Positions 1-64,000 of a stretch of 64,000 bases of DNA are shown here, piece by piece. The stretch's first letter is position 1, and the number at the start of each line of letters is the position of its first letter. Under the pieces are notes generated by a model. It ran no database searches and was not told the DNA's origin. It saw nothing but the letters and a program-made list of their open reading frames with translations. Origin of the DNA: Egibacter rhizosphaerae (GTDB lineage Bacteria; Actinomycetota; Nitriliruptoria; Euzebyales; Egibacteraceae); the NCBI RefSeq assembly GCF_004322855.1, contig NZ_CP036402.1, positions 682,001-746,000 on the forward strand, in the 5' to 3' direction. A program made the position numbers and the translations under genes.

Positions 1-25
1 AATGTGGCGAGACAGCGGGATCACC

Positions 26-2146
26 TCACCCGAGATCGACGATCTGGGCACCCCGGCCGTCACAGCAGTCACATTCGACGGTGAACGACTCGGTGAGGCC
101 CTGGCTGACGTTCTTGCGGGTCATCTGCACGAGGCCGAGCTTGGAGATCTCCATCACGCGGGACTTGGTCTTGTCTCGTGCCAGCGCGCGCTTGAAGCGC
201 TTGAGCACCTCGTCGCGGTTGGCGGGCACGAGCATGTCGACGAAGTCGATGACGATGATCCCGCCCATGTCCCGCAGCCGCAGCTGGCGGGCGATCTCCT
301 CGGCGGCCTCGAGGTTGTTGCGCAGCACCGTTTCCTCGAGGTTCGACTTCCCGACGAACTTGCCGGTGTTCACGTCGATAACCCACATCGCCTCGGTCTT
401 CTCGATGATGAGGTAGCCGCCGGACTTCAGCCACACCTTCTTCTCGAGCGCGCGACGAATCTGGGTGGTGACCTGGTAGGCCTCGAACAGTCCGTCGTCG
501 GGCTCCTCGACGCGGACCTTGTCCACGTGCTCCGGGCTGACGTCGGCCAGGTACGTCCGGACCTGCTCGGCGAGCTCGCGGTCGTCGACGACCAACTCGG
601 TGTACTCAGGACCGAAGATGTCGCGGATGACGCGGATGACCAGGCCGGGCTCCTCGTAGACCGGCTCGAGTGGCTTGACCTTGTCGGCGCGGTCCTGGAC
701 GATCCGCCACTTCTCGACCAGACGCGTCACGTCCGCCTCGAGCTGCTCGTGGGTCGCGCCCTCGGCGGCGGTCCGCACGATCAGTCCGAAGCCCTCGGGG
801 CGCACGGACTCCAGAATCCCCCGCAACCGCTCCCGTTCGTCGTCGGGCAGCTTGCGGCTGATCCCGAGCATGCCCTCGCCCGGCGCGAGCACGCAGAACC
901 GCCCGGCGATCGAGAGGCTCTGCGTCAGCCGTGCGCCCTTGGAGCCCATCGGATCCTTGGTCACCTGCACCAGCACCGGCTGGCCGGGCTTCAGGGTCTG
1001 CTCGATCCGCGGGACCTCGCCGTCGAGGTCGGCCTCGTCGTAGTTGACCTCCCCCGCGTAGAGCACGCCGTTGCGGCCCTTGCCGATGTCGATGAACGCG
1101 GCCTCCATCCCGGGCAGGACGTTCTGTACCCGGCCCTTGTAGATGTTGCCCACGTAGCTCGTGTCGTCACGGTCGGTGACGTAATGCTCGACGAGATCAC
1201 GCTCCTCGAGCACGGCGATCTGGGTGCGCTTCGTGCCCGTCTCGACGAGCATGCGGCGCGGCGGACCCTCCGCGATCGTGCGGCGGGCCTCCTCCGACAT
1301 GCGCGTCGTGGGGCGGCGCCCACGGCCACGCCCGGAAGAGCGCGCGCTGCTCCGCCGCTTCGACTGCAGTGGGGTGGAAGCCTCGGCACCGTCACCGTCG
1401 ACGTCCTTGGCGTGAGGCGCCTCCGGGACCTCGGACTCGGCGACGGCCTCGTCCCCGGAGGCGTCGGTCTCGGCTGCGACCGCATCCCCGGAGGCGTCGG
1501 CCTCGGTCGACTCCCCGGCGTCCGTGGTGCCGGCCGCCCCGGTGCCTGAGCCGCTGCCCGAGCTACTGCCCGAACCACCGCGCCGGCCACGTCCACCCCG
1601 CCGACCGCGCCCACCGCGGCTGCCGCGGCGTCGCTTGACCTGCTTGGCGGGCCCGTCACCCGACCCGGCATCGGTCTCGTCGCTCGCTGTGTCGGTCCCG
1701 TCGCTCGCTGCGTCGGTCCCGTCGCTGGCTGCGTCGGTCCCGTCGCTGGCTGCGTCAGGGCGATCGGGGGAACCCCGGGCGGAAGCCTGCCCGCCGGAAT
1801 CCCCGACCTCGGCATCGTTCACAGCGGTCGAGGCATCGTCGGAGGCGCCGCGTGTCGCGCCCTGCTCGGAGGCGTCGCGTGTCGCGCCCTGCTCCGACGA
1901 GTCCGCTGGCCGTGGGCTCGCGTCAGGCTCGTCGCGTTCCCTCGCCCGGCGGCGGGTCCGTGTCCGCACGCGCACGCGCTGTTGCCCGTCGTCGGCGTCG
2001 GTCCGGTCGCCGGGTGGCTCCTCGCCACCCTCGGGTGGGTCCGTGTCGGAACTCTGACTCTTGCTCTGCTGGTAATGGTCCTCGGGATCGGTGTGGTCGT
2101 CTGGCCCGGCGGTGCTCGCCGCCGAGTCGTCGGAATGATCACTCAC
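26..2146 (-). CDS. rne: Ribonuclease E/G family endoribonuclease
   Basis: Single-strand endoribonuclease of the RNase E/G family, expected to act in mRNA decay and rRNA/tRNA processing. The 706-residue protein has a long disordered N-terminus (about 1-290) rich in Asp, Ser, Thr, Arg and Gly, including four copies of TDAASDG encoded by a 21-bp tandem DNA repeat and a GRRGGRGRRGG RNA-binding-like tract. The conserved core follows: an S1-like region (YVGNIYKGRVQNVLPGMEAA, about 331-350), the catalytic segment with VIDVNTGKFVG and the aspartate-containing IVIDFVDM, and a C-terminal CDCCDGRG zinc-link-like motif. Position of the extension before the core is typical of actinobacterial RNase E. Its start lies within the end of the upstream TIGR03936-like gene (8-base overlap), so the two are probably co-transcribed. 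ATG start kept. Confidence 0.95.
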   Translation of the reverse strand: MSDHSDDSAASTAGPDDHTDPEDHYQQSKSQSSDTDPPEGGEEPPGDRTDADDGQQRVRVRTRTRRRARERDEPDASPRPADSSEQGATRDASEQGATRGASDDASTAVNDAEVGDSGGQASARGSPDRPDAASDGTDAASDGTDAASDGTDTASDETDAGSGDGPAKQVKRRRGSRGGRGRRGGRGRRGGSGSSSGSGSGTGAAGTTDAGESTEADASGDAVAAETDASGDEAVAESEVPEAPHAKDVDGDGAEASTPLQSKRRSSARSSGRGRGRRPTTRMSEEARRTIAEGPPRRMLVETGTKRTQIAVLEERDLVEHYVTDRDDTSYVGNIYKGRVQNVLPGMEAAFIDIGKGRNGVLYAGEVNYDEADLDGEVPRIEQTLKPGQPVLVQVTKDPMGSKGARLTQSLSIAGRFCVLAPGEGMLGISRKLPDDERERLRGILESVRPEGFGLIVRTAAEGATHEQLEADVTRLVEKWRIVQDRADKVKPLEPVYEEPGLVIRVIRDIFGPEYTELVVDDRELAEQVRTYLADVSPEHVDKVRVEEPDDGLFEAYQVTTQIRRALEKKVWLKSGGYLIIEKTEAMWVIDVNTGKFVGKSNLEETVLRNNLEAAEEIARQLRLRDMGGIIVIDFVDMLVPANRDEVLKRFKRALARDKTKSRVMEISKLGLVQMTRKNVSQGLTESFTVECDCCDGRGAQIVDLG
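1671..1756. repeat. 21-bp tandem repeat inside rne
   Basis: About four units of a 21-base motif that reads TDAASDG in the rne frame. It lies in the disordered N-terminal extension and keeps the reading frame, so copy-number changes would alter only linker length. Confidence 0.8.
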
Positions 2147-2987
2147 GATGAACAGCCTCCGGTCGCGGCGGCACGATCGTGCCGCCGATCGCTTCGCGGA
2201 GCCCCTCGTCGACGAACTCGCCCTGCGCCACGCGGGTCACACGGCCGGGTTCGAGCGCGTCCCGCCAGGGGTGCGGGCAGTGAGCCGCGAGCGCGGCGTG
2301 CACCTCGCTGGGACGCATCGGGGGCTCGACATGGTGGACCAGCGCACGAACCCGCGCGCTGGTGGCGTCCTCCTGGGACGCCGCGGACAGATCCTCGGTG
2401 GGCTCGGCGAGAGTCGCCCCACCCGCTTCGACAACGCCGTGCGCATCACCGATATCGGGATCAGGCGGCAGCACGGTCTCGGATAGCGCGAGGGAACGCG
2501 CTACCAGGTTGTTCAGAGCGGGCCTCAGGTCGACCTCGGTCACCTCGCCCTTCTTGTCGCGGGGCACGAGCACCCTCTCGGCGTCGAGGATGCGTGCGAC
2601 GGCCTCCTCCAGTGCCGCGGCGCCATCGCCGGGGTAGGCGAGGTCCCACGCCGAGGCGCGCAACCACTTCGAGAGTCGGGGTGCACCCTCGACGACCTCC
2701 ACCCCGGCACGGACCTCGATCCCTTCCGGGAAGGCCGCGTTCAGTTCCTTGAGCGCCGGCTCGATCGGAAACGAGTCGGCGAACTCCAGCTCGGCGTACT
2801 CGGCGATCGAGCCGTAGCCGAGCGGTAGCGCATCCGGGAATCTTACCTGCGGGTGCGGGCTGAAGCCCTCGGAATACGCGACGGGCAACCGGGCCTTGCG
2901 CAGCGCTCGCTCCCATATCCGCCCGAGGTCGATCGCCGAGACGAACCGGACCTTGCCGGTCTTGGCGTACCTAACCCGTACCCGCAC
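2139..2987 (-). CDS. TIGR03936 family radical-SAM-associated protein (DUF2344)
   Basis: About 282 residues from a GTG start at 2987. The N-terminus (RVRVRYAKTGKVRFVSAIDL, then a conserved YSEGFSPHPQ) matches the DUF2344/TIGR03936 family, which is encoded next to, or fused to, TIGR03960 radical SAM proteins. Its biochemical role is not established; an RNA-related function is often guessed from linkage to rne and ribosomal protein genes. The start was chosen because the conserved domain begins two residues later and the frame further upstream is a shadow of the preceding gene; it gives a 17-base overlap with that gene. TTG at 2993 is an alternative start. The 3' end overlaps the rne start. Confidence 0.85.
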   Translation of the reverse strand: MRVRVRYAKTGKVRFVSAIDLGRIWERALRKARLPVAYSEGFSPHPQVRFPDALPLGYGSIAEYAELEFADSFPIEPALKELNAAFPEGIEVRAGVEVVEGAPRLSKWLRASAWDLAYPGDGAAALEEAVARILDAERVLVPRDKKGEVTEVDLRPALNNLVARSLALSETVLPPDPDIGDAHGVVEAGGATLAEPTEDLSAASQEDATSARVRALVHHVEPPMRPSEVHAALAAHCPHPWRDALEPGRVTRVAQGEFVDEGLREAIGGTIVPPRPEAVHRE

Positions 2988-4890
2988 GGACAATCGGGAG
3001 GAGACCCAGCGTGTCGCCCTGGGCGTAGCCGGTCTGGTGGTCGATGTCGAGTCCGGGACAGACCCCGCAGTCGTAGCAGGGGATCCAGCGACAATCGTCG
3101 AGTTCGCGCGCGTGCAGCGAATCCTGGTAGTCCTCCCACAGCCACGACTTGTCGAGGCCGCTGTCCATGTGGTCCCAGGGCAGGCCCTCGCCCTCGTCCC
3201 GGTCACGGTACAGGTACCAGTCGAGATCGACGCCGGTGTCCGCGCAGGCCCGCCGCCACCGGTCGGGGTCGAACACCTCGGCCCACCCGTCGAAGCGCGC
3301 GCCCAGCTCGAAGGCGCGCTCGACGGCGGCGGCGACCCGTCGGTCGCCCCGGGACAGGAGCCCCTCGACGACGCCGGGCTCGGGGTCGTGATAGCGCAGG
3401 TTCAGGTTCCGGTCGGCCGCGACGCGCTCCTTGATGAGCCCGATCTTGCGCTTGATCTCCTCGGGCGGGTCCTGGGCGCACCACTGGAACGGCGTGTGCG
3501 GTTTCGGGATGAACCCCCCGACCGACACCGTCACCTTGTTCTTGCGGCCGTGCCGCTTGCCGAGGGCGAGGACCTTGAGCCCGAGCTCGGCGATCCCGAG
3601 CACGTCCTCGTCGGTCTCGGTGGGCAGACCGATCATGAAATACAGCTTGATGTGCCGCCAGCCGTTCGCGAACGCGGTCTCGGCGGCCTGCAGCATGTCC
3701 TGTTCGCTCGCGGTCTTGTTGATGACCTTGCGCATCCGCTCGGTTCCGGCCTCGGGCGCGAACGTGAGCCCGGTGCGGCGACCGTTGCGGGTGAGCTCGT
3801 CGGCGAGCTCGACGTTGAACGCGTCGACGCGGGTGGAGGGCAGCGAGAGGCTCGTGTTCGTGCCCTCGTACTGGTCGCCCAGGTCGCCGCAGAGGCCACG
3901 GATGTCGGAGTGGTCAGCCGAGGACAGGGAGAGCAGCCCGACCTCCTCGAGCCCGGAGTTCTCCAGCCCTTCGGAGACCATCTCCTTGATCGTCTCGCGG
4001 GACCGCTCGCGCACCGGGCGCGTGATCATCCCGGCCTGGCAGAACCGGCAGCCGCGCGTGCAACCGCGGAAGATCTCCACCGAGTAGCGCTCGTGCACCG
4101 TCTCGGTGAGCGGCACGAGCTGCTTCTTGGGGTACGGCCACTCGTCGAGGTCGGAGAGCGTGCGCTTGGGGACCGCGCGGCGCGCATCGGCGCGCACGGG
4201 CTCGGTGGCCTCGAGTCGCCCGTCGGGGCCGTAGCGCGGCTCGTAGAACCGCGGCACGTAGACGCCCTCGATCCGCGCGGCGCGACCGAGCAGGTGCTCG
4301 CGCGACCAGTCGCCGGCGCTGCGCCACTCCTGAACGAGGCCGTCGAGCTCACGCGCGACCTCCTCACCGTCGCCGGCGATCGCGAGGTCCAGGAACGACG
4401 CGAGCGGCTCCGGGTTGAACACCGCGTGCCCACCGGCGATGACGAGCGGCTCGTCGTCGGCCCGTGCGGTCGCGTGACGCGTCACGCCGCCGAGGTCGAG
4501 GATGTTGAGCAGGTTCGTGTAGCCGACCTCGGTCGCGAGGCTGAACCCGAGCACGTCGAACGCCTGCGGGGGGCGATGCGTCTCGACGCTGAAGAAGGGG
4601 AGGCCGTGAGCCCGCATCACCGCTTCCATGTCCCCCCACGGTGCGAATCCACGCTCGGCGAGGGTGCGCGGCCGTTCGTTGAGGACCTCGTAGAGGATCT
4701 GGATGCCCTGGTTCGGCTGTCCGACCTCGTAGGTGTCGGGATAGACCAGCAGCCAGGCGCTGTCGACCTCCCCGTGCTCCTTCACCACGATGTTCGTCTC
4801 GCCGCCGACGTAGCGCGCGGGCTTCCTCACCTGCGTGAGCAGGGGCTCGAGGCACTCCCAGACGGATCCGGTGCTGCGGTCGATGGGCAT
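2971..4890 (-). CDS. TIGR03960 family B12-binding/radical SAM protein
   Basis: About 639 residues. The cluster motif CTRGCRFC (Cys277, Cys281, Cys284) binds the 4Fe-4S cluster used to cleave S-adenosylmethionine. The N-terminal third resembles the cobalamin-binding-like fold of this family. The ATG at 4890 (MPIDRSTGSV) was chosen because the upstream in-frame sequence is low-complexity and the family begins here. It heads a minus-strand run with the TIGR03936 partner and rne, an arrangement common in Actinobacteria and Firmicutes. The substrate is unknown; an RNA or ribosome modification is a reasonable inference from context only. Confidence 0.92.
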   Translation of the reverse strand: MPIDRSTGSVWECLEPLLTQVRKPARYVGGETNIVVKEHGEVDSAWLLVYPDTYEVGQPNQGIQILYEVLNERPRTLAERGFAPWGDMEAVMRAHGLPFFSVETHRPPQAFDVLGFSLATEVGYTNLLNILDLGGVTRHATARADDEPLVIAGGHAVFNPEPLASFLDLAIAGDGEEVARELDGLVQEWRSAGDWSREHLLGRAARIEGVYVPRFYEPRYGPDGRLEATEPVRADARRAVPKRTLSDLDEWPYPKKQLVPLTETVHERYSVEIFRGCTRGCRFCQAGMITRPVRERSRETIKEMVSEGLENSGLEEVGLLSLSSADHSDIRGLCGDLGDQYEGTNTSLSLPSTRVDAFNVELADELTRNGRRTGLTFAPEAGTERMRKVINKTASEQDMLQAAETAFANGWRHIKLYFMIGLPTETDEDVLGIAELGLKVLALGKRHGRKNKVTVSVGGFIPKPHTPFQWCAQDPPEEIKRKIGLIKERVAADRNLNLRYHDPEPGVVEGLLSRGDRRVAAAVERAFELGARFDGWAEVFDPDRWRRACADTGVDLDWYLYRDRDEGEGLPWDHMDSGLDKSWLWEDYQDSLHARELDDCRWIPCYDCGVCPGLDIDHQTGYAQGDTLGLLPIVRAGTG

Positions 4891-5032
4891 GCGGTCGTCC
4901 GTTGTCGGGATCGACGTCGCGGTACGGGCGTGGGGCGAGGGCCGGATGCGGCTCGAACCGGCCGGGGCCCTGCCGCTTCCTGCGGAGGCGAGTGTAGCGA
5001 ACACCCCCGCGGACGCGCCCACGGCGGGCGGG

Positions 5033-6208
5033 CTACTGGAAGCGGCGCATGTGCACGTTCTGCAACAGCCCCACCATGATGAACATGCTGATCATCGACG
5101 TGCCCCCATAGGAGACGAAAGGCAGGGCGAGCCCGGTGATGGGCATGATCCCCAGGGACATTCCGAGGTTCACGAAGACCTGGAAGCCGAGGACCGCGAC
5201 GACGCCGCCGGCCAGCAGCGTCCCGAATGTGTCCCGACTGCCCATCGCGATCCGGATACCGCGCCAGATCAGCACTCCGTAGAGGCCGAGGAGGAGAGCG
5301 CTGCCCAGGAACCCGGTCTCCTCGGCGACCACGGTGAAGATGAAGTCGGTGTGGTTCTCGGGGACGAAGCCCAGGCGGGTCTGCGTCCCCTGGAACAGCC
5401 CTTGGCCGACGAGCTGCCCCGAGCCGATCGCGATCTGCGCCTGGTTCAGGTTGTAACCGTCCTCCTGGATATCCGCGGCCTCCGGGTTCAGGAAGCTGCC
5501 CAGGCGTTCGAGCTGGTACTGCTCGAGGATGTCCAGCTGCAGTGCCCCGAGGATCGACGCGACGCCGATCACCCCGAGCGCCACCATGTAGCGGATCCGC
5601 ACCCGCGCGAGCAGGAGCACCGCGAACGTGATCGCGACGAAGACGATCGCGGTGCCGAGGTCGGGCTGGGCGACGATGAGGACCATGGGGATCGCCGCCA
5701 GCACGCAGGCCTCGATCAGCGCACGCAGGCCCAGGGCCTCCTCGCGCCGCTCGTGGAAGAGCGCCGCGAGGATGGCGATGAGCGCGGGCTTGGCGAGCTC
5801 GGCCGGCTGGAACCAGAACCCCCCGAGCACGAGCGCACGGGTCGGCTGCCCCGTGTCCTCACCGACCACGAGCACGACGCCGAGCAGCACCAGCGAAACC
5901 AGGTACAGCACCGGCGCCCACGCACGGAACGCGCGATAGTCGAACGCGGTGACGGCCACCATCGCCGCGATGCCCAGCGCGAACGACACGAGCTGCCGGT
6001 TGACGAAGTGCAGTGTGTCGTACTCGGTCCCGGCGAGCTGCGGCGCCGTCGCCGAGTAGATGAAGACGAAGCCGATGCCCGCCAGCGCGAGCACGACGAG
6101 CACGAGCACCGGGTCGACCTGCCGAGCGGGCGCGTAGGCCGACAGCCACTGCTTGCGGTAGGCCTCGCGCTGGCCCCGCAGGGCGTTGTGGTCCTGGTAC
6201 GTGCTCAA
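5033..6208 (-). CDS. rodA: Rod-shape SEDS peptidoglycan glycosyltransferase RodA
   Basis: 391-residue polytopic membrane protein of the FtsW/RodA/SpoVE (SEDS) family, which polymerises lipid II during cell elongation with a class B PBP partner. Visible family features include the first TM segment (VLVVLALAGIGFVFIYSA), the NQAQIAIGSGQLVGQGLFQGTQ loop region, the FVPENHTDFIF segment and the C-terminal GLALPFVSYGGTSM motif. It overlaps the pbp2 stop by 4 bases (ATGA type), so translation is likely coupled and the two make the elongasome synthase pair. The mre genes lie just upstream in the same direction. Confidence 0.95.
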   Translation of the reverse strand: MSTYQDHNALRGQREAYRKQWLSAYAPARQVDPVLVLVVLALAGIGFVFIYSATAPQLAGTEYDTLHFVNRQLVSFALGIAAMVAVTAFDYRAFRAWAPVLYLVSLVLLGVVLVVGEDTGQPTRALVLGGFWFQPAELAKPALIAILAALFHERREEALGLRALIEACVLAAIPMVLIVAQPDLGTAIVFVAITFAVLLLARVRIRYMVALGVIGVASILGALQLDILEQYQLERLGSFLNPEAADIQEDGYNLNQAQIAIGSGQLVGQGLFQGTQTRLGFVPENHTDFIFTVVAEETGFLGSALLLGLYGVLIWRGIRIAMGSRDTFGTLLAGGVVAVLGFQVFVNLGMSLGIMPITGLALPFVSYGGTSMISMFIMVGLLQNVHMRRFQ

Positions 6209-8223
6209 TCCGTGACCTCACCGAGATCGATCTCGGTCTCCTCGACGTCGAGCACCGACTCGAACACCCGCCGGACGATCGGCGCCGAGGTCTGACTGCC
6301 CCCGCCGCCCTCCTCGATGAGCGAGACGACGACGTAGCGGCTCCCGTCCTCGGCCGGGTCGACCGTGTACCCCGCGTACCACGAGTACGGCTGCTTGGAA
6401 TCGCCGAACTGCGCGGTGCCGGTCTTGCCGGCGATCGTGGGGCCGAAGTCCTCGAAGGTGCTCTCGGCGGTCCCACCGTCCTCGTTCACGCCCTGCAGTC
6501 CGGAGCGCAGCACCTGCACGGTGGAGTCCGAGAGTTCGAGATCGTTCACGACCTCGGGCTCGACGGCCTCGACCTCGCCGTCGGGACGGACGACCTCGTC
6601 GGCGACGCGGGGCGCGAAAACCGTGCCGCCGTTCGCGACCGCCGCGTAAACCGACGCGATCTGCAGCGGCGTGGTCTGCACGTCCCCCTGCCCGATGGAC
6701 ATGTTGACCGCGTCACCGCCGCGCCAGTTCGCGCCCTGCTCGCTGCACAGCTCGGTGTAGAGGCGCTCCTCGTAGCTGCCGTCGGGTGCGGTCTCGGCGA
6801 GCGCGCAGTTGCGGTCGCGCGTCTGCTCCCAGTACTCACGCTTCCACTCGCGACCGGGCACGACCCCGCCACGCTCGCTCGCCAGGTCGATGCCCAGGGT
6901 GCCCCCCAGGCCCCATTCCTCGGCGTGATCGGCGAGGTACTCGCGCTCGTCGTCGCCGCTCGCCTGCTCCGCATGCCACATGTCCCGCGCGAGCTCGTAG
7001 TACACGGTGTTGCACGACTCGGTCAGCGACTGGGCCATCGAGATGTCACCGGAGTCCACACTCGACCAGTTGGGGAACGTCTGGTCGTTCCACTCCCATT
7101 GCGGGGGGCACGGCAGCGTCTCGTTCGGGCCGACGAACCCGTGCTCGAGCGCCGCGGAAGCCGTGACCACCTTGAACACCGAGCCGGGCGGATAGGTCTG
7201 CTGGATCGCGCGGTTGAGCAGGGGGATCTCGTTGTCGGGATCCTGGATGTCGGCGAAGTACTCGGTGCTCACCCCTCCCACGAACTCGCTGGGGTCGTAG
7301 TCGGGGTACGAGGCCATCGCGCGTACCTCGCCGTTGTCGGCGTCGAGGACGACGACCGCTCCGCCGGTGGCGCGCAGAGTGGAGGCGACGTTGTTGTCGT
7401 CGGGCTCCTGACGCGCGGTCTCGATCCCCTCGAGCAGCGCCTCCTCGGTGTCGGCCTGGACGTCGGAATCGAGCGTCAGGCGCAGGTCCGAGCCCGGCGT
7501 GGGGAGCACCTCGTCGAGCTGGCGGACCACCTCGTTGCGAGGGTTCACCTCGAGGCGGCGCAGACCCTCGGTGCCGCGCAGCTCGGACTCGTAGCCCGAC
7601 TCGACCCCGGCCGAGCCGATCAGCTCCCCGGCCCGGTAGTCCTCGTAGGCCTCGCTCGCGAGCTGATCCTCGCCGATCTCGGTGACGTATCCGAGCACGT
7701 GGCTCGCGAGGTCTCCCTGGGGATAGGTCCGGCGGGGCAGCCGCTCGGCGTAGACCCCCGGATATCGCGTCGACTGGTTCTCCCAGATGTAGAGGACGAC
7801 CTCCTCGGGCACGTCGACCGCGATCGGGCGCGGGCGGAGAGGGCTGACGCGCGACCGCTCGATCTCCGTCGCGATCTCGTCGCCGTCCATGTCGAGGACC
7901 TCGCCCAGGTCCTCGTAGACGTCCTCCTCCTCGTCGTCGTCGATCTCGGCCGGCTGCACCCCGACGACGTAGACGAACTCGTTGTCGACGAGGGGCTCCC
8001 CCTCGCGATCGAGGATCTTCCCGCGCGGCGCCTCCATGCTCACCGTCCGGACAGCGTTGCCCTCGGCGCGATCGGCGAAGTCGGCGCCCGCCATCACCTG
8101 CAGGTACCACATCCGCGCGAACAGGAGCACGAAGAGACTAACGAGCAGCAACGCAAAGAACACCAGGCGCAGCCTGGTGCTCTCGGCCTGATCGGTCGCG
8201 GCGGGGACGTTCAGCGAAGGCAC
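6205..8223 (-). CDS. mrdA: Penicillin-binding protein 2 (class B transpeptidase)
   Basis: 672 residues: a short cytoplasmic tail, one membrane anchor (about 20-45), a PBP dimerisation domain and a C-terminal transpeptidase domain. Catalytic motifs are visible: SxxK in YPPGSVFKVVTA (about residue 347), SxN in LTESCNTVYYE, and KTG in IAGKTGTAQFG (about residue 600). It cross-links peptidoglycan during elongation, working with RodA, whose gene follows with a 4-base overlap. An extra Cys-containing segment (around CALAETAPDGSYEERL) sits between SxN and KTG and lengthens the domain, as in other actinobacterial PBP2 homologues. Confidence 0.94.
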   Translation of the reverse strand: MPSLNVPAATDQAESTRLRLVFFALLLVSLFVLLFARMWYLQVMAGADFADRAEGNAVRTVSMEAPRGKILDREGEPLVDNEFVYVVGVQPAEIDDDEEEDVYEDLGEVLDMDGDEIATEIERSRVSPLRPRPIAVDVPEEVVLYIWENQSTRYPGVYAERLPRRTYPQGDLASHVLGYVTEIGEDQLASEAYEDYRAGELIGSAGVESGYESELRGTEGLRRLEVNPRNEVVRQLDEVLPTPGSDLRLTLDSDVQADTEEALLEGIETARQEPDDNNVASTLRATGGAVVVLDADNGEVRAMASYPDYDPSEFVGGVSTEYFADIQDPDNEIPLLNRAIQQTYPPGSVFKVVTASAALEHGFVGPNETLPCPPQWEWNDQTFPNWSSVDSGDISMAQSLTESCNTVYYELARDMWHAEQASGDDEREYLADHAEEWGLGGTLGIDLASERGGVVPGREWKREYWEQTRDRNCALAETAPDGSYEERLYTELCSEQGANWRGGDAVNMSIGQGDVQTTPLQIASVYAAVANGGTVFAPRVADEVVRPDGEVEAVEPEVVNDLELSDSTVQVLRSGLQGVNEDGGTAESTFEDFGPTIAGKTGTAQFGDSKQPYSWYAGYTVDPAEDGSRYVVVSLIEEGGGGSQTSAPIVRRVFESVLDVEETEIDLGEVTD

Positions 8224-8334
8224 GATCGAAGGCTATTACACCGGGGACACCTTGGCCGTGGCATGTCGCGAACGGAGCCCGCATCGTCGGGCAGGGGACC
8301 GCGTGCTCTCGGTGCGCCGCCGACCTCTCCGGCG

Positions 8335-8841
8335 TCAGCCCGAAGACGTCGAGACGAGGCCGAGCAGCCGGCGCAGCACGAACCATGCGATGGGGCTCAG
8401 CACCGCCCCGTAGACGCCCGTGAGCGCGGCGTCGACGAGCACGGTGAGGGGCGTCGCGCTCTGCACGCCGAGCACGAAGCCGAGCAGCACGCGCATCGCC
8501 ACGAGCACGGCCGTTCCGATCCCGGCGACGAGGACGGCGCCCGCGAACGGGTTGCCGGCGATGTAGGGGCGGGTGAGGCCTGCAGCGTAGCCGCCGAGCA
8601 GGAAGACCAGCGCCGACGCGCCGACGATCGTGTCAGTCGCGGCGAGGAGGTCGACGGCCAGTCCGCCGACGAACCCGTACCGCAGGCCGCTGCCGGGCCC
8701 CTCCACCACCGCGAGGACCAGCACCGTGAGCGCGACGAAGTCGGGCGCGATACCGCCGATCGTCATGGCGGGTGCCACCACGGTCTGCAGCAGCAGCACG
8801 GTGAGCAACACCAACCCGAGGAGGACACCGCGAACGATCAC
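8335..8841 (-). CDS. mreD: Rod shape-determining protein MreD
   Basis: 168-residue integral membrane protein with about five predicted TM segments, beginning GVLLGLVLLTVLLLQTVVAP. MreD bridges MreC and the elongasome in the membrane. Sequence conservation in this family is weak, so the call rests on length, hydrophobicity and position immediately after mreC (4-base ATGA overlap) and before pbp2-rodA. A 111-base gap separates it from pbp2. Confidence 0.88.
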   Translation of the reverse strand: MIVRGVLLGLVLLTVLLLQTVVAPAMTIGGIAPDFVALTVLVLAVVEGPGSGLRYGFVGGLAVDLLAATDTIVGASALVFLLGGYAAGLTRPYIAGNPFAGAVLVAGIGTAVLVAMRVLLGFVLGVQSATPLTVLVDAALTGVYGAVLSPIAWFVLRRLLGLVSTSSG

Positions 8842-9815
8842 CCGTCGTCGTTGTCCTCATCGTCGTTGTCCTCGTCGTCGCCGTCCTCACCCTCCTCGTC
8901 GTCGTCCTCGTCGTCCTCCTCCTCGAGGTCGGGCGGGTCGGGTGCGGAGGACTCCGGCGAGTCGACGATGTCGGAAGGGTCGAACCGACCGGGCGCGGTC
9001 TCGGCGTCGAGCACGATCTGCACCGTCGAGAGTCGGCGGAAGTCGACGAACGGTCGGACCTGGTGGAAGCGTGGACTCGTCACGTCGGCCTCGTCCGGGC
9101 TCGACACCTCCCCGACCGGCAGGCCGTCGGGGATCGTCGAGGTCTGGAACGTGCGAGTCACGACCTCGCTGCCCTGTGGGGCGTCAGCCTCGGGGTCGAG
9201 CAGCTCCAGTTGGAACGGCTGGGCACCCTGCCCGCGCAAGAGGGCGGTCTCACCCGACTCGGCGACACGGACCGCGTAGCGGGCATTGGGGCTGGTCAGC
9301 AACTCGATGCGAGCGTACTCGGGGGTCACCTCGGTGACCTTGCCGATCAGTCCCCGCGTGGACACGGTGGCCATGCCCGACGCGATTCCCTGGTCCGCGC
9401 CCCTGTCGACGATGATCGAGTGGCCCTGCTCACCGGGCGGTTCACCGATGACCTCGGCGGCGACGGTCTCGAGCTCGTACCGCTCACGCATCTCGAGTTG
9501 CTCGCGCAGCTCGCGGTTCTCGCGCTCCAGGTCGGCGACGCTCGGCAGCTGCTCCTCGAGCTGCTCGACCTCCTGCTGCAGGCGCACGTTCTCGGCACGC
9601 ATGCTGCCGAGGTCGCCGACGGCGGACAGAACGGCGCCGACGGGACGCAACGCTTGGGAGAAGCCCTCCTGGAGTGGAGCGAACGCGACGAGGGCTCCCC
9701 GCTGCGCCTCGGCGATCGGCCCGCTGTCGCCCTGCCGGTAGTCGAACGTGATCAGGAGCAGCGCGACGAGCGTGAGCACCGCCAGCAGGGTTCGGCTACG
9801 GCGTCGTTCCGGCAT
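8838..9815 (-). CDS. mreC: Rod shape-determining protein MreC
   Basis: 325 residues: an N-terminal membrane anchor (TLLAVLTLVALLLITFDY), a coiled coil (about 65-115, rich in Glu, Leu and Arg heptads) and the periplasmic beta domain with the family motif GLIGKVTEVTPEYARIELL. It scaffolds the elongasome outside the membrane. The C-terminus ends in a strongly acidic Asp/Glu tract (about 295-325, EEEDDEDDDEEGEDGDDED), unusual in length. It overlaps mreD by 4 bases. Confidence 0.93.
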   Translation of the reverse strand: MPERRRSRTLLAVLTLVALLLITFDYRQGDSGPIAEAQRGALVAFAPLQEGFSQALRPVGAVLSAVGDLGSMRAENVRLQQEVEQLEEQLPSVADLERENRELREQLEMRERYELETVAAEVIGEPPGEQGHSIIVDRGADQGIASGMATVSTRGLIGKVTEVTPEYARIELLTSPNARYAVRVAESGETALLRGQGAQPFQLELLDPEADAPQGSEVVTRTFQTSTIPDGLPVGEVSSPDEADVTSPRFHQVRPFVDFRRLSTVQIVLDAETAPGRFDPSDIVDSPESSAPDPPDLEEEDDEDDDEEGEDGDDEDNDDEDNDDG

Positions 9816-9939
9816 CGGCTCGCTCGCGATCGGTCAGGGGTGGGTTCCGGGCGGCGCCGCCCAGCAGTCGACGAGGTCGACCGAGCGGACACCGCCTGCT
9901 CAGACGCGTGAGGGACGGGCAAGGTTCCCGCACGAGAGC

Positions 9940-10992
9940 CTATGCGCGGGAGCTCGAGATGAGCACCCGGCGCAGGCGCTCGAACTGCTCCAGGCACTTC
10001 CCGGAGCCGATCGCCACGGAATCGAGCGGGTCGTCCGCGGTGTGGATCGGCATCCCGGTCTCGTGCTTCAAGCGCTCGTCCAGCCCGTGCAGCATCGCGC
10101 CGCCCCCGGTCAGGACGATCCCTTTGTCCATGATGTCGGCGGCCAGCTCGGGCGGGCAGCGGTCGAGGGTGTTCTTCACCGCGTCGACGATGGAGTTCAC
10201 CGGCTCCTCGATCGCCCGGCGCACCTCTTCGGCGCTGATGACGATGGTCTTGGGCAGCCCGGTCACGAGATCGCGTCCGCGGATCTCGGCGTGGCTCTCC
10301 TCGGGCAGCGGGAAGGCACTGCCGATGGCGACCTTGATCTCCTCGGCGGTGCGCTCCCCCAGCATGAGGGAGTACTCCTTCTTCACGTGGTTGACGACCG
10401 ACTCGTCGAGCTCGTCGCCGCCGATACGGATCGACGCGCTCGTCACGATCCCACCGAGCGAGATCACCGCCACCTCGGTCGTGCCACCGCCGATGTCGAC
10501 CACCATGTTGCCGGCGGGTTCGTGGACCGGGAGATCGGCACCGATCGCCGCGGCCATCGGCTCCTCGATGATGTAGGCCGAGCGGGCGCCGGCCTGGATC
10601 GACGCCTCCTCGACCGCGCGCTGTTCGACCCCCGTGATGCCGCTGGGCACACAGATCACCACGCGCGGCTTGTTCATCATCGCGAAGTACCGGCGCTTGG
10701 TGACCTTCTGGATGAAGTAGCGCAACATCTTCTCGGTTACCTCGAAGTCGGCGATGACGCCGTCCTTCAAGGGCCGAATCGCGATGATGTGCCCGGGCGT
10801 GCGGCCGATCATCCGCTTCGCGTCGGAACCGACGGCGAGGATCTCGCCGGTCTTGGTGTTCGTGGCCACGACCGACGGCTCGTTGAGCACGATCCCTCGA
10901 CCACGCACGTAGACGAGCGTGTTCGCGGTACCCAGGTCGACGGCGATGTCCCGGCCGAAGAGCTGGAAGTTGGAGACCGACTGCTGTGCCAC
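9940..10992 (-). CDS. mreB: Actin-like rod shape-determining protein MreB
   Basis: About 350 residues from a GTG start at 10992, chosen over an ATG at 11079 because a CGAGG ribosome binding site lies 6-7 bases upstream and the conserved N-terminus ([20 protein letters not shown]) follows directly. ATP-binding motifs are present: phosphate 1 DLGTANT, phosphate 2 [15 protein letters not shown] and the adenosine motif [13 protein letters not shown]. MreB filaments position the cell-wall elongation machinery. First gene of the mreBCD-pbp2-rodA run, so it probably carries the promoter upstream. Confidence 0.95.
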
Positions 10993-11283
10993 GGCAAACC
11001 TCGGTGAACGACGGGACGGTTGGCGTCCGGTACGTGGGTGGTGGGTGACCGAGCCCACGGTGCACGGTGGCGGTGACACCCTGATGCCGCCCAGCGCCGA
11101 GAGGGCGAATCAGCCCGGGCACGGAATCGTAGTCTCTCCGCGCTCGGCAGCGGTGCCGCGCGACCACCATCGACGGACGATTTCGGCAGCGCTTGCGGCT
11201 GCATAGCCTAGCCGCCGTTTCACGGGCCACCGACTGTCGGAGCGTACACCCCCCTTCAGACGGCGCACAATCGCGCGAAGCCC
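10993..11283 (-). promoter_or_regulatory. Leader/promoter region of the mre operon
   Basis: The 291-base non-coding stretch between radC and mreB. On the minus strand it contains -10-like hexamers TAGGCT (11210-11205) and TACGAT (11031 side, about 11131-11126), typical of actinobacterial housekeeping promoters, but neither has a convincing -35 at the right distance. The likely mreB promoter is somewhere here; the exact site is not resolved. Confidence 0.3.
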
Positions 11284-11892
11284 TCAGCACACCCCGAGGC
11301 GGGCCAGGCTAGTCCACTGGTGCGCGTCACCGACGACCAGATGGTCGAGAAGTTCCACCCCGAGGAGCTCGCCGCCCTCCGCGATACGCCGGGTCACCTG
11401 ACGGTCGTCCGCCGACGGTGTGCAGTCACCACTCGGATGGTTGTGTGCGACCACGACCGCCGAGGCCCCGGCCAGCAACGCATCGCGGTAGATCTCCCGG
11501 GGCCGCATGAACGTGTGGTCGGCGGTGCCGACCGAGACGATCAGCAGCGCGAGTCGGCGGTGCTTGCGGTCGAGCGCGAGGAGCGCACAGTGCTCGCGAT
11601 CCCGCTGGGCGAGCAGAGGCGCGACCACTCCCACGGCATCCTCGGGGCGCCGCACCTGCAGGCGCCGTGCCGCGGGCTCGGTATCGAGGGTCCGTGCGCC
11701 CGCGACCGCGCAATCGCGACAGCAGGCGCCGGCCGGGACGGCGGGGCTCGTCGGCGGCGTCGGGGTCGCTGGCGGCGTCGGGGTCGCTGGCGGTGTCGGG
11801 GTCGTCGGGCTCGTGGGCGGCGTCGGGGTCGCTGGCGTCGTCGGGGTCGTCGACACGGATCGCTCCTTCTGGCGGGCTCGTGTGTCAGCCAA
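11284..11892 (-). CDS. radC: RadC-family JAB domain protein (MPN/JAMM)
   Basis: 202 residues. The C-terminal half holds the JAMM-type metal-site motif HNHPSGDCTPSADD and the downstream GVELLDHLVVGD segment of RadC-like proteins. Despite the historical name, a DNA repair role is not established for this family. The usual N-terminal helix-hairpin-helix part is replaced by a 40-residue Thr-Pro/Ala-Pro repeat tract coded by an 18-bp tandem repeat, followed by a Cys pair (AGACCRDCAVAG). The gene sits upstream of mreB, a common position for radC. The start is uncertain because the N-terminus is low-complexity; GTG at codon 13 is possible. Confidence 0.8.
   Translation of the reverse strand: MADTRARQKERSVSTTPTTPATPTPPTSPTTPTPPATPTPPATPTPPTSPAVPAGACCRDCAVAGARTLDTEPAARRLQVRRPEDAVGVVAPLLAQRDREHCALLALDRKHRRLALLIVSVGTADHTFMRPREIYRDALLAGASAVVVAHNHPSGDCTPSADDRQVTRRIAEGGELLGVELLDHLVVGDAHQWTSLARLGVC
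11753..11851. repeat. 18-bp tandem repeat in radC N-terminus
   Basis: About five imperfect units of GGCGTCGGGGTCGCTGGC (shown on the plus strand), encoding the Thr-Pro rich linker of the RadC-like protein. Confidence 0.75.
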
Positions 11893-11983
11893 GCACCGCT
11901 GCCGGCGCGACGGCCAGATTCGCCGGGTCGCCCTTGTGGAGCGCCCGCTCGTCTACGTGAGGGGCACGACCACCGTCCCGAGC

Positions 11984-12391
11984 TCAGGCATCGGGGAAGA
12001 ACAGCCCGATCTCGCGCTCGCCGTTGTCGATCGAGTCCGACCCGTGGACGAGGTTCTCGCCGATCGAGGTCGCGTAGTCCCCTCGGATCGAGCCGGGGGC
12101 CGCCTCGAGCGGGTTGGTCGCTCCCATGAGCTGCCGCATGCCGGCCACGGCCCCCTCGCCCTCGACGATCATCGCGACGAGCGGGCCGCTCGTGATGAAG
12201 TCGACGAGCCCGGCGTAGAAGGGCTTGTCGGCGTGCTCCGCATAGTGCTGCTCGGCGATGTCGCGGCTGATGTGCCGCTGCTCGAGCCGGGTGATGGCAA
12301 AGCCCTTGGCCTCGATCCGCCGGATGACCTCGCCGGTCAGTCCGCGGCGTACGGCGTCGGGCTTGACCAGGATCAGGGTTCGTTCGCTCAT
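11984..12391 (-). CDS. ndk: Nucleoside diphosphate kinase
   Basis: 135 residues, the usual family length. It transfers the terminal phosphate of ATP to NDPs through a phosphohistidine: the catalytic His116 is in NLVHGSDS, and the N-terminal [17 protein letters not shown] and the [16 protein letters not shown] segments are canonical. It lies between the folC-like gene and radC on the minus strand, each separated by about 100 bases. Confidence 0.97.
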
Positions 12392-12493
12392 GGGGGCTCC
12401 GTTCGTGTGTGGGATGTCCCGTGACCGGGCGGGGATGCTAGAGGTCGGAGCAGGTGATGCCCCAAACCGGCAGTCCGGGCGTGGGTCGTCTGC

Positions 12494-14026
12494 TCAGGCG
12501 GGATCGAGTCCCAGCGCGGCGCGGACCTGTCCGACGAACGCGGGGACTCCCGCGACGACGACGGCGTCCTGCTCACCGATGACGCCGCCGGCGAGGTCGA
12601 GCGCCGCCGTCGCGTCGGCCGCGAGTTCGACGCTCGCGCCCAACGCCCGACCGGCGGCGGCGACCCGCTCGGGGTCGGCGGCGCCGGGAGCGGGCACGGC
12701 CACCAGGTGGCGGGCCGCACCGAGCAGCGGGCGCAGGCACGCCGCCACATCGGCCTCCGCCGAGGGTGCCGCCACGATCACTTGATTGCGGAAGGCGAAC
12801 TCGTCCTCCAGCGCGCGAGCCAACGCACGGGTGCGGGGAGCCCGGTCGGCGAGGTCGAGCACGACGGTGGACTCCTCGGGTCTGCGGACCACCTCGAGGC
12901 GCCCCGGCGCGCGAACGCCCGCGAAGCCTTCACGCAGTGCCTCGGGATCGAGCCCGCCAGCGAACCCGAGGAACCCCTCGACCGCGGCGAGGGCGGCGAC
13001 GGCATGCTGCGCCTGATGCGCCCCCTGCAGGGCCAGATAGATCTCGTCCACGAGATCGGTCACGCCCCGCAGCACGACCTGCTGACCCGCCAACGCGAGG
13101 TCGCGCTGCACCAGCGCGGCGTCGCGGCCGACCACGACGCGCCGCGCGTCCCCGACCACCGCCCCGTCGATCGCCTCCGCGGTCGCCTCGTCCAGCGTGG
13201 CGCGCACGACCGTCGCGGCGCGGCCCGCCACTTCGGCCGCGGAGGCCACGTCCTCGTCGTCGAGCGGCCCGACGACCGCGACCTCGGCCCGAACGACGCT
13301 GGCGGGATCGGCCGCGCCCCCTGGGCCCGCCTCGACGACGGCCACGTCGACGGGACCGTCGGCGAAGCGCGCGAACGCGAGCGCGGCCAGAGCCTCGTCG
13401 CGGGTGACCGGCTCCGGGTGGCGATCGTCGGCCTCGAGCAGGAACGGGGCGAGCTCCCCCGCCTGCTCCTCCAGCAACGCACGATCCGCGAGTCCCGCGG
13501 CGATCCGCGACCGTTCCGCCAGGTCCTGCAGGTGGGTGCGCTCGAGCGTCCCCGCGGTCAACCCGAGCGCGCCCAGCAACGCCACGACCATCCGCGCGAT
13601 GCTCGACGCCCCGTGGCTCGCCACGACCACGATGGCCGGCTGTGCCCGATCGGGCCGACCGAGCAGCTCGAGCAGCGTCAGCAAGCGATCCCGCGACGGC
13701 AGAGCGTCCGAACGCTCCAGGAGCGCATCGAGCGCGCCGGCCGCCGTCGGCCCCGGGCCGGCGGGCAGCGTCTCCTCGACCTCGGCGTGCTCGTCCAGGT
13801 CGATGGGCTCATCCGGGTCGACCTCGACGAACGGGTCGACCTCGCCGACACCGAGCCGAGCGGCGTCCTCGGGTCCGAGGCCGAGGTCGTCGGGCTCGCG
13901 CTCCCCGAGCCCGAGCGCTGCGGGGTCGTGCGGCTCCGTGTCCGCCTCGTCGTCCGCCGCGGCCTCCGAGCCCTCGGGCTCTGGGCCCTCCTCCTCAGGA
14001 TCCTCGGGATCGAACGGGTCGCTCAC
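12494..14026 (-). CDS. FolC-like Mur-ligase-fold protein lacking the ATP-binding motif
   Basis: About 510 residues from a GTG start at 14026, 35 bases after the valS stop. Residues 1-95 are an acidic disordered extension. The rest follows the folylpolyglutamate/dihydrofolate synthase layout: the VDVAVVEAGPGG strand, the GAHQAQHA segment (335-342, matching GxHQxxNA) and PGRLEVV (374-380). The catalytic P-loop, normally GTNGKGS, is replaced by ASHGASS (136-142), and the DGAHNP motif by LDLADRAP (390-397), so ATP binding and ligase activity are doubtful. Position directly after valS is the normal folC site in Actinobacteria, so this is probably a diverged folC ortholog or a retained pseudo-enzyme. 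It keeps an open frame and normal codon use, so it is not a decayed gene. Confidence 0.75.
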   Translation of the reverse strand: MSDPFDPEDPEEEGPEPEGSEAAADDEADTEPHDPAALGLGEREPDDLGLGPEDAARLGVGEVDPFVEVDPDEPIDLDEHAEVEETLPAGPGPTAAGALDALLERSDALPSRDRLLTLLELLGRPDRAQPAIVVVASHGASSIARMVVALLGALGLTAGTLERTHLQDLAERSRIAAGLADRALLEEQAGELAPFLLEADDRHPEPVTRDEALAALAFARFADGPVDVAVVEAGPGGAADPASVVRAEVAVVGPLDDEDVASAAEVAGRAATVVRATLDEATAEAIDGAVVGDARRVVVGRDAALVQRDLALAGQQVVLRGVTDLVDEIYLALQGAHQAQHAVAALAAVEGFLGFAGGLDPEALREGFAGVRAPGRLEVVRRPEESTVVLDLADRAPRTRALARALEDEFAFRNQVIVAAPSAEADVAACLRPLLGAARHLVAVPAPGAADPERVAAAGRALGASVELAADATAALDLAGGVIGEQDAVVVAGVPAFVGQVRAALGLDPA

Positions 14027-14060
14027 GTCGGACCCGCCTTCGAGCCGTGCGTTCGAGACG

Positions 14061-16745
14061 TCATGAGAGGGCGGCCCGCTGCTGCTCGAGACGCTCGATG
14101 GCAGCGCGCCATTCGGCGAGCTTGTCCCGCTCGGCCTGGACGACCTCACCGGGCGCCTTCTGCACGAACGAGTCGTTCGCGAGCTTGCCCTCGGCCCTGC
14201 GCACCTCGCCCCGGGCCTTGTCGAGCTCGCGGTCGATGCGCGCGCGCTCCTCGTCGAGGTCGATGAGGTCCGCCAAGGGCACGAGCAGCTCCCCACCCGC
14301 CACGGCGACCTCGCCGACCGGCCCACCCGGTGGCGCATCGTCGAACGTCCAATCCGCGACCCCCGCCAGCGCGCGGATCCCTTCGAGCCCCTCGTCGAGA
14401 GCGCCCCGTCGGTCGTCCGCCACCCGCGCCACGACGTCGAGCTGCTGCTGGGGGCTGAGCCCGTGGTCGGCCCGGAACCGTCGCAGCGCGGTCACCGCCT
14501 CCTGGACGGCACCGAGGGCTGCCTCGGCCTCGGGATCACGCCGTCCGGGCTCCCCCGGCGGCCAGGCTGCTCCGATGAGGGCCTCACCCGCCGGCTCGGC
14601 GTGCAGCGCCTGCCAGAGCTCCTCGGTGACGAACGGCGTCAGCGGGTGCAGCAGCCGCAGGACCTCGTCGAGAACCACTGCCAGGACGCGCTGCGCGGCC
14701 TCCGCGTCGTGCGGATCGTGCGCGTCGGGCTCGCCCCGCTCGCCGCCGGCGCGCAGCTTCGCGAGCTCCAGGTACCAGTCGCAGTAGTCGTCCCACACGA
14801 AGTGGTAGAGGGCCCGCGACGCCTTCGCCAGGTCGTAGGCGGCGTAGGCGGCGTCGACCTCCGCTCGGACCGCCTCGAGGCGGGACAGGATCCAACGATC
14901 CTCGACAGCCAGACCGGCGCGCGCCGGCAGCCCGTCGCGGGGCGTCACGGGACCGAGGTGTGCGAGGACGAACCGCGCCGCGTTCCAGAGCTTGTTGCAG
15001 AAGCGGCGGGCACCCTCGACCCACTCCTCGGCGAGCGGCACGTCCGTGCCCGGGTTGGCACCGCGGACGAGCGCGAACCGCAGAGCGTCGGCACCGTACT
15101 TCCCGATGAAGTCGAGCGGGTCGATGACGTTGCCGAACGACTTCGACATCTTCTTGCCCTCGCCGTCGCGCACCATGCCGTGGTTGAACACGACGCGGAA
15201 GGGCACCTCCCCGGTCATGTGCAGCCCGATCATGAGCATCCGGCTGACCCAGAAGGTGTTGATGTCGTAGCCGGTCTCCATGACCGCGTTCGGATACCAG
15301 GTCTCGAGCTCGGGGGTCGAGTCACCCGGCCGGGTCCAGCCGAGCGTGGTCATGGGCCACAGTTGGGACGAGAACCACGTGTCGAGCACGTCGGGGTCCT
15401 GGCTCAGGCCGAGCCGCTCGACCTCGTCGTCGACGGGGTCCTCGCGGCGCACGTGGATGTTCCCGTCGCGGTCGTACCAGGCCGGGATCCGATGGCCCCA
15501 CCACAGCTGGCGGCTGATGCACCAGTCGTGCAGGTTCTCGAGCCACTCGAGGAACCCCTTCGTGTTGCGCTCGGGCACGAAGGTGGTGCGGCCGTCGCGC
15601 ACGGCGGCGGCGGCCTCGTCGGCCAGCGGGCGGACCCTGACGAACCATTGGTCGGACAGGCGGGGCTCGACCGGGGTGTCACAGCGCGAGCAGTGACCGA
15701 CGGAGTGGGTATAAGCCTCGACGCTCTCGAGCAACCCGCGGGCGTCCAGGTCGGCCTTGACGCGCTCGCGTGCCTCGAAGCGGCCGAGGCCGGCGTAGGG
15801 ACCGCCGGCGTCGCTGATCACCGCCTCCTCGGTCATTACGTTGACCGTGCCGAGGTCGTGGCGGCGGCCGATCTCGAAGTCGTTCGCGTCGTGGGCCGGG
15901 GTGACCTTCACGGCACCGGTACCGAACTCGGGGTCGACGTGCTCGTCCGCGACGACCGGCAACTGCCGTCCGATGAGCGGCAGTTCGATGGTCGTGCCGA
16001 CGAGGTGGCGGTACCGCTCGTCGTCGGGATGCACCGCGACCCCGGTGTCGCCGAGCATCGTCTCGACCCGCGTGGTGGCGACGACCACGCCCTCGGATCC
16101 ATCGGCGGCCGGATAGCGCAGGCGCGCGATCTCGCCTTCGATGTCCGCGTAATCGACCTCGATGTCCGACAGGGCCGTCTGGCACCGCGGACACCAGTTG
16201 ATGATGCGCTCGCCCTTGTAGACCAGGCCCTGCTCGTAGAGGTGACAGAAGGCCTCGCGAACGGCCTGGTAGCGCGGCTCGTCGAGCGTGAACGCCTCCC
16301 GACGCCAGTCGCACGAGGCCCCGAGACGGCGCTGCTGGAGCAGGATCGTGCCGCCGGACTCCTCCACGAACTCGTGGACCCGGTCGAGGAAGGCCTCGCG
16401 TCCCAGGTCGTGCCGGGACGTGCCCTCCTTGGCCAACTCCCGCTCGACGACGTTCTGCGTGGCGATGCCGGCGTGGTCGGTCCCGGGCAACCAGACGGCG
16501 TTCTTGCCCTGCATGCGCGCGTGGCGGATGAACGCGTCCTCGATCGCCGTCGTGAGCGCATGGCCCATGTGCAGCGATCCCGTGACGTTCGGCGGGGGCA
16601 TGGAGATCGCGAACGGTTCGCCGGGATCGTCGGGTTCGGCCTCGAACCAACCGCCCCGCTCCCACCAGTCGTACCGGCGGGTCTCGACCTCGGCGGGGTC
16701 GTACGCACTCGACAACTCGGCCCGTGCGGCGGTCTCAGGACTCAT
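14061..16745 (-). CDS. valS: Valyl-tRNA synthetase
   Basis: 894-residue class I aminoacyl-tRNA synthetase charging tRNA-Val. Signature motifs are present: the HIGH-type GSLHMGHAL near the N-terminus and KMSKSFGNVIDP for ATP activation. The CP1 editing domain (TTRVETMLGDTGVAVHPDDE) and a C-terminal coiled-coil arm (IDLDEERARIDRELDKARGE) are seen. ATG at 16745 was chosen (MSPETAARAELSSAYDPAEV) because upstream in-frame sequence is not family-like. It is followed by the folC-like gene and preceded by clpX. Confidence 0.96.
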   Translation of the reverse strand: MSPETAARAELSSAYDPAEVETRRYDWWERGGWFEAEPDDPGEPFAISMPPPNVTGSLHMGHALTTAIEDAFIRHARMQGKNAVWLPGTDHAGIATQNVVERELAKEGTSRHDLGREAFLDRVHEFVEESGGTILLQQRRLGASCDWRREAFTLDEPRYQAVREAFCHLYEQGLVYKGERIINWCPRCQTALSDIEVDYADIEGEIARLRYPAADGSEGVVVATTRVETMLGDTGVAVHPDDERYRHLVGTTIELPLIGRQLPVVADEHVDPEFGTGAVKVTPAHDANDFEIGRRHDLGTVNVMTEEAVISDAGGPYAGLGRFEARERVKADLDARGLLESVEAYTHSVGHCSRCDTPVEPRLSDQWFVRVRPLADEAAAAVRDGRTTFVPERNTKGFLEWLENLHDWCISRQLWWGHRIPAWYDRDGNIHVRREDPVDDEVERLGLSQDPDVLDTWFSSQLWPMTTLGWTRPGDSTPELETWYPNAVMETGYDINTFWVSRMLMIGLHMTGEVPFRVVFNHGMVRDGEGKKMSKSFGNVIDPLDFIGKYGADALRFALVRGANPGTDVPLAEEWVEGARRFCNKLWNAARFVLAHLGPVTPRDGLPARAGLAVEDRWILSRLEAVRAEVDAAYAAYDLAKASRALYHFVWDDYCDWYLELAKLRAGGERGEPDAHDPHDAEAAQRVLAVVLDEVLRLLHPLTPFVTEELWQALHAEPAGEALIGAAWPPGEPGRRDPEAEAALGAVQEAVTALRRFRADHGLSPQQQLDVVARVADDRRGALDEGLEGIRALAGVADWTFDDAPPGGPVGEVAVAGGELLVPLADLIDLDEERARIDRELDKARGEVRRAEGKLANDSFVQKAPGEVVQAERDKLAEWRAAIERLEQQRAALS

Positions 16746-16809
16746 ACGGGCAGCGTAGCGTCGCGTGCCGTTGCCGCCGAGCCCGGCGGCAGAGGGCCGG
16801 CCGGGGGAC

Positions 16810-18078
16810 TCAGGCGCTGCGCTCCTGACGCGGGGGCTCCTCGCGACGCGGCACGAGGGTCGGGTTGACCTTCTCCTGCACGACCTCCGCGGTGATGACG
16901 CACTCGTCGACGTCGTCCTGGCTGGGCAGCTCGTACATGGTGTTGAGCAGCACCTCCTCGAGGATCGCCCGCAGCCCACGGGCGCCGGTGCCGCGCAGGA
17001 TCGCGAGGTCGGCGATCGCCCCGAGCGCCTCCTCGTCGAACTCGAGCCGCACCCCGTCGTGCTCGAAGAGCTTCTGGTACTGCTTCACCAGCGCGTTCTT
17101 CGGCTGCGTGAGGATCTCGACGAGCGCCTCACGGTCGAGGTGGTCCACGCTCGACACGACCGGCAAGCGTCCGATGAACTCGGGGATGAGTCCGAACCGG
17201 ATCAGGTCCTCGGGCAGGACCTCGTCGAAGAGCTCCGCCTGCTTGCGCTCGCGATCCGAGCGGATCTCGGCGCCGAAGCCCACGCCCTGCCGGCCGAGGC
17301 GCTGTTCGATGACCTCCTCGAGCCCGGCGAACGCGCCTCCGCAGATGAACAGCACGTTCGTGGTGTCGATCTGGATGAACTCCTGGTGAGGGTGCTTGCG
17401 GCCGCCCTGGGGCGGCACGCTCGCGGTCGTGCCCTCGAGGATCTTCAGCAGCGCCTGCTGCACGCCCTCGCCCGAGACGTCGCGGGTGATCGACGGGTTC
17501 TCGGACTTGCGGGCGACCTTGTCGACCTCGTCGATGTAGATGATCCCGGTCTCGGCCTTCTTCGTGTCGAAGTCGGCGGCCTGGATGAGCTTGAGGAGGA
17601 TGTTCTCCACGTCCTCGCCGACGTAGCCCGCCTCGGTGAGCGCCGTCGCGTCCGCCATCGCGAAGGGGACGTTGAGCAGGCGCGCGAGCGTCTGCGCGAG
17701 CAGCGTCTTCCCCGAGCCGGTCGGGCCGAGCAACAGGATGTTCGACTTCGCGAGCTCGACGTCGTCGTCGCGGGTCGGCTCGCCGACGCGGATCCGCTTG
17801 TAGTGGTTGTAGACGGCGACGGAGAGCGTCTTCTTCGCCTCGTCCTGACCGATCACGTAGTCGTTCAGGAACTCGTAGATCTCCCGCGGCTTCGGGAGCT
17901 CGCCCGGCAGGACCTCGGGGGTCTCGGCGAACTCCTCCTCGATGATCTCGTTGCAGAGATCGATGCACTCGTCGCAGATGTAGACGCCCGGACCGGCGAT
18001 CAGCTTCTTGACCTGCTTCTGCGACTTGCCGCAGAAGGAGCACTTCAGCAGGTCGCCCGACTCCCCGAACTTCGCCAT
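16810..18078 (-). CDS. clpX: ATP-dependent Clp protease ATP-binding subunit ClpX
   Basis: 422 residues. An N-terminal C4 zinc-binding domain (Cys14, Cys17, Cys36, Cys39) precedes one AAA+ domain with Walker [11 protein letters not shown], Walker [10 protein letters not shown] and the GYVGEDVE pore-loop motif. It recognises and unfolds substrates for ClpP. clpP lies 209 bases upstream and tig beyond it, the classic tig-clpP-clpX order. Confidence 0.97.
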
Positions 18079-18287
18079 CGGCAGGCCTCATCCCCTTGGC
18101 TCGCTGGGCGTCGACCCGCGGGCCGATCGGCAACCGCGGGCCGCCGTCGCTGCGGTGTGTGCATGGTAGCGGACGCGCCCCGTGCGAGGTGACGTCCGTC
18201 CCGGATCAACGCGCCTCGCCCGGGCCGGCCGGCCGAACGGCGCTCGGTGGGCCGGGATCGGCTGCGCCGGTGCAGGCTATGCCCTGG

Positions 18288-18938
18288 CTATGCCTTGCGG
18301 AGCTCGGCCTCCTGGGCCCGCCGGGACTGGATCACCATGTCCACGATCCCGTACTCCTTGGCCTCCTCGGCGTCCATGATGAAGTCCCGGTCGGTGTCGC
18401 CCTTGATCTTGTCGACCGTCTGACCGGACTTGACGGCGAGGATCTCGTCGAGCATGTCGGCGATGCGCTGGATCTCGCGCGCCTGGATCTCGATGTCGAC
18501 CGACTGGCCCTCCGCGCCCCCGGCGGGCTGGTGCAACAGCACCCGGCTGTGCGGCAGCGCGAACCGCTTGCCCGGCGTGCCGGCGGCGAGGAGCACGGCG
18601 GCCGCGCTCGCGGCCTGGCCCATGCACAGCGTCTGGATGTCGGGCTTGATGTACTCCATCGTGTCGTAGATCGCGAGGAGGCTCGTGACCGACCCCCCGG
18701 GCGAGTTGATGTAGAAGGAGATGTCCTTGTCGGGATCCTCGCCCTCGAGGTGGATCAGCTGGGCCATGACGAGGTTCGCGATCTCGTCGTTGACCGGCGT
18801 GCCCAGGAAGATGATGCGCTCCTTGAGCAGACGGGAGTAGATGTCGAACGACCGCTCGCCCCGGTTCGTCTGCTCGACGACCATCGGGACGAGGTAGTTC
18901 TGAACGTCGTACGGGTCGGTGGGCAGCTCGCGGCTCAC
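18288..18938 (-). CDS. clpP: ATP-dependent Clp protease proteolytic subunit
   Basis: 216 residues, one serine-protease subunit of the ClpP barrel. Catalytic Ser111 is in [14 protein letters not shown] and His136 in [11 protein letters not shown], with the usual spacing; the oligomerisation helix segment follows. Only one clpP copy is visible here, while actinobacteria often have two in tandem. It works with ClpX encoded downstream. Confidence 0.96.
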
Positions 18939-19042
18939 AGGCGTCTCCTGGCTCTGGGGTCCTGCGCGGTCGTTCTCACGGCCGCTGGGGCGTGTCGGGC
19001 CACGATAGCGCCCGGTGGGCCGGCCTCGGCCCGGGCCGGTGG

Positions 19043-20548
19043 TCAGCGCGTCTCGTCCCCGGTGGTGTCGTCGGCCTCGGCGGCGTCATCAGCGGCGGCG
19101 TCATCAGCGGCGGCGTCATCAGCGGCGGCGTCATCTGCGACCGTGTCGGCCCCGTCGGCCTCGCCGACATCATCGGCCGTGTCGGCCTCGTCGGCGTCAT
19201 CCTCCACCACGTCGGGGGTGGGCTCGCGTGCGTCGAGGTCCTCGTCGGTCTCGGGCGGCGGGTTGATGACCTCGACCTGCTCGAGGATGTGGTCGATGGT
19301 CTTGCGCCGGAACGCATCGGAGTAGAGCGCGCCGATGCGCTCGGGCTCGGTCATGAACTCCGCGAGCTCCTGGGGGTCCCGCCCCATCCGCTGGGCCTGG
19401 CGGTTGACCTCCTCGGTCAGGTCCTGCTGGTCGACCTCCATCTCGGCCTGGCGTCCGACCGAGTCGACGACGATCTGGGCCCTGACGGTCTGCTGTGCCT
19501 GCTCGCGGAACTGCTCGATGAGCTGCTCCGCGCTGATCCCGGCCAACTGCAGGTACTGCTCGAGCTCGAGCCCGTACTGCTCGGCCTGTTGGCCCAGGCG
19601 GCTCACGCGGAACTCGATCTCCTGATTGACCAGCGCCTCGGGCAGCGTGACCTCGATCCCCTCGGCGATCTCGTCGACGATGCGGCCGCGCAGCGCCTCG
19701 CGCGCCTCGTTCCGCTTCTGCCGCTCGAGTTGGACGGCAACGGCCTCGCGCAGCTCGTCGATCGTGTCGAACTCGCTCGCGGTGATCGCGAAGTCGTCGT
19801 CGAACGCCGGCAACTGCTTCGCCTTCACCTCCTTCACGATCACCCGCACGTCGACCTCGCTCCCCGACAGCTCCTCGCCGTAGTCGTCGCCGAGCGTGTC
19901 GGAGAACTCCAGGACGTCACCGGCCTGCGCACCGATGATCTGCCGGTCGAGCTCCTCCCCCGACTCCTCGGGGTCGCGGACCGAGTACATCGCGTCCTCC
20001 TCGGCGACCTCCTCGACCGGTTCTCCGTCCTTCATGGCCGACAGCGTGATGACCGCGTAGTCACCCGCCTGCGCCGGCCGCTCGACGGTCTCCACCTCGG
20101 CGAACCGCTCCCGCAGCTCGTCGAGCTGACCGTCGACCTCCTCCTCGGTGACCTCCCACTCGGGATGGGGGATCTGGCGGCCGGCGAAATCGGGGGCCTC
20201 GACCTCGGGCATCACCTCGACGGTCGCGTTGAACACGGCGTCCTGACCGTCCTCGAAGGTCTCGACCTCGAACTCGGGCTGGCCGAGCACCTGCAACTGC
20301 TCCGCCTCGACCGCCTCGCGGTAGAAGGTGGGGACCGCGTTCTGGGCGGCCTGCTCGAGCAACGGGCCCTTGCCGATCCGACTCTCGAGCACGCGGCGGG
20401 GCACCTTGCCGGGGCGGAAGCCCGGGACGCGCACCTCCTTGGCGAGCTCCTTCGCGGCCTGGTCCACCGCCTCGTCGACGCGGGCGGCCTCGACCGTCAC
20501 GGCGAGCTTGACGTTCGTGTCGTCGACGCGCTCGACGGTGGTCTCCAC
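19043..20548 (-). CDS. tig: Trigger factor (ribosome-associated chaperone)
   Basis: About 501 residues from a GTG start at 20548, chosen because AGGAGG lies about 6 bases upstream and the family N-terminus ([20 protein letters not shown]) follows. The ribosome-binding loop is visible as [20 protein letters not shown]. The PPIase domain and C-terminal arm domain follow. The last 75 residues form an Asp/Ala-rich acidic tail with four DAAAD repeats coded by a 15-bp DNA repeat. It binds nascent chains at the exit tunnel. It precedes clpP and clpX. Confidence 0.95.
19079..19138. repeat. 15-bp tandem repeat in the tig tail
   Basis: Four near-perfect units of GGCGGCGTCATCAGC coding the acidic DAAAD repeats at the trigger factor C-terminus. 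Confidence 0.85.
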
Positions 20549-20732
20549 TGGTGCCTCCTCGGCTGGGTGCGCGCCCGCACGCCGCGGCGCCTGCCCGTGG
20601 GCCTCGTGACGTGCCGTCGGTCGGGCTCGTGACGGGCGCGCGGGTCGAGCGGACGGGAAGTCGCTGATCGGTGGGGCGGCAGGATAGAGCGGACGCCCCG
20701 ACCGCGCCGGTCTCCAGCGCGTCGGGGTCGCT

Positions 20733-20759
20733 CGCGCCGGGCGACGCACGCCCGGCGCG
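20733..20759 (-). terminator. Candidate terminator after nfuA
   Basis: A perfect 11-bp inverted repeat (arms 20733-20743 and 20749-20759, 5-base loop) starting 7 bases beyond the nfuA stop on the minus strand. There is no T-run after the stem, so it is a GC-rich hairpin of the kind common at actinobacterial gene ends; it separates nfuA from tig. Confidence 0.6.
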
Positions 20760-20766
20760 GGCGCGA

Positions 20767-21408
20767 CTACTTCTTCGCGGACTCGTAGTACGGATTGGTC
20801 CCCGACGCGTGGTCGGTGACGTCGACGACCTGGGCAACCTCGGGCACGCCCTGCATCAGGGCCTTCTCGATCCCCTGGCGCAGCGTGACCTGTGCCATCC
20901 CGCAGCCCTGGCAGCCGCCGCCGAGGCGCAGGTAGGCCGTGCCCTCCTCGAACGCGACGAGGTCGGCCCGCCCGCCGTGGGCGGCGATCTGCGGGTTGAT
21001 GTGCTGCTCGAGGAGCTGCTGGATGCGCTGGGGAATCTCCCCCGAGAGGTCGGCGTCGCCGATGTCGAGGTCCGCGGCCGGGGACGCCGGGGGCTCGGGC
21101 CGGTTCGGGTTCTCGAGGACGATTCCGCCCGTCTCGAGGTCGCCCTGAAGGTCCAGGGTCGAGCCGCGCAGCTTGTCGATGCTGTCGCTCTGGACGACGA
21201 TCGGCAGATCGTCGTGCCACTGGACCAGGTCCTGCGGGCCTGCCTCCTCGAGCAACTCGAGCGACATCGCGACCTCGTAGCGGCCCTGCCCCTCACCGGT
21301 GACCGCGAGCTTGAGGGCCAACCGTTCCGGGTGCTCGTCGCGATCGCGGATCTGCACGACCTTGGTCCGCGCGACATCGGTGACGGTGATCAGTGGCTGC
21401 TCGCTCAT
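20767..21408 (-). CDS. nfuA: NfuA-type Fe-S cluster carrier protein
   Basis: 213 residues. The N-terminal half resembles a degenerate A-type (HesB/IscA) scaffold without its cysteines, and the C-terminal NifU domain has GGGCQGCGMA with cluster-ligating Cys166 and Cys169. This domain order matches NfuA, which delivers 4Fe-4S clusters to apo-proteins. The radical SAM enzyme encoded divergently about 1.5 kb away is a plausible client, but that is inference. The gene is last before a hairpin terminator. Confidence 0.88.
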   Translation of the reverse strand: MSEQPLITVTDVARTKVVQIRDRDEHPERLALKLAVTGEGQGRYEVAMSLELLEEAGPQDLVQWHDDLPIVVQSDSIDKLRGSTLDLQGDLETGGIVLENPNRPEPPASPAADLDIGDADLSGEIPQRIQQLLEQHINPQIAAHGGRADLVAFEEGTAYLRLGGGCQGCGMAQVTLRQGIEKALMQGVPEVAQVVDVTDHASGTNPYYESAKK

Positions 21409-21647
21409 CGCTTCTCTCGCTCTCGCGGCGCCTGGCGTCCGTGGGCCAGCCTACCGGTGCGCGTCCCCGACGCCGCGCGGCTCCGCGCGGACAGCGCGCG
21501 GGCGGACCGGTCCGGTGATCGCGGGCGGCCGACCCGTGCTCCCAAGGCCCCCGACCCGTGCTTCCAGGGCGGCCGACCGTTGGACCCCCGCTGCAGGGCC
21601 CGGTGATCTCCGAGGGCAACCCGCCGCGGTCGCGGTACCGTGCGGGC
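21409..21647. promoter_or_regulatory. Divergent promoter region with a 22-base direct repeat
   Basis: The 239-base divergent gap between nfuA (minus) and the ATP-grasp gene (plus). It contains the palindrome GGACCGGTCC (21514-21523) and a direct repeat CCGACCCGTGCT followed by YCCARGG, beginning at 21529 and 21551. These could be regulator sites for the ATP-grasp/radical SAM pair. No clear -35/-10 pair was found. Confidence 0.35.
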
Positions 21648-22940
21648 ATGGCCCGCGTCGCGCTCGTCCTCCCCGCCACCACCTACCGCGCGGCCGAGTT
21701 CCTCGAGGCCGCCGGGCGACTGGATATCGACATCGTGGTGGCCAGCGACCATGGATCCGTGTTGGACGGGCTCGGCGGCGAGCACCTCGTTCGCGTCGAC
21801 CTCGGCGATTCGCAGGCGACCGCGCAACGGCTGGCGGAGGTCCACGCGCACCTGCCGCTCGACGCGGTGGTCGGCGTGGACGATGCCGGTGTGCGAGCGG
21901 CAGCGGAGGCGAGCGCGGCACTCGGCCTGCCCCACGCGCCGCCGGACGCAGTGGCCGCGGCTAGTGACAAGCAGGAGCTGCGCGAACGACTCCGCGCGGG
22001 CAACGTCGACCAGCCTCGCTGGCGAGTGATCCCCTCCGACGCCGACCTGGACGAGGCCGTGGCAGCAGCGGCCGAGGCGGTGGGCCTGCCCTGCGTGGTC
22101 AAGCCGACCCGGCTCGCGGCGAGCCGCGGCGTGCTCCGCGCCGACACCATCCGCGACGCGTGTGACGCCGCGGAGCGGGCGCGCGCGATCGCGCACGCGG
22201 CCGACGTCCCCGCCACCCTGCTGGTCGAGGGATTCGTGCCCGGCGAGGAGGTCGCCCTCGACGGCCTCGTCCGCGGCGGCGAGCTCGTCCCCCTCGCCCT
22301 GTTCGACAAGCCCGATCCGCTCGACGGCCCCGTGTTCGAGGAGACCTACTACGTCACCCCCGCGCGCCTCGACGAGACGACCGCCGCCAGGGTGACCGAC
22401 GTGGCCGCCCGGGCGGTCGCCACGCTCGGGGTCGACGAGGGCCCGGTGCACGCCGAGCTCCGGCTCCCGCCCGACCGGCCCCCGGTGGTCCTCGAGGTCG
22501 CCGCCCGCACGATCGGCGGGCGCTGCGGTCGGGCGCTCACGTTCGGCCTGGGCATGAGCCTCGAGGAGGTCGTCCTGCGCCACGCCACCGGCAAGGCGCT
22601 GCCCGCGCTGGCGCGCGAGGACGCGGCGGCCGGTGCGCTGATGGTCCCGATCCCTCAGGCGACCGACGGGGCGAACCACGGAGTGCTCGCGACGTTCGAC
22701 GGGATCGAGCGCGCCCGCGCCGTTCCGGGCGTCGAGGAGGTCAGCCGCTCGGTGCCGCTGGGCCGGACCGTGCGCCGCCTCCCGGAGGGCGACCGCTACC
22801 TGGGCTTCGTCATCGCCCGGGCCCGAACCGCCGACGAGGTCGAGGCCGCACTGCGCCGCGCGCACGCCGAGCTCGAGATACGGGTGGAACCCGCACGCGA
22901 CGTCGGCGCCGACGAAGGGAGCCCTGCGTGCGCGTCCTGA
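21648..22940 (+). CDS. ATP-grasp domain protein
   Basis: About 430 residues from ATG 21648 (MARVALVLPATTYRAAEFLE). It has an N-terminal Rossmann-like preATP-grasp domain (to about 95), then the ATP-grasp fold: CVVKPTRLAASRGVLRADT for the ATP-binding Lys/loop, LLVEGFVPGEEVALDGLV and the metal-binding end LPPDRPPVVLEVAARTIGG. It resembles carboxylate-amine ligases of the biotin-carboxylase/PurK type that make amide bonds from a carboxylate and an amine. Its 3' end overlaps the radical SAM gene by 13 bases, so both likely act in one pathway. The substrate is unknown. Confidence 0.88.
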   Translation: MARVALVLPATTYRAAEFLEAAGRLDIDIVVASDHGSVLDGLGGEHLVRVDLGDSQATAQRLAEVHAHLPLDAVVGVDDAGVRAAAEASAALGLPHAPPDAVAAASDKQELRERLRAGNVDQPRWRVIPSDADLDEAVAAAAEAVGLPCVVKPTRLAASRGVLRADTIRDACDAAERARAIAHAADVPATLLVEGFVPGEEVALDGLVRGGELVPLALFDKPDPLDGPVFEETYYVTPARLDETTAARVTDVAARAVATLGVDEGPVHAELRLPPDRPPVVLEVAARTIGGRCGRALTFGLGMSLEEVVLRHATGKALPALAREDAAAGALMVPIPQATDGANHGVLATFDGIERARAVPGVEEVSRSVPLGRTVRRLPEGDRYLGFVIARARTADEVEAALRRAHAELEIRVEPARDVGADEGSPACAS

Positions 22941-24355
22941 TGATCTCCACCTACGAGCTCGGCCACCAGCCCGTCGCCGTGGCGTCGCCGGCGGCCGCGC
23001 TCGAGCGCGCCGGTCACGAGGTCGCCTGCCTCGACCTCGCGGTCGAGGCGTGGGACGACAAGCTGGCGGAGTGGGCAGACGCCGTGGCGATCAGCGTGCC
23101 CATGCACACCGCGATGCGCCTCGGCATCGCCGCCGCCGAGCGCCTGCGCGCCGCCCGTCCCGAGCTGCCGATCGCGGTCTATGGGCTCTACGCACCAGTC
23201 AGCCGCGACCACGTGGTCGGGCGTGTCGCCGACCGCGTCATCGCCGGCGAGTTCGAGCCCGCGCTCGTGACCTGGGCCGACAATCTCGACGCGGGTCGGC
23301 TCGAGGCACCCGAGGAGGGCGGCCTCATCCGGCTGGACAAGAGCCCGTTCGCACCGCCCGCGCGGCACCTGCTACCGGAGCCCACCCGCTACGCCCGCGC
23401 GGTGATCGACGGGCAGGAGCGCGTCGCTGCCGCGGTGGAGGCCACGCACGGCTGCGCGCACGAGTGCACCCACTGCCCGGTGCCCGCCGTGTACGGCGGG
23501 AAGGTGCGACTGGTGCCCCGCGACGTCGTGCTCGCCGACGTCGAACAACTCGTCGAGATGGGCGTCGACCACCTGACCTTCGCCGACCCCGACTTCCTGA
23601 ACGGGTGGCGCCACAGCCAGCGGATCGTTCGCGAGATCGCCGCGTCGTGGCCGCACCTCACGTGGGACGCCACGGTCAAGGTCGAGCACGTGCTGCGCCA
23701 CCGCGAGCTCTGGCCGGAGTTCGCCGCCGCCGGCTGCCGGTTCGTCGTCACCGCGATGGAGTCGGTCGACGACCGGATCCTGCGCCTGCTCGACAAGGGC
23801 CACACGGCCACAGACATGGCCGAGGCCACCGAGCTGCTGCGCGCGAGCGGGATCGAGCCCCGCCCGTCGTTCCTGCCCTTCACGCCCTGGACGACGCCGC
23901 GGGGTGTGGCCGAGCTCATGGACTTCGTCGTCGAGCACGACCTCGTCGGCAACGTCGATCCGGTGCAGTACGCGATCCGCCTGCTGCTGCCGACCGGCTC
24001 GCTCCTGCTCGAGGAGCCGGAGCTCCAGCCCCATTTGGGGGCCTACGACGAGGCCGGTCTGTCATGGACGTGGGCGGCCGAGGATCCCGAGGCCGATCGG
24101 CTGGCGGGCGAGCTCGCGGGTATCGCCGAGCAGGCCGCGGCGACCGGCGAGGCCATCCCCGAGACCTTCGTCGCGATGCGCCGTGCCGTGCTCGCCGCCT
24201 GTGGCGCCGCTCATCCGGGGGAGGCCGCGCGTCGGGGTGTCCCCGAGGCCGTCCCGGACCGGCCGCGCCTCACCGAGCCGTGGTTCTGCTGCGCCGAGCC
24301 CACCGACGACCAGCTCGGGGCGGTCACCATCGCCGCCGGGTCCTCGGTCGATTGA
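22928..24355 (+). CDS. CCAEP-tail radical SAM protein with B12-binding-like N-terminus
   Basis: 475 residues from a GTG start. An N-terminal alpha/beta domain (1-about 110) resembles a cobalamin-binding domain but without an obvious DxHxxG motif. The radical SAM core has GCAHECTHCPV, CxxxCxxC at Cys176, Cys180 and Cys183. Near the C-terminus is WFCCAEPTDDQL with adjacent Cys454 and Cys455. From memory, a protein family defined by CUAEP or CCAEP tails (Sec or Cys) matches this; here both codons are TGC, so it is the cysteine form. It is overlapped with the ATP-grasp gene upstream. The reaction is unknown; a peptide or small-molecule modification is inference. Confidence 0.9.
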   Translation: MRVLMISTYELGHQPVAVASPAAALERAGHEVACLDLAVEAWDDKLAEWADAVAISVPMHTAMRLGIAAAERLRAARPELPIAVYGLYAPVSRDHVVGRVADRVIAGEFEPALVTWADNLDAGRLEAPEEGGLIRLDKSPFAPPARHLLPEPTRYARAVIDGQERVAAAVEATHGCAHECTHCPVPAVYGGKVRLVPRDVVLADVEQLVEMGVDHLTFADPDFLNGWRHSQRIVREIAASWPHLTWDATVKVEHVLRHRELWPEFAAAGCRFVVTAMESVDDRILRLLDKGHTATDMAEATELLRASGIEPRPSFLPFTPWTTPRGVAELMDFVVEHDLVGNVDPVQYAIRLLLPTGSLLLEEPELQPHLGAYDEAGLSWTWAAEDPEADRLAGELAGIAEQAAATGEAIPETFVAMRRAVLAACGAAHPGEAARRGVPEAVPDRPRLTEPWFCCAEPTDDQLGAVTIAAGSSVD

Positions 24356-24766
24356 GGAGCCGACGGGTCGTCGAGCGCCGGTGCGCGGAGACGGCCCCGT
24401 CCTCGCACCCCTCGTGTGCGACCGGGCGCGGTGCTCGTCGTCCGCCCTCGGCAACTCGGGCCCGGTGCTGGTCGTCCGCCCGTCGGCGACCCGAGCCGGT
24501 CGCGCCCGAGGCAGCGTGCGGTTACCCGCGCCGGCGCGGGTAACCGCACGGCCTCCCCAACGATGCGGTGACCGCACGCCAAGCGCGCGATTCGTGGTGC
24601 GGTTGCCCGCGTCAGCGCGGGTAACCGCACCATCGGTCTGGCCGCCTCACCCGCGCGCGGGTAACTGCACCACGACCGCCGCTTCCCAGCCCGTGCCACC
24701 GCGCCGTCCCACCGCGCCAGCGGACCGCATCAGCACGCCGCATCAGCACGCCGCCAGCGGACCGCA
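24356..24766. repeat. 411-base gap with palindromic REP-like elements
   Basis: No gene is seen here, between the 3' ends of the radical SAM gene and murB. It holds a perfect 36-base palindrome (24515-24550; arms CGTGCGGTTACCCGCGCC and its complement), a small inverted repeat TGCGGT-G-ACCGCA (24564-24576), a 16-bp stem with one mismatch and a TCAG loop (24596-24631), and ACCCGCGCGCGGGT (24649-24662). The larger elements share GCGGTTRCCCGCG. Downstream (about 24718-24780) are short repeats of AGCGGACCGCATCAGC type. The hairpins may terminate both convergent genes, or be repetitive extragenic palindromes. Confidence 0.75.
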
Positions 24767-25927
24767 TCAGCGCACCGCATCGCGGGCCCAGCCGGGGGTG
24801 TCGGCATCACCGGGGGTGTACGGTGCCTCCTCGGCGAACCGCCGCGCGTCGAAGGGGTCGAACTCCCCCAGGAAGCGCGGCTCGGCGTGCAAGCGCACCC
24901 CCAGCTGCTCCCATACCACCGCCTGGATGTGCGCGGCCACGTCGCTGACACGCTGCGCGGTGGCCCCACCGAGGTTCACGATCGCGAGCACGTGGCGTGG
25001 CGACAACCCCACCTGCCCCCAGCGGTCCCCGTTCGCGAACCCGGCGGCGAGCAGCACCATCGCCGCGGGAACCTTGACGTCCTCGGCCTCCGCTCCGGAG
25101 TACCAGGCGAACAGCCGCTCCCCCGCGCCCCGGCCGCGCACCGCGTCGACGAGCGCGATCGCCTCGTCGCGCGGAAGGAAGGGGCTCATGAAGAACGAGC
25201 CGCAACTCCGCGTCAACGCGTCCTGAGGATCCCACACCATCGACTTGGCCCGCCGCACCGCGAGGACGGCCGCTCGGCGGTCGGCAAGGACCCACGGATC
25301 CCCACCGTGACGCTCGAAGTGGACCTCGAGGTCCCGGTAGGTGAGGGCGGACCGCTCCTCGTGCACGAGATCGAGGGTGACCGAGGTGATGACGAACCGG
25401 TCGGCCCAGTCGCGCTTGAAGCGGCTGTCGCGGTAGCCGAACGCGCAATCGGCCGCCGAGAGCTGCACGACCTCACCGGTCGCTCGGTCGACGGCCTCGA
25501 GCTCGACGAAGGTGTCGGCCAGCGCCTGACCGTACGCTGCGATGTTCTGCACCGGTGCCGCGCCGACCGTACCGGGAATGCCGGAGAGCAGCTCGATCCC
25601 GCCCAGACCCTGCGCGACCGCCCATGCGACCAGATCGTCCCAGACCATCCCGCCGTCAGCGCGCACCCGCGTGCCGCCGGCGGTGCGGCCCACGGCCCGC
25701 ACCGTGCCGCCGCGCAGCAGCAGGACCGCGTCGAGGCCGCGGTCGGACACGACGACGTTGCTGCCCTCGCCGAGCAGCGTGACCGGCCGCTCGGCGTGCG
25801 CGTGAGCCGCGTCGAGCGCGGCGCGCACCTCCGCGGTGGCGCCGGCCACCTCGACGAGCAGGCCGGCGGGTCCCCCGACGCCGAGCGTCGTGTGCCCGGC
25901 CAGCGGGGCTGCCTCGGTCGTGTGCAC
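24767..25927 (-). CDS. murB: UDP-N-acetylenolpyruvoylglucosamine reductase
   Basis: 386 residues, GTG start. An FAD-dependent enzyme making UDP-N-acetylmuramate for peptidoglycan. FAD-binding segments LLGEGSNVVVSDRGLDAVLL and IPGTVGAAPVQNIAAYGQ are present, along with YRDSRFK (type I signature), the proton-donor Ser in RSCGSFFMSP, and the C-terminal HAEPRFLGEF with the catalytic-type Glu. It is convergent with the radical SAM gene, and the MFS gene lies 30 bases upstream on the same strand. Confidence 0.94.
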   Translation of the reverse strand: MHTTEAAPLAGHTTLGVGGPAGLLVEVAGATAEVRAALDAAHAHAERPVTLLGEGSNVVVSDRGLDAVLLLRGGTVRAVGRTAGGTRVRADGGMVWDDLVAWAVAQGLGGIELLSGIPGTVGAAPVQNIAAYGQALADTFVELEAVDRATGEVVQLSAADCAFGYRDSRFKRDWADRFVITSVTLDLVHEERSALTYRDLEVHFERHGGDPWVLADRRAAVLAVRRAKSMVWDPQDALTRSCGSFFMSPFLPRDEAIALVDAVRGRGAGERLFAWYSGAEAEDVKVPAAMVLLAAGFANGDRWGQVGLSPRHVLAIVNLGGATAQRVSDVAAHIQAVVWEQLGVRLHAEPRFLGEFDPFDARRFAEEAPYTPGDADTPGWARDAVR

Positions 25928-25957
25928 CTCGGGAGCCTTTCCCCGCGAGGGGGCGGG

Positions 25958-27355
25958 TCAGTCGGGACGCTGCGACACCGATTCTGCCGGAGCCCCCTCG
26001 GAGCCCGCTGTCGGGCGCCGCTGGCGGATCCGCTCGAGCAACGCGTCGTCGGGCACGGGCGCGAAGAGCGCCGCGACGATCACCGCGGCCGGGAGCACGG
26101 CGAGCACCCCGATCGCCGGCACGTAGCTGCCGGTCAGATCGAACCCCGCGGCCAGCGCCAAGGGTCCGAAGGCCGTGCTGCCCACGTTCAAGGCCATGAC
26201 CGAGCCACGGATCGCCCCGACGTGCGCGAGACCGAAGAAGCGCGGGAAGACCGCCGCCTCGAGCGAGCGCACGCCCCCGCCCGCGGTGCCGAGCGCGAGG
26301 GCGTACACCACGGCCAGCACACCGGGGCTGACGAACGGCACCGCGAGCATCGCGCCCAGCAGCAGGACCATGCACGCGATGATCAGGTGACGCGGGCGCA
26401 CCCGGTCGATCAGCGCCCCCACCAGCAGGGTCGCCGCGATGGTCGCGATCGTCACCGGGATGAAGTTCGCCGCCGCCTCCACCGGGGTGAGGCCCTGCTC
26501 GCCGAGCAGGGAGATCTGGTGGAACTGCAGTCCGGTGCCGATCAGGCCCACCGCCGCGACGGCTCCGGTGACCGCCCAGAACATCGATGTGCGCATCGCT
26601 TCGCCCCGGGCCCAGCCGGTCTTCGCGGACGGCGGGGTCTGCGGGTCCACCACGTCACCGTCCATGCCCTGGCCGACGTGCTCGGGCCGGTCGCGCATGC
26701 CGAGCAGCGCCGTGCTGACGACCACCACGCCGACGAGGACTCCGGCGACGATCCACGCGCTCCGCCACCCGGTGACGTCGATGACCCGGGTCAGGGCGAG
26801 CGGCGCGAGCGACATCAGTGCCGAGCCGATCGCGACGGTGATCCCCAACGCCGCGCCACGCCGACGCTCGAACCAGTACGACACCGACGTCGTCGAGACG
26901 AGCCCGAGGGCGCCCTGTCCGAGCATCCGGATGCCCGTGAAGCCGATCAGCAACGAGACGAACCCGACGACCGCGCTCATGCCGACCAGCGCGAGCGCGA
27001 AGCCCGCCCCGACGAACGCCATCACCAGCCGGACCCCGAAGCGGTCGATCCAGCGGCCGACGAACGGCATCGTCGCCCCACCCACCAGGGTGCCGACGAG
27101 GTAGGCCCCGGAGACCTGGGAGCGGGTGAGGTCGAGATCGGCGATGAAGTGGTCGATGAAGACCGAGTTGCCGACGGTCTGCCCGGGCGCCGTGAACGCG
27201 AGGCCGAGCGCAGCGAACAGGACGATCCGCCAGCCGTAGAAGCCGCGGACCGCCGCGAGCACTGCGCGCGGACGCTCGAGCACGAGTTCCTCCGGGATCC
27301 GACCAGGGCGCGAGCCGACGCGGGGCTCGGCACGCTCCCGCGCCTGACGGCGCAC
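25958..27355 (-). CDS. Major facilitator superfamily transporter
   Basis: 465 residues with about 12 hydrophobic segments; the first TM follows FYGWRIVLFAALGLAF. An MFS-type loop 2-3 signature is visible in GRWIDRFGVRLVMAF. The FYGWRIV start and overall pattern resemble the oxalate/formate antiporter or monocarboxylate-permease branch, but the substrate cannot be told from sequence. It is divergent from prfC, sharing a 127-base gap, and is followed by murB. The first 35 residues are hydrophilic, so the true start could be further in. Confidence 0.85.
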   Translation of the reverse strand: MRRQARERAEPRVGSRPGRIPEELVLERPRAVLAAVRGFYGWRIVLFAALGLAFTAPGQTVGNSVFIDHFIADLDLTRSQVSGAYLVGTLVGGATMPFVGRWIDRFGVRLVMAFVGAGFALALVGMSAVVGFVSLLIGFTGIRMLGQGALGLVSTTSVSYWFERRRGAALGITVAIGSALMSLAPLALTRVIDVTGWRSAWIVAGVLVGVVVVSTALLGMRDRPEHVGQGMDGDVVDPQTPPSAKTGWARGEAMRTSMFWAVTGAVAAVGLIGTGLQFHQISLLGEQGLTPVEAAANFIPVTIATIAATLLVGALIDRVRPRHLIIACMVLLLGAMLAVPFVSPGVLAVVYALALGTAGGGVRSLEAAVFPRFFGLAHVGAIRGSVMALNVGSTAFGPLALAAGFDLTGSYVPAIGVLAVLPAAVIVAALFAPVPDDALLERIRQRRPTAGSEGAPAESVSQRPD

Positions 27356-27482
27356 ACGAGCCCACTATCCTAGGACGGGCGTGCGCTCCCGCCGTCGGCC
27401 CGGTCCCGTCCCTTCCGCCGAACCCGGACCCGTGCGCCCGTGCCCTGCCTGCCTGCCACCCCGACGAGGAGCCCCGCCGGCC

Positions 27483-29117
27483 ATGCCCGCAGACGACCGA
27501 TTGGCCCGCGAGGTCGCGCAGCGACGCACGTTCGCGATCATCAGCCACCCCGACGCGGGCAAGACGACGCTGACGGAGAAGTTGCTGCTGTTCTCCGGCG
27601 CGGTGCACGAGGCGGGGGCGGTCAAGTCGCGCAAGCAGGCGAAGCAGGCGACCAGCGACTGGATGAAGCTGGAGCAGGAGCGGGGGATCTCGATCTCGTC
27701 GACGGTGCTGCACTTCGCCTACGCCGCGCCCGACCGCGGACCGGAGGGAGGCTGGCGGTTCAATCTGCTCGACACCCCGGGGCACGCGGACTTCAGCGAG
27801 GACACCTACCGCACGCTGTGCGCCGCGGACGCGGCCGTCATGGTGCTCGACATGGCCAAGGGCCTCGAGCCCCAGACCCTGAAGCTGTTCCGCGTCTGCG
27901 CCGACCGCGGCCTGCCGATCGTCACGTTCGTCAACAAGTGCGACCGACCGGGGATGGCGCCGTTGGAGCTCCTGGACGAGATCACGTCCGAGATCGGCCT
28001 CGAACCGGTCGCGCAGACGTGGCCGGTCGCCGACGGCGCGGACTTCGCGGGTGTGATCGACCGCTCGTCGAACGAGTTGGTGCGCTTCGACCGCACCGTG
28101 CACGGCGCGACCGTCGGCGAGGAGGAACGCATCCCGGTCGAGAAGGCGCAGGAGGCCGGCGGGGAGGCGTTCGGTTGCCCCGAGGACCGGTTCGAGGCAG
28201 CGTTCGAGGAGCTCGAGCTCCTCGAGGTCGACCAGCCCGAACTCGATCGTGAGGCCTTCCTCGCCGGCCGCCAGACCCCGGTGTTCTTCGGCTCCGCGTT
28301 GGCCAACTTCGGGGTGCGGCTGCTGCTCGAGGGATTCGCCGACCTCGCCCCCCATCCGACGCCCCAGCCCACCGTCGAGCCCGGTGAGCCGCGCCCGATC
28401 GACGAGGACTTCAGCGGGCAGGTGTTCAAGGTTCAGGCGAACATGAACCCCAAGCACCGCGACCGGGTCGCGTTCCTGCGCGTCAACTCGGGCTGGTTCC
28501 AGCGGGGAGGCCAGGCCACGCTCGCGCGCACCGGGCGGCAGTTCCCGATGAAGTACGCGCACCAGCTCTTCGCGGACGATCGCGAGACGGCCGAGACGGC
28601 GGTCGCCGGCGACATCGTCGGGCTCGTGAACGCCAGCGGGTTGCAGCCCGGGGACACGCTGTACGCCGGGAAGCCGGTGACGTTCCCGCCGATCCCCACG
28701 TTCTCGCCCGAACGGTTCGCGCGGATCCGCAACCGCGACTCGAGCCGCTACAAGCAGTTCCGGTCGGCATTGCGACAGCTCGACGAGGAGGGCGTCGTCC
28801 AGGTGCTGCAGCATCCCGAGCTCGGGGAGCAGGAGCCGATCCTCGCGGGGGTCGGGCAGCTGCAGTTCGAGGTGGCCAAGCACCGCATGACCAACGAGTT
28901 CGGGTGCACGGTCGAGCTCGAGCCGACGCCCTATGAGCTGGCCCGCGAGGTCTCCGCCGAGGACGCGGAACGGGTCCGCGACCAGCGCGGGACGATGGTC
29001 GCGCGCGACCGCCACGACCGCTGGCTCGTGCTGTTCGCGAACGACTTCGCGCTGCGGTGGGCGGAGCAGGACTTCCCCGACGTCACGTTCCACGAGATGG
29101 GGATGGCCCGCTCCTGA
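27483..29117 (+). CDS. prfC: Peptide chain release factor 3
   Basis: 544 residues. A translational GTPase that recycles RF1/RF2 after termination. G1 HPDAGKTTLTEKLLL, switch-region ISISSTVLHF, G3 DTPGHADFSEDTYRTL and G4 NKCD are all visible. The N-terminal RTFAIISHPDAGKTT and the C-terminal Arg/Glu-rich HRMTNEFGCTVELEPTPYEL segments are RF3-like rather than EF-G. ATG at 27483 was chosen because CGAGGAG lies about 12 bases upstream and the family begins here. Confidence 0.95.
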   Translation: MPADDRLAREVAQRRTFAIISHPDAGKTTLTEKLLLFSGAVHEAGAVKSRKQAKQATSDWMKLEQERGISISSTVLHFAYAAPDRGPEGGWRFNLLDTPGHADFSEDTYRTLCAADAAVMVLDMAKGLEPQTLKLFRVCADRGLPIVTFVNKCDRPGMAPLELLDEITSEIGLEPVAQTWPVADGADFAGVIDRSSNELVRFDRTVHGATVGEEERIPVEKAQEAGGEAFGCPEDRFEAAFEELELLEVDQPELDREAFLAGRQTPVFFGSALANFGVRLLLEGFADLAPHPTPQPTVEPGEPRPIDEDFSGQVFKVQANMNPKHRDRVAFLRVNSGWFQRGGQATLARTGRQFPMKYAHQLFADDRETAETAVAGDIVGLVNASGLQPGDTLYAGKPVTFPPIPTFSPERFARIRNRDSSRYKQFRSALRQLDEEGVVQVLQHPELGEQEPILAGVGQLQFEVAKHRMTNEFGCTVELEPTPYELAREVSAEDAERVRDQRGTMVARDRHDRWLVLFANDFALRWAEQDFPDVTFHEMGMARS

Positions 29118-29269
29118 TCCGCCCGGGCGGACCCGGGTGCACATGGGCACACCCCCGCCCAGGCGCCGTGCGCCCCACGCGGGCGGGGTCACGTGCTCAT
29201 CTGCACAGGAACCCGCCCGGGCGGAGTGACGTGCTCATCTGCACAAGATCCCGCCGGGCGCCGTGCGGG
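29118..29269. repeat. 38-bp direct repeats and palindromes between prfC and ABC permease
   Basis: Two consecutive 38-base units (29181-29218 and 29219-29256) share GGGCGGRGT, ACGTGCTCATCTGCACA and a CCCGCC end, with a weaker third copy at 29125-29160. The palindrome CCGCCCGGGCGG occurs at 29119-29130 and 29213-29224. The region lies between convergent gene ends, so transcription termination is a plausible role. Confidence 0.6.
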
Positions 29270-30025
29270 TCAGCCGCGCCAGGCCAGCAGCCGCTGCTCG
29301 ATCCGCCCGGTCGCGCTGAACAGGCCGAGGACGACGACCATCACCAGCAGGATGAGGCCGAAGACCAGCGGCGCGTTGTAGGTCGACTGCGCGAACCCGA
29401 GCAGGTAGCCGATGCCCCGGCTCGACACCACGAACTCCCCCACGACCGCACCGGTGAAGGCGAACCCGACCGCCACCCGCAGGTTCGAGAGCACCCACGC
29501 GGTGACCGAGGGAACGTAGACCTCGCGCACGAGCGCCCGGGTGCCGCCGCCGAACGAGCGCACGCGCTCGACCAGGCGCCGATCGACCTCCTCGATCCCG
29601 CTGTACACGCTGAAGAAGAACAGCACGGCGACCAGCAGGAACGACAGCGCCACCTTCGACGAGATCCCCACACCGAGCCAGATGATGAGCAGCGGCGCGA
29701 GGATCACTCGCGGGATGGCGTTGAGCGCGCCCATGACGGGACGCACGAGGTCGCTGACCCACGGCGACAACGCGGCGAGGAACCCGAGCACGATCCCGGC
29801 GAGCACCCCCAGGGCGAGCCCTCCGAGCGCGGCCCCGAACGTCGCGGCCGCATGGCTCCAGATGTCCTGCTCGACGAACAGCTCGCCCACGGCCCCGCCG
29901 ATCGCGGACGGCGGCGGCAGGTAGAAGGGGTCGACCAGGCCGAGCCGACCGCCCGCCTCCCAGAGCAGCGCGATCGCTCCGAACGTCGCGAGCTGCCGGA
30001 TCCGACGTCGCGTCTCCCGCGTCAT
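29270..30025 (-). CDS. ABC transporter permease (SsuC/TauC/NrtB type)
   Basis: 251 residues with six predicted TM segments and the inner-membrane EAA-like loop around ALNAIPRVILAPLLIIWLGVG. This is the permease of an importer for nitrate, sulfonate, taurine or related small molecules. ATG at 30025 overlaps the stop of the ATPase gene by 4 bases (ATGA), so binding protein, ATPase and permease form one operon. Substrate unassigned. Confidence 0.92.
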   Translation of the reverse strand: MTRETRRRIRQLATFGAIALLWEAGGRLGLVDPFYLPPPSAIGGAVGELFVEQDIWSHAAATFGAALGGLALGVLAGIVLGFLAALSPWVSDLVRPVMGALNAIPRVILAPLLIIWLGVGISSKVALSFLLVAVLFFFSVYSGIEEVDRRLVERVRSFGGGTRALVREVYVPSVTAWVLSNLRVAVGFAFTGAVVGEFVVSSRGIGYLLGFAQSTYNAPLVFGLILLVMVVVLGLFSATGRIEQRLLAWRG

Positions 30026-30873
30026 CGCCGCGCCACCTCCGCCAACTCGCCGTCGTCGGAGCCCTCGCCGGCCTGGCCGCCCTCGGTGGACGCGGCCGGA
30101 GCCGCTGCCTGCGTCCCTGCCTCCGCGGCCTCCGCCGTCGGGGCGGACACTCGCTCGAGGTCGGCCCAGAGTCGCGGCAGCAACTCGGCGAACCGGGGGT
30201 CCGCCTTGGCCGCCAGCGGATCGCGCGGGCGCGGCAGCGCGACGTCGTAGCTGCCGGCAATGCTCGCGCGCGGGCCGGCGGGCAGCAGATGGACGCGGTC
30301 GCCGAGCGCGATCGCCTCCTCGAGGTCGTGGGTGACGAGCAGCACCGCGATCCCGGCCTCCTCCACCCAGCGCAGCAGGTCCGAGACGACCCGGTGACGC
30401 ACGATCGCGTCGAGCGACGCGAAGGGCTCGTCCATGAGCAGCAGCGCCGGCTCGAGGGCGAGGACCTGCGCGATCGCGACCCGCTTGCGCTGCCCTCCCG
30501 AGAGCTGACGCGGCCAGCGGCCGGCGAGTTCCCCCACGCCGAGCCGGTCGAGCCACCGCTGGCTGCGCTCGCGGGCCTCGCGCTTTCCGACGCCGCGGAT
30601 CGTCAGTCCGAGCGCGGCGTTCTGCGCGACCGTGCGCCACGGCAGCAGCGCGTCGTCCTGGAACAGGAACCCGATCTCCCGCGGCGCGAGGTCGCTCTCG
30701 ATCTCCCCGGCGTCGGGCTCGTGCAGGCCGGCGATCGCCCGCAGGAGCGTCGACTTGCCGGACCCGCTGGGCCCGACGAGGCTCGCGAACTCGCCGGCGG
30801 ACAGCTCCACGTCGAGTCCGTCGAGCACCGGCTCGTCGCCGTAGCCGATCCGCAGATCGTTGACTCGCAGCAT
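30022..30873 (-). CDS. ABC transporter ATP-binding protein (SsuB/TauB type)
   Basis: 283 residues. Walker A GPSGSGKST (about 36-44), Q-loop FQDDALLPWRTV, signature LSGGQRKRVAIAQ, Walker B LLLMDEP and the H-loop LLVTHDLEEA are all intact. A 30-residue Ala/Glu/Ser-rich tail follows the domain. The start ATG at 30873 abuts and overlaps the binding-protein stop. It energises the adjacent permease. Confidence 0.95.
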   Translation of the reverse strand: MLRVNDLRIGYGDEPVLDGLDVELSAGEFASLVGPSGSGKSTLLRAIAGLHEPDAGEIESDLAPREIGFLFQDDALLPWRTVAQNAALGLTIRGVGKREARERSQRWLDRLGVGELAGRWPRQLSGGQRKRVAIAQVLALEPALLLMDEPFASLDAIVRHRVVSDLLRWVEEAGIAVLLVTHDLEEAIALGDRVHLLPAGPRASIAGSYDVALPRPRDPLAAKADPRFAELLPRLWADLERVSAPTAEAAEAGTQAAAPAASTEGGQAGEGSDDGELAEVARR

Positions 30874-31955
30874 CAGTTCGACTCCAGGATTCGCAGGTCG
30901 ATGAGGTCGTCGGCTTCGTACGCGCGCTCCACGGCGCCGGAGGCGTTCAGGGAGTCGATGGCTCGCTGCACCGACGGCGGATCGATCTCCACCGAGTCGG
31001 GATACAGCGACTGTTGGTACTGTTCCAGCACCTCCGCGAGCAGCCCCGTGTCCTCCCCGGCGACGAGCTCTCCGGGGAGGGCGTCGATGAGTTCCCGGCC
31101 GCTGAGCGAGCGGGTCGTCTCGAGCCCGGCGGCGAGGGCGCGTCCGAGGCGGCGCATCTGCTCGCCCCGCTCCTCCCGTTCGTCCTCCCGCACGGCCACG
31201 CCCATGAACTCGTAGGCGCCGCCGAGGAACCGCTCCGCGTCGTCGATGTCCATCGCGTTGAAGAGCACCTCCGAGCCGTCGTCGCGCAGCAGCGACAGCG
31301 CCGGCTCCTGCACCATGCCGGCCTCGACGTCGCCCAGGCGGACCACGTCGTAGGCGTTGGTCCCGACCTGGGTGAACTCGACGTCGTCGGGATCGATCCC
31401 GGCTTGCTCGAACAGGTAGAGCAGGATCGAGTGGTCGGCGTTGCCGAGGCTGGAGATGCCGATGGTGCGCCCGGCCAGGTCCTCGATGCCGGTGATCTCG
31501 TCGGCGGTCTCCGGCGCGGTGGCCAACGCGAACAGCGGCAGCCGGCCGGTCGAGGCGAACCGGCGCACACCCCCGGCCTCCTCGGCGGCCTGGGCGAAGG
31601 CGTCGAAGCTGGTGGCCGCGTAGTCGACGGCGCCGCCCACCAGCGCCTGCATCGCGGCGCCGCCGCCGTCGCTGTAGATCAGCTCGACCTCGAGATCCTG
31701 GTCCGCGAAGTGACCGGCGGTCTCGGTGACCTCGTAGGGCACGACGCAGAGCAGCTGGCTGCAGAAGGCGAGACGGATCCGCTCGGAGCCGCCGAACGCG
31801 CCGCAGCCGGCGAGCGCCGCCCCACCGGTCAGCGCTCCGACGCCGCGTAGCAGCGTCCGGCGGCTGATTCGCGCGCCGGTAAGGCGCGACCGCAGCGGCG
31901 ACTCGAGCATCGCGGCGGGAGCCGATGCCCCGCCCGCACCGCAGCAGTCCGTCAC
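30873..31955 (-). CDS. ABC transporter substrate-binding lipoprotein (NMT1/SsuA family)
   Basis: About 360 residues from a GTG at 31955, chosen for the upstream TGGAGGA ribosome binding site 6 bases away. The signal contains SRRTLLRGV (twin-arginine) and the lipobox LAGC, predicting a Tat-exported lipoprotein. The mature part has the SsuA/ThiY-like periplasmic binding fold with FDAFAQAAEEAGG and IGISSLGNADHS segments. CSQLLCVVPYE places two Cys early in the mature protein. Ligand not assigned: taurine, sulfonate, nitrate or a thiamine precursor are all possible. First gene of the importer operon. Confidence 0.9.
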   Translation of the reverse strand: MTDCCGAGGASAPAAMLESPLRSRLTGARISRRTLLRGVGALTGGAALAGCGAFGGSERIRLAFCSQLLCVVPYEVTETAGHFADQDLEVELIYSDGGGAAMQALVGGAVDYAATSFDAFAQAAEEAGGVRRFASTGRLPLFALATAPETADEITGIEDLAGRTIGISSLGNADHSILLYLFEQAGIDPDDVEFTQVGTNAYDVVRLGDVEAGMVQEPALSLLRDDGSEVLFNAMDIDDAERFLGGAYEFMGVAVREDEREERGEQMRRLGRALAAGLETTRSLSGRELIDALPGELVAGEDTGLLAEVLEQYQQSLYPDSVEIDPPSVQRAIDSLNASGAVERAYEADDLIDLRILESN

Positions 31956-32131
31956 GTGCTTCCTCCAGGCGCCCGTGGGCAACGACCGAGCCGAAGTGGC
32001 GGCCAGCGGGACCGGAGCCCGCGACCTCGGTAGCGGCAAGCATCACCGTCGAGTGCGGGGCTCGCAGACCACCTCGCCGTTCAAACCGTGGCAACCCACC
32101 GGCTGGAGGACATGGCAGGCGACTGCGGCGC
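31956..32131 (-). promoter_or_regulatory. Gap upstream of the ABC importer operon
   Basis: 176 non-coding bases between the surface protein gene and the binding-protein gene. The TGGAGGA ribosome binding site is at its downstream end. It was scanned for TPP, cobalamin, SAM and FMN riboswitch signatures and none is convincing. A GGTTGCCACGG segment is the only motif that looks riboswitch-like by eye. Confidence 0.2.
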
Positions 32132-33064
32132 CTACGAGGCGGCCGCCTCCTCCACGATGGCGTCGCAGACCGCCGAGGACCCGCCGAGCGTGACGACCTC
32201 GTCGGGGTCGAGCCGGTCGATCTCACTCGCGACGGCTCCGGGCAGCGACCCGCACTGGGGCACGAGCAGGATCGGCCCATCGGACAGCGACTTGCCGGCC
32301 AGCGCGTCGGCGGCCTCGTCCCCACGGGCGAGGTAGACGACGTCGGCGCCGGTGGCGAAGGCTTCCTCGCTGATGGCCACCGCCGTCTCGTAGCGGTCGT
32401 TCCCGGCCAGGCGGCGCGTCGGTCGAGCGTCACCCTCGTCCTCGCCGTTGTCCTCGTCGTCGCCGTTGTCGGGCGCACCGCTCAGGTCGGAGCACTGTCC
32501 CTCGGCGTCCCCGCGAACGGTGTTGCCACCACCGGTGGGAGCGGGGTCGTTGGACTGGCACTGGAGATTGCCGTCGATGGTGTTGTCGGTGATGTCCAGT
32601 CCGCCGGTGTTCTGATTGGCCTGCAGATTGCCGTCGATGGTGTTGTCGTCGGCGGCCAGCGCGCCGTCGTTGGCCTCGAGCTGCAGGTCACCGTCGATGC
32701 GGGTGGCGGTGACCGTGGCGCCGGCGCCGTCCTCGAGCTGGATGTTGCCGTGCACGACGGTGCCCTCGACGGTCACGTCGCCAGCGTTGTTGTCGTCGTC
32801 CTGGATGTTGCCGTCGATCTCGGCGTCGAGAGCGGTGAGGCTCGCGCCCGAGCCGACGAGCACGTTGCCCTCGACCGTGGTGCCGTCGAGCGTGCAGGTC
32901 GCTCCGTCGGGCACGACGACGTTGTCGTCGATCGTGGTGGCGCCGATCGTGCCCGTGCACGATTCGTCGGCAGCGGCTGGGTCGGTCGCCGCCCAGCTCA
33001 CGAGGACGATGAGGACGACGGTGGCGAGCAACAGGGCACTCACGCGCGTGCGGGTGGTGGTCAT
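32132..33064 (-). CDS. Secreted beta-helix protein with cell-wall-binding repeat
   Basis: About 310 residues from ATG 33064 (AGGAGG 6 bases upstream). A signal peptide (SALLLATVVLIVLVSWA, cleavage near AAADE) precedes a region of imperfect repeats such as NTIDGNLQANQNT, typical of right-handed beta-helix or solenoid surface proteins. The C-terminus has one cell-wall-binding repeat 2 (LAGNDRYETAVAISEEAF, then VVYLARGDEAADALAGKSL). It is probably anchored to the cell wall; ligand or enzymatic role unknown. It lies beside a two-component system, possibly a target or sensor partner. Confidence 0.85.
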   Translation of the reverse strand: MTTTRTRVSALLLATVVLIVLVSWAATDPAAADESCTGTIGATTIDDNVVVPDGATCTLDGTTVEGNVLVGSGASLTALDAEIDGNIQDDDNNAGDVTVEGTVVHGNIQLEDGAGATVTATRIDGDLQLEANDGALAADDNTIDGNLQANQNTGGLDITDNTIDGNLQCQSNDPAPTGGGNTVRGDAEGQCSDLSGAPDNGDDEDNGEDEGDARPTRRLAGNDRYETAVAISEEAFATGADVVYLARGDEAADALAGKSLSDGPILLVPQCGSLPGAVASEIDRLDPDEVVTLGGSSAVCDAIVEEAAAS

Positions 33065-33199
33065 GTGGACCTCCTGGGTCTGTAGAGGTTCGGCGGGGCT
33101 TCGGCCGAACGAGGCCATCGAATCACCCGGGGATGAGGGTCCGGTGAGGACACGATGAGAGCGTCCTCAGCAACCCTCGGGCGAGGGTGGGTCGCGCGG

Positions 33200-33859
33200 T
33201 CAGCCCGCGAACCGGTAGCCCATGCCACGGACGGTGCCGATGAGCTGGTCGCCGAGCTTGCGCCGCAGGTAGCCGACGTAGACCTCGACCACGTTGGAGC
33301 CGGGGTCGTGGTCGTAGCCCCAGACGTGGCTGAGCAGTTGCTCGCGGCTGAGCACCTGGCCCGGGTGGCGCAGGAAGGCCTCCAGCAGGGCGAACTCCCG
33401 GGCGGTCAGCTCGACCTCGTGGCCGTCGACGGTCGCTCGCCGGGTCCGGAGGTCGAGGGTCACGGGGCCCGCTGACAGGGCCCCGGGGTCGGCTGAGCGG
33501 GGCTCGCGCAGACGGGCCCGCACGCGGGCGAGCAACTCCTCGAACACGAACGGCTTGGTGATGTAGTCGTCGGCTCCCTGATCGAGGCCCGTCACCGTCG
33601 CGTCGACACCGTCGCGGGCGGTGAGGATCAGGACCGGCACACCGGTGCCGCTCCGGCGGAGGCGGCGCAGGACCTCGAGCCCGTCGAGGTCGGGTAATCC
33701 CAGATCCAGCACGATGAGGTCGAACGGATCGCTGGTGGCCGACACCAGGGCCGCCGCGCCGTCCTTGGCGACGGTGGTCGCGTAGCCCTCGGCACGCAGC
33801 CCTTTGGAGATGAACGAGGCGATACGCGCCTCGTCCTCGACGATCAGGACCCGCGTCAT
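33200..33859 (-). CDS. OmpR-family response regulator
   Basis: 219 residues. An N-terminal receiver with Asp52 (LIVLDLGLPD) as the likely phospho-acceptor, acidic pocket in VEDE and the conserved Lys in YITKPF. The C-terminal winged helix (LTAREFALLEAFLRHPGQVL, then NVVEVYVGYLRRKLG and GMGYRFAG) is OmpR/PhoB type. It overlaps the sensor kinase stop by 4 bases and so is its cognate partner. Confidence 0.95.
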   Translation of the reverse strand: MTRVLIVEDEARIASFISKGLRAEGYATTVAKDGAAALVSATSDPFDLIVLDLGLPDLDGLEVLRRLRRSGTGVPVLILTARDGVDATVTGLDQGADDYITKPFVFEELLARVRARLREPRSADPGALSAGPVTLDLRTRRATVDGHEVELTAREFALLEAFLRHPGQVLSREQLLSHVWGYDHDPGSNVVEVYVGYLRRKLGDQLIGTVRGMGYRFAG

Positions 33860-35433
33860 CGGCCCGTGTCCTGCGGCTCGGCGGTGGACGACTCCCCGGT
33901 GAACGGCTCCCCGGTCGACGGCTCCCCGGTCGACGGCTCCCCAGTGGACGGCTCCACGACTGACGGCTCCGTGGGGGGCAGCGTCGCCGGGGGAAGCACG
34001 AGCGTGAACGCGGCGCCCTCGCCGGGAGCACCAGCCACCTCGACAGTGCCGCCGTGGGCCTGCGCGATCGCCCGCACGATGGCGAGCCCGAGGCCGGCGC
34101 CCTCCCCCGAGCGCGCGCGGTCGCCGCCGCGGGCGAAGCGGTCGAATAGGCGCTCGCGTTCCTGCTCGGCGATCCCGGGGCCGTCGTCGCGGACCCACAG
34201 ACGGACGGCCTCGTCGGTGACGGAGGAGCCGATGGAGATCGTCCCCTGCGGGCTCGTGTGCGCGGCGGCATTGGAGGCCAGCTGCACGGCGGCCTGCGTC
34301 AGGCGTTGGGCGTCGGCAACCAGCACTGCCTCTGCGACCTGCTCGAGGACCCAGTGGCGCGACGCGAGCCCGCGTGCCTTGGCGTGCACGGTGCGGGTCA
34401 GGTCGCCGAGATCGACCGGCTCGGGTTGGAGGAAGTCCGGGCGCCCCGCCTTGGCCAGCGTCAGCAGCTCCTCGACCATGCGGTGCATGCGGTCGAGCTC
34501 CTCGGTGACCAGGGCGACGGTTGCGGCGTGGTCCTCCGGCTCGTCGTAGGGCAGCAGCTCGAGGTGACCGCGGATGATCGTGATCGGGGTCCGCAGTTCG
34601 TGTCCGGCATCGTCGATGAACTGACGCTGGTGCTCGAACGCCTCCTCCAGGCGGTCGAGCATCTCGTTGAACGTGTGGGCCAGCTCGCTGACCTCGTCCC
34701 GGCCCTCGACCGGCAAGCGCTCGGTCAGGTCGGTCTCGGTGATGCGGCGGGCGGTGCCCGTGACCTCGCGCACCGGCCGCAGAGCACGGCCGGAGAGGTT
34801 GCCCACCACCACCGCGGCGAGGACGACCATGATGAGCCCCACCAGTGCAGCGACGCCGATCACCTCGTCGACCTCGCGCGCCTCCAGGTCGCGATGCCAC
34901 ACCACGACGAACACCGCCTCGGTCGTCCCGTCCACGAGGAGCGGCACCGCGTGGTAGTCGACCCGCCCGCTTCCGGACACGTCGACGAGGCCTCTGGAGG
35001 GCTCGCCGAGGCCCGCGAAGCGTCCGCCCAGTGCCGCGGCGGCGTCGACGCCCGCGGGGGGCGAGGGGGTGTGCTCGGCCAACGTCCCCTGGATGTAGCC
35101 GAGGAGCTGCTCGTTGCGCTGGGGGACGTTGCGATCGAAGAAGACCTCGAGGATCCGTTCCGCATCGTCCCCGAACGGCTCACCGGTCTCGGGATCGGTG
35201 CCCGTCGCGAGGGCGCGCAGTTCCTCGACCTCCTGGGTGAGCTCGCGTTCGATCCGCTCGTCGAGGCGTAGGAGCAGCACCGCTCGGGCCGCGATGAGGC
35301 AGACCGCCAACCCGACGACCAACAGCAGCACGTGCCAGGCGATCAACCGCAAGCGCACGCTCGCCACGAAACGGCGCAGCCGGCCGCCGCGGGCGCGACC
35401 GGGTGTCGACTCTCCGAGCATCGAGGCTGCCAT
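33856..35433 (-). CDS. Two-component sensor histidine kinase
   Basis: About 525 residues. Two TM helices (about 35-55 and 210-232) flank an extracytoplasmic sensor region, then a HAMP domain (LRPVREVTGTARRITETDL), a DHp domain with H-box FIDDAGHELRTPI (His phosphorylated), and an HATPase domain with the N-box (ASNAAAH) and G-boxes (DDGPGIAEQ, GAGLGLAIV). The C-terminal tail holds five PSTGEP-like repeats encoded by an 18-bp repeat. The start is uncertain because no good ribosome site is visible; ATG at 35433 is used. It is co-translated with the response regulator. Confidence 0.9.
   Translation of the reverse strand: MAASMLGESTPGRARGGRLRRFVASVRLRLIAWHVLLLVVGLAVCLIAARAVLLLRLDERIERELTQEVEELRALATGTDPETGEPFGDDAERILEVFFDRNVPQRNEQLLGYIQGTLAEHTPSPPAGVDAAAALGGRFAGLGEPSRGLVDVSGSGRVDYHAVPLLVDGTTEAVFVVVWHRDLEAREVDEVIGVAALVGLIMVVLAAVVVGNLSGRALRPVREVTGTARRITETDLTERLPVEGRDEVSELAHTFNEMLDRLEEAFEHQRQFIDDAGHELRTPITIIRGHLELLPYDEPEDHAATVALVTEELDRMHRMVEELLTLAKAGRPDFLQPEPVDLGDLTRTVHAKARGLASRHWVLEQVAEAVLVADAQRLTQAAVQLASNAAAHTSPQGTISIGSSVTDEAVRLWVRDDGPGIAEQERERLFDRFARGGDRARSGEGAGLGLAIVRAIAQAHGGTVEVAGAPGEGAAFTLVLPPATLPPTEPSVVEPSTGEPSTGEPSTGEPFTGESSTAEPQDTGR
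33890..33965. repeat. 18-bp tandem repeat in histidine kinase tail
   Basis: About four imperfect 15-18-base units (GACGGCTCCCCGGTC type) encoding the Ser-Thr-Gly-Glu-Pro tail of the sensor kinase. Confidence 0.7.
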
Positions 35434-35493
35434 CACCGCACATGGTGCCGTGCGCCGGGGCCGGGCGGGTCGGCTGACCGACCGGCGGGACAA

Positions 35494-35964
35494 CTAGTTG
35501 TCGCTGTCGGGCGAGTCCGAGCTGTCGGGCGAGTCCGAGCTATCGGGCGAGTCGGGAGAGGCCGGCGAGCCCGCGGAGTTGGGCGAGTTCGGGGAGTCCA
35601 CCGAGGCGGGCGAGACCGGGCTGTTCACCGACTGCGGGGAGTCCACCGAGTCCTGGGCGCTCAGCGAGTCGGGGGAGGCCGGCGAGTCCGGTGAATCCGG
35701 TGAATCCGGTGAATCTGATGAGGCCGGCGACTGCGACGCCGCGGAATCGGAGGCTTCGGCGGACGGCGCCGATTCGATGGAGGGGATCGACGGAGCCGAG
35801 GCCGACGAGGCGGTGGACGGGGCACTGGCCTGCGCCTCAGCGTCATCGGGGCGGTCGAGCTCGATGGGGTCCGACGCCTCGGACTGTGCCTGCAGACCCG
35901 CCAACCCGGCCACGGCGGCTCCGGCCACGGCCGTGCCGGCGGTGATCACCTTCCAGTTGCGCAT
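35494..35964 (-). CDS. Secreted Ser-Asp-Pro repeat protein
   Basis: 156 residues from ATG 35964, with AAGGAG about 9 bases upstream. A short N-terminal hydrophobic segment (VITAGTAVAGAAVAGLAGL) looks like a signal peptide or membrane anchor; the rest is disordered and dominated by SPDSPDSPDS, SPNSPNS and DSSDSPDSSDSPDSDN tracts from 9- and 18-bp DNA repeats. No conserved domain was recognised. It precedes the sensor kinase gene by 60 bases on the same strand and may be co-regulated. Function unknown; a cell-surface or wall-associated stalk is a guess. Confidence 0.7.
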   Translation of the reverse strand: MRNWKVITAGTAVAGAAVAGLAGLQAQSEASDPIELDRPDDAEAQASAPSTASSASAPSIPSIESAPSAEASDSAASQSPASSDSPDSPDSPDSPASPDSLSAQDSVDSPQSVNSPVSPASVDSPNSPNSAGSPASPDSPDSSDSPDSSDSPDSDN

Positions 35965-36012
35965 GACGTGCTCCTTCGGTCGGGACGGGGTGGCGCGGTT
36001 CGGCACGAATCC

Positions 36013-37281
36013 TCACCCTCCCCGCTGAACCGTCGATGAGGTGCCGATGAGAGCCCGCTCATGACCGGCGGCGGCTGCGGCTGCCAGCCGCACGAGCTCG
36101 CGCACCCGAACGGGCCACGCCTCGTGCTGTGCGCGAAACGGCCACCCCGCCAACCCGAGGAGCGCCCCGGCGACTCGACCGGCGACCTCTTCGGCCGACA
36201 CACGCCGGGTGGCCAGCTCGTGGACCCGCGCGGCATAGGCCGCGACGTTCGTCGTCGCGCGGGGGTTCGCCCACGCCAGCACGCGCAGGTGGGCCAGCAG
36301 CGACACCAGGTCGTCGATCGCGTCCCCCGGGCGGACCCGGTCGAGGTCCAGCAGACCGGTGACCCGCTCGCCCGAGACCAGGACCTGGGCGTCATGGAAG
36401 TCCCCGTGGACGATGCGGTCCGGGCACCAGGGGACGTCCGCGGCCGCGGCCACCTGTCGGGCGAGGCGACCGACGGATGGGACGACCGCTGCCAGCAGTC
36501 GGGCGTGGCGGGCGGCGTGGACACCGGGCGGCTCCGCCGCCCCGACGGCGGGGTCGGTGCTCGTCCCAGCGAGCCCGCGAAGCGGTCGGAGAACCGTCCC
36601 GGGAGCAGGCACCGATGCGCCATCCACCAGCGCCGTACCCAGGGTCCTCCCGGGCAGGGCCCCGAGGGCGAGCACACCCCGGTCGGGAGCCGCGCCGAGC
36701 ACGCCGGGTACCGGCAGGTCCCGCTCCAGGGCGCGGTGTAGGCGAGCCAGCCGCTCCGCCTGGTCCGGCGGGACGACCTTCAAGAACAGCGAACGCCCTC
36801 CGCCGATCACCTCGAGCACCGCCCGCGACGTCGGTCGATAGACCCGTGGCACGACACGGGCGACCCGACCGCTGTGAACGTGGTCGCGCGAGAGTCCACG
36901 GATCAGGGCGGCTGCACCCTCGGGCGCGCAGACCGACGGTAGGCCCGGCAGGCAGGGGTCCCCGGGATAGGCCCATGCGGCCAGCGTCACGCCCTCGGGA
37001 CCGACCACGCGCGCGGCACGGGCTGGCAGTTCACCGTGCGCGAGCGCGTACGACTCCACCCTCCGCCCGCCGGATCCTGAGGCGTTGCCGCTGGCGTCCC
37101 GACCGGACCAGTCCACCTCGCAGCGGAACCGCACGACGGTTCGCCGGCTTGGCTCGTACCGGACCTCGGTCGGGCGCGCTGCGCGTACCGCGCCGCCGCC
37201 GGCCTCCACCGCTGCGGCCAGCGGCTCCTCGTACGCCTCCCACAGAGCGGCTTCGGGTCGCCGAAGCGTGCTGTCCTCCAT
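36013..37281 (-). CDS. Aminoglycoside phosphotransferase-fold protein
   Basis: 422 residues. The C-terminal half carries the kinase-like catalytic motif HGDFHDAQVLV (Asp as the catalytic base) and metal-binding LLDLDRVRPGDAIDDL, as in the aminoglycoside/choline/hydroxylysine kinase superfamily. The N-terminal portion includes VLEVIGGGRSLFLKVVPP with the ATP-binding Lys. The substrate is unclear; nothing here specifically supports antibiotic resistance. It lies 48 bases upstream of the Ser-Asp-Pro protein start. ATG at 37281. Confidence 0.82.
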   Translation of the reverse strand: MEDSTLRRPEAALWEAYEEPLAAAVEAGGGAVRAARPTEVRYEPSRRTVVRFRCEVDWSGRDASGNASGSGGRRVESYALAHGELPARAARVVGPEGVTLAAWAYPGDPCLPGLPSVCAPEGAAALIRGLSRDHVHSGRVARVVPRVYRPTSRAVLEVIGGGRSLFLKVVPPDQAERLARLHRALERDLPVPGVLGAAPDRGVLALGALPGRTLGTALVDGASVPAPGTVLRPLRGLAGTSTDPAVGAAEPPGVHAARHARLLAAVVPSVGRLARQVAAAADVPWCPDRIVHGDFHDAQVLVSGERVTGLLDLDRVRPGDAIDDLVSLLAHLRVLAWANPRATTNVAAYAARVHELATRRVSAEEVAGRVAGALLGLAGWPFRAQHEAWPVRVRELVRLAAAAAAGHERALIGTSSTVQRGG

Positions 37282-37544
37282 GACCCCGCTTGTCGCCGCG
37301 GCCGATGAGGCCCCGATGAGCCGCGGATGAGAGACCGCTTATCCGGCCGCAGCCGACCCGCTAACGTCCACGGACCCGCCCACGACCGCGAAGCCGGTCT
37401 CGCTCAGTAGACTGTCGGCATGCAGCGCTCGCGGGGTACCGTGACCCGTGGCGTGCGCAGGCCCGATTGACCGTCGTGGTGCGTCAAGGTGGGCAAACGG
37501 ACACTGGCCCACCGCACGGGCGGAGACGCCGGTCGGGGCCGCTC
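37282..37544 (+). promoter_or_regulatory. Promoter region of the tRNA-Pro gene
   Basis: 263-base non-coding gap. A plus-strand -10-like TAGACT at 37408-37413 lies 130 bases before the tRNA; a matching TTAGACTGG is found just before tRNA-Gly at 50201. No convincing -35 or other element was found. Confidence 0.25.
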
Positions 37545-37619
37545 CGGGACGTAGCGCAGCTTGGTTAGCGCGCCTGCTTTGGGAGCAGGAGGTCGCGGGT
37601 TCGAATCCCGCCGTCCCGA
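37545..37619 (+). tRNA. tRNA-Pro (UGG anticodon)
   Basis: A 75-base cloverleaf. Acceptor stem CGGGACG pairs with CGTCCCG and A is the discriminator. The anticodon loop is TTTGGGA, giving TGG for Pro. The T-arm loop is TTCGAAT. CCA is not encoded. It stands alone, next to a truncated TMEM175-like gene. Confidence 0.95.
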
Positions 37620-37661
37620 CTCATCTCTCGGGCCGTTCCTCGGACGGCCGGTGAGCGGTCG

Positions 37662-38090
37662 CTATCCCCATGCCCGGTACTCCGGCGGCGCGCGCCATGC
37701 AACGACCGACTCCGCCGGCCAGGTCAGCACCAACAGGGCCAGACCCGCCACCGGCACGAGGGCGACCGCTCCGAGGAGCACGAGGTTGATCGCGATCAAG
37801 CCGGGTTCGACGACACCGAGCACCGCGATGAACCGATGGTGGATCCACCAGAAGTTCGCCACGACAGCGAAGCTCAACAGGAACGCGATGAACTGCGGGA
37901 GCTGGTCCGCGAGCGCGCCGGCGAGTTGGTCGGCGGGAACATCAGGGACCTCGATGCGCAGTACGAGCAGGGTCATCGCGATCGCGAACAGGGCATCGCT
38001 CAGGTTCGCGACCCGTGAGAACTCAACGGAGTCGCGTCGGTAGCGTCGCGACGCCGAGCCGTCGTCCAGAAGCCCCCAGCCCGCCTCCAT
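37662..38090 (-). CDS. Short TMEM175/DUF1211-like membrane protein
   Basis: 142 residues with three TM segments. The first (RVANLSDALFAIAMTLLVL) matches the channel-lining helix signature of bacterial TMEM175-type potassium channels (family consensus R-x3-FSD); here Phe is Leu. The next segments QFIAFLLSFAVVANFWWIHH and the Asn-rich third helix also match. Full-length homologues have about 200 residues and six TMs, so this protein lacks the second half. It ends 43 bases from tRNA-Pro. It may be a natural short form or a truncated gene. Confidence 0.75.
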   Translation of the reverse strand: MEAGWGLLDDGSASRRYRRDSVEFSRVANLSDALFAIAMTLLVLRIEVPDVPADQLAGALADQLPQFIAFLLSFAVVANFWWIHHRFIAVLGVVEPGLIAINLVLLGAVALVPVAGLALLVLTWPAESVVAWRAPPEYRAWG

Positions 38091-38269
38091 GCGCGGAGTC
38101 TACGGCCGGCTCGGACCCGAACCACGCGTGGCCGACGCGAAAGCCACCTCGCGAAGCACCCATCCCAGCCTCGCGCTGTCAACGCATTGATGGAACTCCC
38201 CACGGGCTGGGAGACCGATCATCCCATGGGTTCGCCTCGCCTCATGCTCGCGGTGTTCGCCGCGCCGGT

Positions 38270-38313
38270 GGATTCGACAGGGGTGTGCCGGGGTAGGAGG
38301 GGTCAGTCCTGAC
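38270..38313 (+). promoter_or_regulatory. Candidate promoter/operator for the gas vesicle operon
   Basis: In the 265-base gap before the operon, GGATTC at 38270 and GGGTAG at 38291 are 15 bases apart, loosely like a stress-sigma (SigB/SigF) promoter (GTTT...GGGTAT). Eleven bases on is the inverted repeat GTCAG-TC-CTGAC (38302-38313), a possible operator. Match is weak and unproven. Confidence 0.25.
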
Positions 38314-38355
38314 AACGATCCGCCCGCACCCGTCGCCTCCCGTTAGGAGTCGAAC

Positions 38356-38634
38356 GTGCCCGTGAACTCGGCGCACCAGCGCTACGTCGACTACCTCTTC
38401 GCTCAAGCGAGCGCCGGTCGCTACCCGAGCCACCAGATCCTCAAGCGCATCGAGGCCGCGATCACCGACCGCGAGACCGCGGAGCGCTACGTCGATCTCC
38501 TGCTGTCCGAGGCCGAGAACCAGCGGTTCCCGAGCCTACGCATGCTCGACCGGGCCAACCAGATCGTCACCCGCATGGCGGCCGCCGACGTCATCGAGCG
38601 GCTCGATGAGGAGTTCGAAGCCGCCAACGGCTGA
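38356..38634 (+). CDS. Small duplicated-repeat protein opening the gas vesicle operon
   Basis: 92 residues from GTG 38356, with AGGAG 6 bases upstream. No known family recognised. The protein is built of two tandem copies of a motif of form YVDxLxxxAxxxRxPSxxxLxRxxxxI (residues 10-36 and 45-71, offset 35). It is helical and charged, without signal peptide. It lies 58 bases before gvpA on the same strand and is likely the first gene of the gas vesicle operon. A regulatory or assembly role is inference from position. Confidence 0.7.
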
Positions 38635-38692
38635 CCGCTCGCTCCGGGCACGCACCGCACGGTCCGGGGACGCACCACGCGAAAGGATCCCC

Positions 38693-39091
38693 ATGTCCAC
38701 CGCAACCGTCGACCGTCGGCCCGCGTCGGGCACGCTGGCCGAGGTCATCGACATCATCCTCGACAAAGGGCTGGTGATCGACGCCTTCGTGCGCGTCTCG
38801 CTGGTCGGCATCGAGCTGCTCACCGTCGACATCCGCGTCGTGGTCGCCAGCGTCGACACCTACCTGCACTTCGCCGAGGCCACCAACCGCCTCGACCTGC
38901 GCGAGAAGGCCGAGGAGCACGACGCCGACCTGCAGGACCTCGTCGGCGGGATGGCCGCCGAGAAGACCGAGGGCGCGATCGAGGGGGCGAAGGAGGAGTT
39001 CGGCGAGCCGATCGAGAGCGGCAAGGAGAAGGTGAAGGCCGTCTTCGGTCAGGACGAGGACGCCGAAGAGACCGAGGAGCAGGAGGACTGA
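38693..39091 (+). CDS. gvpA: Gas vesicle structural protein GvpA (copy 1, extended)
   Basis: 132 residues. Residues 14-65 form the GvpA shell-protein domain ([42 protein letters not shown]), which assembles the gas-permeable wall. Beyond it the protein continues about 60 residues into a Lys/Glu-rich, repeat-like tail with a run of acids ([13 protein letters not shown]), longer than the roughly 70-residue cyanobacterial GvpA. The core is nearly identical to the second copy downstream. ATG at 38693 is used. Confidence 0.92.
38708..38950. repeat. Long direct repeat, copy 1 (gvpA core)
   Basis: 243 bases matching 41892-42134 with no insertions or deletions (offset 3184). Through the first 200 bases only about five differences are seen, several synonymous. 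This is far more similar than the surrounding genes and suggests recent duplication or gene conversion. Confidence 0.9.
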
Positions 39092-39092
39092 G

Positions 39093-39800
39093 GTGCCCTA
39101 TCTCGTCCACGGCGTCAGCCGCAAGCTCCAGACCACACCGGCGACGGACCTGGACGTCGAGACCGTCCGCCACGGTCCGCTGGTGGCGCTCGTGAGCCCG
39201 ACGCCGGACGAGGAGGCGCTGCCGACCCGCGCCAACCTCCTGCAGCACACCCGGGCGCTCGAGCGAGTCGGAGAGCACGCCACGGTCGTGCCGATGCGGT
39301 TCGGGGTTGTCGTCCCCGACCTCGACACCCTCGCGAACGACTACCTCGCGCCGCAGCGCGAGCAGCTGCTCGCAACGCTCGACCGGCTCGACGGCCACGT
39401 CGAGCTGCGCCTGCGCGGCCACTACGACGAGGCGAAGGTGATCGCCGGGATCCTCCGACAGGATCCGCGCGCAGCGCACCTGCACGGGCGCACCGAGACA
39501 GACGCCAAGATCGAGCTCGGCGAACGCATCGTCGCCGGGATCGATGCACGTCGCGGCGCCGACCGGCACCACGCTCGCGCCGCCCTCGCGCCCTACCCGG
39601 CCGCGGTGGTGGACTCGGGGACGACCGAGACGCTCGACGCGTTCTCGCTGTCGTTCCTGGTCGGTCGAACGGCCCGCGAGCCCTTCGACCGCGCGGTCGA
39701 CGCGCTCGGGGAGGAACTCGCCCCGGTGATCGGCCTGGAGCTGGTCGGACCGGTGCCGCCCTTCAGCTTCGTGACCGAGGAGGCGGACGCGTGGGCCTGA
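39093..39800 (+). CDS. Gas vesicle protein GvpF/GvpL (copy 1)
   Basis: 235 residues, GTG start. The GvpL/GvpF family fold is seen from YLVHGVSRKL, PMRFGVVVPD, the internal helical linker, and the C-terminal LVGPVPPFSFVTEE, where the last motif marks the family. GvpF/L proteins are minor gas vesicle components or assembly chaperones that bind GvpA. It begins 1 base after the gvpA stop and overlaps gvpG by 10 bases. Confidence 0.93.
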   Translation: MPYLVHGVSRKLQTTPATDLDVETVRHGPLVALVSPTPDEEALPTRANLLQHTRALERVGEHATVVPMRFGVVVPDLDTLANDYLAPQREQLLATLDRLDGHVELRLRGHYDEAKVIAGILRQDPRAAHLHGRTETDAKIELGERIVAGIDARRGADRHHARAALAPYPAAVVDSGTTETLDAFSLSFLVGRTAREPFDRAVDALGEELAPVIGLELVGPVPPFSFVTEEADAWA

Positions 39801-40051
39801 TCGGCAGCCTACTGACGCTTCCCGTCACCGGACCGGCACGAGCCGGCTTCTGGGTGGTCGACCAGGTAGTGGCCGCCGCGGAGGCGGAGCTGTACGACGA
39901 GGGACGCATCGTGGCGGAACTCCGCGCTCTGGCCGCCGAGGCCGACGCAGGGCGCATCACCGAGGAGGAGCACGCCGCCGCCGAGGAGGTGCTCCTGGAG
40001 CGCCTCATGGAGGCACGCGCGCGCCGAGCGCACAGCCAGGAGACGCCGTGA
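39791..40051 (+). CDS. gvpG: Gas vesicle protein GvpG
   Basis: 86 residues, GTG start. The N-terminus GLIGSLLTLPVTGPARAGFWVVDQV and the Glu-rich C-terminus match GvpG, a small helical protein required for gas vesicle assembly, often next to GvpF. Overlaps its neighbours by 10 bases upstream and 4 bases (GTGA) downstream, so translation is probably coupled. Confidence 0.9.
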   Translation: MGLIGSLLTLPVTGPARAGFWVVDQVVAAAEAELYDEGRIVAELRALAAEADAGRITEEEHAAAEEVLLERLMEARARRAHSQETP

Positions 40052-41781
40052 AAACCGAGGACCTCACCAAGGCGCAGCTGCAGGACGAGCTGCGCGACCG
40101 CGGACTGCGCGTCACCGGCTCCAAGCAGGAGCTGCTCGAACGGCTCACCTCCGAGATCGGCGACATCGACGTGTCGTCGGCCGAGCAGCTCAGGGAGCTG
40201 ACCAAGTCCGACCTCCAGCGGCGCCTGCACCGCGCCGGTCTGCCCGTGTCGGGCAACAAGGACGAGCTCATCGGCCGGCTCAGTGACCACGCCGCGGACG
40301 ACAGCGGCTCATCGTCCGCTCAGACCGGCCAAGCCGAGAGCTCGACGGACACCGAGCGCACGCAAGCCGAGGACGCCCAACCGGAGCGGGAGCGGGCCGA
40401 AGCCGACGCCCAACCGGAGCGGGAGCGCACCGAAGCCGAGGACACCCAACCGGAGCGGGAGCGCACCGAAGCCGAGGACACCCAACCGGAGCGGGAGCGG
40501 ACCCAAGCCGAGGACGCCCAACCGGAGCGGGAGCGCACCGAAGCCGAGGACACCCAACCGGAGCGGGAGCGGGCCGAAGCCGAGGAGACGGAGGCCGGCA
40601 CCCGGCCAGCGCGGGAGGACGAGGGGGAAGCAGCCCAGGAGGAAACAGCCCACGAGGAAGCAGCCCAGGAGGAAGCAGCCGAGGAGGACACAGCCGAGGA
40701 GCCCGACGCCGACGAGGACGTCACCGAGGACCGCAAGCAGGCGCGCGACCGCGGCGAGTACCGGGTGGAGCAGGACCCGCGGGAGACCGTCGAGCCGCTC
40801 GTCGACCTCGAGCTCGGTCCCGTCGCCCTCGACGTGATGGGACTCGAGGTGCACCTCAACCGCCTGCACCTCGCCCTCACCGCCAACGAGGGACCCGATC
40901 ACGCGTTGGTCGGCAAGCTCCTGGCCAAGATTGCCAAGCTGCTCAACGACGCCGGCCTCAGCTCGGTGGCCGACATGCTCACCGATTCCGTCCAGAAGGC
41001 GCTGGACGCACTGCCCTCCCCGACCGGCGACGGAACGGACGAGGAGGGCGCCGACGACGGCGATGCCGACGACGGCGGCCTGCTCGACACGCTCCTCGCC
41101 CCGCTGCGGGCCGTCAGGGACGCCGTCAAGAGCGTGGCGCGGACGATCTCGTCCGGCAACGAGTCGTTCACCGACCACGCGACCGATGCCGTGGAGCATG
41201 CCGGCAAGGCGTCGGACCCGCGCGGGGGGACGGTGCAGTCGCTCTGGCAGGGCAAGAAGGCCACTCGCGACGCGCGTCGCGCCGTGGGAGCGCTGTTCGG
41301 CAAGGCCACCGAGGCCGGCAAGGACGCCGCCGACAAGGCCACCGACGCCGGCAAGGACGCCGCCGACAAGGCGGCTGACGTGGGCAAGGACGCAGCCAAC
41401 ACCGCCGCCGAGACCGGCAAGCAGACCGCCTCCCAGGCAACCCCAGCGGGAAAGCAGGCGATCGAGAACGGCAAGCAAGCCGGCAAGCAGGCCACCGAGA
41501 CCGGCAAGCAAGCCGGCAAGCAGGCCACCGAGACCGGCAAGCAAGCCGCCCAGAAGGCCACCGAGACCGGCAAGCAAGCCGCCCAGAAGGCCACCGACAC
41601 CAGCGAGGAGCCTGAAGCGCGAGCCGGCGGGTCGGGCCAGCGGGCCTCCGAGCAGGCTACGGAGCCCGCGGCAGGCGACGAGGACGCCTTGGGGTCGCCG
41701 GCGCAGGACGACCGCGGCCCCGGGCGCACGACGAACACCTCCGCCCAGAAGGCCAAGACCGCTTTGCGCGGCACCAGCTGA
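40048..41781 (+). CDS. SAP-domain, repeat-rich gas-vesicle-cluster protein
   Basis: 577 residues, GTG start. Two SAP-type helix-extended-loop-helix domains come first (about 6-37, LTKAQLQDELRDRGLRVTGS; and 50-80, LTKSDLQRRLHRAGLPVSGN). Then six QPERER repeats in a 12-residue period, acidic tracts, a hydrophobic domain near 253-300 (LELGPVALDVMGLEVHLNRL), and a Lys/Ala/Gln-rich LEA-like helical repeat (419-518; 11-residue period, TGKQAGKQATE). No signal peptide. Its position between gvpG and the second gvpA implicates it in vesicles, but no family match for the whole is known to me. SAP domains usually bind DNA, so it may link vesicles to nucleic acid; that is inference. Confidence 0.75.
   Translation: MKTEDLTKAQLQDELRDRGLRVTGSKQELLERLTSEIGDIDVSSAEQLRELTKSDLQRRLHRAGLPVSGNKDELIGRLSDHAADDSGSSSAQTGQAESSTDTERTQAEDAQPERERAEADAQPERERTEAEDTQPERERTEAEDTQPERERTQAEDAQPERERTEAEDTQPERERAEAEETEAGTRPAREDEGEAAQEETAHEEAAQEEAAEEDTAEEPDADEDVTEDRKQARDRGEYRVEQDPRETVEPLVDLELGPVALDVMGLEVHLNRLHLALTANEGPDHALVGKLLAKIAKLLNDAGLSSVADMLTDSVQKALDALPSPTGDGTDEEGADDGDADDGGLLDTLLAPLRAVRDAVKSVARTISSGNESFTDHATDAVEHAGKASDPRGGTVQSLWQGKKATRDARRAVGALFGKATEAGKDAADKATDAGKDAADKAADVGKDAANTAAETGKQTASQATPAGKQAIENGKQAGKQATETGKQAGKQATETGKQAAQKATETGKQAAQKATDTSEEPEARAGGSGQRASEQATEPAAGDEDALGSPAQDDRGPGRTTNTSAQKAKTALRGTS
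40361..40585. repeat. 36-bp (33/36) tandem repeat in the SAP protein
   Basis: Six units around CCAACCGGAGCGGGAGCG, with 33- or 36-base period, in frame with the coding sequence and without unique spacers. They encode QPERER-rich coils. Confidence 0.85.
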
Positions 41782-41828
41782 GCTATCGACCGAGCCCGCC
41801 CTACCTCTACTGATCGAGGAGCCCCGCC

Positions 41829-42140
41829 ATGTCCGCCACCGCCGTGGCAGCCAATCCCCGAACCCTCGCCTCCCCGGCCTCCACGTCCACGGTCGACCGT
41901 CGGCCCGCGTCGGGCACGCTGGCCGAGGTCATCGACATCATCCTGGATAAGGGCCTGGTGATCGACGCCTTCGTGCGCGTCTCGCTGGTCGGCATCGAGC
42001 TGCTCACCGTCGACATCCGCGTGGTGGTCGCCAGCGTCGACACCTACCTGCACTTCGCCGAGGCCACCAACCGCCTCGACCTGCGCGAGAAGGCCGAAGA
42101 GCACGATACGCAGCTGCAAGACCTCGTCGGCGGCGAGTAG
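41829..42140 (+). CDS. gvpA: Gas vesicle structural protein GvpA (copy 2)
   Basis: 103 residues, ATG start. Same shell domain as the first copy but with a 20-residue Ala/Ser/Thr-rich N-terminal extension and a short tail ending LVGGE, i.e. without the 40-residue charged extension of copy 1. Two shell proteins of different length may set vesicle size or localise differently. The intergenic gap after it is 113 bases, the longest within the operon. Confidence 0.92.
41892..42134. repeat. Long direct repeat, copy 2 (gvpA core)
   Basis: Partner of 38708-38950; the copies bracket gvpF/L copy 1, gvpG and the SAP protein gene in the same orientation, so recombination between them could remove that block. 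Confidence 0.9.
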
Positions 42141-42253
42141 GCCACGCCCGGGCAGGGGTCCGAAGGCCCAGTTGGGGGAGGTTCCCGACGCGACCGGCCG
42201 TCGACCCGACGAGCAGGTACCCGTAGGCCGGGCGCAAGGGCGAAGGAGAGACC

Positions 42254-42769
42254 GTGAGCTACCAGGACCAGACCAAGGCCGAGCTCAAGGAGGAGCTGCA
42301 CCGACGCGACCTGCGCGTCAGCGGCACGAAGCACGAGCTCGTCGAGCGTCTCCAGGGCGACGACCGCGACGCCGAGCGCGGGGGGGCCAGCGCATCGAGC
42401 GGGGCGAGCGGGGGTTCTTCCGCTGCCGACCAGTCCTCAGCCCAGCAGGAGGGCAGCGCTGAGTCGGCCCCGCAGCGCAGCGGGTCGTCCTCGTCGCAGG
42501 GACGCGCGCGACTCAAGCCCTTGCAGCTGACCCGGGCCGCGGCCCGTCAGCTCGAGCAGCTGAGCGGCCGCCGAGTGGACGGGACCTCCGGGTTGGAGCA
42601 GACCGAGGAGGGTTCGCGCGTGCTCCTCGAGCTCGTCGAGAGCCAGCGCGTGCCGCCCGCCACCGACGTGCTCGGCACCTACGAGGTCGTCGTCGACGAG
42701 TACGGGGACCTTGTGCGCTACGAACGCCTGAATCGCTACATCCGCGGCCAGGTGGGAGGTGGGCAGTGA
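42254..42769 (+). CDS. gvpO: GvpO-type protein with N-terminal SAP-like domain
   Basis: 171 residues, GTG start with AAGGAGAG 3-4 bases upstream. Residues 6-36 (TKAELKEELHRRDLRVSGTK) are a SAP-like motif very similar to that of the repeat-rich SAP protein. After a Ser/Gly/Ala-rich linker, residues 85-170 match the GvpO family (ARQLEQLSGRRVDGTSGL, then GTYEVVVDEYGDLVRYERLNRY). GvpO is a gas vesicle operon protein whose role is still unclear. The domain fusion is not seen in the GvpO proteins I know. Confidence 0.85.
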   Translation: MSYQDQTKAELKEELHRRDLRVSGTKHELVERLQGDDRDAERGGASASSGASGGSSAADQSSAQQEGSAESAPQRSGSSSSQGRARLKPLQLTRAAARQLEQLSGRRVDGTSGLEQTEEGSRVLLELVESQRVPPATDVLGTYEVVVDEYGDLVRYERLNRYIRGQVGGGQ

Positions 42770-43539
42770 GCGACTCCTCCAACCCCTACATGCGCGGCTC
42801 ACCGCCGACGGCACGGCGGTCGAGCGGTCCGGACGGGCTCGCCGACGTCCTCGAGCGGATCCTCGACAAGGGACTGGTCGTCGCGGGCGACATCCAGGTC
42901 AACCTGCTCGACATCGAGCTCATCACCATCAAGGTGCGGTTGCTGCTGGCCTCGGCGGACACCGCGCAGCAGATGGGCATCGACTGGTGGAAGCACGATC
43001 CCTTCCTCAGCGGCCGCGACCGAGAGCTGGCACAGGAGAACGCGATCCTGCGTGACCGGGTCGACGCCCTCGAGGCGCGCCTGGGCGAGAAGCTCGCCCC
43101 CGGCGAGCCCTCCCCCAGCGACCTGGTCGGGGAAGGGGCGACGGATCGCACGTCGACCCGTGGCCAGACGCGCCCGACCGAAGCGCTGCGGCGCGAGGCG
43201 CGGCAGGCAGCGTCCCCCGGTAGCGACACGTCCGAGCGTGGCCGCCGACGCGAGGAAGACCCCTCGACCGCCCGGCCGGACGCGGTCGAGACCGAGGAGA
43301 TCCGTGTCGAGCCGGCCCAGGAGGGCTCGACGCTGCGCATCGAGACCGACGAGGCCCAGGGCGAGGACGCGATCGCCACCAGCGGGGACGCACGGATCCG
43401 AGCCGAGGATGCCAGCGAGGGCGAGCGCTACGCCGAGCTCAGCAAGGCGCAGCTGCAGTCACGCCTGCGCGAGCGTGGCCTGCCGGTCAGCGGCAACAAG
43501 GACGCCCTCATCGAGCGCCTCCGCACCTCGAGCGACTGA
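42766..43539 (+). CDS. gvpJ: GvpJ-like protein with C-terminal SAP domain
   Basis: 257 residues, GTG start overlapping gvpO by 4 bases (GTGA). Residues 22-80 are a GvpA/GvpJ-type domain (LADVLERILDKGLVVAGDIQ, then LLDIELITIKVRLLLAS). A helix, long charged linker and a C-terminal SAP domain follow (224-253, LSKAQLQSRLRERGLPVSGN). The core is minor shell-like; the tail is again SAP, matching the other two SAP-bearing proteins. J-type proteins are thought to cap or modulate vesicle ends. Confidence 0.88.
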   Translation: MSDSSNPYMRGSPPTARRSSGPDGLADVLERILDKGLVVAGDIQVNLLDIELITIKVRLLLASADTAQQMGIDWWKHDPFLSGRDRELAQENAILRDRVDALEARLGEKLAPGEPSPSDLVGEGATDRTSTRGQTRPTEALRREARQAASPGSDTSERGRRREEDPSTARPDAVETEEIRVEPAQEGSTLRIETDEAQGEDAIATSGDARIRAEDASEGERYAELSKAQLQSRLRERGLPVSGNKDALIERLRTSSD

Positions 43540-43559
43540 CCCCGACCGAAGAAGCAGCC

Positions 43560-44678
43560 GTGGCCAACGAACGTGACCTCCTGCGAGAGCTCCAGAGCGT
43601 CCTCGCCGAAGCCGACGTCGACGTCACGTCGCTCGTCGAGGGGGCATGGGAGGACGCGCGCGAGGAGGTGCGCGCGACACTGACCCGTCTGATGGCCCAC
43701 GACCTGCTGCGGCGATCACTCGGCACCCTGCAAGGGGGTTCGGCCTCGCACGGGGCCGCGGCCGACGTCGCCCAGGGTGGGGCGTCCGACGCCGTCGAGG
43801 GTGGAGCGTCCGGCGTCGCCCACGATGGGCCGGCTGCTGCGCCAGCGCCTGAGGGGACGACCGACACCGCCGTGCACGCGGACGCGCCCGAGGACCCACC
43901 AGCGGAGCTCGCCACCTACCTGTTCGGCGTGGTCGGAGGCGAGGTGACGCTGCCCGAGGCGGAGCTGCCGCAACTGCCGGGCGGGGGCCCGGTCCGCCTG
44001 CTTCCCGCGGCCCGATGCCAGGCCCTCGTGTGCGACGTGGACCCGAGCTCCTTCGAGGCGCTGCGCGAGGCGACCCCGGACGGGTTGGAGCTGCTGGCCG
44101 CGGCCGCCTACGTCCACGACGAGGTGCTCGCCACCTTCGCGCAGGGTCCGGTCTTGCCCCTCGGCCTCGGCACCGTCCTCCCCGACGACCAAGCGGTCGA
44201 GGGGCTCCTGGTGCGACACGCCGACCGACTCGAGACCGAGCTCGATCGGATCCGCGGTCGGAGCGAGTGGGCGGTCACGGTGCACGAGCCAGCGCCCGAG
44301 GCCGCACCGCCAGCGGAGGGCCCCGCCGCGACATCCGGGCACGACTACCTCGAGCAGCGCCGCGCCGCGCTCCAAGCGCGCGAGTCGCGGTGGGAGCAAG
44401 AGGAGCGGGTCGCGGCAAGCTTTCACGGGCCGCTGGCCGCCTGTGCCCGCGACGCGGTGGAGGTCGGCGCGCGGCCGCTGGAGCAGGACGACCCACCGCT
44501 TCTGCACGGGGTCTACCTCCTCGACGACGACGCACGCGACCGGTTCGACTCGACCGTGGAGTACCTGCGCGCCGAGCACCCCGACGTGGAGGTCGAGGTG
44601 ACGGGCCCGTGGCCGCCGTACCACTTCACCTCGCTGGACCTGTCCGACGACGCCCCCACCGACCAGGGGACCCCGTGA
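43560..44678 (+). CDS. Gas vesicle protein GvpF/GvpL with N-terminal extension (copy 2)
   Basis: 372 residues, GTG start. An extra N-terminal helical domain (1-58, NERDLLRELQSVLAEADVDV) and a Gly/Ala/Asp-rich linker precede the GvpF/L domain (from about residue 117, YLFGVVGGEVTLPEAELPQL, to the family end motif TGPWPPYHFTSL). Three vesicle accessory proteins of this family in one operon suggest specialised partners. It overlaps the next gene by 4 bases. Confidence 0.9.
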   Translation: MANERDLLRELQSVLAEADVDVTSLVEGAWEDAREEVRATLTRLMAHDLLRRSLGTLQGGSASHGAAADVAQGGASDAVEGGASGVAHDGPAAAPAPEGTTDTAVHADAPEDPPAELATYLFGVVGGEVTLPEAELPQLPGGGPVRLLPAARCQALVCDVDPSSFEALREATPDGLELLAAAAYVHDEVLATFAQGPVLPLGLGTVLPDDQAVEGLLVRHADRLETELDRIRGRSEWAVTVHEPAPEAAPPAEGPAATSGHDYLEQRRAALQARESRWEQEERVAASFHGPLAACARDAVEVGARPLEQDDPPLLHGVYLLDDDARDRFDSTVEYLRAEHPDVEVEVTGPWPPYHFTSLDLSDDAPTDQGTP

Positions 44679-44959
44679 CCACCGAGTCGCCCTCCCCGAC
44701 GACTGGCCGCACCACGGCGTCGACGAACGAGCAGCAGGCCCATCGCTCCCCGCCTGCGGCGCCGGCGAGGTCCGCTCCCACAAGTTCGCCCGCCCGCCTC
44801 GGATCCGACGCGACGCTCGTGGACGTGCTCGACCGGGTCCTCGACCGAGGAGTCACCATCACTGGCGACGTGGTCCTGTCGGTCGCCGGCGTCGACCTCG
44901 TCCACCTCGGCGTCCGCCTGGTTCTCAAGGGGATCGACGGCGACGAGGAGGTGCCGTGA
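44675..44959 (+). CDS. gvpS: Short GvpA-like protein, GvpS type
   Basis: 94 residues from GTG 44675 overlapping the preceding stop by 4 bases (GTGA). The last 55 residues are GvpA-like (LVDVLDRVLDRGVTITGDVV, then VDLVHLGVRLVLKGIDGDEE); the first 40 are Pro/Ser/Thr-rich and disordered. It resembles GvpS, the small GvpA paralog in actinobacterial gas vesicle clusters. Confidence 0.8.
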   Translation: MTTESPSPTTGRTTASTNEQQAHRSPPAAPARSAPTSSPARLGSDATLVDVLDRVLDRGVTITGDVVLSVAGVDLVHLGVRLVLKGIDGDEEVP

Positions 44960-45654
44960 TCCACCTCTACGGGCTCACCAGCCAGCCGTCCCACGTGGAG
45001 GGGCTCGCGGGCATCGACGACCGGCCGGTCGCCGAGCTGACCTGCGGCCCCCTGCACGCGGCGACCACGACCCACGACCGTGCCCCGTCACCGACCGAGG
45101 AGGCCGCCCTCGCGCACGCAGCGACGGTCGCTGCCCTCGCGGAGGCGACGCCGACGCTGCCGGTGCGCTTCGGGGTGCAGCACGCCCACGTCGACGGGCT
45201 GCGCGCTGCCCTGGCCGAGGTGCAGGATCAGCTGGTCGCGGCGCTGGAGTCGGTCGGCGACGCGGCGGAGTTCGTGGTGCGGCTCGACCGCCCGCGCACC
45301 ACCACGGCGGCCCCCGCCGCCCGGCAGGAGGACGAGGCGCACCCGGAGAGCCCGAATGCCGGTCCCGGCTACACGTACCTCAGTCGGCGGCTGGCCCAGC
45401 AGCACGCGCAGGTGGCGCAGCACCGCGAGGTCCTCGCCGAGCTCCGATCCGTCACGCGTGCGCTGGATCCGCAAGCCCGGCAGGTCATCGAGCGCTCGGG
45501 GCCGCGCGGCCCCGAGCGGTGCTTCCTCGTCCCGCGCACCCACGTCGACGGCTTCGCCGAGGCCGCGGCAGCGGCAGCGGGCGCGCTCGATCGGGGCGTG
45601 TGGGGCGGCCCCTGGCCCCCGTACTCCTTCGTGGAGGAGGCGGTGCCGACATGA
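44956..45654 (+). CDS. gvpF: Gas vesicle protein GvpF/GvpL (copy 3)
   Basis: 232 residues, GTG start with a 4-base overlap. N-terminal HLYGLTSQPSHV, middle LPVRFGVQHA and C-terminal GGPWPPYSFVEE are GvpF/L signatures. It overlaps gvpK by 4 bases. The usual order gvpF-gvpK at the cluster end fits. Confidence 0.92.
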   Translation: MIHLYGLTSQPSHVEGLAGIDDRPVAELTCGPLHAATTTHDRAPSPTEEAALAHAATVAALAEATPTLPVRFGVQHAHVDGLRAALAEVQDQLVAALESVGDAAEFVVRLDRPRTTTAAPAARQEDEAHPESPNAGPGYTYLSRRLAQQHAQVAQHREVLAELRSVTRALDPQARQVIERSGPRGPERCFLVPRTHVDGFAEAAAAAAGALDRGVWGGPWPPYSFVEEAVPT

Positions 45655-46058
45655 CCGGTCAGCGTCACGACGCGAGCCAGGGCCACGACGCGAGCCAGGG
45701 CCACGACGCGAGTCAGGGCCACGACCCAGCGCGCGACCTGTCCAGCATGGCCGGGTTCGACCTGAGCCGGGAGCTGGACCGCCTCCTCGACGAAGGCCGC
45801 TCCGGGGAGGCGCGGCCGGAGGACGTACAGAAGGGGCTCGCCCAGCTGGTCCTGACGCTGGTCGAGCTGCTGCGCGACCTGATGGAGCGCCAGGCGCTGC
45901 GTCGCATGGAGAACGGCTCCCTCGACGAGGAGGAGATTGAGCGCCTCGGCGGCACGTTCCTGGCGCTCCAGGCGCGGATGGACGAGCTGAAGGAGGTGTT
46001 CGGGCTCACCGACGAGGACCTCAACCTCGACCTGGGTCCGCTCGGTCGACTCCGCTGA
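45651..46058 (+). CDS. gvpK: Gas vesicle protein GvpK
   Basis: 135 residues from ATG 45651. The GvpK domain (about 38-135) includes LAQLVLTLVELLRDLMERQA and the LNLDLGPLGRLR end. An extra N-terminal segment contains three GHDASQ repeats (18-bp units at 45663-45719) bearing three His residues, not usual for the family. The TGA stop (46056-46058, TGAC context) is followed in the same frame by 27 codons (RTARAREQLAGYQTLLELAE...) up to the TGA at 46140-46142, where a GTGA overlap with the next gene lies. Normal end at 46058 is used. Confidence 0.9.
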   Translation: MTGQRHDASQGHDASQGHDASQGHDPARDLSSMAGFDLSRELDRLLDEGRSGEARPEDVQKGLAQLVLTLVELLRDLMERQALRRMENGSLDEEEIERLGGTFLALQARMDELKEVFGLTDEDLNLDLGPLGRLR

Positions 46059-46142
46059 CGTACCGCACGGGCTCGGGAGCAGCTCGCGGGCTATCAGACC
46101 CTCCTCGAGCTCGCCGAGACCCACGAGTCGGAGGACACGTGA
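46059..46142 (+). other. In-frame open stretch after the gvpK stop
   Basis: 28 codons (27 residues plus TGA), with 23 of 26 inspected codons ending in G or C, encode an amphipathic AREQLAGYQTLLELAETHE segment in the gvpK frame. No ATG or GTG start lies inside, so it would be made only by readthrough of the gvpK TGA, or it is a relic of a former gvpK tail. The stop overlaps the GTG of the next gene as GTGA. Confidence 0.4.
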
Positions 46143-47233
46143 AGCCCGGTTCCACCAACGCCGGCGTGCAGCCCCGCCTCTGGAAGGCCGGACGCACGGG
46201 ATGGGCGCTCGTGGGCATCGCCGCCGCGCTCGTCGTCGCATGGCTCGTGCTGGCCGAGCTCGCCGTCGTGGTCGTGCCCCTCGTACTCGCCCTGTTTCCA
46301 GCGACGTTGCTCGTCCCGGTCGCGGACTGGCTGAAGCGGCGTCGGGCGCCCGCCGCGCTCGCGGCACTGCTCGCCCTGCTCGGAGGGCTCGCCCTCATCG
46401 GGCTCGTCGTGGGGCTGATGGTCCCGCTCGTGGCCATGGAGCTGCCCGAGCTGACCGAGTCGGCGAGCGAGGGGCTCGGCGAGCTCCAGCAGTTCCTCGA
46501 CGAGCAGTTCGGCCTCGAGATCGGCGGGATCTCCGAGCTCATCGACGAGGGCGCCCAGCTGCTCGGCGAGGCCGGCGACGTGGCAGCGCAGGGCATGCAG
46601 GCCGCGGCGATGGCGGTCGAGACCATCGCCGGCATGCTGATCATGCTCGTGATCCTGTTCTTCTACCTCAAGGACGGCCGGCGGCTGGCCCGCAGCCTCA
46701 CGAGGACCGCACCGAGCCACCTTCGCCCCGCCTTCAGGGAGATCGGTGGCCGCGCCTGGACCACGCTGACCGCGTACTTCCGAGGTCAGCTGCTCGTGGC
46801 GCTGGTCGACGCGGTGTTCATCGGACTCGGGCTGCTGCTGCTGGGCGTGCCGCTCGCGCTCCCGCTGGCGGTCCTCATCTTCTTCGGCGGGCTCTTCCCC
46901 GTCGTCGGGGCCATCGCGACGGGAGCGCTGGCCGTCCTCGTTGCGCTCGCCGATGGCGGGCTCGTCACGGGACTGATCGTGCTGGGGCTGATCCTCGCCG
47001 TGCAGCAGCTCGAGGCGAACGTCCTCCAGCCGTACGTGCTGGGCCAGGCGATCAGCCTGCACCCGATGATGGTGCTGCTCGCCATCACCGCCGGCGCGAT
47101 CGCCGCGAACGTGCTCGGCGCCTTCCTCGCCGTCCCGGCCGCCGCCATCATCGCCCGCGCGATCGACTACCTCCGCGAAGAGACGCAGACTGAAGCACCC
47201 GGCGCCTCAGGGCAGAGCCAACAGCCGTCCTAG
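46139..47233 (+). CDS. AI-2E family transporter
   Basis: 364 residues, GTG start with GGAGGA close upstream. It has about eight TM segments in the PF01594 pattern, including a hydrophobic run at VVVVPLVLALFPATLLVP, the motif FFYLKDGRRL and the C-terminal QQLEANVLQPYVLGQAISLH. The family includes AI-2 exporters and unrelated permeases, so the substrate is not assigned. It follows the gas vesicle operon with a 4-base GTGA contact to the open stretch after gvpK, so it may be co-transcribed. Confidence 0.88.
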   Translation: MKPGSTNAGVQPRLWKAGRTGWALVGIAAALVVAWLVLAELAVVVVPLVLALFPATLLVPVADWLKRRRAPAALAALLALLGGLALIGLVVGLMVPLVAMELPELTESASEGLGELQQFLDEQFGLEIGGISELIDEGAQLLGEAGDVAAQGMQAAAMAVETIAGMLIMLVILFFYLKDGRRLARSLTRTAPSHLRPAFREIGGRAWTTLTAYFRGQLLVALVDAVFIGLGLLLLGVPLALPLAVLIFFGGLFPVVGAIATGALAVLVALADGGLVTGLIVLGLILAVQQLEANVLQPYVLGQAISLHPMMVLLAITAGAIAANVLGAFLAVPAAAIIARAIDYLREETQTEAPGASGQSQQPS

Positions 47234-47307
47234 CCAGATCCGCAGGAGTAGGTACTTCGGGGATCGTCCCCGCGGTGGAAGTACCGCCACGAACGATAGG
47301 AGGGCCG

Positions 47308-47628
47308 ATGATCATCGCGCGCGTGAGCTTTCCGCTCAGCGAACCCCCCGACCCGGAGACCGTGCAGTCCGCCCTCGAGGCGAGCATCGCCGGCTGGAGG
47401 GGGACGCCGGGCCTGATCCGCAAGTACTACATCACGAGCGAGGACGGCCGCGAGGTCGGCGGAATCTACGTGTGGGAGTCCAAGGAGGCCGCCGAGAACG
47501 GCTACACCGACGCGTGGCGGGAGCACATGACCGGAGTGTTCGGGGTCCCGCCCACGATCACCTACCTACCGTGTCAGGCAGTGCTCGACAACGACGCCGA
47601 CGAGGCCCTCACCCCGGAGCCGCGGTGA
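47308..47628 (+). CDS. YdhR-like putative monooxygenase
   Basis: 106 residues from ATG 47308 with AGGAGG about 5 bases upstream. The ferredoxin-like fold of the YdhR/antibiotic-biosynthesis monooxygenase family is suggested by ARVSFPLSEPPDPE, GLIRKYYITSEDGREVGGIY and WESKEAAENGYTDAWREHM. No cofactor residues are known for this family. It stands between the AI-2E gene and lon. Confidence 0.75.
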   Translation: MIIARVSFPLSEPPDPETVQSALEASIAGWRGTPGLIRKYYITSEDGREVGGIYVWESKEAAENGYTDAWREHMTGVFGVPPTITYLPCQAVLDNDADEALTPEPR

Positions 47629-47779
47629 GGGCCACCGGGCGGATGATCGATCATAAGTCGACGATGAATACCTAAGCCTATAAGGCTAAAGTTGGTACTC
47701 GACGTTCGGTTCGGGAATAGCTGGGCGTCCCGGACCGTTGATCAGGGCCCGGAACCCACGAATGAGGAGCCCACCACCA
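47629..47779 (+). promoter_or_regulatory. AT-richer leader of lon
   Basis: A locally AT-rich stretch (47650-47700) in an otherwise GC-rich genome. It has the small inverted repeat AGCCT-ATA-AGGCT (47675-47687) and -35/-10-like TTGGTA (about 47692) and GGAATA (about 47715). A typical heat-shock HAIR motif was looked for and not found. Plausible lon promoter. Confidence 0.35.
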
Positions 47780-50140
<2,361 letters not shown>

Positions 50141-50161
50141 CCCGTCGATCGATCGGGCCAC

Positions 50162-50200
50162 CGGGGATCCCGCGGCGGCGCCACCGCCGCGGGATCCCCG
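50162..50200 (+). terminator. Intrinsic-type terminator after lon
   Basis: Perfect 17-bp inverted repeat with a 5-base CGCCA loop (arms 50162-50178 and 50184-50200), followed by TTAGACT, 22 bases beyond lon. The TT run is short. It lies 18 bases before tRNA-Gly. Confidence 0.75.
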
Positions 50201-50217
50201 TTAGACTGGCTCTACCC

Positions 50218-50292
50218 GCGGGTGTAGCTCAATGGCCAGAGCACCAGCCTTCCAAGCTGGGTATGCGGGTTCGATTCCCGTCACCCGCTCCA
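50218..50292 (+). tRNA. tRNA-Gly (UCC anticodon)
   Basis: Acceptor stem GCGGGTG pairs with CACCCGC, discriminator T, and CCA encoded. The anticodon loop is CTTCCAA (TCC, Gly). The T-arm loop is TTCGATT. Length is 75 with CCA. Confidence 0.95.
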
Positions 50293-50364
50293 CACGCCAG
50301 CGCTCCCGGCGCTCGGGGACCGAACAATCCTCCGCCGCGGGGTCGTTGCCGTCTCCCAGCCCCT

Positions 50365-52509
50365 TTGGTTGGGTTCGAGGCGGCCGACAGGCAATCCACC
50401 AAGGACGCCACGAACACCCTGCGGGCGTCCCTGACCCAGCGATCCCCGAAGACGAAGGACGGAGCCATCGAATCCCTCGCGTTCGATGATGTCGCGCGCT
50501 GGCGGGCCACACTCGACAGCCAGCCCGAGATGATCTGTCGCTTCATGCCGGACGCGACGATCACCTTCGTCAATCGCGCCTACGCCCGGCAGTACGGGTG
50601 CGAGACCGAGGACCTCGTCGGCACGTCCATACTCGACCTCTTCCCCGACGAATGGCGCGCCTGGGCCGAGGCCCACATCGCCCGCCTGTGCGAGTCCGGG
50701 CAGCCGATCATCCACGAGAACACCGTCACCTTGCCCGACGGCACGATTCGGGACTACCAGTGGTCCGATCACGTCGTGCTCTCGCCCAACGGCACCCTGC
50801 TCGAACTGCAGGCGGTGGGCCGGGACATCACCGAGCGGCGCCAGGCGGAGGAAGCGCTACGCACCAGCGAGCAGCGGTTCCGGGCCATGTTCGACCTGGC
50901 CCCGATCGGCATGGCCGTGGTCGATGCCAGGGGGTACGTGCAGCGCGCGAACCCGGCATTGGTCGAGCTCCTGTCAGCCGACGCCGATCGGCTGGTCGGG
51001 CACTCCTTCGACGGATTGCTGCTGGGCGGGCCGATCACGGCGTACGCACGTTCCGCGCTGACCCACGAAGGCGAAGGCACCGTGCAGGCCGAGCGACGCC
51101 TGTGCGCCGACGGGGACAGGTGGGCGCTGCTGAGCTTCTCGTCGTTCGACGAGGAAGCACTGCTCATCCAGGTGGTCGACCTCACCGAGCGCAAGCACTT
51201 CGAGGCCGAGCTGGCGCATCGGGCACAACACGACGGCCTCACCGGCCTGCTGAACCGCACGTCGCTCGAGGCCGGCCTGCAGCGCGAACTCACCCGTGCC
51301 CAAGCCGGGGGCGAGGACGTGGCGGTGCTGTTCTGTGACGTCGACCGCTTCAAGTTCATCAACGACAGCCTCGGCCACCAGGGCGGGGACCAACTCCTGC
51401 TCATCCTCGCGCAGCGCCTGCAGCGGTCGATGCGGACGGGCGACCTCCTGGCCCGTTTCGGGGGGGACGAGTTCGTGGTCGTCCACCGCGGCACGGGCGT
51501 CGCCGCGGGGGCCGTCGCCCAGGCCAATCGCTTGGTGCAACATCTCGGGGAACCGATCGTGCTCGACGGGCTCGAGCTCACCGTGGGGCTCACGATCGGA
51601 ATCGCGGTCGCGCCCGGCGGCGACGGGGTCGCCCCCGAACTGATCAGGGACGCGGACCTCGCGATGTACGCCGCCAAGGAGCACGAACGCGGCAGCGTGC
51701 GCGTGTGCGACGACGAGCTGCGCGCGGCGGCGACGACGCGCCTCGCCCAGCAGAACGCGCTGCGGCGAGCGATCGATCGGGACGAGCTCGTGCTCCATCT
51801 GCAACCCATCGTGCGGAGCGGCACGCACAGCCTCGCCGGCGTTGAGGCGTTGGTGCGCTGGGCGCATCCCGAGCACGGGCTCCTGCCCCCGGGTGACTTC
51901 CTCCATGTCGCCGAGAACAGCGGACTCCTGCGCCCCCTCGGCCATTGGGTGCTGGGCGAGGCCTGCCGGCAGCTGGCCACCCTGCGGGCCGAAGGCGTCG
52001 TCCCGCCCTCCTCGACGGTCTGGATCAACATCTCGGGCCCCGAACTCGCCGACCCCGAGCTGCCGCACCGGGTCCACCAGGCCACCGCCCAAGCCGGCCT
52101 CGCCCTGGACGACATCGTGCTGGAGATCAGCGAGCGCGCGCTCCTCGACGAGGCCAACGGCCGGCTCGACCGGCTCGCCGAGCTCGGTATCACCCTGGCG
52201 CTCGACGATCTCGGCACCGGCAGGACTTCGGCGGCGGACCTGGTGAACGCCCCCCTCGACATCGTCAAGATCGACCGTTCGTTCGTGCTCGCCATGGAGG
52301 AGGACCTACAGGCGCGCGCGGTCGTACTCGCCCTCCTGCAGCTGGCACGCGCCGTGGGGGCACGGGTCGTCGCCGAGGGCGTCGAGACCGACGCGCACGT
52401 GGTCACCCTCGAGGGCCTCGGGTGCGAGTTCCTCCAGGGGTTCGGGATCGGTCGACCGGTGCCGCGCGAGTCGCTCGCCAGGGAACTCGGCGCCGCCACC
52501 GCCCGCTGA
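50365..52509 (+). CDS. PAS-GGDEF-EAL cyclic-di-GMP protein
   Basis: About 714 residues if TTG 50365 is the start; upstream in-frame codons run into tRNA-Gly and no good ribosome site is visible, so the N-terminus is uncertain. Two PAS-like sensor regions (LDSQPEMICRFMPDATITFV; FRAMFDLAPIGMAVVDARGY) precede a GGDEF domain with intact GGDEF (about 367-371) and the RTGD product-inhibition site 5 residues upstream, then an EAL domain with EALVRW, DDLGTG, KIDRSF and EGVET. Both synthesis and hydrolysis sites look complete. Cytoplasmic, no TM seen. Confidence 0.9.
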   Translation: MVGFEAADRQSTKDATNTLRASLTQRSPKTKDGAIESLAFDDVARWRATLDSQPEMICRFMPDATITFVNRAYARQYGCETEDLVGTSILDLFPDEWRAWAEAHIARLCESGQPIIHENTVTLPDGTIRDYQWSDHVVLSPNGTLLELQAVGRDITERRQAEEALRTSEQRFRAMFDLAPIGMAVVDARGYVQRANPALVELLSADADRLVGHSFDGLLLGGPITAYARSALTHEGEGTVQAERRLCADGDRWALLSFSSFDEEALLIQVVDLTERKHFEAELAHRAQHDGLTGLLNRTSLEAGLQRELTRAQAGGEDVAVLFCDVDRFKFINDSLGHQGGDQLLLILAQRLQRSMRTGDLLARFGGDEFVVVHRGTGVAAGAVAQANRLVQHLGEPIVLDGLELTVGLTIGIAVAPGGDGVAPELIRDADLAMYAAKEHERGSVRVCDDELRAAATTRLAQQNALRRAIDRDELVLHLQPIVRSGTHSLAGVEALVRWAHPEHGLLPPGDFLHVAENSGLLRPLGHWVLGEACRQLATLRAEGVVPPSSTVWINISGPELADPELPHRVHQATAQAGLALDDIVLEISERALLDEANGRLDRLAELGITLALDDLGTGRTSAADLVNAPLDIVKIDRSFVLAMEEDLQARAVVLALLQLARAVGARVVAEGVETDAHVVTLEGLGCEFLQGFGIGRPVPRESLARELGAATAR

Positions 52510-52539
52510 CCCGCAGCGGAGCTCGGGCCGGGCGGCCCG

Positions 52540-52890
52540 TCAGCTGCGCCGCGATTCGATCGCGCGTTCGATCATCTCGTCGAGCTGTCGCCACATGTCC
52601 TCGCGCACCTCCTTGACCGCCTCCCGCAGGTCCGGCTGGTTGGAGGTCGCGACGAGCCGATCGGCGCGCCTGCGCGCCACGTCGAGCTCGAACACCATCC
52701 GCTGCTCCGGGGTGTCGCGATCCTTGACGGACAAGGAGAGGTCGACGATTTCAGCGTCGTAGCGCTTCAGACGCCGGTCGAGCTTGCGGAGGTCCTCGAC
52801 GATCCAGGCCTGCTCCGCCTCGGCGATCCCGGTGTCGAAGCGCAGTTGGTCGACGGTTGCAGTCCCGCTGGGCTCGGTGTGCTCGCTCAT
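52540..52890 (-). CDS. HPF/RaiA-like ribosome-associated protein
   Basis: 116 residues from ATG 52890, with AAGGA 10 bases upstream. The region VEDLRKLDRRLKRYDAEIVD and later DVARRRADRLVATSNQPDLR resemble the short hibernation-promoting factor/RaiA fold that binds the 30S subunit. No long C-terminal dimerisation domain. The similarity is moderate. Confidence 0.6.
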   Translation of the reverse strand: MSEHTEPSGTATVDQLRFDTGIAEAEQAWIVEDLRKLDRRLKRYDAEIVDLSLSVKDRDTPEQRMVFELDVARRRADRLVATSNQPDLREAVKEVREDMWRQLDEMIERAIESRRS

Positions 52891-52942
52891 CGTGTCGATC
52901 CTTCCACCAGTGCGGGGAACGGTTGACGATCGGCTCCGCTTC

Positions 52943-54034
52943 CTACCCTGCCCGCGGTGCCTGCACCGCATCCGCGGCTGCGGACGAGGCCTCCCCCGTC
53001 CTGCGGTTCAGGTGGCGCCAGACCGGCCAAGCGAGCGCCACCGAAGGCGCGTAGACCGCGTACGTCGCCAGGCGGTACAGCGCCACCGCCGCGGTGGCGA
53101 CGCCGGGGTCCTCGCCGGCGAGGCCGAGCCCGGCGACCACGACCACATCGAGCGCGCCGAGACCTCCCGGCGCGATCGGCAGCCCCGTCAACAGGTAGCC
53201 GATCGACATCACCGCGAGCACCTGCGCCCCGTTCGCCTGCGGGCCGCCCGTGCCGGCGACGACGTGCAGCGCCACCCACAGCAGCACGACGTGGGTGGCG
53301 TGGTGCGCGAGGCTCCAGCCCGCGAGCGACGCCCAGCGGGTGCGCAGTGCCGTGGCGGTCGCTTCCTGGAAGGCGAGCAGCCAGGACAGCAGGTCCTCGG
53401 GCGGCGCGCGGCGCACCATCCGGCCGAACAGGTCGACGGGACGCCGCAGGAGGCGAGCGAGGACGCGTGCGACGCCGTCGGTCAGGAGCAACCGGATGAC
53501 GAGCAGCGTCAGCAGCAGCCCTGCGGTCGCTCCCAGGACCACGAGCACCGGTCGCCCTTCGCCTCCGGCCCCCGAGACGAGCACCGCCACGACCCCGACG
53601 ACGGGCAGCGCGAGCTTCGTGACGAGGTTCCACACCCCGGTGACGACGACGGTGCGCGACGCGACATCCGCGCTGAACCCCCGACGGTGCAACAGAGCGC
53701 CGAGCGTGCCCGCGGCCAGTGCCGGACCGAGCGGCAGCACCTTGCTCATTCCCCCGGTCAGCAGGCGGATCCCGAGGGCGGGCAGGAACCGCACCGACGG
53801 GAGCGCCGCGAGCAGGATCCCCGCGAACGTGACCACGTGGAGGACCATGAGGCCCGCCAGCAGCGAGACATCGCGTGCTCCCACCTGTTCGCGCAGCAGC
53901 TCGCCGGCCTCGGGCAGGTCGCCGACCTCGGGCAGCACGACGAGAAGGAGCCACCCGACGACGGCGGTGTTCACGACGGCGGCGGTCGCGCGGGCCAGCC
54001 ACAACCGCCATCGGCGCGCGGGGCGGCCGGTCAC
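52943..54034 (-). CDS. Lysylphosphatidylglycerol-synthetase-TM-like flippase protein
   Basis: 363 residues, GTG start. About eight TM segments; conserved patterns GLPIAPGGLGALDVVVVAGL and ATYAVYAPSVALAW match the integral membrane (flippase-like) part of LPG synthase/UPF0104 proteins. No soluble synthase domain, so lipid or precursor transport is more likely than synthesis. Two genes precede it on the minus strand. Confidence 0.85.
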   Translation of the reverse strand: MTGRPARRWRLWLARATAAVVNTAVVGWLLLVVLPEVGDLPEAGELLREQVGARDVSLLAGLMVLHVVTFAGILLAALPSVRFLPALGIRLLTGGMSKVLPLGPALAAGTLGALLHRRGFSADVASRTVVVTGVWNLVTKLALPVVGVVAVLVSGAGGEGRPVLVVLGATAGLLLTLLVIRLLLTDGVARVLARLLRRPVDLFGRMVRRAPPEDLLSWLLAFQEATATALRTRWASLAGWSLAHHATHVVLLWVALHVVAGTGGPQANGAQVLAVMSIGYLLTGLPIAPGGLGALDVVVVAGLGLAGEDPGVATAAVALYRLATYAVYAPSVALAWPVWRHLNRRTGEASSAAADAVQAPRAG

Positions 54035-54108
54035 GCGCGCCGCCCGGTCGTCGGTCCGTGCGATCCGCTCATCGGTCCCCTGCTGCGAACCTCTCGGGTC
54101 GGCCCCGT

Positions 54109-54633
54109 TCAGCGCCCGGGCCGCGTCCGTGCGCGCGCCTCGCTGAGCTCCCGCCGAGCCTCGTGGAAGCCCTCGCGCAAGCGCTTGCGCACATCGTCGA
54201 TCTCGAGATCGCCGCGTTCGCGAGCGTCGGCCGCCTCGAGGAGCCGGTCGGCAAGGTTCCGGAGCGCTCGCGCGGCCGGGTCGTCGACGCCGCCAACCGC
54301 CTCGGTCTCACGGCTACCGGCCGACCGCGTTCTCGCGGATCCCGAGCCGCCGCCGCTCCCCCGGGCCGACGCCCGCCCACCAGCGGCGTCGTGTCGGCGC
54401 CGGGTCTCCTCCAGCGCCCGTTCGGCCCGGCTGGCCGCCTTGCGCGCCTCGCCCTTCGCGTCGTTCAACTCCCGACCGAGCGAGTCCACGACCTCCGCCC
54501 ACTCGGCCTGCTCCGGGGCGCCGGCCTCTCGCGCTCGACCCAGGAGAGCCTCGGCGGCTCGTGCCGGATCGCCCGCGTCGAGTGCCTCACGGACGGCGTC
54601 GAACTGTGGGCCCGCGGAGGCGGTGTCGCCCAT
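54109..54633 (-). CDS. Hypothetical coiled-coil protein
   Basis: 174 residues, ATG 54633, AGAGG 9 bases upstream. Rich in Glu, Arg, Ala; helical with a Ser/Gly-rich linker in the middle (GGRASARGSGGGSGSARTRS). No domain recognised. It lies between the flippase-like gene and tRNA-Arg and could be co-transcribed with the former. Confidence 0.65.
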   Translation of the reverse strand: MGDTASAGPQFDAVREALDAGDPARAAEALLGRAREAGAPEQAEWAEVVDSLGRELNDAKGEARKAASRAERALEETRRRHDAAGGRASARGSGGGSGSARTRSAGSRETEAVGGVDDPAARALRNLADRLLEAADARERGDLEIDDVRKRLREGFHEARRELSEARARTRPGR

Positions 54634-54767
54634 GCCGTGTCACCTCTCCCTTGGCGGTCTCGTGTCCCCGGAGCACTCCGTGCCACGCACTTTATCGACC
54701 CGGCGGGCGTACGCGCCGATCGACGCGACCTCCCCCAACCCAGTCGGGCCCCCGACCGAGCGCCTCT

Positions 54768-54776
54768 TGCTATCTT
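54768..54776 (+). promoter_or_regulatory. Extended -10 promoter for tRNA-Arg
   Basis: TGCTATCTT (extended -10, TATCTT) 55 bases before the tRNA. The identical TGCTATCTT also stands 12 bases before tRNA-Lys (56681-56689), supporting a shared tRNA promoter type. No clear -35. Confidence 0.45.
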
Positions 54777-54830
54777 GGTCGTAGCCATCGGGCGGTGCTG
54801 GAACGAGCGCCTCACCGCTCGACGGCTCGG

Positions 54831-54903
54831 GCGCCCGTAGCTCAGTGGACAGAGCAGCGGACTTCTATTCCGCCGGTCGGAGGTTCGAATCCTCCCGGGC
54901 GCG
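54831..54903 (+). tRNA. tRNA-Arg (UCU anticodon)
   Basis: Acceptor GCGCCCG pairs with CGGGCGC; discriminator G; anticodon loop CTTCTAT (TCT); T-loop TTCGAAT. CCA not encoded. Confidence 0.95.
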
Positions 54904-55029
54904 CTCGGCACGTGCGCACGGGCGCGGGACGCACGCCATCAGGCGACATGCGGACCAGCTCGACACCGTCACGGTCGGCGACGGCATGTAGGCTGGAGCC
55001 CGGCCGCTGGCGAGCGGCAACTGCACATG

Positions 55030-55104
55030 GTGACCGTAGCTCAGCCTGGTTAGAGCGCCGCGTTGTGGTCGCGGAGGCCGCGGGTTCAAGTCCCGTCGGT
55101 CACC
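55030..55104 (+). tRNA. tRNA-His (GUG anticodon)
   Basis: Acceptor GTGACCG pairs with CGGTCAC, with G just upstream (55029) to serve as the His-specific G-1. Anticodon loop TTGTGGT (GTG). Discriminator C; T-loop TTCAAGT. Ends just before the hairpin terminator. Confidence 0.95.
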
Positions 55105-55113
55105 CGGAATCGA

Positions 55114-55140
55114 CGAGCCCCGCAGAACCCGCGGGGCTCG
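55114..55140 (+). terminator. Terminator after tRNA-His
   Basis: Perfect 10-bp inverted repeat (55114-55123, 55131-55140), 7-base AGAACCC loop, then TTCG; 10 bases past the tRNA. Confidence 0.75.
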
Positions 55141-55263
55141 TTCGTGTCGGTCGGTCGGACTACGCTGCCGACCCATGCCTGGCCTTCACCGTGCCGCCGC
55201 GCGCACTGGCGCAGCCGCCGCACCGCGCGCTACGGACCCCGACGCGCCCGAGGGGCGATCCGC

Positions 55264-56568
55264 GTGACGCTGGTCGTGCTGATGGGATCGGGTGAGACCG
55301 CGCCACCGCTGGCGCCGGTGCATCGAACCGTTCTCACCCGGGTGGGCGAGGGCCCCGCGGTGTTGCTCGACACCCCGTTCGGGTTCCAGGAGAACGCTGA
55401 CGACCTCGTGGCCCGAGCCCGGAAGTACTTCGCCGACACGGTGGGTCGCCCGGTCGAGCCCGTCCGCTGGCGGCGTGCCGACGCACCCACGGTCGAGCGG
55501 GAGGCCGCGATCGCGACCCTGCGCGACGCGGTCTGGGCCTTCGCGGGGCCGGGCAGCCCGACGTACGCCCTGACGCACTGGCGCGGCACCCCGATCCCGG
55601 CGGCCCTGGTCGACCTGGTCCGACGGGGAGGGGCGCTGGTGCTCGGCAGCGCGGCCGCCGTGGTCGCCGGAACCCACGCGGTACCCGTGTACGAGATCTA
55701 CAAGGCCGGCTTCGAGCCGCACTGGGCCACCGGGCTCGACCTTCTCGGGACGCTCGCGAGCCTGCCCGCCGCGGTGATCCCCCACTTCGACAACGCCGAG
55801 GGCGGGACCCACGACACGCGGTACTGCTACCTCGGCGAGCGCCGGCTCGCGCGGATGGAGGCCGAGCTGCCGGCGGGCACCGGTGTGCTCGGCATCGACG
55901 AGCACACCGCGCTCGTGCTCGACCTCGCCGCGAGCCACGCCCGGATCGAAGGGCGCAGCGCCGCCACCGTCCGCGTCGATGGCGAGCACCGGCGGCTGCC
56001 CGCCGGCACCACGCTCCCGATCGATCGCCTGCGCGCGATGCTGCGCGGCGACGAGTCGGGCTTCGAAGCCCGTGTCGCGACGGAGCAGGCCACGGGGGTG
56101 GACTCGGATGCGGCGACGGCTTCCCTCCCCCACGCCACCGACGGCGAGGACGCAGGAAGCGCGCCCGCCTCGCTGATGGGTGAGGCAGCCGTCCAGCGCG
56201 AGCGGTTCGACACCGCGATCGAGCGCCGCGACGTCTCCGAGAGCGTCGGCGCGATCCTCGACCTGGAGGCAGCGATCGTCGCATGGTCCACCGACACGCT
56301 GCAGAGCGACGAGGCCGACCGGGCGCGAGCGGAGCTACGGCGGATGGTGGTCCGCCTTGGCGAGCTCGCGGAGGTCGGGGCACGGGATCCCCGTGGGCTC
56401 CTCGCCCCACTGGTCAGTCGGCTGCTGCAGCGTCGGGAGCGCGCCCGGGACACGGGGGACTACCCGACCGCCGACGAGCTGCGCGATGCGCTCCTCGCGG
56501 CCGACATCGAGGTGCGTGACACCCCCGAGGGCCCGGAGTGGTTGCTCGGCGACGACTGGCATCGGTGA
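55264..56568 (+). CDS. Peptidase-S51-like domain fused to CysRS-type C-terminal domain
   Basis: 434 residues, GTG start at 55264. The N-terminal part (1-235) is a class I glutamine-amidotransferase-like/peptidase S51-type fold (MGSGETAPPLAPVH, AGPGSPTYALTHWRG). The position of the nucleophile elbow, usually GTSAG, reads GSAAA (128-132), so peptidase activity is doubtful. Residues about 305-434 resemble the C-terminal anticodon-binding region of cysteinyl-tRNA synthetase, ending in GDYPTADELRDALLAADIEV and DTPEGPEWLL. Catalytic CysRS motifs are absent. A link to tRNA or Cys metabolism is inference; tRNA-His and tRNA-Lys genes flank it. Confidence 0.8.
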   Translation: MTLVVLMGSGETAPPLAPVHRTVLTRVGEGPAVLLDTPFGFQENADDLVARARKYFADTVGRPVEPVRWRRADAPTVEREAAIATLRDAVWAFAGPGSPTYALTHWRGTPIPAALVDLVRRGGALVLGSAAAVVAGTHAVPVYEIYKAGFEPHWATGLDLLGTLASLPAAVIPHFDNAEGGTHDTRYCYLGERRLARMEAELPAGTGVLGIDEHTALVLDLAASHARIEGRSAATVRVDGEHRRLPAGTTLPIDRLRAMLRGDESGFEARVATEQATGVDSDAATASLPHATDGEDAGSAPASLMGEAAVQRERFDTAIERRDVSESVGAILDLEAAIVAWSTDTLQSDEADRARAELRRMVVRLGELAEVGARDPRGLLAPLVSRLLQRRERARDTGDYPTADELRDALLAADIEVRDTPEGPEWLLGDDWHR

Positions 56569-56680
56569 GGGGACAGCCCTCCGACAGTCGTGCACTCCAG
56601 CGGTCCCCACTCAAGACTCCCCCAAGGCGGCCGATCATCACCAACGACGCGAGCAGTCGGTCGCGGGCGCACCCGACTGG

Positions 56681-56689
56681 TGCTATCTT
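56681..56689 (+). promoter_or_regulatory. Extended -10 promoter for tRNA-Lys
   Basis: TGCTATCTT, identical to the tRNA-Arg promoter element, 12 bases before the tRNA. Transcription would start very near the mature 5' end. Confidence 0.45.
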
Positions 56690-56700
56690 CGCCCCGCTGA

Positions 56701-56773
56701 GCCCTCGTAGCTCAATTGGCAGAGCACCCGGCTCTTAACCGGTCGGCTGAAGGTTCGAATCCTTCCGGGGGCA
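56701..56773 (+). tRNA. tRNA-Lys (CUU anticodon)
   Basis: Acceptor GCCCTCG pairs with CGGGGGC (one T-G wobble); discriminator A. Anticodon loop CTCTTAA gives CTT. There is a C-T mismatch at the first anticodon stem position. T-loop TTCGAAT; CCA not encoded. An HNH gene ends 2 bases downstream. Confidence 0.93.
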
Positions 56774-56774
56774 C

Positions 56775-57260
56775 TCACGCGTCGAATTGGTTGTGCCCTT
56801 CGGTGCCTTCCGATGCATCCGGCGGAGAGGTCGTGTTGTCATACCGACCATACGTACGGAGACGGTGGCAGTTGGCGCAGACCACGTCGCACTTGTCCAC
56901 CTCTGCGGCCAGTTCCTCCGGGGACACCCGTCGAACCGATGCCGACAGATTCCACCGCTTCTCACCCCGGACGTGGTCGAAGTCCATGACGTAGGGCGGG
57001 AAGCGACCGCCACAGTCGGCACAGGGGCGCGTCTTCACCAGGTTCAGGTATGCCCGGTTCGCACGGCCCAGCTCTCGACGCCTGGTATTCACGGCATCGA
57101 TATGGCGTTCCCGGTTCCGCTCGTACCATCGCCGCTGGTAGACCGCTTTGCAGGCGCGGCAGTAGCTTTGGCGTCGCGAACCGTCGCGGCGCTTGAGCGG
57201 GAACTGTTCCAACGGCTTTGTATGGCCACATGCCGTACAGGCTCGATACTGTTCATGCAT
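56775..57260 (-). CDS. HNH endonuclease
   Basis: 161 residues. An N-terminal zinc-ribbon-like motif CTACGHTK ... YCRACK (four Cys) is followed by HNH: CADCGGRFPPYVMDFDHVRG, then CDVVCANCHRLRTYGR. HNH nucleases of this shape occur in phages and mobile elements. The codons are less GC-rich at third positions than in neighbours. It ends 2 bases from tRNA-Lys and is divergent from the SRAP gene with an 88-base gap. Confidence 0.85.
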   Translation of the reverse strand: MHEQYRACTACGHTKPLEQFPLKRRDGSRRQSYCRACKAVYQRRWYERNRERHIDAVNTRRRELGRANRAYLNLVKTRPCADCGGRFPPYVMDFDHVRGEKRWNLSASVRRVSPEELAAEVDKCDVVCANCHRLRTYGRYDNTTSPPDASEGTEGHNQFDA

Positions 57261-57348
57261 GTGCCGAACCTGCCATACGCGTGAGACAGCGCATGGGACC
57301 CGAGGGGCTTTTCACACCCTGCTCACGATCGACCGAGAGGAGTCAGCG

Positions 57349-58065
57349 ATGTGCGGGCGTTTCGTCGCCGCCACCGACCCCGACGGGCTGACGCGCTTTC
57401 TGATGATCGACGAGCGGCAGGCCCCGGACGACGAGCCCAACTACAACGTCGCCCCGACCCAATCGGTCTGCGCGGCGGCGGAGCACGACGACCGCCGGCA
57501 TCTCGTGACGTTCCGGTGGGGACTGGTGCCGAGCTGGGCGAAGGACCCCAAGATCGGCAACCGCATGATCAACGCGCGGGCCGAGTCAGCCGCCGAGAAG
57601 AACGCGTTCAAGTCGTCGCTGCGCAAGCGGCGCTGCCTCATCCCCGCCGACGCCTTCTACGAGTGGCAGCGGCGTGAGAACGGCGGCAAGCGGCCCTACC
57701 TGATCTACCGTGCGGACGAGGCACCCCTCACCTTCGCCGGGCTGTGGTCGGTCTGGCGGGACCCGAACGATCCCGAGGGCGAGTTCCTGCACACCTGCAC
57801 TGTCCTCACGACCAGCGCCAACGAGACGATGCGGGAGCTTCACGACCGCATGCCGGTCATCCTCGAGCCGGCCTCGTGGGATCGCTGGCTCGACCGCGAC
57901 CTCACCGATCCCGACGGCGTTCGCGACCTGCTCGCTCCCGCCGATGACCGCCTGCTCGCGATGCACCCGGTCAGCACCGAGGTGAACAACCCCAGGAACA
58001 ACCATCCGGGGCTGCTCGAGCCGGTCGACCCCGGGGACCCGGTCCAGGCCGACGCGTCCGCGTGA
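57349..58065 (+). CDS. SRAP-domain DNA-protein crosslinking protein (YedK/HMCES)
   Basis: 238 residues from ATG 57349 (GAGAGGAG upstream). Cys2 in MCGRF is the crosslinking nucleophile; YNVAPTQ, RCLIPADAFYEWQ and HPVSTEVN complete the active-site residues. SRAP proteins covalently shield abasic sites in single-stranded DNA during replication. Not linked to other repair genes here. Confidence 0.93.
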   Translation: MCGRFVAATDPDGLTRFLMIDERQAPDDEPNYNVAPTQSVCAAAEHDDRRHLVTFRWGLVPSWAKDPKIGNRMINARAESAAEKNAFKSSLRKRRCLIPADAFYEWQRRENGGKRPYLIYRADEAPLTFAGLWSVWRDPNDPEGEFLHTCTVLTTSANETMRELHDRMPVILEPASWDRWLDRDLTDPDGVRDLLAPADDRLLAMHPVSTEVNNPRNNHPGLLEPVDPGDPVQADASA

Positions 58066-58083
58066 CCGGAGCCGGCGGCGCAC

Positions 58084-58118
58084 CCGAGGGCCGGTCCCGG
58101 TCGGGGACCGACCCTCGG
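58084..58118. terminator. Bidirectional terminator between SRAP gene and GH3 gene
   Basis: 15-base arms (58084-58098 and 58104-58118) pair at 14 of 15 positions with a 5-base loop. It lies between the two convergent genes and could serve both. Confidence 0.7.
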
Positions 58119-58125
58119 GGGGCAG

Positions 58126-59940
58126 CTAGTAGCCGAGCCCGTGGCCCAGCGGGTAGAGGTCCTCGTCCTCGGCGTCGAGGTCGGGGATCGCCGCCGGCAG
58201 GGTCCCGGTCGGCTCGACCTCCCCGAACAGGACGTCGACCGCGCCGTGCGCCGACGGGTCCTGCCAGCCGTAGGTCGCGACGTAGGTGTCGATCTGCGGG
58301 AAGCTCGCGATGTCGTACGGGTTGCGCACCGCGACAGAGACGAGATCGGCGTCGGACTCGTGCAGGTCCTCGATGAGGGCCTGCTGACCCGCCGGTGGGG
58401 CGATGCCGAACGACTGGGTCGAGGCGACCGTCGCGTCGTGCTCCTCGGCGGCGGCGATCACCTCGTCGTCCGAGCTGGTCGCCGGCATCACGGTCGCGTC
58501 GACGCCGAGAGCCTCGATGCGCTCGGCGAGCGCGTCGGCGGGCCCACCGGCGCCCGTGACGAGCACGTCCTCGACCTCGTCGGCGTCGAGCGGCAGCAGG
58601 TCGTCGTCGTTGCGCACGACCGTCGCGGCCTTCTCGCCGATCTCGTCGGCGACCGCGAGGTTCTCGTCGGTGCCGACGTGGTCCATCACGTCGTCCCCGG
58701 CCGAGTACGGGTCGTCGAACAGGCCCTGCTCGAACTTCATGCGCAGGATGCGGAACACCGACTCCTCGATGCGCTCCTCGCTGAGCTCGCCCTCCTCGAC
58801 CGCGTCGACGACCGCCTCGTAGGAGGTGTCCATGTCCGGCGGGTTGAGCAGCACGTCGGCGCCGGCCTCCAGTGCCATGACGGGGATCTCGTCGTCGTCC
58901 CACTCGTCGACGCCGCCCATGCCGAGACTGTCGGTGACGATGACGCCGTCGTAGCCCATCTCGTCGCGGAGCAGCCCGTCGAGGATGGCCGGCGACAGAG
59001 TGCCCGGCAGGTCCGGGTCGATCGCCTGCACGATGATGTGGGCGGTCATGATCGCGTCCGGGTCGGCCTCGTCGATGGCCTGCTGGAACGGGGCGAGGTG
59101 GGTCTCCCAGAGCTCGTCCTCGTCGTAGGTGACCGCCGGCAGGTCGACGTGGCTGTCGGTGTCGGTGTCGCCGTGACCGGGGAAGTGCTTCAGCGTCGCC
59201 GAGACGCCGGCGTCCTGCATCCCCTGGGTGTACGCGGTGCCGAGGTCACCGACGAGGTCCGGCGAGGCGCCGATCGAGCGCACGCCGATCACCGGGTTGA
59301 ACGGGTTGGTGTTCACGTCGACCACGGGCGCGAAGTTCGTGTTCGCGCCCGAGGCGCGCAGCTCCTGGCCGAGCACCTCACCCTGCGCCGTGGCGAGGTC
59401 GGCGTCGCCGGTCGCACCGAGCGGCATGTTGCCCGGCAACACCGTCGCCGGCTCGGTCAGCCGCTGCACGATGCCGCCCTCTTGGTCGATGCTCAGGTTG
59501 AGCGGCACCCCGGTGTCGTCGATCGCGGTGTCCTGCAGGCCGTCGCTCAGCTCGGCCATCTGCTCGGGGTGATCGGTGTTGTCGGCCCAGGCGAAGTAGA
59601 GGACCCCACCGAGGTGGTACTTCTCCACCACCTCGGCGGCGGTGTCGACCCCGTAGTCGCTCTGGTTCCCGGAGTGTTCCTCGTGCGCGTGCGACCCGTA
59701 CGCGCGGGTCCAGAACAGCTGGCCGACCTTCTCCTCGAGGGTCATCTGGTCGATGATCCGGTCGGCCCAGCCGGGGCGGAAGTCGCCGGGGTCGTGCCCG
59801 GGCGGGGTGCCCCACCCGGGGGGAGGACCGTCCCCGCGGCCCTGGCCCTGCGCGCTCACGGGGATCGCGATGAGCACCAGCGACAGCACGAGCACCGTCA
59901 CCAGCGCGATTCGACAATGTTGACGTCCGTTCGGCGACAT
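58126..59940 (-). CDS. Secreted NagZ-like beta-N-acetylhexosaminidase (GH3)
   Basis: 604 residues with a signal peptide (RIALVTVLVLSLVLIAIPVSA). The catalytic domain has the NagZ-type KHFPGHGDTDTDSH loop (His-Asp acid/base) and the nucleophile Asp near 336 in VIVTDSLGM. A second, C-terminal domain follows, ending PLGHGLGY. It should release terminal GlcNAc (or related sugar) from wall fragments outside the cell. A paralog lies 4.5 kb downstream. Confidence 0.9.
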   Translation of the reverse strand: MSPNGRQHCRIALVTVLVLSLVLIAIPVSAQGQGRGDGPPPGWGTPPGHDPGDFRPGWADRIIDQMTLEEKVGQLFWTRAYGSHAHEEHSGNQSDYGVDTAAEVVEKYHLGGVLYFAWADNTDHPEQMAELSDGLQDTAIDDTGVPLNLSIDQEGGIVQRLTEPATVLPGNMPLGATGDADLATAQGEVLGQELRASGANTNFAPVVDVNTNPFNPVIGVRSIGASPDLVGDLGTAYTQGMQDAGVSATLKHFPGHGDTDTDSHVDLPAVTYDEDELWETHLAPFQQAIDEADPDAIMTAHIIVQAIDPDLPGTLSPAILDGLLRDEMGYDGVIVTDSLGMGGVDEWDDDEIPVMALEAGADVLLNPPDMDTSYEAVVDAVEEGELSEERIEESVFRILRMKFEQGLFDDPYSAGDDVMDHVGTDENLAVADEIGEKAATVVRNDDDLLPLDADEVEDVLVTGAGGPADALAERIEALGVDATVMPATSSDDEVIAAAEEHDATVASTQSFGIAPPAGQQALIEDLHESDADLVSVAVRNPYDIASFPQIDTYVATYGWQDPSAHGAVDVLFGEVEPTGTLPAAIPDLDAEDEDLYPLGHGLGY

Positions 59941-60020
59941 GCACCGTTCCTTTCCTCGGCCTCGATGCGCCGTCCCTCGGCGCGGGGGTTCCTCGGTGTG
60001 CGGTGGGCGGGACGGCCGCG

Positions 60021-60986
60021 TCAGCGCAAGCCCGCCCGCCCCGGGTCACGATCGAACGTCAGGTCGGCGACCACCGGGAAGTGGTCCGACGCACCGCTCT
60101 CGGGCACGTGAGCGTGCTCGACCTCCATGTCGGGGCTCGCGAGCACGTGGTCGATGCGGCGGTCCGGGTCGAGGTCGTAGGCGGTGTAGCCGTCGCCCTC
60201 GCCGGCGACCTCCCAGGCATCGGTGAACACGTCGAACAGCGGGACGATCGTGTCCTCCGGCCAGTCTCGATCCTCGTTGAGGTCGCCGAGCAGCAGCGTC
60301 GTGTCAGGGTCATCGTCGATGAGCTCGAGCATGTCGACGACCTGCTCGGCACGGACGTCGATGTCGATCTGGCTTCCGTTGCTGCTCGACTGCAGGTGGG
60401 TGTTGAACACCTGCACGTGAGTGCCGGCGACGTTGATCGTCACCTCACCGAACCCCGGGAAGCGCTCCGGCTCGGGGTCGTCGCCGACCCAGCGCGCGTA
60501 GCGCATGATCTCGTGGTTGTGCTCCTCGATGATCGGATAGTCGCTGAGGATCGCCGTGCCGTACTCCTCGCGCTGCTGCTGTCCCGGCGGTGGGTCGGTA
60601 TCCGCCGGCTCGAAGCTGTAGATCGGCGCGAACACCACGTGCATGTCGAGCCGGTCGGCGAGCTCGCCCGCCTGATCGCGGAAGTCGCTGCGCTCGCCCC
60701 AGTGCACGTCGACCTCCTGCAGGCCCACGACGTCAGGGTCGGCCTCGTCGATGACGTCGGCGATGCGGGAGACGCTCACTTCGTCGTCCACACCGCGAGC
60801 GTGCTGGATGTTGTAGGTCATGGCGCGCAGGGACTGCTCCTGCGGCGGACCACGGTCGGCAGCGGTCTCGGGGGCCTGTCCGGCGTGCGCGTGGCTGGCG
60901 GCCGCGGCGACGAGCAGCGCCGTCGCTGCCGCCAACACCCCGGCGAGGACCGAGGCGGGCATGTGGGGGGCGATGGTCCGGCTCAT
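60021..60986 (-). CDS. Secreted endonuclease/exonuclease/phosphatase family protein
   Basis: About 321 residues from ATG 60986 (AAGGGA upstream). Signal peptide (VLAGVLAAATALLVAAAASHAHA) then the metal-dependent EEP fold: MTYNIQH, GLQEVD, GDLNEDRDW and SDHFPVVADL. Substrate could be nucleic acid, phospholipid or inositol phosphate; extracellular position favours scavenging. It lies between the two cell-wall enzyme genes. Confidence 0.87.
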   Translation of the reverse strand: MSRTIAPHMPASVLAGVLAAATALLVAAAASHAHAGQAPETAADRGPPQEQSLRAMTYNIQHARGVDDEVSVSRIADVIDEADPDVVGLQEVDVHWGERSDFRDQAGELADRLDMHVVFAPIYSFEPADTDPPPGQQQREEYGTAILSDYPIIEEHNHEIMRYARWVGDDPEPERFPGFGEVTINVAGTHVQVFNTHLQSSSNGSQIDIDVRAEQVVDMLELIDDDPDTTLLLGDLNEDRDWPEDTIVPLFDVFTDAWEVAGEGDGYTAYDLDPDRRIDHVLASPDMEVEHAHVPESGASDHFPVVADLTFDRDPGRAGLR

Positions 60987-61051
60987 TGCGGTCCCTTCGA
61001 CGCATCGGGCTGCCCGGGGGCACACGGTGACGCCCCGGGCGAGGCGAAACG

Positions 61052-61080
61052 CGTGGGGGCGCCGCCTGGGCGCCCCCACG
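61052..61080 (-). terminator. Terminator after the NamZ-like gene
   Basis: Perfect 12-bp inverted repeat (61052-61063, 61069-61080), 5-base loop, 10 bases after the stop on the minus strand. It separates the NamZ gene from the EEP gene. Confidence 0.7.
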
Positions 61081-61090
61081 GCGTGGAGGC

Positions 61091-62470
61091 TCAGTAGCGG
61101 CGGTAGGCCTCGGCGGTGTCCTCGAACTCGACGAGATCGTCCTGCCAGCCGTCGACGATCTCGTCGGGATCGACCCCGTCGTCGAGCTGCCAGCGGACCT
61201 CGCGATCGCCGCTGAGCTGGTCGATCCAGCAGGTATCGTCCGGTCCGTCGCAGGTGCCCCAGAAGTCGGGGTCCTGCTCACGCCACACGGTCTCGTCGTG
61301 CAGGTCGAAGAGCGCGTCGAGCATGTGGATGCCGGTGCGCACCGACTCGAACGCGTGCGGGTCGGTGACGTGGACCTGGACGCCGCCGACCATCTCGTCC
61401 TCGTACCAGCTGAAGCTGGGGGTGAGGAACTGCGGGCGGAACGTCACGCCCTGCAGGTCACGGCTGTCGAGCTCGTCGGCGAGCTCGGTCGCCTCGACGT
61501 CCTCGAGCCACGGCGCGCCGGTGAACTCGAACGGCTTCGTCGTGCCGCGGCCCTCGGAGTAGTTGACCGACTCCATCAAGCCCATGCCGGGGTAGACGAA
61601 CGCGGTGTCCTGGGTCGGCATGTTCGGCGAGGGCAGGACCCACTCGAGGTGGTCCCAGTACTCGTCGAAGTTGTCGGGGTCGTAGCCGTTCATCTCGACG
61701 ACCCCGACGTCGACGTCGTAGTCGATGAACTCGCCGTCGAACAGCTGCGCGAGCTCGCCGACGGTCATGCCGTGCTGCAGGGGGATCTCCCGCAGGCCCA
61801 CGAACGACGACAGGTCCGGGTCGAGGACGGGGCCGGCGGTCTCGTCGCCGAGCGGGTTCGGGCGATCGAGGACGAGGAAGTCCTTGCCGTACTCGCCGGC
61901 GGCGTCCATCGCGTAGTACATCGTCCAGATGTAGGTGTAGAAGCGGGTCCCGACGTCCTGGATGTCGAACACGAGCGTGTCGACGTCCTCGAGCATCTCC
62001 TCGGTGGGCCGTTGGGTGTCGCCGTACAGCGAGTGGACCTCGAGGCCGGTGCGCTCGTCGATGTAGCTGTCGACGTGGTCGCCCGCCTCCGCGCCACCGC
62101 GGATACCGTGCTCGGGCGCGTACAGGGCGGTCACCTCGAAGTCGCCCTCGTCCTCAGCGGCGACGAGCTCGTCGACGATGTGGTCGAGGTCGCGGGTCAC
62201 CCCGGTGGGGTTGGTGATGATCCCCACGTCCTGCCCCTCGAGCCGGTCGAGCTCCTCGTCGAGCAGCACTTCGATGCCGAGCTCGAGGTCGCCCGGGGCG
62301 TCTCCCGGCGGTCCCGGGACCCCATCGGGGGGGCCGTGGCCGGGGGTGTCGTCCGGTGGCGAGGCGGACAGCGGCGCCACGCCGAGTGCGATGATCCCGG
62401 CAAGGCCCAGGGCGAGCACGCTCAGGCTCGCCCGCAGTAGCCACACGCGTCCGGTCGTGGAGTCGGCCAT
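61091..62470 (-). CDS. namZ: Secreted NamZ-type exo-beta-N-acetylmuramidase (DUF1343)
   Basis: 459 residues from ATG 62470; a hydrophobic N-terminal signal (LLRASLSVLALGLAGIIALG) then the DUF1343/GH171 fold: ITNPTGVTRDL, YAPEHGIRGGAEAGDH, VFDIQDVGTRFYTYIWTMYY and RPNPLG motifs. NamZ removes terminal MurNAc from peptidoglycan chains. The neighbouring NagZ-like enzymes would remove GlcNAc, so together they could dismantle disaccharide chains. A short disordered Gly/Pro linker follows the signal. Confidence 0.9.
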   Translation of the reverse strand: MADSTTGRVWLLRASLSVLALGLAGIIALGVAPLSASPPDDTPGHGPPDGVPGPPGDAPGDLELGIEVLLDEELDRLEGQDVGIITNPTGVTRDLDHIVDELVAAEDEGDFEVTALYAPEHGIRGGAEAGDHVDSYIDERTGLEVHSLYGDTQRPTEEMLEDVDTLVFDIQDVGTRFYTYIWTMYYAMDAAGEYGKDFLVLDRPNPLGDETAGPVLDPDLSSFVGLREIPLQHGMTVGELAQLFDGEFIDYDVDVGVVEMNGYDPDNFDEYWDHLEWVLPSPNMPTQDTAFVYPGMGLMESVNYSEGRGTTKPFEFTGAPWLEDVEATELADELDSRDLQGVTFRPQFLTPSFSWYEDEMVGGVQVHVTDPHAFESVRTGIHMLDALFDLHDETVWREQDPDFWGTCDGPDDTCWIDQLSGDREVRWQLDDGVDPDEIVDGWQDDLVEFEDTAEAYRRY

Positions 62471-62640
62471 CGTTGCTCCTCCTGTCAGCAGCCGATCTGC
62501 TCGGCCGTCGGCTCGGCGGTGGCGTGGTCGTGACCACATCATCGCCCGGTCCACCCCCGTCGCTCTGCTCTCGGTCGCAGCGGTCCCGAGGTCGTGGCTC
62601 CCGGGACCGTGGCCTCCGCGGCTCCTCGTGCCGCGACGGC

Positions 62641-64000
<1,360 letters not shown>

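Follow-up and report, generated by a model that had tools for sequence, protein, structure and literature searches.

The locus examined here raises the question of what a ligase and a radical SAM protein encoded in overlapping genes make together, and whether the iron-sulfur (Fe-S) carrier encoded beside them takes part. The window, the whole stretch of 64,000 nucleotides that was analysed, corresponds to bases 682001-746000 of the single-contig, 4.64 Mb assembly of Egibacter rhizosphaerae. An Nfu carrier, an ATP-grasp ligase and an ArsL-like radical SAM protein were found to form a conserved three-gene module that occurs in several phyla, with either Cys or Sec in the tail of the radical SAM protein. 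The coordinates of the features are given in Table 1. The ATP-grasp and radical SAM genes look to be a two-gene operon. Between this and the Nfu gene is a shared divergent region, in whose 239 bp no sigma-70 consensus site was found. An earlier sequence-only reading of the locus had described the overlap of the two genes, which is exact, as well as the CxxxCxxC and near-terminal CCAEP motifs, which were located at C176/C180/C183 and C454-C455-A456-E457-P458. The downstream neighbor of the radical SAM gene is murB, on the other strand. A palindromic repeat, GTGCGGTTACCCGC...GCGGGTAACCGCAC, lies downstream of the radical SAM gene at window positions 24515-24672 and consists of two palindromes and a half copy; a 14-mer from this repeat has 5 matches in the window compared to 0.35 expected, all 5 of them at the repeat. 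An anti-phage defence role was rejected, as PADLOC gave no match.

Table 1. Features of the module in the window, with the selenocysteine genes of the same genome in genome coordinates.
Feature	Position	Strand	Basis or remark
Nfu-domain Fe-S carrier gene, NfuA-like, divergent from the pair	20767..21408	-	PF01106
Divergent intergenic region Nfu/ATP-grasp, 239 bp, presumed shared promoter region	21409..21647	.	coordinates
ATP-grasp ligase, L-amino-acid-ligase type, 430 aa	21648..22940	+	ATG start; PF13535, PF18603
Overlap of ATP-grasp and radical SAM genes, 13 bases	22928..22940	+	ORF coordinates
CCAEP-tail radical SAM protein, 475 aa	22928..24355	+	GTG start; NF040546, PF02310, PF04055
C176xxxC180xxC183, motif for SAM-binding [4Fe-4S] cluster	23453..23476	+	sequence, alignment
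Tail motif W-F-C454-C455-A-E-P-T-x-x-Q462	24281..24313	+	tail alignments
Codons TGC TGC for C454-C455	24287..24292	+	second codon TGA (Sec) in 45/94 relatives
SECIS-like hairpin site of Sec relatives	24290..24331	+	3-bp stem in the window; loop-like CAGCTCGG kept
tRNA-Sec, SelA and SelB set of the window's genome	G000:C1:1605401-1605493, 1653060-1654370, 1656596-1658470		

The radical SAM protein passed the family model NF040546, for CUAEP/CCAEP-tail radical SAM (seleno)proteins, with a score of 547.1 bits over residues 3-464 against a curated cut-off of 500 bits. This is the family with Cys and Sec versions to which the sequence-only reading had pointed, and Sec forms were indeed seen among the relatives. 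The second-best family was ArsL (NF040542), with 286.8 bits against a cut-off of 450 bits, and all other family models gave 57 bits or less. Comparison with Pfam revealed a radical SAM domain (PF04055) and a B12-binding-type N-terminal domain (PF02310, 39.2 vs 32.1 bits). The DxHxxG cobalamin-ligand motif is absent from residues 1-130 and from the family consensus; it is also missing from some B12 radical SAM enzymes. The AlphaFold model of the protein had a mean pLDDT of 93, with moderate to good confidence in the tail through the Cys pair, and the closest folds were those of AprD4, MgmA, OxsB, TsrM and MiaB/RimO. ArsL and Dph2 were not among the best 50 structural matches listed, which is no evidence against kinship. 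The literature searched, which did not extend to the NCBI selenoprotein papers, contained no paper on the CUAEP/CCAEP motif and no tested function for NF040546.

Alignment of 63 relatives showed that C176, C180, C183, E450, W452, C454, the second Cys/Sec, E457 and P458 are invariant, and the motif W[FY]C[C/U][A/S]EP could be read in 93 of the 94 complete tails. Judged from these alignments the CCAEP tail is not a chance feature, and loss of conservation among homologs, which would have refuted the proposal, was not observed. Proteins of NF040546 were present in 23 of the 396 genomes of a phylum sample (the window's own and 22 others), most of them with an in-frame TGA. The first tail residue was Cys in all 94 readable relatives, while the second was Sec (TGC/TGT-TGA) in 45 and Cys (two Cys codons) in 49. 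The Sec forms contain a hairpin with a CAG-containing loop approximately 15-31 bases past the TGA, and an apical stem of at least 6 bp was found in 40/45 Sec sequences compared to 6/50 Cys sequences. The tree requires at least 12 switches between Cys and Sec, 7 of which are forced by well-supported branches, and places the Cys form of the window within a mainly Sec clade. Genomes with Sec forms mostly contain SelA and tRNA-Sec, and genomes with Cys forms contain no SelA or SelB above the cut-offs, with the sole exception of the window's genome, which keeps both together with tRNA-Sec. The Cys in the window tail was therefore not forced by loss of this machinery, so that loss of Sec decoding is excluded as its cause, and with the complete set present the genome should make other selenoproteins. 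Residue Q462 is unlikely to be a mere SECIS fossil, as 47 of the 48 motif-containing Cys forms keep the Gln.

Three further observations concern individual members of the family. The radical SAM CDS of Thermomicrobium roseum (L138:9935-11371) is annotated to stop at the Sec TGA, with the CUAEP tail and the hairpin lying beyond it. One Sec form, with an AceE neighbor, falls within an otherwise Cys clade (L117), which could reflect a regain, a transfer or several losses. A copy from an assembly labelled as a Bifidobacterium breve MAG (L093) is near-identical to that of G016, a genome from another family, and this assembly is probably mislabelled or contaminated.

The ATP-grasp protein contains the domains PF13535 (ATP-grasp_4, 85.4 bits) and PF18603 (LAL_C2, 58.5 bits), both above gathering. 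The closest solved structure was that of the L-amino acid ligase BL00235 (PDB id. 3vot), and superposition of the AlphaFold model (pLDDT 93.3) with 3vot_A gave a Z score of 38.9 and an rmsd of 2.8, with 393 aligned. As modelled, the protein has an L-amino-acid-ligase fold, from which the joining of amino acids with ATP is inferred; this type of ligase fits the small-molecule or peptide pathway suggested by the sequence-only reading. The ATP-grasps of the module have in common the motifs FDKPDPLxGPxFEE and AxRSIGGxC, with Cys293 invariant. The gene is single-copy in the window's genome, and 61 of 97 loci have it close to the radical SAM gene. Where the two were not adjacent, an ATP-grasp of 40-56% identity was present elsewhere in 19 of the 20 genomes tested, compared to 2 of 25 related genomes that lack the radical SAM protein (Fisher p 1.6e-9, uncorrected for kinship). 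The genomes used as controls all belong to the window's own class, and the set of loci is biased towards relatives of the window and metagenome assemblies. The ATP-grasp neighbor, whose absence from relatives would also have refuted the proposal, is thus conserved.

The divergent gene had been named nfuA. Its product matched PF01106 with 79.1 bits, above gathering, and TIGR03341 with 114.7 bits over residues 7-208, below the NfuA equivalog cut-off of 269 bits, so that 'Nfu-domain protein, NfuA-like' is the safer name. The protein consists of a degenerate A-type N-terminus and an Nfu domain with CxxC. A direct search within 4.5 kb at 61 fully flanked loci gave Nfu at 44, ATP-grasp at 42 and both at 40, some of the Nfu matches lying at contig ends. 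Four gene orders were observed, and the tree needs no fewer than 14 changes between arrangements. In Actinomycetota and most Chloroflexota the Nfu gene lies upstream and is divergent. Rokuibacteriota, Planctomycetota and Ignavibacteriota have it directly downstream, and KSB1 and Poribacteria upstream, in both cases on the same strand; in a few loci it is downstream on the opposite strand. Pfam distinguished two Nfu architectures, A-type with Nfu and Nfu_N with Nfu, and a further locus (L126) contains an A-type carrier alone; because the architectures differ between loci, distinct Fe-S carriers were recruited to the same place. The module Nfu proteins have a well conserved D-[VT]-TDHAxGxNPYY...K tail, and a similar Nfu C-terminus is found in E. 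coli NfuA. In the papers searched, no report was found of Nfu partnered with an ATP-grasp and radical SAM pair.

When the radical SAM gene was located elsewhere, Nfu was still found beside the ATP-grasp gene in 14 of 19 genomes, and it adjoined the ATP-grasp gene in both of the two ATP-grasp genomes in which no radical SAM gene was detected. For the one or two nfu genes of a genome, proximity by chance is expected, by inference from genome size, in far below 1% of cases. As Nfu follows the ATP-grasp more closely than the radical SAM enzyme, it is probably a member of the pathway. The earlier suggestion that it supplies the cluster of the radical SAM enzyme thus stands in so far as Nfu is a conserved partner, but not in the sense of a mere supplier. 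The corresponding alternative, in which Nfu only loads or repairs the radical SAM cluster and the product of the pair is an ordinary dipeptide-like small molecule with no link to Fe-S metabolism, draws on the requirement of radical SAM enzymes for clusters and on the renewal of the auxiliary cluster of lipoyl synthase by NfuA/NFU1. It is nevertheless considered unlikely, given that the linkage of Nfu to the ATP-grasp persists both where the radical SAM gene is elsewhere and where none was found. In addition, only the three cluster cysteines and the tail pair are invariant, which makes a second, sacrificial cluster in the radical SAM enzyme unlikely.

The other recurrent neighbors were DUF169, SufT, SufS, lipoate/PDH genes and SaoD/DsrE-family genes, which mostly have Fe-S or lipoate functions. 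In Chloroflexota lipB-lipA-aceE(-aceF) adjoins the radical SAM gene (L065, L066, L069, L071, L073, L078, L080, L082 and L089) and in Acidimicrobiia a divergent aceE lies near it (L074, L099, L109, L112, L115 and L117); these are two separate associations. DUF169 (PF02596) is a neighbor in 22 loci (for example L088:7272-8045), in several arrangements with at least 12 changes on the tree. The SaoD/DsrE-family genes (NF040913) were found near 7 loci, and no other SAO genes were identified next to the pair, models for the Sao transporter and SaoC/SaoL not having been applied. The SaoD/DsrE-family gene of the window's genome (NF040913, 197 bits; L144:6924-7295) lies far away from the pair, with a glycine-cleavage T-like gene next to it. 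A role in replacing mycothiol was rejected: an MshC-like protein, below the curated cut-off, is encoded by the window's genome and by relatives whether or not they have the module, so that there is no anticorrelation.

The chemistry of the radical SAM protein was approached through its nearest characterised family. ArsL is reported to cleave SAM to a 3-amino-3-carboxypropyl radical and to transfer this to arsenite, and it makes AST-OH (PMC8552651). Alignment of the window protein with four ArsL/RCCLKC proteins revealed that SxxExGxQP, CxxxCxxC, K290, P320-W321, R351-L352, G357-S358, W382 and D390 are common to both, and the vicinal Cys pair of ArsL aligns with that of the CUAEP proteins past the last common W...D.L segment. 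Because of these common residues, the most economical guess is that the radical SAM enzyme would cleave SAM as ArsL does, giving a 3-amino-3-carboxypropyl radical. Vicinal Cys/Sec pairs are classic binders of thiophilic atoms, and the tail therefore most likely presents the acceptor, which may be a soft sulfur, selenium, arsenic or metal species onto which the aminocarboxypropyl group would be moved. The ATP-grasp would then activate a carboxylate with ATP and couple the newly made amino acid with a second amine; given that ligases of this family join amino acids, the adduct is probably converted to a peptide-like compound. The Fe-S genes around the pair, Nfu foremost among them, point to a role of the product in cluster carriage, in which the small molecule and the Nfu carrier may together hold, protect or move Fe-S clusters, or to modification of Nfu itself. 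ArsL-like chemistry and a ligase producing a small molecule used with Nfu is the best explanation of the data as a whole, but its chemistry and product are inferred and it is held tentatively, with somewhat less than an even chance of being correct. No reaction has been observed, and since the ArsL cut-off is not met the acceptor and even the mode of cleavage may differ. The structures ranked highest were those of radical SAM enzymes of the B12, AprD4-like and MiaB-like types, several of which make the 5'-deoxyadenosyl radical. The Nfu protein may be no more than co-regulated, or may be a client or a substrate.

The likeness to ArsL, together with the vicinal Cys pair, would also be expected if the radical SAM protein were a diverged ArsL with arsenite bound by its tail, forming an amino acid like hydroxyarsinothricin for the ATP-grasp to convert to a peptide. 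An ATP-grasp gene is present in 6 of the 7 ArsL/RCCLKC plasmid clusters inspected (L140, L141, L142, L167, L168 and L169), including one on a conjugative Klebsiella plasmid, which with the known synthesis of AST-OH by ArsL speaks for such an organoarsenical. No ligase of this kind is part of the arsQML pathway as reported, so that the final product of the RCCLKC plasmid clusters may be a peptide. The ATP-grasps of the arsenic clusters that were scanned are of the PRK02186/L-amino-acid-ligase type; they are 19-23% identical to that of the window, a distance that also counts against the best explanation, and lack Cys293 (SIGGxC) at the aligned place. To judge by these comparisons, the pairing in the arsenic clusters is a parallel design in a sister system, and as such it also speaks for the best explanation. 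Within 4.5 kb of the 97 loci no homologues of ArsM, ArsB, ArsC, ArsH, ArsN or ArsQ were found, and ArsR-like matches occurred in only two. This absence, the constancy of Fe-S genes as neighbors and a broad distribution that resembles core metabolism rather than an antibiotic island make an organoarsenical product quite improbable.

A slimmer chance is given to a diphthamide-like modification of Nfu, in which Nfu receives an aminocarboxypropyl group from the radical SAM enzyme and the ATP-grasp extends or amidates this group, altering cluster carriage by Nfu. The tight linkage of ATP-grasp and Nfu and the conserved tail of the module Nfu proteins would be consistent with this, and transfer of an aminocarboxypropyl radical onto a protein is known for Dph1-Dph2 (PMC8552651, PMC11048331). 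However, the L-amino-acid-ligase relatives of the ATP-grasp use free amino acids. The Nfu tail is also perhaps not specific to the module in view of the similar C-terminus of E. coli NfuA, no comparison with unlinked Nfu proteins having been made. A graspetide-like RiPP pathway, with an encoded precursor peptide as the substrate of both enzymes, is very improbable: ATP-grasp ligases and radical SAM enzymes are both found in RiPP clusters (PMC8939145), but the ATP-grasp here is of the L-amino-acid-ligase type and no conserved small ORF was found near the pair, the recurrent small ORFs looking like antisense shadows of known genes, nfu and the ATP-grasp among them.

If the explanation based on ArsL-like chemistry and an Nfu-associated small molecule is extended, a widespread and unreported Fe-S pathway can be envisaged. 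In such a pathway a (seleno)radical SAM enzyme would use aminocarboxypropyl transfer to form a C-S, C-Se or other C-metalloid bond, the ligase would turn the adduct into a peptide-like cofactor, and with this cofactor Nfu-type carriers would hold Fe-S clusters or deliver them to recipients such as lipoyl synthase and the pyruvate dehydrogenase route. This extension is speculative, and is doubtful in its full form. Were Fe-S handling the role of the module, there would be a small-molecule or modification partner of Nfu carriers, so far unknown, in many environmental phyla, and a testable role would be gained for a selenoprotein family of unknown function. If true, ArsL-type chemistry would extend past arsenic. 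The natural swaps between Sec and Cys provide a ready series for asking what selenium contributes to the tail.

Compared with known systems, the window protein shares the score, the tail and the choice of Cys or Sec with NF040546, with no defining difference. With ArsL it has in common SxxExGxQP, CxxxCxxC, many barrel residues and a tail of vicinal cysteines. One clear difference is that the ArsL tail is shorter, with RCCLKC at the very end, while that of the window continues as CCAEPTDDQ...; ArsL proteins are also found in arsenic operons, had no Sec forms among the few read, and have a cut-off that the window protein does not reach. The SAO (Sec-assisted organometallic) operon contains vicinal Cys-Sec motifs thought to bind metals (PMC13188914). 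The module resembles it in this motif and in the SaoD/DsrE-family gene near some loci, but the other SAO genes were not identified beside the pair. The ATP-grasp shares its whole fold and LAL_C2 with BL00235 and BacD/YwfE (Z 38.9 and 31-32, respectively), while identity to these ligases is approximately 25% or 20% and the window subfamily has motifs of its own and the invariant Cys293. NfuA and NFU1 share the Nfu domain with CxxC with the window Nfu protein, whereas the papers searched report a partnership with an ATP-grasp and radical SAM pair for neither. The protein families themselves are already known, and the novelty lies in the association of Nfu, ligase and radical SAM enzyme.
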